NCBI GenBank assembly: GCA_021159335.1 | Contig: JAGGRZ010000080.1 | Location: 1-45,345 of the forward strand | Direction of reading: 5' to 3' | Length of the DNA: 45,345 nucleotides | Source of the DNA: a bacterium | GTDB lineage: Bacteria; UBP14; UBA6098; B30-G16 | In this document: piece by piece, positions 1-45,345 of the stretch | Numbering within the stretch: the stretch's first letter is position 1 | How the letters are laid out: every line of letters begins with the position of its first letter | The notes under the pieces: generated by a model | What the model was told of the DNA's origin: nothing | The model's input: the letters and a program-made list of their open reading frames with translations, nothing else | Databases searched by the model: none | Position numbers and translations under genes: made by a program

Positions 1-329
1 TTGTTGCATCTGGCACGATAGAGATACCTTGTCCTCACCGCTGCGAGCGGTTCCCAAATCCCATAACCCCCAACTTTGATGCCATAAACGACTTTGCACA
101 GTTCGAATTCGACGGGATATTCGTAAAACCTGCCCGAATTCACATTTTCGATATTCACGGTCACGAGATACGGACTATAGATGTTCCCGCTGGTCTTTCC
201 GCCAAGCAACACGCGCGCTGGGACGGCACGGATGACGGTGGCAATCCTGTTCCTGAGGGAGTTTACATCTACACCATCGAGGTCACCGGCGAGATTGTCT
301 GCGAGGGCACTGTTACAGTCGCCCGATAA
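1..329 (+). CDS. 3' end of an exported protein with a C-terminal FlgD/gliding-type Ig-like domain (5' end outside window)
   Basis: The open frame enters from the left edge (first full codon at base 3) and stops with TAA at 327-329, giving about 108 residues. The visible part reads as a beta-sandwich tail: an NPITPNFDAINDF motif, then VKPARIHIFDIHGHEIR, WDGTDDGGNPVPEGVYIYTI and the ending GTVTVAR. This is the pattern of gliding-motility-associated and FlgD-like C-terminal domains, where NPFTPNGDGIND is usual and the domain ends secreted or surface proteins. The N-terminal part that would state the function is missing. Its 3' end faces the minus-strand gene at 405 across 75 bases. The domain family is likely; the protein's role is unknown. 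Confidence 0.8.
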   Translation, partial: VASGTIEIPCPHRCERFPNPITPNFDAINDFAQFEFDGIFVKPARIHIFDIHGHEIRTIDVPAGLSAKQHARWDGTDDGGNPVPEGVYIYTIEVTGEIVCEGTVTVAR

Positions 330-404
330 AATACCTTAACCTCCGCGGTCTCCGTATTCCTGCGATATCCGCGATTCAAATTTTTTCCTTACCCAACCAA
401 ACCA

Positions 405-3400
405 CTATTTGCCCAATCCACCCTGCCAGCGGGAAATTTTCTTAAGCTGGTTTTCGTCGAGTTTATCGAACCACTCGCGTTTCCACTCACTTTTAGGATG
501 GAGCATTATCCATTCCGCACGGTATTGCATCGGGACATCGTCGATGTCAGGGAACAGATAAGGGTCCATATAAGCCGCCTTGAATTCCTCAAGTCTGAGT
601 TGTTCAAATCCCTTTCTTTTTGCCACTACTCTCCAATCGAATTCGATCTCCTTGGGCATGTCGGGAGCAATGACTGCTACCCAGCTTATTAGCGCATCGG
701 ATTTCCCGCTCGATAGCTCTTTGATTGTGAAACCTTTTGAGTCTATGTTCTCGATAAACACGCCGTTACAGTCCGCAACAGGTGTAGCGGTAACATTCGG
801 GACTTTATCGGAGGCAATTTTCCTGAACCAATCCGGGAATTCGACCCTTGCTGCTCCGTCCTTCAATCTCACCATTCCCGATACAACTACCGGCTGAGGC
901 GTGAAGTAAACATCGAATCCCTTTTCGTCTTTCTTTATTGAGAACGAACCATTAACGGGAGTTGTGGCTGTAATGAATACCTTCATCGGGTAAGTCTCGT
1001 TTATTGTTACGATGTCTCGGAAGTCGTCGGGCAGATTGATGCGAGCGTGTCCGTTGATTATCTTTCCAGAGCCGAAATCCTCAAACCAATTTTCAGGGGA
1101 TTCCTGACAATAAACCCTAACTGGGCGACCGTCGCTTGTTCTTACGACCGCACTTTTCGTTCCCGACCCAGCCAATCCGCCTGAATAATAAACTCCAGCA
1201 CCACCTGCGCCACCAGAACTATAGCCGTAAACGCCATAATTAAATCCTGCTCCGTTTGCAGCGTAGCCATAGACACCTATGTGGTTTACTCCACTCGTTC
1301 CGGTCAGGTCCGCGAACCCTTTAACGCCCATATGACCACCCCTGAAACAACCGCCGTTTCCACTACCCTCGACGCTATCAGACACACCGATAACCCCGCA
1401 ACCATCTGCTGTTGATTTTAAGACGAATTTTCCACCAGCTGCATCCGAACTGTCAAAATTATTGACGGCGTAAACTGTTATCATTTTGTTGCCAAGCACA
1501 ACATATTTGTTGCTGTCGTATTGTGCGTAACCACCAACGGTGTCGTTGCCAAAAACCCCGCCCATAAACCCAAAAGAGCTGGTGCGGCGGCCGTTCACGA
1601 AAAATCCGCCGTAGGTTTCGCCTATGCTATAGATGCCGTAGAGCATGCTGTCTTTTCTATATCCTATGAGTGACCTTGTTAGTGAGGAAAGTCTGCCCTC
1701 GATGGAGTAAACGCTGTCATCGCTTGAGTATGCGTACGAGAAAATACCTCTTGGACCATAGACGCCTACCGCTACATCGAACGAGTACGGTGCATGCACG
1801 GAGAACCTGTTATTGTAGGTTATGTCCCCAACGCCGACCGCAGTACCAACTATGCTGCTGTCCTCTTGAACGATGCTCCAGCCAAGGTTTCCTGAATCCC
1901 ACTTTGCGAGATGATTGGTAGCTCCCGTTCCCGTCAATCCTATCTCGTCGGTGTCCCAGTAGAGGTTTCCTAAGCTATCCACTTTCAGGCACTCGCCGTG
2001 CGTGTAGGGTCCCGCGTCAATTTTTTCCGCCGTAACTGCGTTGTTGGATAGCTTGTTTGTGGTGACTATGTAGTCGCAAAGTTGCATGTTGCCCACGGAG
2101 CGGTTTGCCATTTTATCAATCGTTATGGCTCCATCCGCTATTTTCTCAGTTGTCACCGCACCGTCAGCCAGTTTGTCGGTTGTGACCGCGCTGTCGACTA
2201 TATTGTCCGTGTTCACGACATTGTTGGCGAGGTCTGTTGTTATTATTCCCGAGACTACTCCCACTCCTGTTACAGCACCGTCGAGCTGAAGCGTGTGGGT
2301 GTGGTCGCTGCGGGATACCGTGGTAGCAACTCCCACGCCACCAAAATCTACAGAAAGCCTGCCACCAACGAATGTAAGCCCATCGCCAATGCTGTCCTTG
2401 CTCAGGAAATGGAGGTCGTTCCTGAAGTGCGAAAGTCTCACGCCGCGCGATATCTGAGCCTCACCTATTCCATCGTTTCGTACTCGTAGAGTGTCGTTAA
2501 CTATCTCTATCGTCGCATTATCGACATTCACTGCGAGATGAGCATGAGGACCGGTAAGGTCAGTGCCTGAAAGTCCGTCGCCAGCGTCAATATTAGCAAC
2601 TCCTGTGGTTCCTACCATGGAAATGGTTACTATGTGGGATGTCGGAGCTACATCTATCCTGACACCGAAGCCCTCAGCGAATGTTAGGAAATTGTTTGCA
2701 CGGGTAACTTCAAATGATGGTCCAGCTATTTCGCCAACCGTAGCGAATGGAAAATCATCGGCTATCGCAAGGGGGCCGCTTCTTGTGCCATTCCCGGTTA
2801 GTGAACCATCCGTGGTTACCGATGTAAGTCCTATGTCATCATCTGACCAGACTACCGAGCCGCCGACTATCTTCGGAACCTGTCCTCCGGTCCCGCCGTA
2901 TGTGCTCAACTTGGCTAATGTAACAGCGCCATTGGCTATCTTGCCTGTGGTTATGGCGTTGTTCGCAATCTTGGATGATGTTACGGAAGCGGTAGCGATT
3001 TTGTCCTCTGTAACGGCATTATCGGCTATTTTGGATGTGGTAACTGCGTTGTCAGCTATTTTCGGCGTAGTAATCGCGCTGTTGGCTATCCTGTCCTCGG
3101 TAACGCCTGACGGCGCAATCCCTATGACTATGGTTCCGGTTCCTGTCCCGCCAGCGGAAAGTCCAGCGGTAGCTATTATGGTGTCTATACCACCGCCTGC
3201 TATGTCATCCGCGGGATACCAATTGGTCCCGTTCCATTTTAGGACTTTTCCCGGTGGTATGGTTGCCGGTACCGCCACATCCGAAAGGTCGGCAATGGAA
3301 TTGTCTGAGAGGTCGTCGAGCGAATCGTTTCCAATGTTGTCCACACCATCGGCGAATCCCGGTGGCATTGATGTTATGTCAGTCCAGTCGACTGCGTTGG

Positions 3401-3764
3401 CTATATCAGCACGGAACGCGTAAGGAGATGTAGTAAGCCGGTAGCGTGGTCTCATCTCAGGTGAGCCAGCAACGGTTATCCCGAGCCAATAACTTTCCGA
3501 GAAGTCAAGCGTAGTAGGGAAAGGTGTCGTTTCGCCGAGAAGAACACTGAATATACCGTTTTTGGTTGTTACGGTATGCGTTTCAGTCCATAGTATAGTG
3601 CCCATATCGGGGTCGTCATAAAGGGAAAATGTTACCGTATATGTCGAGTCCGGTGCTGTCTGACCGTTTATCAGAAGTTTGCCCTGATACGAAATAAGAC
3701 GCGGAATTTGTGCATAACAGACCAGCGAAAACAAAATAAAACCAATAACCAAAACCTTTCTCAT
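405..3764 (-). CDS. Exported fibre-like surface protein with two blocks of decapeptide repeats
   Basis: This is a 1119-residue protein with a signal peptide (MRKVLVIGFILFSLVCYAQ) and a strong AGGAGG site just before the ATG at 3764. Residues 20-120 form a domain of the type 'PRLISYQGKL ... SYWLGITV ... SPYAFRAD', seen in many exported proteins of candidate phyla. Residues 221-290 and 517-586 are each seven decapeptides of the form VTTxKIADNA, as found in tail fibres and other trimeric fibres. Residues 640-870 are rich in short GVYGYS-like units. Residues 880-1055 carry CQESPENWFEDFGSG, GHARINL and VAKRKGF motifs that I recall as a conserved C-terminal module of secreted bacterial proteins. 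No catalytic residues are visible. A surface fibre or adhesin is an inference; a phage tail protein is unlikely because no phage genes are nearby. Confidence 0.85.
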   Translation of the reverse strand: MRKVLVIGFILFSLVCYAQIPRLISYQGKLLINGQTAPDSTYTVTFSLYDDPDMGTILWTETHTVTTKNGIFSVLLGETTPFPTTLDFSESYWLGITVAGSPEMRPRYRLTTSPYAFRADIANAVDWTDITSMPPGFADGVDNIGNDSLDDLSDNSIADLSDVAVPATIPPGKVLKWNGTNWYPADDIAGGGIDTIIATAGLSAGGTGTGTIVIGIAPSGVTEDRIANSAITTPKIADNAVTTSKIADNAVTEDKIATASVTSSKIANNAITTGKIANGAVTLAKLSTYGGTGGQVPKIVGGSVVWSDDDIGLTSVTTDGSLTGNGTRSGPLAIADDFPFATVGEIAGPSFEVTRANNFLTFAEGFGVRIDVAPTSHIVTISMVGTTGVANIDAGDGLSGTDLTGPHAHLAVNVDNATIEIVNDTLRVRNDGIGEAQISRGVRLSHFRNDLHFLSKDSIGDGLTFVGGRLSVDFGGVGVATTVSRSDHTHTLQLDGAVTGVGVVSGIITTDLANNVVNTDNIVDSAVTTDKLADGAVTTEKIADGAITIDKMANRSVGNMQLCDYIVTTNKLSNNAVTAEKIDAGPYTHGECLKVDSLGNLYWDTDEIGLTGTGATNHLAKWDSGNLGWSIVQEDSSIVGTAVGVGDITYNNRFSVHAPYSFDVAVGVYGPRGIFSYAYSSDDSVYSIEGRLSSLTRSLIGYRKDSMLYGIYSIGETYGGFFVNGRRTSSFGFMGGVFGNDTVGGYAQYDSNKYVVLGNKMITVYAVNNFDSSDAAGGKFVLKSTADGCGVIGVSDSVEGSGNGGCFRGGHMGVKGFADLTGTSGVNHIGVYGYAANGAGFNYGVYGYSSGGAGGAGVYYSGGLAGSGTKSAVVRTSDGRPVRVYCQESPENWFEDFGSGKIINGHARINLPDDFRDIVTINETYPMKVFITATTPVNGSFSIKKDEKGFDVYFTPQPVVVSGMVRLKDGAARVEFPDWFRKIASDKVPNVTATPVADCNGVFIENIDSKGFTIKELSSGKSDALISWVAVIAPDMPKEIEFDWRVVAKRKGFEQLRLEEFKAAYMDPYLFPDIDDVPMQYRAEWIMLHPKSEWKREWFDKLDENQLKKISRWQGGLGK
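2007..2216 (-). repeat. Decapeptide repeat block B, seven units, within the fibre-like protein
   Basis: Residues 517-586 again form seven 10-residue units of the same family (for example VTTDKLADGA, VTTEKIADGA, VTTNKLSNNA). The fifth unit is degenerate (VGNMQLCDYI). The block repeats the copy number of block A about 230 residues further on. Confidence 0.85.
2895..3104 (-). repeat. Decapeptide repeat block A, seven units, within the fibre-like protein
   Basis: Residues 221-290 are seven consecutive 10-residue units with consensus [VI]T-x-x-K-[IL]-A-[DN]-[NG]-A, in a strict 30-base period. The DNA copies are diverged at third positions, so this is a protein-level repeat rather than a recent tandem duplication. 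Confidence 0.9.
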
Positions 3765-3801
3765 GATATCCTCCTTTTTTGTTTTTCTTGCGTTTTTGTT
3801 T

Positions 3802-4314
3802 TCATTTAAGGTATGCTATTTTCCCTGTCCACCTGATGCCATTAGCTTGCACAATGTAACTGTAAATCCCGGAGGGCGCGCTCTGAGGCATCGATAGAGT
3901 AATAGAGAATGTGCCGCTGACACCCTTGGCTTCCTTTTCAATAATTCTTTTACCGGTGATGTCGAATACCGATACCTTAACATTGCTGGGAGCTGGCAGG
4001 TAAATTGTAGCGTTCGTCACGCTGTTGAACGGATTTGGGTGGAATTCGCTTAGATAGGCTTTTTCAGGAAGTTTTCCTGAGCTTGGTGGCTCAAATATTC
4101 CGGTGGGGTAGGGCATTATCTGTATGAATCCAGTTTGAATCGATAGCCGTCCTGAGGATGTCGTTGAAATAACCGATTGCCCTATCGATGAGAGCAACCC
4201 TACGGAATGAATCTCGGCTCTGCCACCGCCGTTGTCCATAACCTGAGGTGTAATGCTATGTTGTGCATAAATTAAACTGATAATCGCTAAAGAAATTGTT
4301 AAGGCAAACTTCAT
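3802..4314 (-). CDS. Exported protein with C-terminal type IX-like sorting domain
   Basis: This 170-residue protein has a signal peptide (MKFALTISLAIISLIYAQ). Residues 25-67 show a DNGGGRAE ... SIGQSVI ... IQTGF pattern that recurs in short secreted proteins of FCB-type bacteria. After a Pro-rich hinge, residues 88-170 form a sorting-type domain: FHPNPFNSVTNATIYL, VKVSVFDITGKRI, PSGIYSYIV and the ending GKIAYLK. The NPFN motif and the short beta-rich tail match the type A C-terminal sorting domain of type IX secretion. No enzymatic motif is visible. A promoter at 4345-4372 and a G-rich ribosome site precede the ATG at 4314. It may be co-transcribed with the fibre-like gene 37 bases downstream. 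Confidence 0.8.
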   Translation of the reverse strand: MKFALTISLAIISLIYAQHSITPQVMDNGGGRAEIHSVGLLSSIGQSVISTTSSGRLSIQTGFIQIMPYPTGIFEPPSSGKLPEKAYLSEFHPNPFNSVTNATIYLPAPSNVKVSVFDITGKRIIEKEAKGVSGTFSITLSMPQSAPSGIYSYIVQANGIRWTGKIAYLK

Positions 4315-4344
4315 ACCTTCCCCCTATTTTATGATTTACTTATT

Positions 4345-4372
4345 ATTATAATCATTTTTTGTCGTGCTGCAA
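4345..4372 (-). promoter_or_regulatory. Putative sigma70-type promoter for the 4314 gene
   Basis: On the minus strand a -35 element TTGCAG (4367-4372) and a perfect -10 TATAAT (4345-4350) are separated by 16 bases. It lies about 30 bases upstream of the start codon at 4314. The -10 is strong and the -35 weak. Confidence 0.45.
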
Positions 4373-4458
4373 AGAAAATTGCAAAAATATTAACAAAAAT
4401 AATGCTCTTTTCCTCGTTTCCTAAAATTTTTGGTTCGAAATTTCAAACTTGTTGACCG

Positions 4459-4467
4459 TGATATAAT
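4459..4467 (+). promoter_or_regulatory. Extended -10 promoter for the aldehyde dehydrogenase gene
   Basis: TGATATAAT combines a consensus -10 hexamer with the TGn extension, 49 bases upstream of the ATG at 4517. No good -35 is found at 16-18 bases, as expected for an extended -10 promoter. Confidence 0.55.
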
Positions 4468-4516
4468 GCTGTGTTAGATTTTCCAGAACCTTAAATCAAA
4501 TAAAAAAGGAGGAGAG

Positions 4517-6007
4517 ATGGCGGAGAAGTTTTTGAATTACATTGGAGGCAAATGGGTTGAGCCTTCTACTGGCGAGTGGACCGAGAATCGTAATCCAGCG
4601 GATTGGGACGAGGTTATAGGGCTTTTTCCGCGCTCAGGTCCCGAGGATGTGGAGAAAGCAGTAGCGGCTGCAAAGGAAGCTTATCGCGAATGGCGCCTCG
4701 TGCCCGCACCCCAGAGAGGGAAAATAATGCGCAGAATAGGAGAACTTCTCGTCGAGCATAAGGAGGAAATAGCCCGTGATATGACACGAGAGATGGGGAA
4801 AGTAATCGAGGAAACCCGCGGGGATGTGCAGGAAGCCATAGATACGGCATTCTACGCGGAGGGCGAATCGAGAAGGCTTTTCGCACCGTTCGTTCCGTCG
4901 GAGCTGCCGAATAAAGTAGCATACACGATGCGCGTTCCCGTTGGAATCGCCGGGCTTATAACCCCTTGGAATTTCCCGTCTGCTATACCCGCATGGAAAA
5001 TGTTTCCTGCCATAGTGTCGGGCAATACGGTGGTAATAAAACCCGCTACAGACACACCTTACACAGTTTATAAAATGGTGAAACTTATGGAGGAAGCAGG
5101 ATTGCCGCCCGGAGTCGTAAACGTAGTTTTCGGAAGCGGAAGCAAAGTAGGCATACCTCTCGTCGAGCACCCGGATGTAAAAATTATTTCCTTCACGGGC
5201 TCAGTTGAGGTCGGAAGAGATATAGCCGAGAGAGCGGGCAGACATCTTAAGAAGGTTTCTCTTGAACTTGGTGGGAAAAATGCCGTGATGATAATGGAGG
5301 ACGCTAATCTTGAGCTTGCGCTCGATGGGGTTTTGTGGGGTGCGTTTGGCACAACCGGTCAAAGGTGCACCGCAACCAGCAGACTCCTGCTTCATGAGCC
5401 CATTCACGACAAGTTCATCGACATGCTCGTTGAAGCTATAAAGAAACTTAAGCTCGGTAATGGACTCGATGAGAGCGTGGATGTAGGACCGCTAATAAAT
5501 GAAAAGCAGCTTCAGACGGTTCACAGTTATGTTGAAATTGGTAAGAAAGAAGGTGCGAAGCTTATAATAGGCGGAGAACCCGCAAAAGAAGGAGACCTTG
5601 CCAAAGGCTGGTTTTACAAACCAACCGTTTTCATCGATGTTAGGCCGGAGATGCGCATATTCCAGGAAGAGATTTTTGGACCTGTGCTGTCAGTGGTAAA
5701 ATTCAAGACATTTGAAGAGGGAGTTGAGCTTTTGAATAACTCTACCTATGGGCTTTCGAGCGCGATCTACACAGAAAATCTGCTTTACGCCATGCGCGCA
5801 GCAAGAGATTTCGAGGCAGGTATAACTTATGTTAATGCTCCGACCATAGGTGCTGAGTGTCATCTCCCGTTCGGCGGTGTCAAAAATACTGGCAATGGTC
5901 ATCGCGAAGGTGGCTGGACGGTATACGAGATATTTACCGAATGGAAGACCATCTACATCGATTTCTCCGGGAAACTTCAGAGGGCGCAGATAGACGATGG
6001 TGATTAA
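4517..6007 (+). CDS. NAD(P)-dependent aldehyde dehydrogenase
   Basis: This 496-residue protein covers the whole ALDH fold, oxidising an aldehyde to a carboxylate with NAD(P). The oxyanion Asn is in TPWNFP (N152), the cofactor Lys in VIKPA (K175), the general base in LELGGKN (E250) and the nucleophile in GQRCTA (C284). The C-terminus ([17 protein letters not shown], then FTEWK) resembles the ALDH7-like and ketoglutarate or aminoadipate semialdehyde dehydrogenase branch from memory, but the substrate cannot be assigned. The start at 4517 is supported by AAGGAGGAG nine bases upstream. The gene stands alone, with its own extended -10 promoter and an intrinsic terminator at 6041-6073. Catalysis is well supported; substrate and pathway are open. 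Confidence 0.95.
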
Positions 6008-6040
6008 AAGTTGGTCATCATTTATTTATGATTTGCCGTA

Positions 6041-6073
6041 AGCGGGCTTGCGGATAGCCCGCTTTTTTTTTTT
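6041..6073 (+). terminator. Intrinsic terminator after the aldehyde dehydrogenase gene
   Basis: AGCGGGCT (6041-6048) pairs perfectly with AGCCCGCT (6056-6063) over a 7-base loop, followed by a run of about 11 T. It is effective for the + strand only; the minus-strand reading has no U tract after the stem. Confidence 0.92.
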
Positions 6074-6100
6074 AATTTGTGCGTCAGCTTCAATTTTGCC

Positions 6101-7015
6101 TCAATAAAGTCGTTGCCTTTTGTGCAGGTATGCTATAAGAGCCATATCAAACGGTATGTCGGTGGTCATTAAGTTGTAGTCAACGCCGAGTTCATGGCAA
6201 CGGTATTTGAGCTCATTGAAAAATTTTTTCGCAGCTTTCTGGTAATCCTCGCGAATAAGCCAAGGCTGTACCGACATTAGTTTGTTCCGCTCGAGGTCGA
6301 GAAGCTGAAGTTCTTCGTTGAAGTCGAAGTTTATTTCGACGGGGTCAAGGATATGGAAGACTATCACTTCGTTTTTTCTGTGGCGAAATTGTTTTAGGGC
6401 TGAGACTATGTTTTCGGGTTCGTCAAGAAGGTCTGAGATAAGGATTATTAGCCCTCTTCGCTTGATGCGCTCCGCCAGCGCAGGGAAAGTGGTATTTATA
6501 CGCGTCTTATTGCTGCATCTTGTTCTGTCGAGAATTTTCAAAAGTTCCATAAACTGCACACGGGTCATCGAAGCCGGTACGACTGTGTCTGGTTTCTCGT
6601 CAAATGTAAGTAACCCGACCGCGTCCTTCTGCTTTATCATAAGGTATGCAAGCGCAGCGGCAAGAAATCTGCCGTATTCAAGTTTCGTTATCCTGCCACC
6701 GTAGGAGAATCCCATGGAGCCGCTTTTATCAAGCAGTATGTATGCTTTAAGGTTTGTTTCCTCTTCGTATTCCTTTACGAAGAACTTGTCTGTTCTCGCG
6801 TATACTTTCCAGTCGATGGATTTTGGCGGGTCACCGGGGTTGTATTGCCTGTATTCAGCGAATTCAACCGAAAAACCATGATATGGGCTTTTATGAAGCC
6901 CAACGAGGAATCCCTCCACCACAAGCCTTGCTATAAGTTCGAGGTTACCTATTTTCGCGAGAGTCGTCGGGTCGAGAAATCGCCTATAGTCCTTTTCAAG
7001 CTTGAGCTTCGTCAT
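6101..7015 (-). CDS. DUF58 protein with a von Willebrand A-like fold
   Basis: This 304-residue protein has the DUF58 hallmark region at residues 46-72 (GFSVEFAEYRQYNPGDPP, then IDWKVYAR) followed by a vWA-like domain. A complete MIDAS-type metal motif DKSGS lies at residues 96-100, and a second conserved stretch (GLIILISDLLDEPE) lies near 190. Family members are often encoded beside a MoxR AAA+ ATPase and are thought to help assemble or activate complexes, but no MoxR gene is in this window. There is no membrane segment, so it should be cytoplasmic. The ATG at 7015 lies 9 bases after the nadE stop and lacks a Shine-Dalgarno site, which suggests translational coupling. The family call is firm; the biological role is unknown. 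Confidence 0.88.
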   Translation of the reverse strand: MTKLKLEKDYRRFLDPTTLAKIGNLELIARLVVEGFLVGLHKSPYHGFSVEFAEYRQYNPGDPPKSIDWKVYARTDKFFVKEYEEETNLKAYILLDKSGSMGFSYGGRITKLEYGRFLAAALAYLMIKQKDAVGLLTFDEKPDTVVPASMTRVQFMELLKILDRTRCSNKTRINTTFPALAERIKRRGLIILISDLLDEPENIVSALKQFRHRKNEVIVFHILDPVEINFDFNEELQLLDLERNKLMSVQPWLIREDYQKAAKKFFNELKYRCHELGVDYNLMTTDIPFDMALIAYLHKRQRLY

Positions 7016-7024
7016 TGCGTGTCG

Positions 7025-8761
7025 CTACTTTTTTCTTGTTATCGGCATTCTTCGCTCTTTACCGAACGCTCTTTGGGTTATTTTTATCCCGGGTGCGGCT
7101 TGTCTTCGTTTATATTCGGCGGAGTCGATCATTCGTATAACTCGCCTAACAAATTCTCTGGGGAGACCTGTCTTTTCCACTATTTCGTCTTCGGAGTGCT
7201 CTTTTTCTATGTAAAGTTCGATTATCCTATCGAGCGTTTCGTAAGGCGGAAGAGTATCGGTGTCAAGCTGGTTTTCCTTAAGCTCGGCTGATGGTGGTTT
7301 GGTTATTATTGACTCAGGAATAAGCTCTTTCCCCTCTTTTTCGTTTCGCCATCGTGCGAGTTTCCACACGAGAGTTTTTGGCACATCTTTTATTACCGCG
7401 AAACCGCCCACCATATCGCCGTAAAGGGTGGCATACCCTACACTTAACTCGCTTTTGTTGCCTGTAGCAAGCACAAGGTGGCCGAATTTGTTCGAGAATG
7501 CCATCAAAATATTAGCTCTTATGCGCGCTTGGATGTTTTCCTCCGTTATGTCAAAGGGTTTGCCCTCAAAGTGAGGCTCAAGGTATTCGAGGTACTTTTT
7601 GAAAAGTGGTTCTATCTCCACCACTTTGAACTTTATACCAAGGCTTTCAGCAAGCTTTTTCGCGTCGTTGTAACTTTGTGATGATGTGAACCGTGAAGGC
7701 ATGAAAAGCGCATAAACATTTTCCGAACCCAGCGCATCCGCAGCTATGGTCGCGACGACTGCGGAATCAATTCCTCCGGAAAGCCCAAGAACCACGCTTT
7801 TGAATCCATTTTTTAAAGTATAATCTCTTAGACCGGTAACCAGAGCAAACCAGACTTCTTCCTCTTCCCTCAGTAGTGGTGCTACTTTGTTTTGGATGGC
7901 ATCGCTTTTTTCATTAAGCGAGAAATCAACCTCCACTGTTTCCACATTGGGCAACTTTTGAGTCTGAACAAATTTTCTGTCTCGAATTCTTGGAACAAGC
8001 AATCTTTGCTTGTAAAGGTCGCTAAGGTCGAAGTCGATGAATAGCAACTCTTCCTCGAATGCTTGTGCTGAAGCGATTATTTTTCCGAATGCATCCGTAG
8101 CAAACGATTGACCGTCGAAAACGAGTTCATCCTGCCCACCAATGCAATTTAAGTAGCACACAGCTACAGCGTTGTCGAAGGACCTTGTGCTTACCATCTT
8201 TCTTCTTATCTCGTTTTTACCGCGGAAGTATGGGGAGGCATTTATGTTGATGATTATATCTGCATTCCCGACTAAAACCTGTGGACCTATGGGACCGTCG
8301 GGGTGCCAGATATCCTCGCATATCCCCACGCCAAACCTGAAGTCATTGGTTTTGTAAACTGTTATTCTTTTCCCCGGTGTGAAGTATCTCTTTTCGTCGA
8401 ATTCAGCATAATTAGGAAGAAATAGTTTCCTGTAGTTGTCAACGATTTTGCCTTTGTAGATTATAGCTGCTGAATTGTAAACATCCTCGCTCCATTCTGG
8501 GTATCCGATAATTATTATTATGTTAGTGTTCTTTGTTTGGTTTGCTATTGAGTTTATGGTTGCTTTAGCTTTTTCAAGGAACCAGCTTTGGAAAAGTAAG
8601 TCCTCGGGCGGATATCCGCACAATGCCAGCTCGGGAAATGCGATTATGTCAGCACCTTTTTGCGCTGCCTTTTTTGTGTAATCTATTATTTTTTTGCCGT
8701 TGCCATCGAAGTCGGCCACGAGAGTATTTATTTGTGCTAAGGCAACTCGAAGTTTGGACAT
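7025..8761 (-). CDS. nadE: Glutamine-dependent NAD+ synthetase
   Basis: This 578-residue two-domain enzyme makes NAD+ from deamido-NAD+, ATP and glutamine, the last step of NAD synthesis. The N-terminal nitrilase-type glutaminase domain shows the catalytic triad: E44 (AFPELAL), K112 (RKLFLPNYAEF) and C148 (GVGICEDIW). The C-terminal synthetase domain begins near residue 295 and has the PP-loop SGGIDS at 328-333, followed by further conserved blocks such as ATGNKSELSVGYATLYGDM. Length and domain order fit the bacterial glutamine-dependent form. A consensus AAAGGAGGT precedes the ATG at 8761. It lies in a minus-strand cluster between a radical SAM gene and the DUF58 gene, probably co-transcribed. 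Confidence 0.97.
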   Translation of the reverse strand: MSKLRVALAQINTLVADFDGNGKKIIDYTKKAAQKGADIIAFPELALCGYPPEDLLFQSWFLEKAKATINSIANQTKNTNIIIIIGYPEWSEDVYNSAAIIYKGKIVDNYRKLFLPNYAEFDEKRYFTPGKRITVYKTNDFRFGVGICEDIWHPDGPIGPQVLVGNADIIININASPYFRGKNEIRRKMVSTRSFDNAVAVCYLNCIGGQDELVFDGQSFATDAFGKIIASAQAFEEELLFIDFDLSDLYKQRLLVPRIRDRKFVQTQKLPNVETVEVDFSLNEKSDAIQNKVAPLLREEEEVWFALVTGLRDYTLKNGFKSVVLGLSGGIDSAVVATIAADALGSENVYALFMPSRFTSSQSYNDAKKLAESLGIKFKVVEIEPLFKKYLEYLEPHFEGKPFDITEENIQARIRANILMAFSNKFGHLVLATGNKSELSVGYATLYGDMVGGFAVIKDVPKTLVWKLARWRNEKEGKELIPESIITKPPSAELKENQLDTDTLPPYETLDRIIELYIEKEHSEDEIVEKTGLPREFVRRVIRMIDSAEYKRRQAAPGIKITQRAFGKERRMPITRKK

Positions 8762-8829
8762 TTTACCTCCTTTACCGCCAAGTTTCGATGCAGATATAGC
8801 GAAGAATTTATCGTAAATAAGCTAAATTG

Positions 8830-10218
8830 CTAATCAATTTTACTGGGGTAGAATATGCGGACTATTCCAGCGCCAAGAAATCTGAAGAATATCTTTAATC
8901 CGGAGAGAAATTTGAATTTACCTCTTAATATATCTTTGAAAAATTTGAATATTATCCTCGGTTGAGAATAGAAGCTGGCATATGCCTTTACCAAAAGTTT
9001 GTGAACCTGCTTCCTGCTTAGTTTGTCGTGCTTAAATACGAGATGCAGCGCGTCAAACTTTGACCAATCCCGCTCAACTATTCGTTCCTTTATCGAGTTG
9101 AAAAGGTCTGTTCCAGGAAAAGGTGTTAGTATGGAAAATTGGCTTATGTCAAGCTTTAGCTTTTTGCTGAACTCGATTGTCTTAAGGATGCTTTCCTTTG
9201 TTTCGCCGAGTGCACCTATTATAAAACTGCCATACGGCGTTATACCAAACTTCCGCAATAGATTGACGGCTTTCTCGGAGATGTTAGTTGAGATTTTTTT
9301 GTTAAAATCCTCAAGTGTGTCTTCATTGCCGCTTTCAAGTCCAAGGAATACTGTTTTGCAGCCAGCTGATGCCATTTCCTCAACCATATCGGGGTTTTCC
9401 ACCAATGTGTCGACTCGCGACATGCACCACCACGGGAATTTTAAAGCTCTTTCCTTTATGAGGCGGCATATTTCCTTCACTCGTTTCACGCTTAATGTGA
9501 AATTATCGTCGACAAATACAATGGCTTTTGCCCAACCTTTCTTGAGTATCGTCTGGATTTCGTCAACGATGCTTTTAGCGGAGCGTGCACGCCATTTTCT
9601 TCCTGAAAACTTTGTCACCGCGCAGAAAGAACAATCGAATGGGCAGCCTCGAGATGTTAGAACTGATGTGGCTTTCTTCCCGGCAACAGTAGTAGGATAT
9701 TTGTCCGTTTTTATAAGGTCTCTCGCTGGATAAGGAAGCTTGTCGAGGTTTTCAACTATCCCTAATCCTGGATTTCTTACTATCTTACTTTTTTCCTTGT
9801 AGGTTATCGCTGGAATGTCGTTGAATGTTCGCCCATCCTCAAGAGCTTCAGCTATTTGAACCATTATCTCCTCGCCTTCGCCTCTTACCACGCAATCGAC
9901 GAAACCAGTTTTTATCGCATCGTCGTCGAGAAATGTCGTATGAAAGCCGCCCATAACGACTATTTTCCCTCTTTTTTTGGCCTCTTGGGCGAGGCTGACT
10001 GCTTCTGGGTAGCGACATGTGTCGGAGCTTATGCCTACAAGGTCGTATTCCTTAAATTCATCGTAATCAATTGGTTCAATGTTCTCATCAATTATCCTGA
10101 CATTATGCCCGTTTTGTCTTAACAAGCCTGCAATGTACATCAATCCAAGTGGTGGAAGGAAGATATTTAGAGAGCCATAGGCACTTTTCCATTTCGGTGA
10201 TATGAGTAATACATTCAT
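8830..10218 (-). CDS. B12-binding domain radical SAM protein
   Basis: This 462-residue protein starts with a cobalamin-binding-type Rossmann domain (MNVLLISPKW, PPLGLMYIAGLL, GISSDT and MGGFHTT, residues 1-150). The radical SAM core follows with the 4Fe-4S motif C192-x3-C196-x2-C199 in SRGCPFDCSFCAV. A GLESGNEDTLEDFNKK motif and a SILTPFPGT segment later in the barrel are typical of the class. Such enzymes perform methylations or C-C bond chemistry on lipids, hopanoids, bacteriochlorophyll and other substrates, so the substrate is not predictable here. There is no His in a DxHxxG motif in the B12 domain, so the cobalamin is probably bound base-off without the usual His ligand. An AGGAGGTC site precedes the ATG. 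It heads the minus-strand cluster with nadE and the DUF58 gene. Confidence 0.9.
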   Translation of the reverse strand: MNVLLISPKWKSAYGSLNIFLPPLGLMYIAGLLRQNGHNVRIIDENIEPIDYDEFKEYDLVGISSDTCRYPEAVSLAQEAKKRGKIVVMGGFHTTFLDDDAIKTGFVDCVVRGEGEEIMVQIAEALEDGRTFNDIPAITYKEKSKIVRNPGLGIVENLDKLPYPARDLIKTDKYPTTVAGKKATSVLTSRGCPFDCSFCAVTKFSGRKWRARSAKSIVDEIQTILKKGWAKAIVFVDDNFTLSVKRVKEICRLIKERALKFPWWCMSRVDTLVENPDMVEEMASAGCKTVFLGLESGNEDTLEDFNKKISTNISEKAVNLLRKFGITPYGSFIIGALGETKESILKTIEFSKKLKLDISQFSILTPFPGTDLFNSIKERIVERDWSKFDALHLVFKHDKLSRKQVHKLLVKAYASFYSQPRIIFKFFKDILRGKFKFLSGLKIFFRFLGAGIVRIFYPSKID

Positions 10219-10306
10219 GATAAGACCTCCTTATTCCAATTATGATATAATTTAGTGATAAAAATTTTTGAGTAAAGGAAATAAGAAAATTTTTTCAAAA
10301 AAATGT

Positions 10307-10336
10307 TGACAAAAAACAAAAATTAATCTTTATTAT
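10307..10336 (+). promoter_or_regulatory. Strong sigma70-type promoter for the tRNA-Trp/secE/rpl/rpo operon
   Basis: A perfect -35 TTGACA (10307-10312) and a -10 TATTAT (10331-10336) are spaced by 18 bases in a very AT-rich stretch. The predicted start lies only a few bases before the mature 5' end of tRNA-Trp at 10347. Confidence 0.75.
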
Positions 10337-10346
10337 GAATTTTGAA

Positions 10347-10419
10347 AGGCCTGTAGCTCAAGTGGTAGAGCATCGGTCTCCAAAACCGAGGGCTGGGGGT
10401 TCGAGTCCCTCCAGGCCTG
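10347..10419 (+). tRNA. tRNA-Trp (anticodon CCA)
   Basis: The 73-base cloverleaf has a 7-bp acceptor stem AGGCCTG/CAGGCCT, a D arm GCTC/GAGC, an anticodon stem TCGGT/ACCGA with loop CTCCAAA, and a T arm GGGGG-TTCGAGT-CCCTC. The discriminator base is G. The 3' CCA is not encoded. Position just upstream of secE-nusG is a common bacterial arrangement. Confidence 0.97.
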
Positions 10420-10443
10420 ATTTTGTTGATGAAGGGTGAGAGT

Positions 10444-10626
10444 ATGAAAAAAATAAAACAATTTATTAGGGAAAGTTTTCTTGAGTTCAAAAAGGTAAGG
10501 TGGCCATCGCGGCAGGAGCTTGCTGGTCTTACTGTCGCAGTTATAGCCACGACGCTTTTGTTGGCATTTTTCATTGGTATCGTGGATTGGGTATTTTCGA
10601 AAATAATCTCAGCAGTGTTACCGTAA
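10444..10626 (+). CDS. secE: Protein translocase subunit SecE
   Basis: This 60-residue protein is the single-span SecE type, an essential part of the SecYEG channel in the inner membrane. The amphipathic helix FIRESFLEFKKVRWPSRQEL carries the conserved KVxWPSRxE motif, followed by one transmembrane segment (residues about 31-54). I chose the ATG at 10444 because GGGTGAG sits just upstream and the protein then starts as usual (MKKIKQF). An in-frame ATG at 10423 would add seven residues that include the ribosome site. The gene follows tRNA-Trp by 24 bases, with no rpmG between, and is followed 7 bases later by nusG. Confidence 0.95.
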   Translation: MKKIKQFIRESFLEFKKVRWPSRQELAGLTVAVIATTLLLAFFIGIVDWVFSKIISAVLP

Positions 10627-10633
10627 TAATAAA

Positions 10634-11233
10634 ATGGTCGAGGAAGCAAAAACAAATGTGGAGAGCAAAGAGGCAACCAAGCCTGTGAAGGAACATCCTG
10701 ACGCCAAATGGTATGTTGTGCACACTCTTTCAGGGCAAGAGGAGAAGGTAAAGCGGTACATCGAGAATACGGTAGAGGAAAAAGGGCTGCAGGATTTGAT
10801 ACTTGAGGTGTTTATTCCCACTGAAGAGGTTGTCGAAATGCGGCAGGGCAGACGGCGAACTATAGCCAAGAAGTTTTTCCCGGGCTACATTCTGATTCAC
10901 ATGGTTTTGAACAAAGATACCGAGGCTTTTATAAGGAGTGTGCCTAATGTTACGGGCTTTATTACAGCCGGTGGTGTGCCGGTGCCGCTTCAGCCCGAGG
11001 AAGTGGAAGCTATACTAAGAAAAGGCGAGAAAGCAAAGGAGGTTCAAAAGGTTGAAATACCGTTCTCTGAGGGTGATTTGGTTAGAGTTATAGATGGTCC
11101 GTTTAAGGATTTTACTGGTATCGTTCGCGAGGTCAACAAGGAGCGAGGAAAAGTAAAAGTTATGGTCTCCATTTTTGGACGCCTGACCCCTGTGGATGTC
11201 GATTATCTGCAGATAAAAGAGGAGAAAAAATAG
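10634..11233 (+). CDS. nusG: Transcription termination/antitermination factor NusG
   Basis: This 199-residue protein binds RNA polymerase and couples it to Rho and the ribosome. An acidic, Lys/Glu-rich extension of about 24 residues precedes the NGN domain (AKWYVVHTLSGQEEKVKRYI ... RRTIAKKFFPGYILIHM ... VPNVTGFI). The KOW domain is at about residues 145-199 (FSEGDLVRVIDGPFKDFTGI ... VMVSIFGRLTPVDVDY). The start lies 7 bases after the secE stop and lacks a clear Shine-Dalgarno site, so translation is probably coupled to secE. The gene order secE-nusG-rplK is the classic bacterial one. The N-terminal extension is somewhat longer than in E. coli. Confidence 0.97.
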   Translation: MVEEAKTNVESKEATKPVKEHPDAKWYVVHTLSGQEEKVKRYIENTVEEKGLQDLILEVFIPTEEVVEMRQGRRRTIAKKFFPGYILIHMVLNKDTEAFIRSVPNVTGFITAGGVPVPLQPEEVEAILRKGEKAKEVQKVEIPFSEGDLVRVIDGPFKDFTGIVREVNKERGKVKVMVSIFGRLTPVDVDYLQIKEEKK

Positions 11234-11255
11234 ATACCGAAAACAATTTTCCCCC

Positions 11256-11280
11256 ACACTCGTTTTATGGAGTGTTTTTT
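11256..11280 (+). terminator. Weak terminator-like hairpin between nusG and rplK
   Basis: ACACTC (11256-11261) pairs with GAGTGT (11270-11275) across an 8-base loop and is followed by a T run to 11280. Only six base pairs form, so partial termination or attenuation is more likely than a full stop. In other bacteria a transcription break or new promoter is common here. Confidence 0.4.
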
Positions 11281-11306
11281 AATTAATAAAGGAGGGAGAC
11301 TTAAAT

Positions 11307-11738
11307 ATGGCAAAAAAGAAACAAATAAAGTGGAAGATAAAGCTCCATATTCCGGCGGGGAAAGCCACGCCAGCGCCACCTGTAGGACCTGCGCTGGGTC
11401 CAACTGGGATTAACATTCCAGAGTTCTGCAAGCAGTTTAACGCGAAAACAGCCAATATGGGCGACTACATCATACCAGTTATTCTCTATGTCTATTCGGA
11501 CCACTCGTTCACTTTCGAGACGAAAACACCGCCTACATCTGACCTTCTCAGGAAGATTGCTAAAATAGAAAAAGGTTCTGGTGAGCCCAACAGGCAGAAG
11601 GTGGCAAGGATAACACGCGAGCAACTTAGACAGGTGGCGGAGAAAAAGCTAAGTGACCTTAACACGGATGATATCGAAGTCGCAATGAAAATAGTGGCTG
11701 GCACCGCGAGGTCTATGGGAATCGAGATAGTCGATTAA
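11307..11738 (+). CDS. rplK: 50S ribosomal protein L11
   Basis: This 143-residue protein is full length for L11, which binds 23S rRNA at the GTPase-associated centre and is needed for the stringent response. The N-terminal domain shows the Pro-rich signature ([20 protein letters not shown]) and the [11 protein letters not shown] segment. The C-terminal domain has [17 protein letters not shown] and ends in the conserved [25 protein letters not shown] lies before the ATG. The usual order rplK-rplA-rplJ-rplL follows. Confidence 0.98.
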
Positions 11739-11783
11739 ACATGGTGACCACGCCGTATAATGTGGGAGCTCAAAGGAGGAGCG

Positions 11784-12482
11784 ATGACAAAACGCGGGAA
11801 AAAATATGTAGCAGTACTTGAGAAGTACGATAAGCATAAGCCTTATCCTTTACGAGAGGCGCTTGAGCTGGTTAAAGAGTTGGCATACGCCAAATTTGAC
11901 GAGACTGTTGACATGGCAATTAGGCTTAATGTTGACCCACGACATGCTGACCAGATGGTGCGTGGGACAGTGGTTCTTCCACATGGAACAGGGAAAAAAG
12001 TTAGAGTTCTCGTTTTTGCGAAAGGAGAGGCAGCAAAACAAGCGGAAGAAGCAGGTGCAGATTTCGTTGGCGCTGAGGAGTTGGTGGAAAAAATCCAGAA
12101 GGAGGAATGGACCGATTTTGATGTAGCTATAGCTACTCCTGACATGATGAGTCTGGTGGGAAGATTAGGGAAGATTCTCGGTCCGAGAGGACTTATGCCA
12201 AACCCTAAGGTGGGAACCGTAACCAAGGATGTAGCGAAAGCCGTTAAGGAAGCCAAAGCAGGGAAAATACAATTCAGGGTTGATAAGGCAGGCAATATTC
12301 ATGCACCCATAGGAAAGGTATCGTTCGATGTAGAGAAGCTTGAGGAAAATGCGCGTGCTCTTATTAATGCTGTTATTGCGGCAAGACCACCGGCAGTAAA
12401 AGGTCAATATGTCAGGAACATTAGCGTTTCGTCGACGATGGGACCCGGAATAAAAGTAGACCTTACTGAATTTATCAAATAA
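11784..12482 (+). CDS. rplA: 50S ribosomal protein L1
   Basis: This 232-residue L1 forms the L1 stalk at the ribosomal exit site. Conserved blocks are visible: [33 protein letters not shown], the long [20 protein letters not shown] signature near residue 130, and the C-terminal GPGIKVDL. I chose the ATG at 11784 because AAAGGAGGAG lies immediately upstream; an in-frame ATG at 11760 would put this ribosome site inside the coding sequence. In other bacteria L1 represses its own operon by binding the rplK leader, but I could not identify such a site convincingly here. Confidence 0.97.
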
Positions 12483-12494
12483 AAGGAGTCTGTT

Positions 12495-13013
12495 ATGCTC
12501 AGGAAGCAGAAAGAAAAAATCGTTGAGGATTTAGTATACGATTTTAAGGAATACAATGTGGTTTTCTTTGCGGATTATCAGGGTCTCAATGTTGAGCAGA
12601 TGACTAAACTTCGCCGCAGCCTCAAAGAGAAAAACGCAAAGCTTCGCGTTGCTAAAAATACTCTCATAAGAATTGCGAGAGAAAAATTAGGATTGCCGCC
12701 GATAAACCAAAATATTCTGACAGGAATGACAGCTCTTATATTGAGCAAAGATGACCCAATAACTCCTGCGAAGATAATAAAGGATTTCAGAGAAGAACTG
12801 GAAAAACCTCAGATAAAAGCTATAATATACGGTGGGGAACTTCTCCCCAAGGAGGAATTCGAAAGGCTTGCCTCGATGCCGTCAGTTGAGGAGATTAAGG
12901 CTAAAGTTGTAAGCTCGCTAAGCAGTCCGATTTATGGGCTTGTCTTCGCACTCTCAGGACTTTTGCGTGGTCTGGTAACCCAGATCGACCAACTCGCTAA
13001 AAGGCAGTCGTAA
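12495..13013 (+). CDS. rplJ: 50S ribosomal protein L10
   Basis: This 172-residue protein is the base of the L7/L12 stalk. The N-terminal RNA-binding domain (VVFFADYQGLNVEQMTKLRR, LRVAKNTLIRIA) and the C-terminal helix that binds L7/L12 dimers (SSPIYGLVFALSGLLRGL) are both present. AAAAGGAG precedes the ATG. Only 12 bases separate it from rplA, so the structured L10 leader used for autoregulation in E. coli cannot lie in the spacer and, if present, would have to overlap the rplA end. Confidence 0.97.
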   Translation: MLRKQKEKIVEDLVYDFKEYNVVFFADYQGLNVEQMTKLRRSLKEKNAKLRVAKNTLIRIAREKLGLPPINQNILTGMTALILSKDDPITPAKIIKDFREELEKPQIKAIIYGGELLPKEEFERLASMPSVEEIKAKVVSSLSSPIYGLVFALSGLLRGLVTQIDQLAKRQS

Positions 13014-13121
13014 AATTTTGTGTTAGCAAGCTTTTTTGCGTAAGTAAAACGAAGGAACGAGAAGTTTTTCGCTTAACGGCGAGGAAAAAAGAAAGAAACA
13101 ATAAAAAATAGGAGGAAAATC

Positions 13122-13517
13122 ATGGAATTGAGTCAGAATGTACAGAATGTGGTTGAGCAGATTGAGAAGCTGACAGTTCTCGAGCTTGCTGAGTTGGTTA
13201 AGGCTCTTGAGGAGAAGTTCGGGGTGTCGGCAGCTGCACCCGTTGCCGTTGCTGCGGCGCCCGCTGCTGCTGGTGCTGAGGCTGCTCCTAAGGAAGAGGA
13301 AAAGACCGAGTTCACCGTATATCTAACGAGTGTTGGCGACAAAAAACTACAGGTTATAAAAGAGGTGCGTGCTATAACGAAGCTCGGACTGAGAGAGGCT
13401 AAGGCTTTCGTCGAGGGTGAGCTGCCAAAGCCGATAAAGGAAAATGTGTCCAAGCAGGAAGCTGAGGAGATAAAGGCGAAGCTTGAAGCTGTCGGCGCTG
13501 GTGTGGAGATAAAGTAA
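13122..13517 (+). CDS. rplL: 50S ribosomal protein L7/L12
   Basis: This 131-residue protein is the multicopy stalk protein that recruits translation factors. The N-terminal dimerisation helix pair (residues 1-35) is followed by an Ala-rich flexible hinge ([20 protein letters not shown]) and the C-terminal factor-binding domain with [20 protein letters not shown] and ends in AVGAGVEIK. The ribosome site AGGAGGAAAATC is very strong, fitting the need for several copies per ribosome. A 108-base spacer after rplJ is A-rich and holds no gene. Confidence 0.98.
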
Positions 13518-13545
13518 GCTTGCGAACTCGCGAGAAAACTGTTTG

Positions 13546-13576
13546 GAGGGCGCCCATGATATCTGTGGGTGCCCTC
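13546..13576 (+). promoter_or_regulatory. Long hairpin between rplL and rpoB (attenuator or RNase III site)
   Basis: GAGGGCGCCCA (13546-13556) pairs with TGGGTGCCCTC (13566-13576) over 9 bases, giving an 11-bp stem with one G-U pair. There is no following U run, so it is not a classic terminator. Its place matches the attenuator and RNase III processing region between rplL and rpoB in E. coli, which sets the lower level of polymerase subunits relative to stalk protein. Confidence 0.6.
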
Positions 13577-13623
13577 TGAGAAATATATTTTAAGAAAAAT
13601 TAAAATGTGAGGTAAGGCACGCT

Positions 13624-16600
13624 ATGAAGGTAAAACCAATAATAAAAAGAAAGTCATTTGAGAAGGTCAAGCCTGTTATCGAAATGCCTAACCTGCTTTC
13701 GGTGCAGCTTGACTCGTATCGTAATTTTCTTCAGAGAGATGTGCCGCCCGAAAAAAGAGAGCCTAAAGGACTTCAGGCTGTGTTTTTAGACGCCTTTCCT
13801 ATCGAGGATGTTTACGGAAAATACGAGCTTCAATTCGTCTCCTATGAGCTTGGCAGACCAAGGTATACTGTCGAGGAGTGCAAAACACGAGGTCTTACAT
13901 ATGCGATACCGTTAAGGGTTAAGCTAAGGCTGATAAAGTATGAAAAGGGCGAGGACGGCGAGCGGAAGGTTAAGGAAATCCGTGAAGATGATGTCTATTT
14001 CAGCGAGTTGCCGCTGATGACCGACAAGGGAACATTCATTATAAATGGTTCCGAAAGGGTTGTGGTCACTCAGTTTCATCGTTCGCCGGGAGTGTTTTTC
14101 GATGAGACCATTCATCCTAATGGAAAGAGGCTTTATTCCGCACGAATGATTCCGCTTCACGGTTCGTGGCTTGAGATAAGGTTCGATGTCCGCGATGTGT
14201 TGCATGTTATTATTTCCTCGAGAAAGAAAGTTCCGCTAACCACACTTCTCAGGGCTTTTGGCTATGAGTCCGATACCGAGATAATATCGCTCTTCCATAA
14301 AATAGACGAGATAAGCATTTCAAACGATAAAAGCAGCAAGAAGGCAATAGGTGCTTACTGCGCGGAAGCAGTTGTTGATGAGGAAACCGGCGAGATTCTC
14401 CTCGATATAGGCACGGTCGTAACCAAGGAGGATATAGAGAGACTTAGGAAACATGGTGTTAAGAAAATCCGTGTCGTGATACCCGAATTTCCTCGTATGG
14501 TTCCCGTTATATTCAACACACTAAAAGTGGACCAGACTACAAACAAGCTTGAAGCCGTTCGCGAGATATACTCTGGGATAAAACCTGGCGGAACGGTTGA
14601 GCCGGGCGAGGAAGACACCATCTTGAATGAATACATTTTCAACTATAAAAGGTTTGACCTTGGCGATGTTGGCAGGTATCAGTTCAACAAGAGACTTGGG
14701 CTTAACATACCTCCAGACGAGAGGCGTCTTACCAAAGAGGACTTCATAGCTACCGCCCGCTATCTTATCCAGCTTCGCCACGGTAAGGGACACATAGACG
14801 ATATCGACCATCTTGGTCTCAGGCGCGCGCGGTCTGTAGGTGAGCTTCTGGGTAACCAGATACGCGTGGGGCTTGCAAGAATGGCTCGGACTGTTAGGGA
14901 AAGGATGCGCACTAAGGACATTGAGACGATGACTCCGAGTGACCTAATAAATGCGAGGATAGTTTCGGCGGTTATAAATTCGTTCTTCGGTTCGTCTCAG
15001 CTTTCCCAGTTTATGGACCAGACGAACCCTATAGCAGAGCTGACACACAAGAGGCGACTTTCAGCACTTGGACCAGGTGGTCTCAGCCGTGAGCGAGCGG
15101 GCTTTGAAGTAAGAGATGTTCATTACACGCATTACGGTAGACTTTGCCCGATAGAAACCCCTGAGGGTCAGAACATCGGTCTCATAACATCCTTGGCCAC
15201 ATATGCAAGAATAAATGAGTTCGGCTTTATAGAGACTCCATATAGAAGGGTAGTTAATAGAGTTGTTACAAACGAAGTAGTTTATCTTACGGCAACCGAC
15301 GAGGACCAATACATTATAGCACAGGCAGGAACACCTGTTGATGAGAATGGCAGGATAATACCGGACATAGTCGTTGCAAGAAGACGGGGCGACATAGTTG
15401 AGGTAAGAGCGGAAGATGTTGACTTTATGGATGTGTCACCAGCGCAGCTCGTTGGGATAACTGCTGCGTTGATACCATTTCTTGAGCACGACGACGCAAG
15501 CCGAGCACTTATGGGGTCAAACATGCAGAGGCAATCGGTGCCGCTTCTTTTCACGGAGCCACCTATTGTCGGCACGGGACTCGAGCTTAAAGCTGCCGTG
15601 GATTCGGGTGTTGTGGTTATAGCCAAAAGGCCAGGGATTGTTAGAAGAGTTGATTCGAAAGTTATAGAAATAGAGCCCGAAAAGGAGCATGTAGACGAGG
15701 ACTCGCTTGTTGACGATTACGATGTTTATCCTCTCGTAAAATTTAAGAGGACTAACCAGAACACAATGATAAACCAGCGGCCACTTGTGAAGCCGGGCGA
15801 GAAGGTGGAAGCTGGTCAAATAATAGCGGATGGCGTGGCTACCAAATACGGCGAGCTCGCGCTGGGAAGAAATGTACTCGTCGCTTTTATGTCATGGCAT
15901 GGTTATAACTTCGAGGATGCCGTTATTATTTCCGAGCGGCTCGTTAGAGATGATGTTTATACCTCGGTTCACATCGAGGACTTCGACATGCAGGTCAGAG
16001 AGACCAAGGTTGGACCGGAGGAACTAACGCGTGAGCTTCCAAGTGTCAGCGCAGATGCGGTTAAAGACCTTGACGAAAATGGGATAGTAAGGGTCGGTGC
16101 TCATGTTGAGAGTGGCGACATTCTTGCTGGTAAGGTAACTCCTAAAGGCGAGACCGAATTAACCCCCGAAATGAGGCTACTTAAAGCAGTATTCGGAGAG
16201 AGAGCGGGTGATGTTAAGGATACATCGCTAAGAGTTCCACCGGGAATAAAGGGTGTTGTTATAGACACACTATTGCTCTCAAGAAGAGGTTACCACAAAG
16301 GTCGAAGGCGTGAGAAAGACCTTCTCAAGAAGCTTGAACAGGAATTTAACGAGAAAGTTGCGCAGATTAAAGCCAAGCGTGACAAAAAGATTCGCGAGAT
16401 AATAGTGGACCATAGAGCCAAGAACATTATTTCTGCTACTACGGGCAAGCCGTTGATAAAGCCTGGGGCACGCATATCCAAGCGTGCAGCGTCAATGCTT
16501 AACATTGATGATGTGGCACCTGAATCTGAATGGACCGATGATGAGACCATCAATGTCAGAGTGAAAAAGATTCTCGCACAGGCTGAGGAGCTTATAAAGA

Positions 16601-17415
16601 CTGCTGAAGAAGCTTACCTTCTCGATAGAGACAAGATAATAAGAGGAGACGAGCTGCCGCCGGGAACGATACAGCTTGTTAAGGTTAATGTCGCGATGAA
16701 GCGCAAAATCTCTGTAGGAGACAAGATGGCTGGAAGGCATGGAAACAAAGGTGTTGTTTCGATAATAGTGCCGATAGAGGACATGCCATATCTTGAGGAT
16801 GGAACGCCAGTTGACATAATTCTTAATCCTCTTGGTGTGCCATCGAGAATGAACATCGGACAGATTCTTGAGACTCACCTTGGCTGGGCGATGAAAGAGC
16901 AGGGACTGTATTGTGCTTCTCCTGTATTCAATGGTGCAACGGTTGAGGAGATAAAGGAGGAACTTAAAAAAGTAGGCAAAGACCCGAGCGGAAAAGTAAT
17001 ACTTTACGATGGTCGAACAGGTGAGCCTTTCCCCGAACCCGTTACTGTGGGCTATATGTATGTCATGAAACTTATACACCTTGCTGATGATAAGATTCAC
17101 GCGCGTTCAATCGGACCATACAGCTTGGTTACACAGCAGCCTTTAAGCGGTAAGGCACAATTCGGCGGGCAGCGGTTCGGTGAGATGGAGGTCTGGGCGC
17201 TCGAGGCATATGGTGCGGCATATACGCTTCAGGAGATGCTCACCATAAAGTCTGACGATGTTCAGGGTAGGACGAAAATTTATAATGCGATAGTTAAAGG
17301 TGAGAATCCGCCCGAACCGGGCATCCCAGAGTCATTTAATGTGCTTGTTAAAGAATTGCAAGCACTTTGCATAGATGTAAGACTTTTAACTAAGGAAGAA
17401 GAAGGAATAGAATAA
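13624..17415 (+). CDS. rpoB: DNA-directed RNA polymerase subunit beta
   Basis: This 1263-residue beta subunit has the complete set of conserved regions. The rifampicin pocket (SQLSQFMDQTNPIAELTHKR) is intact, with D465, H475 and S480 equal to E. coli D516, H526 and S531, so the sequence is of the sensitive type. The region GDKMAGRHGNKGVVS near residue 1035 and the C-terminal GGQRFGEMEVWALEAYGAA are present. A charged helical insert at about 890-1015 sits where the lineage-specific insert is found in E. coli beta. GTGAGG precedes the ATG. rpoC starts 31 bases downstream. Assignment is certain. Confidence 0.99.
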   Translation: MKVKPIIKRKSFEKVKPVIEMPNLLSVQLDSYRNFLQRDVPPEKREPKGLQAVFLDAFPIEDVYGKYELQFVSYELGRPRYTVEECKTRGLTYAIPLRVKLRLIKYEKGEDGERKVKEIREDDVYFSELPLMTDKGTFIINGSERVVVTQFHRSPGVFFDETIHPNGKRLYSARMIPLHGSWLEIRFDVRDVLHVIISSRKKVPLTTLLRAFGYESDTEIISLFHKIDEISISNDKSSKKAIGAYCAEAVVDEETGEILLDIGTVVTKEDIERLRKHGVKKIRVVIPEFPRMVPVIFNTLKVDQTTNKLEAVREIYSGIKPGGTVEPGEEDTILNEYIFNYKRFDLGDVGRYQFNKRLGLNIPPDERRLTKEDFIATARYLIQLRHGKGHIDDIDHLGLRRARSVGELLGNQIRVGLARMARTVRERMRTKDIETMTPSDLINARIVSAVINSFFGSSQLSQFMDQTNPIAELTHKRRLSALGPGGLSRERAGFEVRDVHYTHYGRLCPIETPEGQNIGLITSLATYARINEFGFIETPYRRVVNRVVTNEVVYLTATDEDQYIIAQAGTPVDENGRIIPDIVVARRRGDIVEVRAEDVDFMDVSPAQLVGITAALIPFLEHDDASRALMGSNMQRQSVPLLFTEPPIVGTGLELKAAVDSGVVVIAKRPGIVRRVDSKVIEIEPEKEHVDEDSLVDDYDVYPLVKFKRTNQNTMINQRPLVKPGEKVEAGQIIADGVATKYGELALGRNVLVAFMSWHGYNFEDAVIISERLVRDDVYTSVHIEDFDMQVRETKVGPEELTRELPSVSADAVKDLDENGIVRVGAHVESGDILAGKVTPKGETELTPEMRLLKAVFGERAGDVKDTSLRVPPGIKGVVIDTLLLSRRGYHKGRRREKDLLKKLEQEFNEKVAQIKAKRDKKIREIIVDHRAKNIISATTGKPLIKPGARISKRAASMLNIDDVAPESEWTDDETINVRVKKILAQAEELIKTAEEAYLLDRDKIIRGDELPPGTIQLVKVNVAMKRKISVGDKMAGRHGNKGVVSIIVPIEDMPYLEDGTPVDIILNPLGVPSRMNIGQILETHLGWAMKEQGLYCASPVFNGATVEEIKEELKKVGKDPSGKVILYDGRTGEPFPEPVTVGYMYVMKLIHLADDKIHARSIGPYSLVTQQPLSGKAQFGGQRFGEMEVWALEAYGAAYTLQEMLTIKSDDVQGRTKIYNAIVKGENPPEPGIPESFNVLVKELQALCIDVRLLTKEEEGIE

Positions 17416-17446
17416 ACATTAATCCCTCTACTGGGGGTGATAAATT

Positions 17447-20400
17447 ATGCCAGTGCAATTCGCAATAAAGGACAAAAAGGATGAGGCACAGAAATTTACG
17501 GCTATTCAGGTCAGGCTTGCAAGCCCTGACACTATTCGTTCGTGGAGCTATGGCGAGGTTACTCGCCCTGAGACAATAAACTATCGGACTTTTAAGCCTG
17601 AAAATGATGGTCTTTTCTGTCAAAAAATCTTTGGTCCCGTAAGGGATTTTGAGTGTGCATGCGGGAAGTATAAAGGTAGCCGATACAAAGGTGTTGTGTG
17701 CGACCGCTGCGGTGTTGAGGTTACCCATTCGCGCGTCAGGCGTGAGAGAATGGGACACATTGAGCTTGCAGTTCCAGTAACCCACATATGGTATGTGAGA
17801 ACAACACCCTCATACATAGGAACACTTCTCGGACTTTCGTATACTCAGCTTGACCAGATAATCTACTACGAGAGCTACATAGTTACTGACCCTGGTGACC
17901 CAGCGGTTACAGGCCTGAAATACAAGCAGCTTCTCTCAGAGCAGGAATACAGGGAGCTTAAGGCCAAGGGGCTTGAGTTCGAGGCGATGATGGGTGCTCC
18001 CGCAATAAAGAAACTTCTTCAGCAAATAAAACTTGATGAGATTGCTGCCGAACTGCGCTCAAAAATAAATCTTGAGAAAACCGAGCAGCAGAGAAAGATT
18101 TTGCTTAAAAGACTTTCAGTAGTCGAGGCTTTCAGGCTATCTGGCAACAGACCCGAATGGATGGTTCTTGAGGTTATACCGGTATTGCCACCAGAGCTTA
18201 GACCGTTAATCCCACTTGAAGGCGGAAGGTTTGCTACATCGGACCTTAACGATTTGTATAGAAGGCTTATCAACAGGAACAACAGACTCAAAAAGCTTAT
18301 AGAGATACAGGCTCCTGAGGTTATACTGCGCAACGAAAAGAGAATGCTTCAGGAAGCGGTGGATGCGCTTATAGAGAATGGTAAGGTTACCACTGCGGTA
18401 AGAGGACAGAACAAAAGACCACTTAAGTCGCTCTCGGACTTCCTGAGGGGCAAGCAAGGCAGGTTCCGCCAAAACCTTCTCGGTAAGCGAGTTGATTACT
18501 CGGGAAGAGCAGTTATAGTTGTTAACCCTAACCTTAAAATCTGGCAATGCGGACTTCCCAAGACTATGGCGCTCGAACTTTTCAAGCCATTCTTGATAAG
18601 GAAGCTTGAGGAGAAAGGTATAACGCAGAATCCTAAGACAGCTAAAAAGTATGTCGAGCGTGCTCGTCCTGAGGTCTGGGACCTTCTCGAGGAGGTTACA
18701 AAGGACCATCCGGTGCTGCTAAACCGTGCACCAACACTTCACAGACTCTCGATTCAGGCTTTCTATCCTGTATTGGTGGAGGGTAAGGCAATTCAGATAC
18801 ATCCCTTAGTCTGTGCCGCGTTCAATGCTGATTTCGACGGTGACCAGATGGCTGTTCATGTTCCGCTGGGATTTGAAGCACAACTCGAAAGCCACATTCT
18901 TATGATTTCTTCGAACAACATTCTTTTACCGGCAAACGGTAGTCCTATAGCATCGCCGAGCCAAGACATGGTTCTTGGTATATACTACATGACTAAGATG
19001 AAACCTGGCGATAAAGGCGAGGGTAAAGTATTCTCATCGCCTGAGGAAGCAATTATAGCTTACGATCAGGGTCTTGTTGGCGTGCATGCGAAGATTTTCG
19101 TCAGGATGCCAGCTCAGAAGTTCCACTTCGTTGTCGAGGATGGGATGAAGGTGAACGAGGGTGACCTTATAGCACGAATTCCTAAGTATCCTCGCAGGAT
19201 AAAGAAGAGAGGAAGAGAGAAGAAGTTTGAGATAGACTATGTCGATATAAAGGCTCCAGCTGCAGGTACGGTCAAACTCAATATCAGTGTGGATATTAAG
19301 AGAAATTCAGTTGTTACTATAACTTCCGAGGATGGAACAGAGCATGCGATAAGGGTTCCTCATGCTTATGTGGAGACTACTGTAGGAAGAGTTCTTTTCA
19401 ACAGCATTCTGCCACCGGAACTCGGGTTCAGGAATCAGCTTATGAAGAAGAGTACACTTAAGCAGCTTATATCCGAAGCGTATGATATAGTTGGCATAAA
19501 GAGGACTGCGGAATTTCTTGACAGGATTAAGGAGTTCGGCTTTGAGGCAGCTACTAATGGCTCGATATCCATAGGTATGGATGACCTTATAGTTCCTCCT
19601 GAGAAGGAGAAGCTTATTGCCAAAGCTCGAAAGGAGATAAAGAAGATTCTTGAGCTTCGTCAGAAGGGTGTTATAACCGAAAAGGAACGATATAACAATG
19701 TGATAAGCGTTTGGATGTCCACGCAGGAGCAAATTACCAAAGCGTTATTCGATGTACTTTCGAAACATAAAGGCGGTTTTAACCCTCTTGCTATGATGGT
19801 TGATTCAGGAGCGCGAGGCAGCCAGGACCAGATAAGACAGCTTTCGGCACTAAGAGGGCTTATGAGCAAGCCTCAGAAAAGAATGGTAGCCCAAACCATT
19901 ATTGAGACCCCCATCCTCTCGAGTTTCAGAGATGGGTTGACGATGATAGAGTACTTCATCTCGAGCCATGGTCAGCGTAAGGGATTAGCTGATACCGCAC
20001 TTAAAACAGCTGATGCCGGATATCTAACGCGCAGGCTCGTGGATGTTGCTCAGGATGTTTACATTACTGAGGAGGATTGCGGTACCATTCGAGGAATCGA
20101 GCGGAGAGCTCTTAAGGACGGAGAGAAAGTTATAATACCTTTAAGAGATAGGATTATGGGCAGGTATGCCGCCGAGGATGTTTACGACCCTGTTACTGGC
20201 GAGATTCTGGTTGAGATGAATCAATACATTACTCCAGAACTGGCGCGTCTTATCGAGGACAGAGGGATAGAATCAGTGAGAATTCGTTCGGTTCTTACCT
20301 GTGAGTCTCGTCGGGGAGTTTGTGCCAAATGTTTTGGTATGGACATGGCTACGAGACAACCAGTTTCGATCGGAGAAGCAGTGGGAATAATAGCTGGAGA

Positions 20401-21826
20401 GAGTATAGGTGAACCTGGAACCCAGCTTACGCTGAGGACATTCCACATTGGTGGAATAGCGGCTGCTGAGACGGAGCAAACCGCATTGGTCACGCGTTAT
20501 GCAGGGAAAGTAGAGTATAGTCATCTTAAAGTTGTGCCTGACCCGGAAGGAAGAGGTAAAGGTATTGTTATGAATAGAACTGGTGCGCTCATTCTTACGG
20601 ATAAGCAAGGGCTTAAACATAAGTATGAGGTTCCTTACGGCGCAAGGCTTATGGTGGAACATCAGCAGGAGGTTGAAAAGGGCGATACTCTCTACGAATG
20701 GGACCCTTACATTAACCCTATTCTTTCCGATGTTGAGGGTGAAGTTGAGCTGGTCGACATAGTTGAGGATGTAACGGTAAAGGAGATGGTCGATGAGGCG
20801 ACGATGACGAGGGAGCTCGTTGTTATTCAGTTCAGGGAAAAGAAGCTCAATCCGAGGGTACTCATAAAGAAGGACGGCAAGGTTATTGCAACCTATTATC
20901 TACCGACGGATGCGCACATACTCGTTAAGAATGGTCAGCATGTGAAACCGGGGCAGCCGCTGGCGAAGCTTCTGCGCGCTATAATGAAGACGAGAGACAT
21001 TACTGGTGGTCTTCCGCGTGTTACCGAGCTTTTCGAAGCGAGAAAACCTAAGAATCCAGCGATAATAGCTGAGATAACGGGCACGGTGAAATTCCTCGGT
21101 GAGTCCACCAAGAAGCCCGGATTTAACCTCATAATCTACGGTGACCAGGGTGAGGTGATGGAGTACTTCATTCCGCGAGGTAAGCATATTCTCGTTCAGG
21201 ATGGTGACCATGTTGAAGCTGGTCAGAAACTCGCTGACGGTTCGATAATACCTCATGACATTCTGCGCATAAAGGGTGAGGAAGCAGTAATGAATTACCT
21301 TCTCGATGAAATTCAGAAGGTTTACGCATTTCAGGGCGTTTCCATAAACGACAAGCACATTGAGATAATAATCCGTCAGATGCTTCGCAAAGTTCTAATT
21401 ATCGATGGTGGCGACACAAAGTTCCTTGAAGGTGAGCAAGTTGACAGATATAGAGTTATCGAGGAGAACGCACGAGTACAGGCGCAGGGTGGTCGTCCGG
21501 CGACATTCCAGCCACTACTTTTGAGCATCACGCGAGCAAGCCTTACCACGGAGAGCTTTATCTCGGCAGCTTCTTTCCAGGAGACTGTAAGGGTTCTTAC
21601 ACAAGCTGTTGTTGCTGGAAAGATAGATTATCTGCGTGGGCTCAAAGAAAACATAATTATAGGCAGACTTATTCCAGCAGGAACCGGATTCAGGAAATAC
21701 GCGAAGATACGACCTGATACGAAACCATTGGACGAGTCCGAAGAGCGCGACTTCATGGAAAAGCACTTCGTTATTGTGACACCTGAGGAAATAGAAGAAA
21801 GGCATCAACTCCCTATAGAGCAGTGA
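17447..21826 (+). CDS. rpoC: DNA-directed RNA polymerase subunit beta'
   Basis: This 1459-residue protein carries the catalytic Mg site NADFDGDQ at residues 460-467 (D462, D464, D466). Zinc site 1 has C70, C72, C85 and C88, the same numbering as E. coli; zinc site 2 has C878, C952, C959 and C962. The bridge-helix region ([23 protein letters not shown]) and trigger-loop region ([20 protein letters not shown]) are intact. TGGGGGTGA lies before the ATG. It is fused to no other subunit. The gene is followed by rpsL after 84 bases in the same operon. Confidence 0.99.
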
Positions 21827-21910
21827 TTTTTACTTGCGAGCAGGGCTTTTATAGGTAAATTTGGGAACTGATATAAATTTTGGAAAATAAAATTTTGGAG
21901 GAGAAAGATT

Positions 21911-22285
21911 ATGCCAACGATAAATCAATTAGTTAGATCGCCAAGGAAGAAGGTAACGAAGAAGTCTAAGTCGCCGGCACTTCAGGGTTGTCCCCAGAAG
22001 CGAGGCGTTTGCATAAGGGTTTATACCATGACGCCCAAAAAGCCTAATTCCGCGCTAAGAAAGATAGCGCGAGTAAGACTTACGAATGGTATAGAAGTTA
22101 CGGCTTACATTCCTGGCGAGGGACACAACCTTCAGGAACACTCCATAGTTCTCGTTAGAGGCGGGAGAGTCAAGGATTTGCCGGGTGTTAGATATCACAT
22201 TATCCGTGGTGCGCTTGACGCGAGCGGTGTCGAGGGGCGCAGAAAAGCGCGGTCAAAGTACGGAACCAAAAAGCCCAAGAAATAG
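21911..22285 (+). CDS. rpsL: 30S ribosomal protein S12
   Basis: This 124-residue S12 sits at the decoding centre. The conserved [15 protein letters not shown] and [19 protein letters not shown] blocks are present with Lys at the usual streptomycin-determining positions, so the sequence is of the sensitive type. TTGGAGGAGAAAG gives a strong ribosome site. In most bacteria rpsL is followed by rpsG, fusA and tuf; here a lipoprotein gene follows after 41 bases, so the str operon is split. There is no terminator between rpoC and rpsL. Confidence 0.98.
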
Positions 22286-22326
22286 TTTTTTGTCTTAGTT
22301 TCTGAAATCAAAGCTGGGGGGATAAA

Positions 22327-23034
22327 ATGCGTTCAAGGGGTGAACTGGCTATTTTATTGATATTTGTATTTTTTGCTTTTTTTGCGGGATGCTCGTGGTT
22401 CAAGCTTAACGAGGCTGAATACTCCAAAAAGGCTGATGAGGCATACTCCAAGGGACTTTACAAGGTAGCAAGGCTCTACTATAAAACTCTTGTGGTTAAA
22501 TTTCCCGAATCTGAGAAAGCGGATTTTTATAAAGAAAGGCTTGCTGACATACTTGTGCAGCTCGCTCTTACTGCGCCCAAAGACAAACTTGTTGATACAT
22601 ATTTACACGAGATAGAAGCATTAAATCTTCCCGCCAATGATACCGTTCTTTCGTGGCTTAAATATCGTAGAGCCAAAAAAGTAGAGAATGAGTCGGAACG
22701 AGATAAGCTCCTTTCGGAGATAACCTACGACCAATACCTTCTTGCAGCTCAGTACGAACTTAACAGAAGCAAGTTTCCGGAGGCTTTGACAATATATGAG
22801 GATGCCATAAAGTATCACAAAGGCGAAAAAGAGCTTTATAAAGCGCTATTTCTTGCAGGGTTTATTTCCTCGGAGTATGTTAAGGATACAGCAGCCGCAA
22901 GAAAATATTTCGAAGAAGTGGTAAAGAATTATCCCGACTGCGACCTTGCAGATGATGCTCAATGGATGCTGAATAACATGGGTAAACCACCTGAGGAGGT
23001 GATGTTCCTGCCGGATACCGCAACTAAAAAGTAA
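22327..23034 (+). CDS. BamD-like outer-membrane lipoprotein with TPR-type repeats
   Basis: This 235-residue protein has a lipoprotein signal peptide with lipobox FAGC (C22). The mature part is helical: residues 31-65 (ADEAYSKGLYKVARLYYKTL ... FPESEKADFYKERLADI) and 187-215 (ARKYFEEVVKNYPDCDLADD) read as TPR hairpins of the kind found in BamD, YbgF/CpoB and similar lipoproteins. The length is close to BamD, but I do not see enough to call it BamD itself. A GGGGGG ribosome site lies upstream. It is the last gene of the rpoBC-rpsL operon and is closed by the terminator at 23074-23098. A role in outer-membrane assembly is plausible but inferred. Confidence 0.75.
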   Translation: MRSRGELAILLIFVFFAFFAGCSWFKLNEAEYSKKADEAYSKGLYKVARLYYKTLVVKFPESEKADFYKERLADILVQLALTAPKDKLVDTYLHEIEALNLPANDTVLSWLKYRRAKKVENESERDKLLSEITYDQYLLAAQYELNRSKFPEALTIYEDAIKYHKGEKELYKALFLAGFISSEYVKDTAAARKYFEEVVKNYPDCDLADDAQWMLNNMGKPPEEVMFLPDTATKK

Positions 23035-23073
23035 AGACAACTCGGTTTAAATAGGATTTGAAATTTTTGTCTG

Positions 23074-23098
23074 GCCTTGCCGATGGGCAGGGCTTTTT
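23074..23098 (+). terminator. Intrinsic terminator ending the rpo/rpsL operon
   Basis: GCCTTGCC (23074-23081) pairs with GGCAGGGC (23086-23093), eight pairs including one G-U, with a GATG loop and TTTTT immediately after. Confidence 0.85.
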
Positions 23099-23132
23099 AA
23101 TGGCTTGTTCTTGTGGCTAAGTGAGAATTGGC

Positions 23133-23161
23133 TTGAAAATAGTGTGTTTCGGAATTATTAT
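23133..23161 (+). promoter_or_regulatory. Putative promoter for the small lipoprotein and lipM-like genes
   Basis: TTGAAA (23133-23138) and TATTAT (23156-23161) are spaced by 17 bases, just after the upstream terminator and 38 bases before the start codon at 23200. Confidence 0.55.
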
Positions 23162-23199
23162 AATCCAGCTAATTTATGAAAATAGCGGAGGGCGAGAAT

Positions 23200-23601
23200 A
23201 TGAGGAGAGCATTGCTTTTGATTTATATGATTTTGCTTGCCGGGATATTGTTTGGTTGTGCGTCAGCGGCACCAGCAAAGAAGAAAGAAGCACAGCCGCC
23301 GCAAACAAAGATGACCCCAGATGATTTCGTCAATCTCTATGTTGACCTGTCAATCGTTGCAGAAAAATTCCTTGAGGACAGCGTTAGACTTGCGCAAGCG
23401 CAGGATAGCGTATTTAAACTTCACAATGTCACCCGGCAAAGGTTTGAGGAGTTCAGGAAAATGATTGATGAGGACCCGCAGAAATGGGGCTTTATATGGC
23501 AGAAAATAATTAAAAAACTCGAGGAACTGGATAAGAAGAATAGCGAAAGCACTATAGAGGAAAAGAGTAAGCCAGCCAAGGAACAATCCGGTGAAGAATG
23601 A
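23200..23601 (+). CDS. Small lipoprotein, DUF4296-like
   Basis: This 133-residue protein has a lipoprotein signal peptide with C20 in LFGC. A low-complexity Lys/Ala/Pro stretch follows, then a helical domain (PDDFVNLYVDLSIVAEKFLE ... FRKMIDEDPQKWGFIWQKI) that recalls DUF4296 lipoproteins of Bacteroidetes, which pair short helices in the same way. The tail is highly charged. I chose the ATG at 23200 because GGAGGG (23187-23192) is well placed; an upstream in-frame ATG at 23176 has no such site. It overlaps the next gene by four bases (ATGA), so the two are translationally coupled. Function unknown. Confidence 0.7.
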   Translation: MRRALLLIYMILLAGILFGCASAAPAKKKEAQPPQTKMTPDDFVNLYVDLSIVAEKFLEDSVRLAQAQDSVFKLHNVTRQRFEEFRKMIDEDPQKWGFIWQKIIKKLEELDKKNSESTIEEKSKPAKEQSGEE

Positions 23602-24365
23602 ACAGGACTACCATACCATCTTTTCTTAAAGATTGTAAAGAAGTAATATTTTCAGGGGACAGATGGCTTGTTGTTGTTGACCCACCGCTTTCCGGTGAAG
23701 AGAATATGGATAGGGACCGGAAGCTTCTTGAGTGGGCTTACAGAGACCAATGGGCCGTTCCAGTGCTTCGATTTTTCCAATGGCGACCGCCGGCGGTGTC
23801 CATAGGTTTTATGCAGCCGTTTGAGCAGATAGATATTAATAAATGTAATAGGCTTGGTATAGATGTCGTCAGGCGCCCAACGGGTGGTAAAGCTATATAT
23901 CATCACACTGAATTCACATACTCTGTGACACTTCCGCCCTATCATCCCCTTGCGAAGATGAGTGTTCTTGAAACCTACAATTTCATTAGCCGCGCGCTGG
24001 CATTGGGATTAAGATACATTGGCATAAATGCAAAGCTTTCGCACGGAAGCCCAAAGGTTTCAAAAAGAAACCCATCATGTTTCTCGTCGACATCGCGTTA
24101 CGAGATAGTGGTTGACGGCAAGAAGTTGGTTGGTAGTGCTCAAAGGCGCCGTTTTGGCGCAGTCCTTCAACAGGGTTCAATTATAGCTGGTCCTCAGTAT
24201 CTTTTGCTTTCGGAGCTGGTGGCACAGGATGGTGAACTGGTCAGCAAAGAGCTTCAGGAGCACAGCACTTATATTGAGAAAGTTTTAGGCTACATTCCGC
24301 TATACGAAGATTTTGTTGAGGCTATTTTGCGTGGCTTTAGTCGTGCTTTTGAGACTTCTGCCTGA
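23598..24365 (+). CDS. LipM-type octanoyltransferase (lipoate-protein ligase A family)
   Basis: This 255-residue protein belongs to the biotin/lipoate transferase fold. RRPTGGKAIYHHTEFTYSV is the substrate-loop motif of the family, and VDGKKLVGSAQRR carries the conserved Lys (K176). C161 in NPSCFSSTSRYEI aligns with the acyl-thioester Cys of LipM, and the GAVLQQGSI block is also LipM-like. This favours transfer of octanoate from acyl carrier protein to a lipoyl domain rather than ATP-dependent lipoate ligation. The C-terminal accessory domain of classical LplA is absent. LipA, GcvH and dehydrogenase E2 genes are not in the window. A GcvH:E2 amidotransferase (LipL) is the main alternative. Confidence 0.8.
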   Translation: MNRTTIPSFLKDCKEVIFSGDRWLVVVDPPLSGEENMDRDRKLLEWAYRDQWAVPVLRFFQWRPPAVSIGFMQPFEQIDINKCNRLGIDVVRRPTGGKAIYHHTEFTYSVTLPPYHPLAKMSVLETYNFISRALALGLRYIGINAKLSHGSPKVSKRNPSCFSSTSRYEIVVDGKKLVGSAQRRRFGAVLQQGSIIAGPQYLLLSELVAQDGELVSKELQEHSTYIEKVLGYIPLYEDFVEAILRGFSRAFETSA

Positions 24366-24375
24366 GTTCTTTGGA

Positions 24376-25443
24376 TTATTTATATTCTTTCGGCTGTTCT
24401 TCGCCTCTTAATACTCGCAGGGCTCCGAGTGCTAAGGCTTCCATTTCGTCCTCACCCGGGAAAATGAAAACTGGTGCGATCCAGTCTATGCGCTCCTTTA
24501 TCCAGTCAATAAACCAGTTGTTGTGTGCTATCCCACCGGTTATAAGTATTGCATCGACCTTGCCAGCAAGAACCGCAGAATACGCTCCTATTTCCTTTGC
24601 GATCTGGTAGGCCATAGCTCTGGCATACAGTTCTGCTTTTTCATCACCAGAATCGATTCTTCTCTTTATTTCTTCCATATCATCGGTTCCAGCAAGAGCT
24701 GTTAGCCCACCACGCTTTATAAGCTGTTGCATCATCTCTTTTTCGGTGTATTTGCCCGAATAGCAAAGCTTTGCCAAGCCCGTTATCGGAAGAGTGCCGC
24801 ATCGTTGAGGCGAAAATGGCCCTTCATCGTTTGCATTATTCACATCGACCATTCTGCCCTTTCTATGGGCAGTTATTGATATCCCGCCGCCGAGGTGGGC
24901 GACAACAAGGTTTAAGTTCTCGTATTTGTCACCTATTTGCTTGGCGTATTTTTTGGCCACCATCTTTATGTTGAGCGCGTGGGCAAGACTTTTTCGCGGT
25001 ATCTCAGGATGACCGGAAATTCTTGCAAGGTCGTCGAATTCATCTACGCTAACCGGGTCAACTATGAAGGCTGGGATTCCGAGCGGCTCGGCGATATCGG
25101 CGGCGAGAAGGCAACCTATGTTGCTTATGTGGTCTGCTTGGACTCGGCCTTCTTTGACATCTTCCTTCATTTTTTCGTTAACATAGTAAGTCCCGGATTC
25201 AAGCGGTTTGAAGGGACCTCCTCGACCGACCACGGCTGACAGAGTTCTAAGGTCAATGGAGCGCCTCTCGAGCACCTCTTTTATTGTCTTGGCTCTAAAA
25301 GGGTATTGTTCCCATGTGCTTTCGAATTTGGATAGCTCCTCTACTGGGTGTTTTATTGATTCAGTGAATACAGGCGTTTCATCTTCAAAAAGAGCTATTT
25401 TTGTTGAGGTTGAACCGGGGTTGATGGCTAATATTTTGTACAT
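24376..25443 (-). CDS. buk: Butyrate kinase
   Basis: This 355-residue enzyme converts butyryl phosphate plus ADP to butyrate plus ATP, or works in reverse, in the cytoplasm. The ASKHA fold motifs are clear: INPGSTSTKIALFED at the start, VVGRGGPFKPLESGTY, VAHLGGGISITAHRKGRMVD with NNANDEGPFSPQR, and ILITGGIAHN in the adenosine motif. I chose the ATG at 25443 because AAAGGAGGTCCT lies directly before it; the longer frame from 25473 contains this site. Phosphotransbutyrylase, its usual partner, is not adjacent. Branched-chain acyl phosphates are possible substrates too. Its 3' end faces lipM across 10 bases. Confidence 0.93.
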   Translation of the reverse strand: MYKILAINPGSTSTKIALFEDETPVFTESIKHPVEELSKFESTWEQYPFRAKTIKEVLERRSIDLRTLSAVVGRGGPFKPLESGTYYVNEKMKEDVKEGRVQADHISNIGCLLAADIAEPLGIPAFIVDPVSVDEFDDLARISGHPEIPRKSLAHALNIKMVAKKYAKQIGDKYENLNLVVAHLGGGISITAHRKGRMVDVNNANDEGPFSPQRCGTLPITGLAKLCYSGKYTEKEMMQQLIKRGGLTALAGTDDMEEIKRRIDSGDEKAELYARAMAYQIAKEIGAYSAVLAGKVDAILITGGIAHNNWFIDWIKERIDWIAPVFIFPGEDEMEALALGALRVLRGEEQPKEYK

Positions 25444-25467
25444 AGGACCTCCTTTTTGAGAACACAC

Positions 25468-25495
25468 TTGCAATTCACTATGTGAGTATTAATAT
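25468..25495 (+). promoter_or_regulatory. Possible promoter for the PP-loop gene
   Basis: TTGCAA (25468-25473) and TAATAT (25490-25495), 16 bases apart, lie in the divergent spacer between buk and the gene starting at 25520. Both elements are imperfect. Confidence 0.3.
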
Positions 25496-25519
25496 TAGAT
25501 TGAATCATCGGGATACAAA

Positions 25520-26521
25520 ATGAAAAATGAGCTTGGAAAATATGATATCGTTCTTCTTTTCTCAGGCGGTCTTGATAGTTTGCTTTCAGCAGCGATACTT
25601 AAAAAGCAAGGGTTGAGTGTATTAGCGCTTAAATTTGTCCATCCTTTTCTCCCCAAGGTACTCGAGCTTTCCGAGAGATTTTATGTTGAGTCACAGGTCG
25701 GGGTTGATGTTCTGGAGGTTCCTACTGATGAGGATTACTTGCGGGTTATTCTGAATCCTCGCTTCGGTTATGGTTCCAACGCCAATCCATGCCTTGATTG
25801 CAAGATTCACTTTTTTAGGCGAGCGTGGGAGTTTGCCAAGAGAGTTGGTGCTCGTGGTCTTGCTACTGGTGAAGTTCTGGGGCAGAGGCCATTTTCGCAG
25901 AGGAGGGAAACGTTTTACCTTATCGAGAAAGAAGCTGGAGTTTCGAGGATGGTTGTGCGGCCACTTTGCGCGAAACTTTTACGACCATCAGTGCTTGAGG
26001 AATCAGGCATTGTTGACAGAAATTTACTTTATGGCATAAGTGGTCGTTCAAGAAAACGGCAGATGGAGCTGGCAAAACAATTTGGTATAAAAAAGGTTCC
26101 TACACCTGCTGGTGGATGTCTTCTTACCGACCCCGGCTATGCAGCTCGGTTTTTTGACGCCAAATTACATGGGGAAGTTGATTTAAGGAGCTTTCTACTT
26201 CTTAAAGTAGGACGACACATGCGGATTGGCGGGGTTAAGGTCGTCGTCGGGAGGAATGAGCACGAGAACAGGATTTTGCGAGAGAAGTTTTCAAGCGGAT
26301 GTTATGTTCTCGAACCCGTCGACGGTAAGGGACCTACTGTTTTGGTGTGGAAAAATGCTGATGATGAAGTAGTTACGGAAGCGGCACGGGTTCTTGCGCG
26401 TTATGTGAGAGGGCGGAGATATGTTGAGGTGCTTGCGAGGTCTCCATCAGGTGATGAAAGGAAGCTCGTTGTAGAGTCTATGCCGGAAAAATGTGTTGAT
26501 AAGTTATTGATAGGAGATTGA
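25520..26521 (+). CDS. PP-loop ATP pyrophosphatase, tRNA-thiolation-like, with a C-terminal NFACT-R-like region
   Basis: This 333-residue protein starts with an ATP-pyrophosphatase domain: SGGLDS at 15-20, a Cys pair in NPCLDCKIHF (C91, C94) and a third Cys in TPAGGCLLTDP (C200). These resemble MnmA/ThiI-type sulfur-inserting enzymes, in which such Cys bind a cluster or carry sulfur. Residues 222-333 (LLLKVGRHMRIGGVKVVVGR, then NEHEN) resemble the NFACT-R module, a combination I recall for ThiI-like proteins. There is no THUMP domain, so it is not canonical ThiI. The likely role is tRNA or other sulfur modification; the target is unknown. The adjacent tRNA-Leu is on the other strand, so no functional link follows from position. 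Confidence 0.75.
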   Translation: MKNELGKYDIVLLFSGGLDSLLSAAILKKQGLSVLALKFVHPFLPKVLELSERFYVESQVGVDVLEVPTDEDYLRVILNPRFGYGSNANPCLDCKIHFFRRAWEFAKRVGARGLATGEVLGQRPFSQRRETFYLIEKEAGVSRMVVRPLCAKLLRPSVLEESGIVDRNLLYGISGRSRKRQMELAKQFGIKKVPTPAGGCLLTDPGYAARFFDAKLHGEVDLRSFLLLKVGRHMRIGGVKVVVGRNEHENRILREKFSSGCYVLEPVDGKGPTVLVWKNADDEVVTEAARVLARYVRGRRYVEVLARSPSGDERKLVVESMPEKCVDKLLIGD

Positions 26522-26544
26522 CATGAAAAAGATGAGTTTTTTAT

Positions 26545-26629
26545 TGCCGGGGGCGGGACTTGAACCCGCACGAGCATTACGCTCACTAGCCCCTCAAGCT
26601 AGCGCGTCTGCCAATTCCGCCACCCCGGC
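26545..26629 (-). tRNA. tRNA-Leu (anticodon GAG)
   Basis: The 85-base minus-strand cloverleaf has acceptor stem GCCGGGG/CCCCGGC, anticodon stem CTAGC/GCTAG with loop TTGAGGG, a long variable arm (GAGC-GTAAT-GCTC) typical of class II tRNAs, and T arm GCGGG-TTCAAGT-CCCGC. The discriminator base is A, and CCA is not encoded. Confidence 0.97.
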
Positions 26630-26639
26630 GGTCGATGTT

Positions 26640-26668
26640 ATTATATTTATAGGCTCTTTTTAAGTCAA
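26640..26668 (-). promoter_or_regulatory. Strong promoter for tRNA-Leu
   Basis: On the minus strand TTGACT (26663-26668) and a perfect TATAAT (26640-26645) are spaced by exactly 17 bases, ending 10 bases before the tRNA 5' end at 26629. Confidence 0.85.
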
Positions 26669-26687
26669 GAGGATTTTAGGAGGCATC

Positions 26688-27227
26688 ATGGGAAAGCGCG
26701 TTGTAGTGTTTATCGACGGCAGCAATCTTTATCACGGCATGAGAAGTTCGCTTGGGAAAATAAATATTGATTACGCATCATTTGTCAAAAAATTGGTTGG
26801 CGATAGAGAACTTGTGAGAGTGTATTATTATCTTCCTACCGTCAACAAGGACGAAGCCGAGGACCAGTATAAATCTCAGCAGCGCTTTTTATCCTACCTT
26901 CTTGATATACCATACTTTCATGTCAAATTTGGGCGTTTGGCACGTCAGGGCAATCATCTTATAGAAAAGAGTCTTGATGTTCAAATAGCGGTTGATATGG
27001 TTAGATATGCAGCTAACGATTTATATGATATAGCCATACTCGTTAGCGGTGATGGGGACTTTGCACCCGCCGTGGAGGCTATAAAGGAAATGGGGAAACA
27101 AGTTGAAAATGCTTTTTTTCTTAACGAGTCATCTGTTCATTTGAGACAGATTTCCGATAAATTTATAGAATTTACTCCAGAATTTTTGGAGGGGTGTATT
27201 TTTGTTAAGGAGGAAGGCGATAAATGA
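26688..27227 (+). CDS. NYN-domain protein, putative RNase (LabA/DUF88-like)
   Basis: This 179-residue protein is a single NYN/PIN-like domain. Conserved acidic residues are in place: D10 with N13 in VVFIDGSNLYHG, D97 and D103 in KSLDVQIAVDM, and D122/D124 in LVSGDGDFAPAVEAIKEMGK. These build the metal-dependent nuclease centre of PIN-like folds, so RNA cleavage is likely; the substrate is unknown. TTTTAGGAGG precedes the ATG. The stop overlaps the start of the following 690-residue membrane-protein gene by four bases (ATGA), which ties the two products together. There is no toxin-antitoxin-like small partner. Confidence 0.88.
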   Translation: MGKRVVVFIDGSNLYHGMRSSLGKINIDYASFVKKLVGDRELVRVYYYLPTVNKDEAEDQYKSQQRFLSYLLDIPYFHVKFGRLARQGNHLIEKSLDVQIAVDMVRYAANDLYDIAILVSGDGDFAPAVEAIKEMGKQVENAFFLNESSVHLRQISDKFIEFTPEFLEGCIFVKEEGDK

Positions 27228-29296
27228 TAAAATTTACAAAGTATATATATTTTATAATTAATTTTCTTTTGATGGTTTTTGTTGTTACAATAAGTGGTGC
27301 TATTTTTTCGTTGGGTGATAGAGGGCCTGAATTTTTACGTATAATGTTTTTCCCAGCGATACTTCTGGAATATATATACTACAGCCTAATAATATATTTC
27401 GTTTATCTTGGCAAAAGATTTGTAAAAGATAGGTTTGTAAACTACCTTATAGCATTTGTCCTTATGAGGCTTTTTCTTGCTGTAAGCTCAGGTATTGTTT
27501 TTAGGATGGTTCAAGAGGAGGTGGATTTTCTGCAGGGTTTTTGGGCAGCAATGTATGGAAACACTTTGATATATATGATTCAAATACTTTCTGTACCGTT
27601 TTTAGCTTATCCATTTATATTCACATATACACGCATTACAAGAATAAGAAGGATTTCAGAAAGATATGCCATGTCTGAAAAGCTGAAGGGAAATATAATT
27701 AATACAGAGGAATTAAAATATATATCATTGCCAATTTCAACTGGGCTGAAACTTACTGGAACTGTATCCGTATCAGATAAACCTGAAATTCCTGATTGGA
27801 TAGTTTTACCAAGCATTGTACGCGATAGAATATATAAAGCTATTGAAGGAAAACATATAAGCGAAATAGTGGGTGTAGAGCAAGTTGGCGAGGCTGAAAT
27901 TGTGGCTGAAGAAAAGCCGTTGGCGGCCGTGGAGGAGAAAGGTATCGAGGCTGGGGCTACAGAAGCTAGCGAAGCGAAGCCATTTACTGGTGAAGTTGAA
28001 ATGGTTGAGTTGGCAGAGGGTGAAAAGGTATCGGAAAAACCAGAGGAAGTTGTTGAGGCAAAAGAGGAGAAAGGGCCAGAGGAAATAGAGGTATTGGAAA
28101 TTTTTCCTGAAAGGGAAGCGAAGGCTGAAATACCTGAGGCATTCGAGTTTGAGAAAATGGAAGAAACAGGGGAGGAGGAAGTCGAATATACAATAAATTC
28201 GTTGGATGATAAGGTTTCAATATCAATAAGAGAGCTTATCGAACTTAACACACCGAGCGAGGCAGCGAGTGCACTTGATAGCCTTATAAAACGCGGAAGC
28301 GATTTTACTATACAGGTTCCGCTTAGGGATATATTGGATTCACTTAAAACCGGCAGCGTTAAATTTAATGTAGAAAAGATATATGATGAAGTGCCCATTG
28401 AAATTGTCAACTTCGTGACAAGGAGGCAGGTAACTGACCTTGGAAAATATGAGTTAACCATGCCTGCTGAAAAAATAATAAAAAGGATAAATCCCGAGCT
28501 TCGTAAGGAACTCGGATTAACTGGTGAGATCGCCCATGAAGTTCCATCGAAAGTTATATCTATCGATAGCGTTCTATCCGATATAGAGAGCGAAGCGAAC
28601 ACCTTAAATTACAGATTTAAATATGAATATATCGATGATGTATTGTTTATAATTCTGGTTTCAAATGAGCTTGATATAGAAAATGTGGAAGAAGTATATA
28701 ATTTGGTCTCTTGGATGACCCGAATCGACATTCCAGAGCTTGGTAAGAGGTTTAAGTTGCTTTTGACCACATCGTCCGTTGATGTTGCCTGTCTTTGCAG
28801 AGTCCCGATGAGGACAAATCTGGATTGTATAGTAATGCTTTCACCGATTGCGGCTGATAAATTAAGTATATTCACCGATATGGAAAAAGTATCCCAAAGA
28901 ATTCCTGAGTTTGCAGATGTGCAGAATCTTTCCAGGAATGTATTTGAGACTATCGAAATATCTGACATTAAGGAAGCTTCTGATATAGGTGGCTATAGCG
29001 GTTTTTGGGTTAATGTGCCTGGTAAAACGATAGCAGTTATATCCGAAAAGGATTCAAGTATGGATAATATATGTAAGTTAGCTACGATAGGCGACAAATT
29101 AACTGAGATAATATCTGGTTTGGGAAAGGAATTTTCTATATGGCGATTTTTGTTTATATTTTCTACTGATTGGTCGCTTGGTGCATGCGCTGTTCCAGGT
29201 GGTGTCTTGGTGTTTGAACCTGCCTTAGGTATAGGTGATGAAAAGCTTATTGATGAAGTAAAAAGATTATTTGAACTTTTTAATCCTCAACGGTAA
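27224..29296 (+). CDS. Unrecognised membrane protein with Glu-rich linker and roadblock-like C-terminal segments
   Basis: I do not recognise this 690-residue protein as a whole. Residues 8-135 hold four likely transmembrane helices (about 8-28, 40-63, 72-94, 113-135). A basic stretch follows at 137-150 (RITRIRRISERYAM). Residues 220-321 are a Glu-rich, probably disordered linker. Residues 322-430 contain strand-helix units such as FTIQVPLRDILDSLKTGSVK. Two similar segments, about 446-556 and 574-684, each end in paired beta strands (FKLLLTTSSVDVACLCRVP and FLFIFSTDWSLGACAVPGG) and recall roadblock/LC7 folds of MglB-type GTPase regulators. That resemblance is by eye only. The DNA is more AT-rich, with more ATA codons, than its neighbours. 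It is coupled to the NYN gene by a 4-base overlap. Confidence 0.8.
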   Translation: MIKFTKYIYFIINFLLMVFVVTISGAIFSLGDRGPEFLRIMFFPAILLEYIYYSLIIYFVYLGKRFVKDRFVNYLIAFVLMRLFLAVSSGIVFRMVQEEVDFLQGFWAAMYGNTLIYMIQILSVPFLAYPFIFTYTRITRIRRISERYAMSEKLKGNIINTEELKYISLPISTGLKLTGTVSVSDKPEIPDWIVLPSIVRDRIYKAIEGKHISEIVGVEQVGEAEIVAEEKPLAAVEEKGIEAGATEASEAKPFTGEVEMVELAEGEKVSEKPEEVVEAKEEKGPEEIEVLEIFPEREAKAEIPEAFEFEKMEETGEEEVEYTINSLDDKVSISIRELIELNTPSEAASALDSLIKRGSDFTIQVPLRDILDSLKTGSVKFNVEKIYDEVPIEIVNFVTRRQVTDLGKYELTMPAEKIIKRINPELRKELGLTGEIAHEVPSKVISIDSVLSDIESEANTLNYRFKYEYIDDVLFIILVSNELDIENVEEVYNLVSWMTRIDIPELGKRFKLLLTTSSVDVACLCRVPMRTNLDCIVMLSPIAADKLSIFTDMEKVSQRIPEFADVQNLSRNVFETIEISDIKEASDIGGYSGFWVNVPGKTIAVISEKDSSMDNICKLATIGDKLTEIISGLGKEFSIWRFLFIFSTDWSLGACAVPGGVLVFEPALGIGDEKLIDEVKRLFELFNPQR

Positions 29297-29299
29297 TTC

Positions 29300-30805
29300 T
29301 TAGGGCATATAAAGAAGCTTTCTTATATACTGTTTATCATTCATCTTTACCCTAACGAAATATATCCCTGGAGATAATTTTCGAGGTTTCCATAGTATGG
29401 AATTCTCGTTTATCCGAATTATGTCACCGTTAACTTTGTTTCCGCGCAGGTCGAAAAATTCAACTACCTCAATCTTAGTTTCACCAGACCACAACTTACA
29501 GAATGTCTTAAAAGGATTTGGATAAATGTTTATATTTTCGCGGAACCTTACATTTTCAGCTATGTGCGACCGTGGGTTAAAATTCACCACGCCTACATCG
29601 CTTATAAATTCATTGTAACCATCTCTATTTATGTCACCTAATCTCACAAAAAAGTGGGTTGGGGCCATTACGGAATCATATATAGTCAAACTTGTCGGAC
29701 TAATGAAGTTGTAAAAATATAACATATACAATCCAGGTGAAATTTCTTTATACGAGTAAATCATTGTATCGCCATAGGATAAAGGTATAATTGGTTTTTC
29801 GCTAAGATTGTGTGATATAGGAAGAATTAATGATAGCGTATCTACGTGATTGACAAAACTATCTCCATTAAGATTCCAGTAGGAAAGTAATAATGGATGT
29901 ATTCCATCGCCTATTGTGTTTAGAAATTTGTATATGTCATCTTTGCCATCATGGTTTATGTCTAATGTGGGCATATCACGATATAAAAGAATAAAATTTA
30001 CGAAAAGTGAATCGTCATAACAATTTGTATCGGCATATATGAATTGTGAGTCGCTTTGTATAATACATATATAGTATTTATCCCATAAAGTATCCACAGA
30101 CATTAGAATTAGCAGTTCAGGCAAACTATCGCCATCGAAATCTTCTATGTGCCAGAGTTTTGCATAGTTATGGGGTTCAAACGACCATTGATGCACTAAA
30201 TTTGCTCCAGAACTTGCTCCATAAAATAGATATATATAACTTTGCTTTCCCGATGGCCTATTGTGCGTTGAGATTACTATAAAATCGTCAAATCCATCCC
30301 CATTGTCATCTCCAATGGAACCAACAATACCGAGTTGTGCGCTTGAATCATCGAAAAAATGCCAGCTATCGTTCCAGAATCCGCACGAACCAGTTGGCCT
30401 CCCGAACCACATGTCAACAAATCCGTTGTATGGCGATGATCTCCTGGTGAAACTGAGTATAACATCTCGCGAGCCATCTCCGTTAAAATCGGCGCAGGCG
30501 TATCCTGTGAACCAGTACTCAAGCGGGTAACTCGATGTGGGCGCAAAACCAAAAAAGTATATAAATACGGTGCTATCAAGCAGTGTATCACCAGGATATA
30601 ATCTTGGAGAAAAATAGTTAGTGGCAAGATTTATAAATATAAAATCATCTACTCCGTCACGGTCAAGGTCGCCGGTAGGGACTATATACTTATTTCTTGG
30701 GGAGTAAATCCTGTGAAACGACGAATCGATTATTGAGAAACCAAGGTCTTGGCATATGGCTATAGAAATTAAAAGAGCGAAAATTGCGTATCTGATGTTT
30801 TTCAT
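29300..30805 (-). CDS. Exported FG-GAP/VCBS-type repeat protein with C-terminal sorting domain
   Basis: This 501-residue protein has a signal peptide (MKNIRYAIFALLISIAICQ). Six Asp-rich loops of FG-GAP type recur: GDLDRDGVDDF (45-55), ADFNGDGSRD (105-114), GDDNGDGFDDF (165-175), EDFDGDSLPE (221-230), LDINHDGKDD (281-290) and GDINRDGYNEF (390-400). They fit a Ca-binding beta-propeller. Residues 425-501 form a sorting-type domain with INIYPNPFKTF, VEFFDLRGNKV and SPGIYFVRV. I chose the ATG at 30805 because AAGGAG lies six bases upstream; a TTG at 30811 would enlarge it by two residues. The 3' end converges on the 690-residue protein gene with a 3-base gap. Ligand unknown. Confidence 0.85.
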   Translation of the reverse strand: MKNIRYAIFALLISIAICQDLGFSIIDSSFHRIYSPRNKYIVPTGDLDRDGVDDFIFINLATNYFSPRLYPGDTLLDSTVFIYFFGFAPTSSYPLEYWFTGYACADFNGDGSRDVILSFTRRSSPYNGFVDMWFGRPTGSCGFWNDSWHFFDDSSAQLGIVGSIGDDNGDGFDDFIVISTHNRPSGKQSYIYLFYGASSGANLVHQWSFEPHNYAKLWHIEDFDGDSLPELLILMSVDTLWDKYYICIIQSDSQFIYADTNCYDDSLFVNFILLYRDMPTLDINHDGKDDIYKFLNTIGDGIHPLLLSYWNLNGDSFVNHVDTLSLILPISHNLSEKPIIPLSYGDTMIYSYKEISPGLYMLYFYNFISPTSLTIYDSVMAPTHFFVRLGDINRDGYNEFISDVGVVNFNPRSHIAENVRFRENINIYPNPFKTFCKLWSGETKIEVVEFFDLRGNKVNGDIIRINENSILWKPRKLSPGIYFVRVKMNDKQYIRKLLYMP

Positions 30806-30832
30806 GGACAAGCTCCTTTTTAGTTCTATACT

Positions 30833-30861
30833 ATTATAGTCAAGTTTTGTTCCTTGCTCAA
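30833..30861 (-). promoter_or_regulatory. Promoter for the FG-GAP protein gene
   Basis: On the minus strand TTGAGC (30856-30861) and a perfect TATAAT (30833-30838) are spaced by 17 bases, about 28 bases upstream of the start codon at 30805. Confidence 0.65.
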
Positions 30862-30917
30862 CTTAAATTTCGCTATTCGTGGCGAAATACCTTATCGGTC
30901 TTATATTAGGAAGAGAT

Positions 30918-32225
30918 ATGTTACAGGATGAGCGAAAAATTGTCTTCGTAAAAAAGGGCTCATCTGCCTGGCGGTCGGGCGTGAAAGTTGGCGATATCGT
31001 ATTATCGGTAAATGGGCATAGAGTAGACGATAGGCTCGATTTCCTGTTCGCAACAAAGGACGAAAGTGATATTGAATTGGAAATAGAAAGAGATGGCAAG
31101 ATACTTAGCGTTCATCTTAAAGCCAACAATGGTGATTTCGGCATTGAGATCGCTCCACTCAAAATAAGGCGATGCACTAACAGGTGCGTTTTCTGTTTTG
31201 TTGACCAAATGCCGCCGGGATTGAGAAGTTCGCTTTATGTTAAGGATGAGGATTTTCGCTTCTCGTTTCTTGAGGGAAGCTACATTACGATGACCAATCT
31301 TACTGAGAGGGATTGGGAAAGAATTGTTCGCCAGAGGATGTCCCCGCTTTACATATCTGTTCACTCCACTGATGAGGAAGTGCGAAAAAAGTTGCTTGGA
31401 AAAAGCAATGTTCCGCCCATAATGGCTCAGCTTGAAAGACTCGCAAGTGGTGGAGTAAGCTTTCATGCCCAGATTGTGGTCGTTCCCGGCTATAATGACG
31501 GCACAGTTCTTGAGAAAACAGTTAGTGACCTGCTATCTTTTGGCGATGCTTTGCTTTCTTTGGCGGTGGTTCCCGTCGGTTTAACAAAACACAGGGATAG
31601 GCTCGCACCGCTAAAACCAGTAAGCAGAAGATTAGCGAAGGAAATAGTCGATTGGCATTACGAGGTTAGAGACCGAAACGATACTGCGCGGCGAACGCTT
31701 CAGCTTGCCGACGAGTTCTTTTTGCTCGCGGAGTGTGAAATCCCGCAGGAATCATACTATAATGGCTATCCGCAATACGAAAATGGTGTTGGAATGGTAA
31801 GATATTTTATCGAAAGGGCGAGGTTGTGGGGAAAAGATGATTTTCCCGACCTTTCAGGCATTAAATTAGCTGTTGTTACGGGCAGACTGTTTGCCCCGAT
31901 TTTTGAGTCTATTGCGCTCGAAAGACTCGAATCGCTAACAGGGGCGAAAATAAGCGTCCTCGCGCCGGTAAACTCTTTGTTCGGAGCGTCAGTAACTGTT
32001 GCAAATCTTCTTCCTGCAATTGATGTTGTAAGGGCAATAAAAAGCCTTGCGGGAAAGCCGGATGCAGTGTTGATACCCCCAAGAATCATGTCACCTGATG
32101 GGTTATCGCTTGAGGATTGGACACTTGATGTGCTTGAACGAGAGATTGATTCGAAAGTTATAGTTGCGCCAGAGGATATTTCTGAGTTGGGGAGCATTCT
32201 TACTCGTGAGTTGAGCATTGGCTAA
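30918..32225 (+). CDS. DUF512 family radical SAM protein with N-terminal PDZ domain
   Basis: This 435-residue protein has a PDZ-like domain (residues 5-68, with SSAWRSGVKVGDIVLSVNGH), then a Cys motif C86-x3-C90-x2-C93 in RRCTNRCVFCFVDQMP, a YISVHSTDEEVRKKLLGK segment, HAQIVVVPGYNDG, and the DUF512 region with VVPVGLTKHR. Family members are widespread; their reaction is not known to me. I chose the ATG at 30918, preceded by AGGAAGAG; the GTG at 30879 gives 13 extra residues that do not fit the family and lacks a ribosome site. It starts a plus-strand run of housekeeping genes and is followed by frr. Confidence 0.9.
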   Translation: MLQDERKIVFVKKGSSAWRSGVKVGDIVLSVNGHRVDDRLDFLFATKDESDIELEIERDGKILSVHLKANNGDFGIEIAPLKIRRCTNRCVFCFVDQMPPGLRSSLYVKDEDFRFSFLEGSYITMTNLTERDWERIVRQRMSPLYISVHSTDEEVRKKLLGKSNVPPIMAQLERLASGGVSFHAQIVVVPGYNDGTVLEKTVSDLLSFGDALLSLAVVPVGLTKHRDRLAPLKPVSRRLAKEIVDWHYEVRDRNDTARRTLQLADEFFLLAECEIPQESYYNGYPQYENGVGMVRYFIERARLWGKDDFPDLSGIKLAVVTGRLFAPIFESIALERLESLTGAKISVLAPVNSLFGASVTVANLLPAIDVVRAIKSLAGKPDAVLIPPRIMSPDGLSLEDWTLDVLEREIDSKVIVAPEDISELGSILTRELSIG

Positions 32226-32238
32226 GCTACTTTTTTGT

Positions 32239-32266
32239 TTGCCAACCGCAAATTTAAAAATATTTT
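32239..32266 (+). promoter_or_regulatory. Possible promoter for frr
   Basis: TTGCCA (32239-32244) and TATTTT (32261-32266) are spaced by 16 bases, in the AT-rich 66-base spacer before the frr ATG at 32292. Moderate match only. Confidence 0.3.
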
Positions 32267-32291
32267 ACATAAATTTTTGAAAGGAGGGGAT

Positions 32292-32846
32292 ATGGAGGAA
32301 ATTTTAAAAAATACAGAATCGCGGATGGAGAAAACCATCGATGTAGTTAGCAATCAACTGGCGCGATTGAGAACCGGCAAAGCTTCGCCAGCGCTTATCG
32401 AGGGCATAAAGGTCGACTATTATGGAACGCCAACGCCGTTGAATCAAATAGCTTCTATTTCAACGCCAGAACCGAGATTAATAGTTATTCACCCTTGGGA
32501 TAAAAGTGCCCTGAGTGCCATTGAGAAGGCTATTCTTGCATCGGATATTGGCTTAACCCCGCAATCGGATGGCAATGTGGTCAGGATTCCCATTCCGCCG
32601 TTAACCGAGGAAAGGCGCAGAGAGCTCGTCAAAGTCGCACGGAAAATAGTTGAGGAAGGCAAGGTAGCGCTGCGAAATATTCGCAGAGAGGTAGTAGAAC
32701 AGATAAAGAAAATGCAAAAGGATGGTGAGCTACCCGAGGATGATGCATACAGACTGCAGGATAAAGTGCAGGAGCTTATTGACAAATTCTACGACAAACT
32801 TGAAGAACTCTTGAAAATCAAAGAAGAAGAGATAATGACCGTTTGA
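32292..32846 (+). CDS. frr: Ribosome recycling factor
   Basis: This 184-residue RRF, together with EF-G, splits post-termination ribosomes. The three-helix bundle and the small domain are visible: SNQLARLRTGKASPALIEGI, VDYYGTPTPLNQIASISTPE, VIHPWDKSALSAIEKAI, and RREVVEQIKKMQKDGELPED. I chose the ATG at 32292 because AAGGAGGGG lies directly upstream; an in-frame ATG at 32235 would put the ribosome site inside the gene. The usual neighbours rpsB, tsf and pyrH are absent. The next gene starts around its stop codon. Confidence 0.97.
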   Translation: MEEILKNTESRMEKTIDVVSNQLARLRTGKASPALIEGIKVDYYGTPTPLNQIASISTPEPRLIVIHPWDKSALSAIEKAILASDIGLTPQSDGNVVRIPIPPLTEERRRELVKVARKIVEEGKVALRNIRREVVEQIKKMQKDGELPEDDAYRLQDKVQELIDKFYDKLEELLKIKEEEIMTV

Positions 32847-32851
32847 TTAAG

Positions 32852-33457
32852 ATGAGCTACACCGTTTCTGATATAGGCGAGGGTGAGCTTGAAGTTAAAC
32901 GCTCAAAATTTATCGGATTGGTTTATCCTATAGCCTCAAGGGATGATGTTAATTCAATACTTGCTGATGTGCGTCGAAGATATGCCAATGCGTCTCACAT
33001 AATTTACGCCTACAGAATTGGCGTTAACGGAGCCATGGAATATTATACTGATGCGGGAGAACCGTCCGGCACAGCTGGTGCTCCTATACTCAAGTTGCTT
33101 TCATCGATGGATATTAGCAATACGCTTGTCGTTGTGGTTCGTTATTTCGGCGGCACAAAGCTTGGAACTGGCGGACTCGTTAAAGCATACAGCAGAGTGG
33201 CTAAACTCGCCATAGATAACGCTGGGCTTAAACCGCTTGTGAAAACGGTGAAAGTAAGAGTATGTGTTCCATATAATGTTTTTGAGAGGTTAAAAGCAAC
33301 CGTTAATGACGCTGGCGGAAAGATTTTGACGAAAAGTTTTAGCGATGATGTCGAAGTGGTTTTCGAGGTGCCACAGCATGAATTTGATAAAATAAAATTG
33401 ACCGTCGCTAATCTGACGCAAGGAGAAGCGCTCAAATCCTTGAAATTGATGGGTTAA
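32852..33457 (+). CDS. YigZ/IMPACT family protein
   Basis: This 201-residue protein has the UPF0029 N-terminal domain with RSKFIGLVYPI, the ASHIIYAYRIG stretch, the signature YYTDAGEPSGTAGAPIL and VVVRYFGGTKLGTGGLVKAY. A C-terminal ferredoxin-like domain (residues 135-201) completes the YigZ form. IMPACT relatives affect translation control in eukaryotes; the bacterial role is unclear. I chose the ATG at 32852 rather than the TTG at 32843, although neither has a clear ribosome site; translation may be coupled to frr, whose stop is at 32844-32846. Confidence 0.92.
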   Translation: MSYTVSDIGEGELEVKRSKFIGLVYPIASRDDVNSILADVRRRYANASHIIYAYRIGVNGAMEYYTDAGEPSGTAGAPILKLLSSMDISNTLVVVVRYFGGTKLGTGGLVKAYSRVAKLAIDNAGLKPLVKTVKVRVCVPYNVFERLKATVNDAGGKILTKSFSDDVEVVFEVPQHEFDKIKLTVANLTQGEALKSLKLMG

Positions 33458-33459
33458 AG

Positions 33460-33978
33460 ATGAAAACTAATGCCGTAAGATATGCTTTCTTGGTGCTGAT
33501 GGTGTTTATCTTAACCATGCTTATTAGCTGCTCGAATTCGAAGTCATCGGAGGAAAAGTTAGAAAAGATTCCGAGATTTGTTGCCACCGATTTTGAGGGC
33601 AAAAAATTTACTGATAGAGATTTCTCAAAAGTTGTTGGTATTATATCATTTGTCGCGAGCTGGTGCGGACCGTGTAAGGTCGAATTGAAACAAATTAATG
33701 AGCTGGCGAAAAAATATGATAAGCTTGCCGTGCTCGCGGTAACATACGAACCCGCTGAGCTTATGAAACCCGTAGTTGATAGCCTTGGCGTTATTTTCCC
33801 TGTGGCGCGTGTGGATACATCAGTTTTCGAAGCTTTTGGGGTGGACAGAGTGCCCGCAAGATTTCTGGTTAAAAACGGGAGTATACTTGCAAAGTCGTTT
33901 GGTGCCCCCATACCACAGAATGCCGAATTTAAAAAGGCTTTAATAACCGCTCTTTCCGAAAAAGTTTCTCAAAAGTAG
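33460..33978 (+). CDS. TlpA-like thioredoxin-fold lipoprotein
   Basis: This 172-residue protein has a lipoprotein signal peptide (lipobox LISC, C24), so it should be anchored to a membrane and face the periplasm. The thioredoxin fold shows the redox motif WCGPC (C69, C72) and the cis-Pro loop RVPARFLV (P132). TlpA and ResA relatives reduce or oxidise periplasmic thiols, for example in cytochrome c maturation, but no cytochrome genes are nearby, so the partner is unknown. The ATG lies two bases after the YigZ stop codon, suggesting coupling. Confidence 0.9.
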   Translation: MKTNAVRYAFLVLMVFILTMLISCSNSKSSEEKLEKIPRFVATDFEGKKFTDRDFSKVVGIISFVASWCGPCKVELKQINELAKKYDKLAVLAVTYEPAELMKPVVDSLGVIFPVARVDTSVFEAFGVDRVPARFLVKNGSILAKSFGAPIPQNAEFKKALITALSEKVSQK

Positions 33979-34006
33979 AGTGTCAGCTTAAATTTTGTCA
34001 CGCAAG

Positions 34007-34035
34007 TTGCCGTCATCAACGATTACGATTATATT
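34007..34035 (+). promoter_or_regulatory. Possible promoter for recN giving a very short leader
   Basis: TTGCCG (34007-34012) and TATATT (34030-34035) are spaced by 17 bases; a further TATAAT overlaps at 34035-34040. The predicted start falls within a few bases of the ATG at 34045, which has no Shine-Dalgarno site. Confidence 0.4.
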
Positions 34036-34044
34036 ATAATTGCC

Positions 34045-35679
34045 ATGCTTGCTGAACTGAGAATAGAAAATCTTGCCATAATAGAAAGCCTGACGCTTGG
34101 TTTTGAGGATGGTTTATGTGTCATAACGGGTGAGACAGGTGCTGGAAAGTCGCTTATTGTAGGCGCTATAAAGCTTCTCCTTGGTGAGCGGGGCGGCGCT
34201 GACAAAATACGCGCTGGTGCGAACGAGATAAGGATTTCTGCAAGGTTTTTCCCGACTAAAAGTGCGCTTGAGGTGGCGCGGGGAATGGGAATAGAAGAAG
34301 ACGAGATAACCATAATGAGGAGAATAACTAAGGCGGGAAGAAGCTACTTCTGGATAAACGGCATTCCCACGACCGCCGAAAATGTAAAGCGAATAGGTAA
34401 GTTCCTTGCCGACCTTCACGGACAGCACTCACATCAAATGCTTCTTGATTCGAATCTTCACCTTGACATTCTCGATGTTTTTGGAGGTGTTGAGCGCGAA
34501 CGAAAAATGGTGGAAACGCTTTACGATGAGTTTCAGGCTAAAAAGAGAGAGCTTGACGAACTTGTCAGACGGAGAGACGAGGTGCTGCGCCAAAGGAGAT
34601 TGCTTCAGTTCGAGCTTAGAGAGCTAACTAATGCTAATTTGAACGACCCCGACGAAGAGTCGAAGCTTGAGGAAGAATTGAGTCGGATAGAGTCGGCGGA
34701 GGCGATTTTGGAATTTGCTGAACTATTAAGGCAAAGCGTTTTTGGAGAAAGCATGAGTATAGCCGACATTGCGGGCAACATTAAGGCTAATGCAGAGGAA
34801 TTAAGCCACATAAGTGAGGTCAGGAATGCAGTTGAGCTTATAGACACTATTTTGGCGGCAACCGATGAGATAAGGATTATAGCTGACAAACTTGCCGAAG
34901 TTGAATATGACCCTGAACGCGCAGAGCAAATAAGGAAAAGATTGGCTTTACTGGGTGACCTTCAGAAAAAATATGGTAAAAACTTAAAACAACTTATTGA
35001 GTATCGGGACAAATTAGCAGAGCAGTCTGTGGAGGAACTCGATGTGGATGAAGCTATAGAAAAGCTTAAAGGCGAATTGTCAGAAATTCGAACACGCCTT
35101 GAGGACGCTGCGACAAAACTTTCCTTGTTGCGGGAAAAGGCTGCGAAAAAACTGTCGAAAGCCGTTGAAAAGGAGCTTGCACCATTAGCTCTCGAGAATG
35201 CAAAATTTGAAGTGGAACTAAAAAGGCAGCAGGACGAATCGAGCGAATTTAGGCTAAATGGTGTTCCCATGCGACTCGGCCGTCATGGCTTTGAGAAAGC
35301 TGAGTTTCTCATATCGACGAATCCGGGGATGCCTTTAAGACCTCTTAAGGACATAGCATCCGGGGGCGAGCTTTCGAGGATAGCTCTTGCTTTGAAGGTC
35401 GCACTTCCAGCATGGAAAGAAGTAGGATGTTGCGTATTCGACGAGATAGATGTTGGAATAGGTGGACGGACAGCTTTGTTCGTGGCTGAGCAGCTCGAAA
35501 AACTTGCGCAAGACAGGCAGGTGATAGTGATAACCCATCTTCATCAGATTGCGCGAAGAGCAAAATGTCACATAGTGGTTGAAAAGTATCAGATGCAGGG
35601 CGAAACATTCGTTTCAGCAAGAATGCTTTCCTCAGATGAGCGCGAAAAGGAACTTTCGCGAATGCTGGCAATAGAATGA
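34045..35679 (+). CDS. recN: DNA repair protein RecN
   Basis: This 544-residue SMC-like ATPase acts early in double-strand-break repair. The N-terminal half has Walker A GETGAGKS (29-36) after the typical MLAELRIENLAIIESLTLGF opening. The middle is coiled coil (about 155-370, rich in Glu, Lys and Arg). The C-terminal half has the ABC signature ASGGELSRIALALK and Walker B CCVFDEIDVGIGGRTA, then VITHLHQIA. Length is typical. The gene has no visible Shine-Dalgarno site. I see no LexA-like box upstream. RuvC, another recombination protein, is two genes downstream. Confidence 0.96.
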   Translation: MLAELRIENLAIIESLTLGFEDGLCVITGETGAGKSLIVGAIKLLLGERGGADKIRAGANEIRISARFFPTKSALEVARGMGIEEDEITIMRRITKAGRSYFWINGIPTTAENVKRIGKFLADLHGQHSHQMLLDSNLHLDILDVFGGVERERKMVETLYDEFQAKKRELDELVRRRDEVLRQRRLLQFELRELTNANLNDPDEESKLEEELSRIESAEAILEFAELLRQSVFGESMSIADIAGNIKANAEELSHISEVRNAVELIDTILAATDEIRIIADKLAEVEYDPERAEQIRKRLALLGDLQKKYGKNLKQLIEYRDKLAEQSVEELDVDEAIEKLKGELSEIRTRLEDAATKLSLLREKAAKKLSKAVEKELAPLALENAKFEVELKRQQDESSEFRLNGVPMRLGRHGFEKAEFLISTNPGMPLRPLKDIASGGELSRIALALKVALPAWKEVGCCVFDEIDVGIGGRTALFVAEQLEKLAQDRQVIVITHLHQIARRAKCHIVVEKYQMQGETFVSARMLSSDEREKELSRMLAIE

Positions 35680-35691
35680 TAGGGGAGTGTA

Positions 35692-36462
35692 ATGGATAAA
35701 AATTACAAAAATGCTTTAATAGAGAAGTTGACGACGAGATTTGATTACCTTCCTTTGGAACCCCAATTCTGGTTACTTGTTGACCCTGACAAAAAAAGTG
35801 AAGGTGAACTTGCTGACATGGCTTCGATTGCGGAGAATGCTGGAGTTGATGCGTTTCTTGTTGGCTCGAGCATATTGATAAGAGAAAACATTGACTTTGC
35901 AGTAAAGGTGCTCAAAGATAATTCGAACCTTCCGGTTGTCATTTTTCCCGGCAACAGCGAGCAGGTATCGCATTACGCGGATGCGTTACTTTTCCTTACT
36001 TTGCTTTCGTCCCGGAATGTAAGATGGCTTGTCGAGGAGCAGGTTTTCGCAGCTCCAAAAGTTAAAAAAGCAGGAATTCCGGTTATTCCGACGGGATACA
36101 TATTGGTCGATTCAGGCAATTTGACCTCGGTAGGTTTCTTTTCGTCGACACCGCCTATACCCTCCGACAAGCCCGACATAGCCGTTGCGCACGCACTTGC
36201 TGCGCAATACATGGGTATGCACGCCGTGTTTCTTGAGGCTGGTAGCGGTGCGAAAAACGCAGTGCCCATAGACATTTTAAAAGAGGTTCGCGATAGCATA
36301 AACATACCGATAATCGTAGGCGGTGGTGTAAAGGAGCCATCTCAAGCTTATGAGCGCGCCAAGTTCGCCGATGTAGTCGTAGTAGGAACCGCTTTTGAGG
36401 AGAAGGGCGGTGAGGAGCTTTTAGGCGCGTTTGCCAGAGCTATACACAATGCAAGGAAGTGA
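35692..36462 (+). CDS. Geranylgeranylglyceryl phosphate synthase family protein (PcrB/GGGPS)
   Basis: This 256-residue TIM-barrel protein belongs to the family that joins a polyprenyl diphosphate to sn-glycerol-1-phosphate, the first archaeal-type ether-lipid step. Visible signatures are LLVDPDKKSEGEL, FLVGSS, FPGNSEQVSHYADALLFLTL, PTGYILVDSG, the substrate-binding VFLEAGSGA, and PIIVGGGVKEPSQA. The long form with these motifs suggests the GGGPS group II found in archaea and Bacteroidetes. The stop of recN is 12 bases upstream, with GGGGAG before the ATG. Product length (heptaprenyl in Firmicutes PcrB, geranylgeranyl elsewhere) cannot be deduced. No glycerol-1-phosphate dehydrogenase lies in the window. 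Confidence 0.9.
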   Translation: MDKNYKNALIEKLTTRFDYLPLEPQFWLLVDPDKKSEGELADMASIAENAGVDAFLVGSSILIRENIDFAVKVLKDNSNLPVVIFPGNSEQVSHYADALLFLTLLSSRNVRWLVEEQVFAAPKVKKAGIPVIPTGYILVDSGNLTSVGFFSSTPPIPSDKPDIAVAHALAAQYMGMHAVFLEAGSGAKNAVPIDILKEVRDSINIPIIVGGGVKEPSQAYERAKFADVVVVGTAFEEKGGEELLGAFARAIHNARK

Positions 36463-36478
36463 AATTTAAGGCGTGACT

Positions 36479-36958
36479 ATGCGAATATTAGCTATAGATC
36501 CAGGAACGAGAATTCTCGGCTACTGTGTTCTTGATGGGGATTCTCGCAGCCAGGAGTTTGTTGCAGGCGGTGACATAAAGGTTGCGCGAGAAAACAAACA
36601 GCTGGGGCTGCTAGGCATATTTGAGTCGATACTTGAGTTAGTAAGAGACTACTCCCCGGACATTCTGGTCGTGGAAAGTCCTTTTTACGGTAAAAATGTT
36701 AAGACACTGATACGGCTTGGTGAGGCGCGTGGCGCGATAATAATAGCCGCTGCCTTAACGGGGCTTGATGTTTCCGAGGTATCGCCAGCAGAGGCAAAAC
36801 TTGCATTGACGGGAAATGGCAACGCAACCAAAGAGCAAGTAGCATACATGATTAAGCAGCTACTTTCACCACCGCAGGAGCTTTCAACGGATGCTTCTGA
36901 TGCTGCTGCATTGGGCGTAGCCTTTTTTCATCGATTGGCGCTTGAGGAAGTAGAATGA
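36479..36958 (+). CDS. ruvC: Crossover junction endodeoxyribonuclease RuvC
   Basis: This 159-residue Holliday-junction resolvase has its four catalytic acidic residues at the same numbers as in E. coli: D7 (AIDPGTR), E66 (LVVESPFYG), D138 and D141 (STDASDAAALGVAFFH). The RNase H-like fold motifs are complete. I chose the ATG at 36479 over the GTG at 36473, which is two codons earlier; AAGG lies seven bases before it. ruvA and ruvB are not adjacent. It lies 16 bases after the GGGPS-family gene. Confidence 0.95.
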   Translation: MRILAIDPGTRILGYCVLDGDSRSQEFVAGGDIKVARENKQLGLLGIFESILELVRDYSPDILVVESPFYGKNVKTLIRLGEARGAIIIAAALTGLDVSEVSPAEAKLALTGNGNATKEQVAYMIKQLLSPPQELSTDASDAAALGVAFFHRLALEEVE

Positions 36959-36991
36959 ATTTTGTCTTATATGACTTAGAAAGGAGGTAAT

Positions 36992-37231
36992 ATGAAGGAT
37001 AAGTTCATTTGTCCTTCTTGTGGCTATATTGGTAAGCCTAAAACTGTTGTTAGGGGTAGTTTTCTTATGGAAGTGGTCTTGTGGTTGTTTTTCCTGGTAC
37101 CAGGGCTTATATATTCAATATGGCGCCTTACTGGAAAAGAAAAAGTATGCCCTTCATGTGGTCAAAAAGGAATGATTCCATTAGATTCTCCGAGGGGACA
37201 GAAATTACAAAAAGAATTGTTGGGTGAATAA
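36992..37231 (+). CDS. Small membrane protein with a split zinc ribbon
   Basis: This 79-residue protein begins with a CPSC knuckle (C7, C10), has one hydrophobic segment at about 26-45 (MEVVLWLFFLVPGLIYSIW), and then a second CPSC knuckle (C53, C56). The two knuckles could jointly bind zinc with the hydrophobic hairpin between them. A consensus AAAGGAGGTAAT precedes the ATG, so it is clearly a real gene. I do not know its function; similar short zinc-ribbon membrane proteins occur in many bacteria. It ends the plus-strand cluster and converges on the DUF4837-like gene. Confidence 0.8.
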   Translation: MKDKFICPSCGYIGKPKTVVRGSFLMEVVLWLFFLVPGLIYSIWRLTGKEKVCPSCGQKGMIPLDSPRGQKLQKELLGE

Positions 37232-37261
37232 TTAAGGGGAATTTGACGGATAGTTTTGGCT

Positions 37262-38323
37262 TTACCTCGTGCTTAGCGAATCGAGAAAGGCTCTCGCATC
37301 CGGATTAAACGAAAGCATTATAAGCTCACAGTGCCTGAGGTATGGTTCCTTTCTGACCCCGGGAGCGAAAACGGCGCCGTCGAGAATGTATCTTCTCTTG
37401 TGTTCTATGTCGTCGAGAACATAGCCCACTACTGGACCACCGATGACTTTTTTCACATTTTTCCATCTCGCTCTGTATTTTATTCCAGGCAAGTTTCGGA
37501 AGTAAATTCTTCGATATGTTAGTTCTTCTTTCATAAGCGAATCGCCTTCGTAATAGATCTGGCATAAGGAGTCGCGGGTTCTGACAAGCCATGAAAGTGA
37601 TATTTTTTTGTATTGCGTTGAGTCCAGTGGCTCCCAATACACGAAAACCCACCTTTCGGGGTCGAGTGCTCTAAGCCACAGGAATCGCTCTTTTGGCGTG
37701 CCCTTTTCCCATTCGAACATTCTCGGAACGCGAATTCCGAAACCGTATTCTTCCGCTATTTTGCGCTCGAGGTCTTTTCGTTCGCCTTTGCCTTGGTATT
37801 TTCCAAAAAGCCATTTTGATACCTGCTCATTGCAGTAATTGTTTATCATCTCAAAAATAAGGTCCATATTGGTCAGTATGAAAGCTCGCAGCTCATCAGC
37901 ATTTCGCGCGGTAAGAATTATAAGTATCTGGTTTCTTGCCCATGGGTCCTTTTTGCGGAATACATTGAATTGCCCTTTTTTAACCCCTTCGTATGCTTTT
38001 TTATCGAGGTTCCTTCTCACGAATGCTCCCCACCATCCCGGGGATTTTATTGACGCAGCGATAAGCACTATATGATGCCGTGTCGCGTCGTCAAATGTGT
38101 TAGTGTCGCCCCATATTATTCTGAATAGTTTTTCTGGACGGGGGGTTTTTATTGGATGTTCAATGGCAAGCTCGAGAGGCTCTTTCAGTAAGTCAGCTTC
38201 CTGAGGGTCCACGAACGCGAATACAGCGTTGAAACTTCCTATAGCCTCAGGCTTGGGCTTTGCGCAACCCGCGATTACAGCTAAAATTGTGAGGATTATT
38301 AATAACTTTATCCTGGCTTTCAT
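37262..38323 (-). CDS. DUF4837-like lipoprotein
   Basis: This 353-residue protein has a lipoprotein signal peptide with lipobox IAGC (C20). The mature region includes FAFVDPQEAD at its start, TFDDATRHHIVLIAAS, and a C-terminal block, VIGGPVVGYVLDD and DGAVFAPGVRKEPYLRHCEL, that matches my memory of the DUF4837 family, which is common in Bacteroidetes and of unknown function. The start overlaps the kdsB stop by four bases (ATGA). It is the last gene of the minus-strand pil/kdsB cluster, which suggests an envelope role. Family call is by remembered motifs. Confidence 0.75.
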   Translation of the reverse strand: MKARIKLLIILTILAVIAGCAKPKPEAIGSFNAVFAFVDPQEADLLKEPLELAIEHPIKTPRPEKLFRIIWGDTNTFDDATRHHIVLIAASIKSPGWWGAFVRRNLDKKAYEGVKKGQFNVFRKKDPWARNQILIILTARNADELRAFILTNMDLIFEMINNYCNEQVSKWLFGKYQGKGERKDLERKIAEEYGFGIRVPRMFEWEKGTPKERFLWLRALDPERWVFVYWEPLDSTQYKKISLSWLVRTRDSLCQIYYEGDSLMKEELTYRRIYFRNLPGIKYRARWKNVKKVIGGPVVGYVLDDIEHKRRYILDGAVFAPGVRKEPYLRHCELIMLSFNPDARAFLDSLSTR

Positions 38324-39057
38324 TTCTCATCGTGCAGGAACTTTTTAACTAACTCTATGTCTTCTATGGTGTCAACGCTAATCAAATCCTTGGCTTCCGG
38401 GATGTCAAGGCAGAAAATTTTTATGCCATTCTCGACTGCGCGGAGTTGCTCGAGTTTTTCCGCCAATTCAAGAGGGGTAGGCTCAAGTTCCGCGAGTTTT
38501 AAGAGTGTTTCTCGCCTGTATCCGTATATTCCGATGTGCCTCCTCGGCGGAAAGTATTCAGTATTCTCGCTTGGTATGGGAGACCTGGAAAAGTAAAGGG
38601 CGAAACCCTTTATATCAGTCACAACTTTTACAACATTAGGGTTGTACCATTGTCTTTTTGTTCGGATGTGTGTTGTTATTGTTGCTATTTCGATTTGAGG
38701 ATTAGCCTCGAAAACCTCAACGAGCTGGTCTATGAATTCGCTTTTTATCATAGGTTCGTCACCCTGGATGTTGATGACTACATCGTAGAATGTAAGATTT
38801 TTAACGACTTCTGCCGTCCTTTCTGTGCCACTTTTGCATTTGGGCGATGTCATCATTACATCGATGCCATGTCGTTCGGCGACATCTGCTATCCTCTCAT
38901 CGTCGGTAGCAACGATAAGGTGGTCAAGTTTTCGTGCCTTTTTGGCGCCATCATAAGTCCACATAAAGAGGGGCTTTCCATTTATATCGGCGAGCATCTT
39001 TCCGGGAAAGCGTGTGGAACCATATCGGGCTGGAATGACTCCCAAGGCTCTTAACAT
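38320..39057 (-). CDS. kdsB: 3-deoxy-manno-octulosonate cytidylyltransferase (CMP-KDO synthetase)
   Basis: This 245-residue enzyme activates KDO with CTP for lipopolysaccharide inner-core synthesis. The signatures are GVIPARYGSTRFPGKML at the N-terminus, HLIVATDDERI, SGTERTAEV, INIQGDEPMI, and YFSRSPIP later. Length is normal. AGGAGGTTTT precedes the ATG. It lies 27 bases after pilQ and overlaps the DUF4837-like gene, so it is probably co-transcribed with the pilus genes. Its presence implies KDO-containing LPS and therefore an outer membrane. Confidence 0.97.
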   Translation of the reverse strand: MLRALGVIPARYGSTRFPGKMLADINGKPLFMWTYDGAKKARKLDHLIVATDDERIADVAERHGIDVMMTSPKCKSGTERTAEVVKNLTFYDVVINIQGDEPMIKSEFIDQLVEVFEANPQIEIATITTHIRTKRQWYNPNVVKVVTDIKGFALYFSRSPIPSENTEYFPPRRHIGIYGYRRETLLKLAELEPTPLELAEKLEQLRAVENGIKIFCLDIPEAKDLISVDTIEDIELVKKFLHDEK

Positions 39058-39084
39058 AAAACCTCCTATTTTTACGAAAGGTTC

Positions 39085-40326
39085 TTACGAAACTATTTCC
39101 GGGCGCAGGAATATTACTATTACATAAGGTCTTTTCTCAACGCTTTTAAACCTGAATAATGGACCTATAAGTGGTATGTCTTTGAGTATTGGCACACCTG
39201 ATTGCGTTTCCATTCTTTCCTCGCCGCTTAAACCACCAATAACGAGAATGTCACCCGATTCGATGGCTACGGTCGTTTTGGCGCTTCTTGTCGTTATTTC
39301 AACCTGTGCAGCGCCCGGGACGAATGCGCTTCGTTCGACATTGATGTTTAGTATTATGCTATCTCCGCCAGCTATTTGTGGGGTAACGGTGAGTTTCGTT
39401 GATGCAGTTATCATCTGATAGACGGTGTTGCCAGCTTGGTCGAGCATCGTTATCGCGCGCTGGACTGAGGAGTTTATTTCCGCTTGTATATTTTCCATAG
39501 TGACTACATGAGGTTCGTCGAGAATCCTCGATTTGTCCTCGGAGATCATCGCGGAAAGCTTTACATCAAAATTGAATTCGCCAGCTCTTATTATGCCCCA
39601 TGTGAAGTTGCCTATAGGGTCGGCGACACGATCTGTTGATATGCTTGCACTTATGGTAGCATCTTGTTTGGAAGCCATCCAGTTTATGCCGAACTCATTC
39701 AAGTACTTTTTGTCAACTTGTAATATCTGGCATGAAATCTTTATCTGTCTTCTCATCCTATCCAGCGAATCTATCATAGCAAGGATTGTGGGGAACTGTG
39801 ATGGGAGGTCATTTATGATGAGTGAATTTGAAGTAGGGTCGACAACTATATCGCCTCTTTCGGAAAGGGCTGTTTTAAGTGGTGTAGCGAGGTTTCTTGC
39901 GTCGACATTATGAATCCTTATCACCCTTGTTTCCGTTTGGATCTGCTCCCGTTCCTTTTTGACATTTTCAAGTTCGTCGAACTTTCGCTTCCAGTATTTG
40001 CTCGTGCTTAAAATATAGATGTAGCCAGTTTTCTGAATTGCTTTGAGGTCATACAGGTCGATTATCATATTGAAGACCTCAGCCCAGGTTACATTTTCAA
40101 GTTTAAGTGAGATTTTATTTTTAAGTTCCGGGTCAACGACTATGTTCACATTCGCCGTATCGGCAAGGAATGTGAAAACAGCGTGTATGTCAGCGTCCTT
40201 GAAAACTATGGAGGTAAATTTTATTCTCGTCGCGTTCGGGACTTTAACGCCACCAGCGAGTTTCTGTGCATGAATAGCTCCAAAGCAAATCCCAATTATT
40301 GTAACTGTTATTATCAATTTTTTCAT
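39085..40326 (-). CDS. pilQ: Type IV pilus secretin PilQ, short form without AMIN domain
   Basis: This 413-residue protein has a signal peptide, an STN-type domain at 37-108 (IVFKDADIHAVFTFLADTAN ... LENVTWAEVFNMII), a secretin N domain at 132-192 and the C-terminal secretin pore domain at about 195-412, including SRILDEPHVVTMEN, GDILVIGGL and VPILKDIPLIGPLFRF. It forms the outer-membrane channel for the pilus. It is much shorter than usual PilQ because no AMIN domain precedes the STN domain; that domain is found on the gene upstream. The complete pilMNOPQ order supports the assignment. Confidence 0.93.
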   Translation of the reverse strand: MKKLIITVTIIGICFGAIHAQKLAGGVKVPNATRIKFTSIVFKDADIHAVFTFLADTANVNIVVDPELKNKISLKLENVTWAEVFNMIIDLYDLKAIQKTGYIYILSTSKYWKRKFDELENVKKEREQIQTETRVIRIHNVDARNLATPLKTALSERGDIVVDPTSNSLIINDLPSQFPTILAMIDSLDRMRRQIKISCQILQVDKKYLNEFGINWMASKQDATISASISTDRVADPIGNFTWGIIRAGEFNFDVKLSAMISEDKSRILDEPHVVTMENIQAEINSSVQRAITMLDQAGNTVYQMITASTKLTVTPQIAGGDSIILNINVERSAFVPGAAQVEITTRSAKTTVAIESGDILVIGGLSGEERMETQSGVPILKDIPLIGPLFRFKSVEKRPYVIVIFLRPEIVS

Positions 40327-40345
40327 AGTCGCTCTCCTTTTATCG

Positions 40346-41341
40346 TTATTCGGCAGAAACTTTCTTCAGGGGAATCACGACTCTTCTTGCCTGACCGAAT
40401 TCAACAACCCTGAACACGGCGCTCGTGTCGTTTACCTCGATGCAATTCCCGTTTTCCACGGTATCACCGGGTGCGAGGATGTAGCTGTATCCCACCTGGT
40501 CTTGCATTATAGCCATATTCACATTGCCGGATTTTACGACACCCACGAGTGTTAGCTCCTCCACGAAGGGAATCGGTTCCTTCCCAAATTCTATTTTTCT
40601 ATGTCGTTCAGGCATGGCGAATGGATCCTTCTTTGGCGGCAAGAAAACCACGAGATTCCTAACATATCGCGCCAATGTTATCGTGTCTTTTTCCTCAGAG
40701 ACGGCCTCAAAAATTAATGTTTCAGGTTTCAAAAATTTCGCGATTTCAGGTTCGAGTTCACCTTCTGCAGCAAATAAAGATTCGACCGGTTGACTTACTG
40801 CGAGAAGGCTTTCCTTCGGCGCTTCCGCAGGTTTGGGCTTTGTGATTGTGGTTTCTTTGGCGGCTTTTTCGGGTTTTATCGGCGCTGGCGCAAGTCTGCC
40901 ACTGCTCCAGCCTGAAAATTCGGGATAGTGAGGCGTATGAAGCGATAATTTTACTCCAGTTGGGGTTATTTTAAGCCTGGCTGTGGTTACTACATCTGCA
41001 AGGTCGAAGACAATCCTCGTTATTGGGGTGGGTTTGGAAACATGCTGCGCAGCTCGTATAGATGTTATAATGCCAGCCGGGAGCAGTCTGTATTGCGATT
41101 TGGGCAAGTTAACAATGCCACCGAAAAGGTCAACCACGAGCCGAGGCGGATTCTCGATTATGAACTTTTTCGCGTCGGGTTTTGCGTTAGTCGTTATTTG
41201 AATGAATGTAGAATCACCTTTTGCTGAAAGGCGAATTTCATCCACGGTGTAGCGCTTTTGTTCCGGTTTTTGCGGTTGTTTCTGTGCACTGGATGTTGCC
41301 AGAAAGATTGCCAGCAATATGTAGAGCCACGCTTTTTTCAT
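40346..41341 (-). CDS. pilP: AMIN-PilP fusion protein of the pilus alignment complex
   Basis: This 331-residue exported protein occupies the pilP position. After a signal peptide, residues 32-137 form an AMIN domain (IRLSAKGDSTFIQITTNAKP, PRLVVDLFGG, ITRIVFDL), which normally sits at the N-terminus of PilQ and binds peptidoglycan. Residues 150-225 are a Pro/Lys/Glu linker. Residues 238-326 resemble PilP: KKDPF, then EELTLVGVVKSGNVNMAIMQ, YILAPGDTV and a beta-rich ending. There is no lipobox, whereas classical PilP is a lipoprotein. PilP links PilNO in the inner membrane to PilQ. Domain boundaries are estimated by eye. Confidence 0.75.
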   Translation of the reverse strand: MKKAWLYILLAIFLATSSAQKQPQKPEQKRYTVDEIRLSAKGDSTFIQITTNAKPDAKKFIIENPPRLVVDLFGGIVNLPKSQYRLLPAGIITSIRAAQHVSKPTPITRIVFDLADVVTTARLKITPTGVKLSLHTPHYPEFSGWSSGRLAPAPIKPEKAAKETTITKPKPAEAPKESLLAVSQPVESLFAAEGELEPEIAKFLKPETLIFEAVSEEKDTITLARYVRNLVVFLPPKKDPFAMPERHRKIEFGKEPIPFVEELTLVGVVKSGNVNMAIMQDQVGYSYILAPGDTVENGNCIEVNDTSAVFRVVEFGQARRVVIPLKKVSAE

Positions 41342-41343
41342 TT

Positions 41344-42021
41344 TTACGCAGGTGGTTTTGGTTTTGGTGGTGTAGGCGGTTTTGGCGTTGACCGCCTTGG
41401 TCGTCGTTTGCCTCGTTTTTGGGCTTTTTTAGTTACTTCTTCTATCCTGGTTATCCTTTGCTCCGCGGTCATGTGATGAGTATTAACTATCATTGTTACC
41501 TCTATCTGGTTTTCGCCTTGGCCGCTTCTGGTTATTTTTAGTTCATCTACAAGTGCTGTAAACGGCAGATTGGAAATTAAAGCCAGGAATTTTCCCAATC
41601 CCGCGAATGTTGTCTTTATTTGCAGCGCGTACGGGTCAACAATGTAATATGTTTGCGGAACAGACGGTCTTGGTTCAATTCTTATTATTGATACATCTGC
41701 CTGTTTTGCAGCGAGATAAATTTTGCTTATGAAGTTGGGTATATCTCTTTCAGCGGGCATTAATTCTTCTACGAGTTTGTATTGCGCGAAAAGTCTCTCC
41801 AGTTCCCATCGCAATTTGGCTTCGTTCGCGAGGGTCGCTTTTGCTCTTTGGAGCTTTGCCCTTAACTGCGTTAGTGTAGCCGTCTTTTCCTCTATGGTTT
41901 CCTGATTGGGTTTGTAAACCTGGGCATACCATATGTAAAGCACCATTACGCCTATGAAAAGTATAACGGCTATTTTTAGAAGCCCAGAAGCTTTTATTTC
42001 TATTTTACCAAAAGCTTTCAT
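41344..42021 (-). CDS. pilO: Type IV pilus assembly protein PilO
   Basis: This 225-residue inner-membrane protein has one transmembrane helix (about 13-33), a coiled coil (about 38-88) and a ferredoxin-like periplasmic domain with MPAERDIPNFISKIYLAAKQ and FAGLGKFLALISNLPFTALV, as in PilO. The C-terminus is a basic, Pro/Lys-rich tail (PPTPPKPKPPA). The ATG overlaps the pilN stop by four bases. It pairs with PilN to form the alignment platform. Confidence 0.88.
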   Translation of the reverse strand: MKAFGKIEIKASGLLKIAVILFIGVMVLYIWYAQVYKPNQETIEEKTATLTQLRAKLQRAKATLANEAKLRWELERLFAQYKLVEELMPAERDIPNFISKIYLAAKQADVSIIRIEPRPSVPQTYYIVDPYALQIKTTFAGLGKFLALISNLPFTALVDELKITRSGQGENQIEVTMIVNTHHMTAEQRITRIEEVTKKAQKRGKRRPRRSTPKPPTPPKPKPPA

Positions 42022-42722
42022 GGGTTTATTCCCGAAAACATTATTTTGGCTTCTTCCTTCGAGTAAAGTCCAAGCTTCTTCCGCGTCGATGTTATGAATC
42101 CGCCTACAATGCGTTTCTTTTTGTTGGTGGATGTCGTGTCGATTTCGAATTTCCCGAGTTTGAGAGTATCATAGGCGCCCGCCACGGACATGGTTATGGT
42201 AAACGAGTATACATCGCCTTCTTTCCCGTGCTGCATGGTTATTGCACCTATATTTATGTTCTCGAACAGTTTTGACTCTATGAGGTTTGCGAGGAACATG
42301 GCTATAGATTTAAGATTGTAGCTTTTTCCTGAACTTTCGAGTTGTTTGTTGCCTTTGTCTATCAAATCTATTACCCACAGATAATCGGGAACCAATTCAG
42401 AAAAGTCAGACAGCAGCCTTACCCAATATGCGCGCTTGTTGTCGAGTTGCTGAATTGCCGTTAGTCTCTTTTTGAGTTCGCCTTTTATTTTGTCTATTTG
42501 TTTGAGGATTGCGAGTTTTGGTTCGTACTTTTTTAGTTCTGTCTGCACGAATGCTATTTCACCTTCCAGCTCGTTTATTCGGCTTTGTTGCGATAAAGAG
42601 ATAATGTAAAGCAGCATGATCTCCCCTACTATGAGCAGAGCACCGTAAATAACGGTTCTATCTATAAGTCTTGCTTTCTTTTTCTTTTTTAATTCAGGCG
42701 GAAGTAAATTTATTTTAAACAT
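42018..42722 (-). CDS. pilN: Type IV pilus assembly protein PilN
   Basis: This 234-residue protein starts with the conserved cytoplasmic PilM-binding peptide MFKINLLPPELK, then a transmembrane segment (about 22-44), coiled coil, and a periplasmic domain. The INLLP motif is diagnostic. A good ribosome site (GAGGAGGGG) lies within the pilM end. There is one base between the pilM stop and the pilN start. Partner of PilO and PilM. Confidence 0.9.
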   Translation of the reverse strand: MFKINLLPPELKKKKKARLIDRTVIYGALLIVGEIMLLYIISLSQQSRINELEGEIAFVQTELKKYEPKLAILKQIDKIKGELKKRLTAIQQLDNKRAYWVRLLSDFSELVPDYLWVIDLIDKGNKQLESSGKSYNLKSIAMFLANLIESKLFENINIGAITMQHGKEGDVYSFTITMSVAGAYDTLKLGKFEIDTTSTNKKKRIVGGFITSTRKKLGLYSKEEAKIMFSGINP

Positions 42723-42723
42723 G

Positions 42724-43806
42724 CTATGCTTCCCCTCCTCTTATCGCCAGTCCCAGAGCCACCGCATAGGTAGCTCTTCGCTCGACCGTTGACAGGTCTT
42801 CGTGTGCTTCGGGTTCGTATGATATCTTTTTCAGTGGGTCAATTATTTCGCACGGGATACCCAGTCTTGATGCTAACGACTCAGCGAGGAACGGTATCAT
42901 AACAGCTCCGCCGCTTATGAAAAGTCTGTCGATGCTTCCGCCTCCTGGTGCGTTCTCAATGTATGAGAATGCCATTCCTAAACCAGCGCTCAGTTCTTCT
43001 ATAGAATTGTATATTGCCTTTTTTGTCGTTGGCGAGTTTTCCGGAACAGCTTCAGATTTCATGTATCGCTTGAGTTCATCAGTGGATATCCTGAGCTCGC
43101 TCTGGAATCTGCCCCACACATTTTTTGCGGCAGTGCCTATGTCTCTTATGCTGAAAAGATTGCCGCCGATTATAAACACGACATTCGTTACATTGTGTCC
43201 GATATCTGCTATAGCTATGTTAGTTTGGGGTCCTATTTCATAGTTGTATTCAAAAATATTATACGCAGCGATGGCTTCGAGGTCAACTATTGTGGGTATT
43301 AACCCAGCCTCCACTACAACGCCAACATAGTCGTCGACTATGTCATTGCGGGCAGCTACGAGTAAGACCGAAACATTCTTCCCATCCGAGCCGAGCTCAA
43401 CGAAATCGAGCTGAACACTGTCTATTCCCGTTGGGATTCTTTGCTCAGCCTCCAGCGTTATAGCCTGTTTCAGGAGAACATCCCTTTTACCTTTGCCAGT
43501 TGGTTCAGGTATTACGAGTCTGTCAACCAGAATTTTTCTTCCAGCCACTGCTATGCATACCTCGCTTAGTTTTGGGTCGACCTCGTCAACGAAAGACTGT
43601 ATCGCGTAAACGATGCCCTCGTGGTCTCTTATTTCTTTGTCGACTATCTGTCCGGGAGTTAGCAGTTTTTTACGAATGTTTTTCAGCGTTAGATTACCCA
43701 TTTTATCGGACTCGAGGATAGCAAGCTTAAGAGAGAATGTACCTATGTCGAGTCCTGCAAGCTTTTTCGTTCGCTTGCCCAGACCCAGTTTTATTTTCTT
43801 TCCCAT
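42724..43806 (-). CDS. pilM: Type IV pilus assembly ATPase-like protein PilM
   Basis: This 360-residue actin-like protein has phosphate-1 motif LAGLDIGTFSLKLAILES, the PilM-type segments TPGQIVDKEI and LLKQAITLEAEQRIP, an IADIGHNVTNVVFI phosphate-2 motif and IDRLFISGGAVMIPFLAESL in the adenosine part. PilM binds the N-terminus of PilN on the cytoplasmic side. It is the first gene of the cluster, with a promoter-like element at 43832-43860. The N-terminus carries a basic extension (KKIKLGLGKRTKK). No clear Shine-Dalgarno site is seen. Confidence 0.92.
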   Translation of the reverse strand: MGKKIKLGLGKRTKKLAGLDIGTFSLKLAILESDKMGNLTLKNIRKKLLTPGQIVDKEIRDHEGIVYAIQSFVDEVDPKLSEVCIAVAGRKILVDRLVIPEPTGKGKRDVLLKQAITLEAEQRIPTGIDSVQLDFVELGSDGKNVSVLLVAARNDIVDDYVGVVVEAGLIPTIVDLEAIAAYNIFEYNYEIGPQTNIAIADIGHNVTNVVFIIGGNLFSIRDIGTAAKNVWGRFQSELRISTDELKRYMKSEAVPENSPTTKKAIYNSIEELSAGLGMAFSYIENAPGGGSIDRLFISGGAVMIPFLAESLASRLGIPCEIIDPLKKISYEPEAHEDLSTVERRATYAVALGLAIRGGEA

Positions 43807-43831
43807 CGCAATCTGTTAGTTTCTATTAAAA

Positions 43832-43860
43832 TACATATGTATCTTAAACCATTTTGTCAA
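43832..43860 (-). promoter_or_regulatory. Putative promoter for the pil cluster
   Basis: On the minus strand a perfect -35 TTGACA (43855-43860) is followed after 17 bases by TATGTA (43832-43837), a weak -10. The 158-base spacer between pilM and the glycosyltransferase gene is very AT-rich and holds no gene. Confidence 0.4.
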
Positions 43861-43964
43861 ATGAAAACTTTAAAATAAAGTAAAAAAATTAAACTCTGAA
43901 AATTTTCATTTTTTCTGCGAAAATATCAACTTGTTCTTTCGAGCTTTGAGAAGATATTAGAAAT

Positions 43965-45345
43965 GTGGCAATAAAGTCTGAAAAATGGCTTATTTGGCTT
44001 ATTTTCCTGCTCGCTTTTCTAATAAGAGTCTGGGGGATAACCTTCGGAACACCGGGTTATAATCTTGGTTGCGATGAGTTCAGGGTGATGAATTCTGTGG
44101 TTAAAATAGCTGTTACGAAGAATCCCGACCCTATTTTCCTTAATTATCCATCATTCTGGTTTTACATGCAGGTATTGTGGCTTTCGCTTTGCTGGCTTTT
44201 TGGAAGGGTTGCCGGTATTTTTGGCAGCTATAAAGAGTTTTTCATGAGCTTTTATGTTGATACCACAAACTTGCTTGTTTGTGCGAGATTGCTGGTAGCA
44301 TTGTTGGGTGCATTAACAGTAGTATTCGTTTACAAAGCTGTGAGGAATGTCTTGAATAGGAATATGGCTTTTTTTGGTGCGGTTGTTGCTTCATTCGCTT
44401 TTACGCATGTGAGATTTTCTCATTGGGCCATAACTGATGTACCGGCTACTTTTTTTATTACGCTAACCATCTACTTTTCAACTATGATGTTGAAGCAGAA
44501 ATCCGGAAAAAATTGGCACTTACTCGCCGGTCTGGCATCTGGACTGGCTGCTGCTACTAAATACAACGGTGGATTGGTTCTTCTGGTGCCGATGGCTGCA
44601 CTTTGGACTTTGTCAGAGGGAAAGGTAATTAATAGGATAAAAAATCTTTGGAAAGATAAAAGATTCCGATGGCTGATAAGGATTGCGTTTATGTCGTTTT
44701 TGATTGCCACTCCTTATGTAGTTCTTACACCTGTCAGATTTGTGAAGAATTTTGGCTACGAGATTTATCATATGCGAACAGGGCATCTTGGCTTTGAGAA
44801 CCTCCCACCGGGCTGGATTTATCATGGCTTGGTCTCAATACCTCAAGCTGTCGGCGTTATCGCAATTGTTCTCGCTGTTTTCGGCTTAGTAGCTGTTGTG
44901 AGGCGAAGAGAATGGTATTTAGCAGTGTTTCCGGTGGTGTATTTTTTCATGATCGGGAGCTGGAAAGTCCTTTTTCAGCGCTATACGGTGCCCATATATC
45001 CATCCTTAACAATACTTTCCGCCTACGGGGCTAACATTGTTTGCGGGCTATTTGGCAAGTGGCGTGAGAAAATGGTTATTTTACTCCTTTTGATAACAGT
45101 TGCTTTTCCTGCCGTAAAGTCGATAAGGTATGATTATTTGACCACGAAACCGAGCACAATAAATCTTTTCTCTGAATTTACATGTAAAATGAAGTGTGAT
45201 AAGTGTTTTTGTTCTCCAGCTCAAGAATTTAAGTATATCTTACATTTGGCTAATGTTGGCGATTCTGATTGGGATAGATATGTTAGAAAATATGTGAAAA
45301 AATATATGAATAAGAATATTATATGGGCAAATTTACGATATATGC
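43965..45345 (+). CDS. GT-C family membrane glycosyltransferase (PMT/ArnT-like), 3' end outside window
   Basis: The frame opens at a GTG (43965) and stays open to the edge, giving 460 residues so far. An in-frame stop at 43947 limits the start, and GAGAAG upstream is a weak ribosome site. The first helix (residues 7-25) is followed by GCDEF, the acidic motif of GT-C enzymes in the first periplasmic loop. RFSHWAITDVPATFF and LLAGLASGLAAATKYNGGLV match dolichyl-phosphate-mannose transferase-like families. About ten hydrophobic segments are visible. The tail contains a Cys-rich stretch (CKMKCDKCFC). It probably transfers a sugar from a polyprenyl-phosphate donor to a lipid or protein; substrate unknown. 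Confidence 0.85.
   Translation, partial: MAIKSEKWLIWLIFLLAFLIRVWGITFGTPGYNLGCDEFRVMNSVVKIAVTKNPDPIFLNYPSFWFYMQVLWLSLCWLFGRVAGIFGSYKEFFMSFYVDTTNLLVCARLLVALLGALTVVFVYKAVRNVLNRNMAFFGAVVASFAFTHVRFSHWAITDVPATFFITLTIYFSTMMLKQKSGKNWHLLAGLASGLAAATKYNGGLVLLVPMAALWTLSEGKVINRIKNLWKDKRFRWLIRIAFMSFLIATPYVVLTPVRFVKNFGYEIYHMRTGHLGFENLPPGWIYHGLVSIPQAVGVIAIVLAVFGLVAVVRRREWYLAVFPVVYFFMIGSWKVLFQRYTVPIYPSLTILSAYGANIVCGLFGKWREKMVILLLLITVAFPAVKSIRYDYLTTKPSTINLFSEFTCKMKCDKCFCSPAQEFKYILHLANVGDSDWDRYVRKYVKKYMNKNIIWANLRYM

Follow-up and report, generated by a model that had tools for sequence, protein, structure and literature searches.

Among the described systems closest to the locus analysed here is the MglA/MglB polarity module of Myxococcus xanthus and Thermus thermophilus (PDB 3t12, 5ymx, 6hjh). 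In M. xanthus the module is served by extra regulators, RomR/RomX being the GEF and RomY the MglB co-GAP (sections of PMC9481161). A related operon layout is found in the conservon, the Actinobacterial G protein system CvnA-D, where a membrane protein shares its operon with a Ras-like GTPase and a roadblock protein of the MglB type (sections of PMC13343842 and PMC4316618). The neighbourhoods of MglA are described as mostly highly variable, and no dedicated four-helix partner is named in the sections of the published survey considered here (PMC4316618).

The window, i.e. the complete 45,345-nt stretch of bacterial DNA that was analysed, carries the gene for a 690-aa membrane protein whose homologues lie in operons that likewise encode MglA and an MglB-like roadblock protein. 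There are clear differences from the known module, however: no membrane protein of this architecture is described in the sections of the literature considered here, and the window's own genome is without a detected MglA. CvnA of the conservon is a histidine kinase, whereas the window protein lacks a kinase domain. The use of RomR/RomX and RomY as extra regulators (sections of PMC9481161) corresponds to what we propose below for the membrane protein. With the eukaryotic longin/roadblock GTPase regulators Mon1-Ccz1 and Ragulator the protein would have in common a general design, in which a scaffold at the membrane acts on a small GTPase by means of roadblock/longin domains. We read this likeness as a resemblance of plan rather than as demonstrated homology; the comparison of the window model with Mon1-Ccz1-RMC1, a longin-type Rab exchange factor, gave a TM-score of 0.21 and no sequence relation. 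The gene upstream belongs to the NYN/LabA-like putative RNases (PF01936; PDB 2qip), of which it has the full domain and the acidic residues, but it overlaps the membrane-protein gene, an arrangement that is limited to one clade.

The gene pair and the membrane-protein family

The pair consists of an NYN gene of 179 codons and the membrane-protein gene of 690 codons, which share an ATGA (Table 1). A Shine-Dalgarno-like sequence precedes each of the two frames, TTAGGAGG before 26688 and AAGGAGG before 27224, and neither is a chance frame, since homologues are known for both; the overlapping genes described in the earlier note are thus confirmed. In the sister genus g4 the corresponding genes overlap by 1 nt (TAATG or TGATG). 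Immediately upstream of the pair a tRNA-Leu gene is found on the minus strand, and positions 25520-26521 of the plus strand encode a HUP protein of the ThiI-like/tRNA-thiolation type that carries a fused NFACT-R_2 RNA-binding domain. The latter gene and an acetate/butyrate-kinase-like gene are still neighbours of the NYN gene in the sister genus.

Table 1. Features of the NYN/membrane-protein gene pair, in positions of the window
Feature	Positions	Strand	Basis
NYN-domain (PIN-like) putative RNase, 179 aa	26688..27227	+	Pfam, PDB 2qip, orthologue alignment
ATGA shared by the NYN stop and the membrane-protein start	27224..27227	+	direct sequence reading
Membrane-protein ORF, 690 aa	27224..29296	+	
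Four-helix membrane domain, residues 1-134	27224..27625	+	hydropathy; conserved in phylum
Glu-rich linker, residues 205-321, 39 Glu in 117 residues	27836..28186	+	composition
Phylum-wide conserved domain, residues 322-430, motif [IV]PIExVNF	28187..28513	+	homologue alignment
C-terminal segment 1, residues 443-566, predicted a-bb-a-bbb-a	28550..28921	+	AlphaFold; fold match not significant
C-terminal segment 2, residues 567-690, predicted b-bb-a-bbb-a	28922..29293	+	AlphaFold; fold match not significant

Judged by its sequence, the NYN protein is an ordinary family member and a putative RNase. It matches PF01936 at E 4.9e-28 over profile positions 1-143 of 145, and PDB 2qip at E 3.4e-6. Residues D10, N13, D97, D122 and D124 are invariant in an alignment of seven orthologues, and these comprise the acidic metal-binding residues of the domain (D10, D97, D122 and D124), in line with what had been expected from the single sequence. 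The same genome has a second NYN-like gene (L098, positions 180-716 of the short contig C93). The ORFs that share this contig resemble, by eye, phage portal and terminase genes, and the region is possibly a prophage remnant.

The first 134 residues of the membrane protein contain four hydrophobic segments according to hydropathy (about 1-33, 39-63, 69-97 and 114-134), and both these helices and the Glu-rich linker of roughly 100 residues had been recognized correctly before. A Lys/Arg-rich stretch (residues 137-147) follows helix 4. Positive charge after the last of four helices suggests that both termini are cytoplasmic (N-in/C-in). Scans with Pfam and NCBIfam matched no family and found neither a kinase domain nor any other recognised domain; the protein is a member of an undescribed family. 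Its relatives were confined to the window's own, little-studied phylum in a search of 61 genomes, and a profile of residues 322-430 run against 290 sampled genomes matched in this phylum alone, with one copy per genome. Thirteen genomes of the phylum were counted as having a homologue, not including G008, whose copy is no more than an N-terminal fragment at the end of a contig; the copies of G001, G012, G013 and G015 are cut by contig ends.

All full-length relatives have the four-helix domain, a linker that varies in length and is either acidic or proline-rich, and the 322-430 domain with its [IV]PIExVNF motif, which has 16 invariant columns among 10 homologues. This domain, and not the pair of C-terminal segments, is the phylum-conserved core. 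The tandem segments are present in family f1, and family f3 has a tail of similar appearance, which is a likeness of look rather than demonstrated homology. In family f4 the tail is absent and the protein stops soon after the 322-430 domain.

The two C-terminal segments had been described as alike and as reminiscent of roadblock/LC7 folds. Residues 322-690 in fact divide into three parts, 322-430, about 443-566 and about 567-690, of which the last two are the segments. AlphaFold modelled residues 322-690 of the window protein with pLDDT 81 and pTM 0.61, and the C-terminal part of a homologue with pLDDT 83 and pTM 0.85; in each job a single model out of five stood clearly above the rest in quality. 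In both models the order of elements in segment 1 is that of roadblock/LC7, and in segment 2 it is that of roadblock without the first helix, which is longin-like. The predicted strand/helix order is thus similar in the two segments, and BLASTP detects a weak sequence resemblance (E 0.089; z 2.9 relative to shuffles), but profiles show none (hhalign probability 0.1).

As for the fold itself, segment 1 is predicted to have the element order of a roadblock, but no significant match was obtained by Foldseek or by profile. Foldseek searches of the PDB with the window and homologue models returned nothing at E <= 1e-3, roadblock or other, and the top match of the window model, the Mon1-Ccz1-RMC1 chain 8jbe_C, is not significant (E 9e-3, probability 0.57). 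Pfam gave no PF03259 (Roadblock/LC7) match in the membrane protein up to E 0.1, and a PDB sequence search with the C-terminal profile gave no match. In hhalign comparisons with the roadblock proteins of the operon described below, each segment scored about 1% or less and the similar-looking tail of the f3 homologues gave no signal; the method is not wholly blind, as the operon's single-helix roadblock-like protein scored moderately (probability 44, E 2.4e-4). The two segments could act in the manner of a roadblock or longin pair. Many Foldseek matches to HPPD/extradiol dioxygenases were discarded on account of probabilities of about 0.03-0.1 and a TM-score of about 0.1.

The MglA/roadblock operon

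The membrane-protein gene normally heads an operon of an MglA-type GTPase and roadblock regulators. It runs directly, on the same strand, into roadblock and/or MglA genes in 9 of the 13 genomes (G001, G002, G009, G010, G012, G013, G014, G015 and G016), which span the families f1, f3 and f4. In f4 the membrane-protein gene is followed by MglA and then roadblock; in the f1 genera g2 and g3 it is followed, in this sequence, by genes for a single-helix roadblock-like protein, a roadblock protein, MglA and another roadblock protein; and in f3 by those for a second membrane protein, a roadblock protein, MglA and again a roadblock protein. The family gene is hence separated from the roadblock gene by a further membrane protein in f1 and f3, and that of f1 has a roadblock-like C-terminus.

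The identity of the neighbours is clear. The operon GTPase matches the MglA of Thermus (PDB 3t12) at E 2.8e-75 and that of Myxococcus at E 2e-67. The roadblock proteins match PF03259 (Robl_LC7) at E 7.7e-18 and 2.1e-11, and the one encoded last in the operon also hits the MglB model of NCBIfam (E 4.6e-23), though with a score below the model's cut-off. A roadblock link of the membrane protein is thus strongly supported by its gene context. It is mainly in this way that the earlier note's intuition pointed to the right system, while membership of the fold is without a significant match.

Origin of the NYN pairing and dispersal of the operon

An NYN gene directly upstream of the membrane-protein gene is found in 3 genomes of the 13 only, namely the window's own, G003 and G006, which represent two sister genera; one further genome has the gene beside neither NYN nor MglA/roadblock genes. 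By the criterion set in the earlier note, this count, against nine genomes with the MglA/roadblock context, means that the NYN pairing is not the ancestral unit, and the proposal of an NYN-membrane-protein module is not supported as a general one. Rather, the pairing is a late, lineage-specific rearrangement. The NYN orthologue is located elsewhere in genera g2, g3 and g6 and in family f4 (identity 43-67%); in g2 and g3 it lies between HD-domain-like and sugar-phosphate-isomerase-like genes, as identified by eye. A gene for a DUF4388 protein is found a few genes 5' of it in these two genera (L090 210-1373, L092 3-1085; tested in L090). In the membrane-protein tree the window protein groups with the sister genus g4 (support 91/90), so that a single origin of the pairing suffices. 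No paper in the literature searched combined NYN domain, bacteria and roadblock, and the name of the phylum matched nothing there but names of unrelated enzymes.

A gene pairing noticed by eye can therefore be a derived state; seen against the whole phylum, the locus points to GTPase signalling rather than to RNA processing.

The ancestral operon is dispersed in a graded manner across g4 and the window's own genome, with the caveat that the latter is a draft (170 contigs, 98% complete). In g4 (G003 and G006) a divergent MglA and the end-type roadblock gene lie on one contig and the mid-type roadblock gene on another. The window's own genome has one orphan roadblock gene (C104:6930-7199), which is closest to the operon's last, end-type one. 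Two MglA queries found no MglA in this genome, even at E 10, and a wider search with an Arf profile, which does detect MglA in G002, G003 and G010, retrieved only ORFs of 314-758 aa, lengths that fit other GTPases. The supposed partner is thus either missing or too divergent to be seen. In G005 the membrane-protein gene stands by itself and the MglA operon is on a different contig. In the sister genus (L086 4995-7582 and L087) the roadblock gene and the divergent MglA gene are followed by a gene with weak similarity, below the cut-off, to DUF4388/DUF2226.

A proposed membrane component for a bacterial GTPase switch

We consider it on balance probable that the 690-aa protein acts from the inner membrane as part of an MglA/roadblock small-GTPase switch, as its anchor or regulator, and that its gene was left coupled to NYN when the operon broke up. 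The four helices would anchor the protein in the inner membrane, and the long acidic linker would hold the domain with the IPIE-VNF motif, in some families together with two roadblock/longin-like domains, in the cytoplasm, where the conserved 322-430 domain could reach cytosolic partners. The cytoplasmic part would bind MglA or its roadblock regulators, which are the most likely partners because of the gene order, and through such binding the GTPase would be brought to the membrane or regulated there. The gene context, the conservation, the break-up of the operon and the overlap with the NYN gene are themselves observed. We place the break-up in the common ancestor of the window's genus and g4, where the gene came to lie behind the NYN RNase gene and to be translationally coupled to it.

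The lack of a detectable MglA in the window's own genome could also mean that the membrane protein is, in this lineage, a remnant under relaxed selection after loss of MglA, with NYN as a neighbour that merely provides the promoter. The membrane-protein branches fit this, those of the two rearranged genera (0.91 and 0.87) being about twice as long as those of the relatives g3 and g6 (0.38 and 0.42), which are without the NYN pairing; the linkage was also lost in g6, despite its shorter branch. The frame of 690 codons is intact, however, the motif residues of the 322-430 domain and the C-terminal glycines and tryptophans are still conserved, and MglA is still present in the sister genus, which makes this explanation unlikely in our view.

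We regard it as rather improbable that the two proteins work together in this clade, the membrane protein having been recruited from the GTPase system to tether the NYN RNase to the inner membrane, much as RNase Y and RNase E are membrane-located. The catalytic residues of NYN are conserved and the overlapping arrangement was retained in two genera, even though the membrane proteins have diverged to about 30% identity. Nevertheless, NYN orthologues of 60-67% identity occur in related genera without the membrane protein as a neighbour, the pairing requires one origin only, and NYN is far better conserved than the membrane protein, which argues against a tightly paired evolution. Similarly doubtful is the possibility that the protein, with tandem roadblock/longin-like domains and a new conserved domain, is a membrane-embedded exchange factor or scaffold for MglA, and so a counterpart of Ragulator or Mon1-Ccz1 in a single polypeptide, that was reused in one lineage to place an NYN RNase at the membrane. 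Finally, it is very improbable that the protein merely shares an operon with the GTPase and is unrelated to it: adjacency by itself is no proof of function and the MglA linkage is gone in four genomes (G000, G003, G005 and G006), but in the other nine, from three families, the genes are directly adjacent and co-oriented.

To our knowledge, little is known about the connection between bacterial Ras-like GTPases and the membrane outside Myxococcus, Bdellovibrio and Streptomyces. Here a membrane protein that occurs phylum-wide in single copy, is encoded beside MglA and is fused in some families to possible roadblock/longin-like domains would offer a specific candidate for the role of membrane receptor or regulator.

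The output of MglA in Myxococcus and Bdellovibrio includes type IV pili (PMC3983030). A tie between the MglA system and the window's own type IV pilus genes is only suggestive; these encode PilM, PilN, PilO, an AMIN-domain protein and a secretin (39085-43806, minus strand) and lie about 10 kb away from the membrane-protein gene.

Follow-up and report, generated by a model that had tools for sequence, protein, structure and literature searches.

In the window, by which we mean the whole 45,345-nucleotide stretch of DNA analysed here, the AMIN domain of a type IV pilus locus is carried by the protein encoded directly before the PilQ-like secretin and not by the secretin, and the C-terminal part of that protein is, on the strength of profile alignments and a predicted fold, a PilP homology-region (HR) beta-sandwich domain. 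AMIN on PilP is apparently a new arrangement of the type IVa pilus machine: no description of it was found in the open-access literature, including the available text of PMC11870540, PMC6668835 and PMC3724824, which is no proof of absence; AMIN-less PilQ was already known. The AMIN-PilP arrangement recurs across four phylum-level groups, and inside one of them both arrangements occur.

The genes are packed on the minus strand, no gap being longer than 19 bases, and form one apparent operon, running from pilM (42724..43806; Pfam PilM_2, E = 2.5e-44; NCBIfam TIGR01175 above cut-off) through pilN (42018..42722; Pfam PilN, 2e-10) and pilO (41344..42021; Pfam PilO, 9.8e-19) to the gene of the 331-residue AMIN-PilP protein (40346..41341; assigned from the open reading frame, Pfam AMIN, and profile and fold matches of the HR part) and that of the 413-residue secretin (39085..40326). 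The AMIN-PilP gene thus occupies the place between pilO and the secretin gene that is expected of pilP. The C-terminal tail of PilO is rich in Lys/Arg and Pro (window 41344-41418: KRGKRRPRRSTPKPPTPPKPKPPA). The open reading frame beyond the secretin gene (window 38320-39057) encodes what we take, by eye and from a motif, to be a CMP-KDO synthetase, which, if true, would suit an outer membrane with LPS.

The AMIN-PilP protein starts with MKKAWLYILLAIFLATSSAQ (41282..41341, minus strand), by eye a signal peptide of the signal-peptidase-I type, and a lipobox scan found no lipobox in it. The AMIN domain (Pfam PF11741, E = 4.8e-10) follows at residues 35-126 (40961..41236 on the minus strand, or 40958-41236 in the genome search), scores 39.9 bits against a Pfam cut-off of 20.5, and is the sole Pfam family listed for this protein; all Pfam residue numbers given here refer to the sequence without the start Met, and 1 is to be added to them. 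R95, Q98 and R108, which do not vary within the class, align with the same residues of the AmiC AMIN domain in a 14-member profile alignment. A linker of about 100 residues, delimited by its sequence and by low pLDDT (40655..40960, minus strand), is rich in Pro, Lys and Glu chiefly in its first half. The preliminary description of this DNA had proposed an AMIN domain joined by a Pro-rich linker to a PilP-like domain in a protein lacking the usual lipobox; the order of parts is upheld by the Pfam call and by the profile and structure matches set out below, with a linker that is Pro-rich in part, and the lipobox is missing from all 49 AMIN-PilPs considered, the window protein among them.

The identity of the C-terminal part depends on the more sensitive comparisons. 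The domain search suggested as a check gave a mixed outcome on the 331-residue protein, with Pfam finding AMIN and no PilP model of Pfam or NCBIfam making a call, and a single-sequence PDB search returned one weak, irrelevant match; the sensitive tests then support PilP. One of them used a class profile of 14 aligned proteins of the same class as the window protein, among which Pfam (E up to 1) finds AMIN in 14 of 14 and PilP, weakly, in 3 of 14. Searched against the PDB (E up to 10), the 14-member profile matched five sequences, namely the AMIN part of Myxococcus xanthus PilQ (1.5e-10) and AmiC (0.0011) on the AMIN side and PilP entries at 0.0084, 0.045 and 0.11. With hhalign, the HR part of the window protein and five relatives aligned to two PilPs that pass the Pfam cut-off (L087 and L089) with a probability of 96.8 and an E value of 2.4e-10. 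The full-length structure model was too poor to search (pLDDT 46.9), and the HR part was therefore modelled alone with AlphaFold (40349..40678 on the minus strand, with a confident core at about 40355-40582), which gave a mean pLDDT of 67 and about 80 in the core. The 11 best Foldseek matches of this model are all HR domains of PilP or GspC, the first at 7.9e-4 and the others at 0.0024 to 0.042, so that just the first lies below 0.001. In VIA comparisons the model reached a Z of 11.4 to M. xanthus PilP and of 5.7 to GspB (4wfw), the latter too low to count alone; VIA rows ranked under the PilP, GspC and GspB set were left out of use. Two distant relatives from one genus, L060 and L061, carry AMIN and PilP in one protein with both above the Pfam cut-offs, the PilP scores being 30.4 and 25.8 bits, respectively, against 25.6. 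The Pfam PilP search of the window's own genome carries no information, its controls being without a match. By analogy with known pairs, the HR domain would bind N0 of the neighboring secretin.

That secretin is led by an N0/STN domain (Pfam PF21305, GspD_N0, and PF07660, STN; residues 41-107; 40003..40203), the expected HR docking site, followed by Secretin_N (PF03958; residues 132-193; 39745..39930) and Secretin (PF00263; residues 258-411; 39091..39552), all on the minus strand. No AMIN is among the Pfam families listed up to E = 10, as had been read from the sequence at the outset, when a 413-residue secretin beginning with STN was described. Its best NCBIfam model is PilQ TIGR02515 at 223.1 bits, under the cut-off of 284.35, with GspD likewise under its cut-off at 203 bits, and we call the protein PilQ-like from its N0, Secretin_N and Secretin domains in the gene after pilMNOP. 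Scores of 223 and 203 bits, below both cut-offs, would also be compatible with a secretin and an AMIN-PilP that are not partners, the secretin belonging, e.g., to a type II secretion system; this we find hardly credible, given that (i) the secretin gene directly follows pilMNO and AMIN-PilP in the same apparent operon, (ii) the Secretin profile gave one match in the window's own genome and no second secretin was found there, and (iii) pilP and secretin genes are adjacent in every locus counted in the survey described below. The NCBIfam models of Escherichia coli HofQ, at 412-419 positions, are close in length to the window secretin. To our knowledge, HofQ is also without AMIN. Secretins without AMIN are represented in the available parts of two published surveys: one counts no AMIN in 27 type IVa pilus secretins, one in 19, two in 141 and three in 10 (PMC7545093), and the other lists the PilQs of Synechocystis, Moraxella catarrhalis and Burkholderia cepacia as AMIN-less, like that of the window (PMC10653833). 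The contrast first drawn with standard systems therefore holds for AMIN on PilP, which is unusual, and falls away for the AMIN-less PilQ, which by itself is not.

Among relatives, matches to the class profile were found in 153 of 386 genomes. Within the window's class, 14 of the 16 other genomes had a match, the remaining two being 74% and 80% complete, and a wider profile matched 4 of 4 genomes in the phylum of genome G152, 92 of 98 in that of G172 and 50 of 60 in that of G141. Since a genome-level match may reflect one domain alone, loci were inspected one by one, 105 in all (5 from named genomes and 100 others, the window's own included). Both genes were present in 98, pilP alone in 6 and, by the thresholds used, neither in 1 (L099); the 98 two-gene loci represent 97 distinct ones, with L094 repeating L029, and L093 is the window. 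Of the 98, 50 carry AMIN on PilP, 30 on the secretin, 18 on neither and 0 on both, so that 80 loci have AMIN on exactly one of the two proteins; the loci were chosen through profile matches and the profiles iterated on the same loci, and these counts are accordingly not population frequencies. AMIN is on PilP in 10 of 10 two-gene loci of the window's class, in 4 of 4 of the phylum of G152 and in 23 of 24 of the phylum of G172 (24 loci inspected, 98 genomes searched), where the remaining locus begins inside pilP at a contig end. The phylum of G141 is divided, with AMIN on PilP in 13 loci and on the secretin in 22, plus 3 pilP-only loci (38 loci, 60 genomes searched), and in the other groups AMIN is on the secretin in 8 and on neither in 17. 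The five confirmed loci of the named genomes (MAGs CSMAG_2407, AUK196, 4559-240, Zixiibacteriota SpSt-1142 and UBP14_UBA6098) all have AMIN-PilP followed by a short secretin. UBP14_UBA6098 and G010, a genome of the window's class, encode identical secretins, which assigns the window to the class of UBA6098; no paper on type IV pili and a secretin in Zixibacteria was found in the open-access literature.

Pfam gave the same division when applied to subsets of these proteins. It called AMIN in 0 of 10 scanned secretins that partner an AMIN-PilP, the window's included (E limits 10, 1 or 0.1), and above cut-off in all 3 of the classical-locus secretins scanned; the secretin of L070 was counted as AMIN-bearing by our own profile and has no Pfam call. 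Two scans of AMIN-PilPs found Pfam AMIN above cut-off in 4 of 5 and 9 of 10, and in L063 and L185 AMIN rests on our own profile. AMIN is not obligatory, as neither protein carries a detected AMIN in 18 of the 98 loci, among them L092, which is cut by a contig end. The gene in question of genome G311 (L092) is seemingly split over two contigs. AMIN-HR linkers vary from fewer than 100 to more than 400 residues in the phylum of G172 (L062, L063, L131-L150 and L186). At two further loci (L098:4539-5540 in G133 and L099:233-1072 in G270) AMIN occurs in a frame of its own, which overlaps a weakly pilP-like frame and is without a secretin domain, possibly a stand-alone AMIN subunit; Pfam made no AMIN call in the L098 frame.

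The lipobox was assessed with a regular expression applied beside the most hydrophobic N-terminal stretch, a strict test. It recognised a lipobox in 0 of 49 AMIN-PilPs (L094 omitted as a repeat), in 16 of the 30 PilPs whose partner secretin carries AMIN, where the other 14 of 30 result partly from the strictness of a pattern that misses several likely lipoproteins in this set, and in 5 of 18 PilPs from loci where neither protein has AMIN; the species are related, and hence no p-value is attached. As tested, the lipobox is not a universal PilP trait. Its absence from 49 of 49 AMIN-PilPs is also what would be seen if AMIN stood in for a lipid anchor that PilP has lost, keeping PilP close to the inner membrane complex, and were unrelated to the secretin. 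Such a replacement leaves unexplained both the AMIN-less partner secretin in every such locus and the 12 of 17 assessable no-AMIN loci that are likewise without a recognised lipobox (the 18th is without an N-terminus), and we consider it very improbable.

Other modules are found on PilP-like proteins. The clade of AMIN-less secretins around that of the window includes six rows without a detected AMIN, namely L067, L074, L076, L079, L091 and the contig-cut L092. At L067:5096-5986, in the single genome of its phylum in the dataset (G073), the PilP-like protein carries SPOR (9.6e-15) at its C-terminal end and adjoins an AMIN-less secretin. SH3_3 matches weakly, in each case under the Pfam cut-off, in the PilPs of L074 (0.0032), L076 (0.098) and L091 (0.0015), which also have a weak AMIN-like segment (hhalign 51) that was not counted as AMIN; the extra C-terminal part of the L079 PilP matched no known peptidoglycan-binding or other family. 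A 608-residue PilP-like protein at L071:3006-4829 (G115) carries two SH3_3 domains (9.7e-24) and an N-terminal segment that is weakly AMIN-like (hhalign 62) and likewise not counted, with no secretin in the 5-kb stretch, which reaches the contig end. At L088:4123-5055 (G136), PilO (2.6e-7) and a weak PilP (0.013) share one 311-residue frame.

The statement that AMIN had moved from PilQ is not borne out by the phylogenies, which fix neither the direction nor the number of events. In the secretin tree (a quick LG+G4 search on 95 rows, which gave long-branch warnings) the AMIN-PilP loci fall in two clades. One unites the window's class and the phyla of G152 and G172; the other is made up of 13 loci from the phylum of G141. 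This second clade is separate from the 21 rows of that phylum whose secretin carries AMIN: 20 of these are grouped in a single clade along with two rows from other groups, and L190, on a long branch, is placed elsewhere. Forcing all AMIN-PilP rows into a single clade costs 13.2 log units with a p-AU of 0.0497, a borderline rejection that is flattering because the group was defined after a tree had been seen; this test used 51 of the 95 rows, with 11 long-branch or AMIN-undetected rows dropped and 33 thinned. The AMIN and HR alignments behind the other two trees are short, the AMIN tree is poorly resolved, and they do not force two events. With the p-AU of 0.0497 set against an unforcing AMIN tree, we adopted neither a one-origin nor a two-origin history. 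Moving the border between pilP and pilQ cannot by itself explain the placement, since AMIN is N-terminal on PilP.

We think it likely that the locus is a pilMNOPQ operon encoding a probably retractable type IVa pilus, whose secretin is connected to peptidoglycan in trans through AMIN-PilP. The genome of the window (given as 98% complete) has one AMIN match, the one on PilP, and a profile search found no second. It encodes four T2SSE-family ATPases above cut-off, in frames of 570, 785, 401 and 374 residues, and a fifth below; by size alone, two of the four are labelled PilB-like and two PilT-like. LysM occurs solely in one 714-residue frame with five LysM domains (G000:C22:14646-15512).

In the reading that we prefer, AMIN-PilP would be exported as a soluble periplasmic protein, with the flexible linker rather than a lipid serving as the tether; its AMIN domain, by analogy with those of PilQ and AmiC, would bind peptidoglycan, and its HR domain would dock on the N0 domain of the short secretin. 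Were HR docked in this way, an AMIN domain tied to HR would land where one tied to N0 would be, and the wall anchor would lie beside N0, its position in the classical machine, but through a docking contact and not a covalent link; in other words, the HR-N0 joint would be retained and the covalent link swapped. PilMNOP could then locate the wall or septum on its own and recruit the secretin afterwards. The early proposal that the alignment complex would provide the contact with peptidoglycan is well supported as an inference, with AMIN on PilP and none on the secretin. According to the available text on Pseudomonas aeruginosa (PMC5285504), AMIN-containing fragments of PilQ bind peptidoglycan, and PilO localisation needs the AMIN domains of PilQ, acting via PilP HR on PilQ N0; the dependency there is that PilQ AMIN domains recruit PilMNOP, and the order proposed here, in which the alignment complex recruits the secretin, is its reverse. 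A related link is described in the accessible part of a study of the type II secretion system, where GspB/OutB, an HR-fold protein, connects the secretin to peptidoglycan (PMC9239104).

AMIN domains may act in targeting or protein contacts and not in bearing load. AMIN on PilP could be a tag for septum or pole targeting at assembly that takes no mechanical load, the anchoring coming from other parts. Deletion of AMIN from PilQ abolishes polar recruitment both in P. aeruginosa and in M. xanthus, where such recruitment needs these domains (PMC5285504 and PMC10653833, as far as the available sections go), and species with an AMIN-less secretin are still piliated, in a peritrichous pattern (PMC10653833, available text). 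Against this stands the lack of a visible TsaP-like second anchor, LysM being confined to the 714-residue frame, a weak argument in that LysM was the one further wall-binding family searched. We regard a pure targeting role as unlikely and retain peptidoglycan binding in trans as the preferred reading.

Compared with the type IVa pili of P. aeruginosa and M. xanthus, the locus shares the pilM-N-O-P-Q order, the HR domain of PilP, the N0/Secretin_N/Secretin architecture and the presence of AMIN in the machine. It differs in that two AMIN domains lead PilQ in P. aeruginosa and three in M. xanthus (PMC10653833, available text), whereas here there is one, on PilP, and in that PilP is an inner-membrane lipoprotein in P. 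aeruginosa (PMC5285504, in the sections available) and without a lipobox here. GspB/OutB of Dickeya resembles AMIN-PilP as an HR-fold protein that contacts both secretin and peptidoglycan; unlike it, GspB/OutB belongs to a T2SS and is attached to the inner membrane, and the available portion of that report mentions no AMIN (PMC9239104). AMIN is also found on a part of an envelope machine in some lineages as AMIN-FliO and AMIN-PflA (PMC12403147, available text), there in another machine and with another partner domain. The published surveys, in their available parts, considered AMIN on the secretin and not on PilP (PMC10653833, PMC7545093).

To conclude, AMIN on PilP, seen here in an uncultured bacterium and in numerous relatives, suggests a different anchoring and assembly of a common bacterial machine. 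As a more tentative generalization, which we hold to be plausible rather than probable, the wall-binding module may be swappable across the HR-N0 joint, with whole phyla having a PilP-borne module, a PilP slot that takes AMIN, SPOR or SH3-like domains, and assembly that begins from a wall-bound alignment complex, by which a bare secretin is recruited, the opposite of a secretin-first order. If AMIN can be placed on PilP, an AMIN-less secretin is no sign of an AMIN-less machine, and the published correlations between secretin AMIN domains and polar piliation would need PilP to be added. The loci also offer a natural swap, inside one phylum-level group too, with which assembly from the secretin inwards and assembly from the alignment complex outwards could be told apart.
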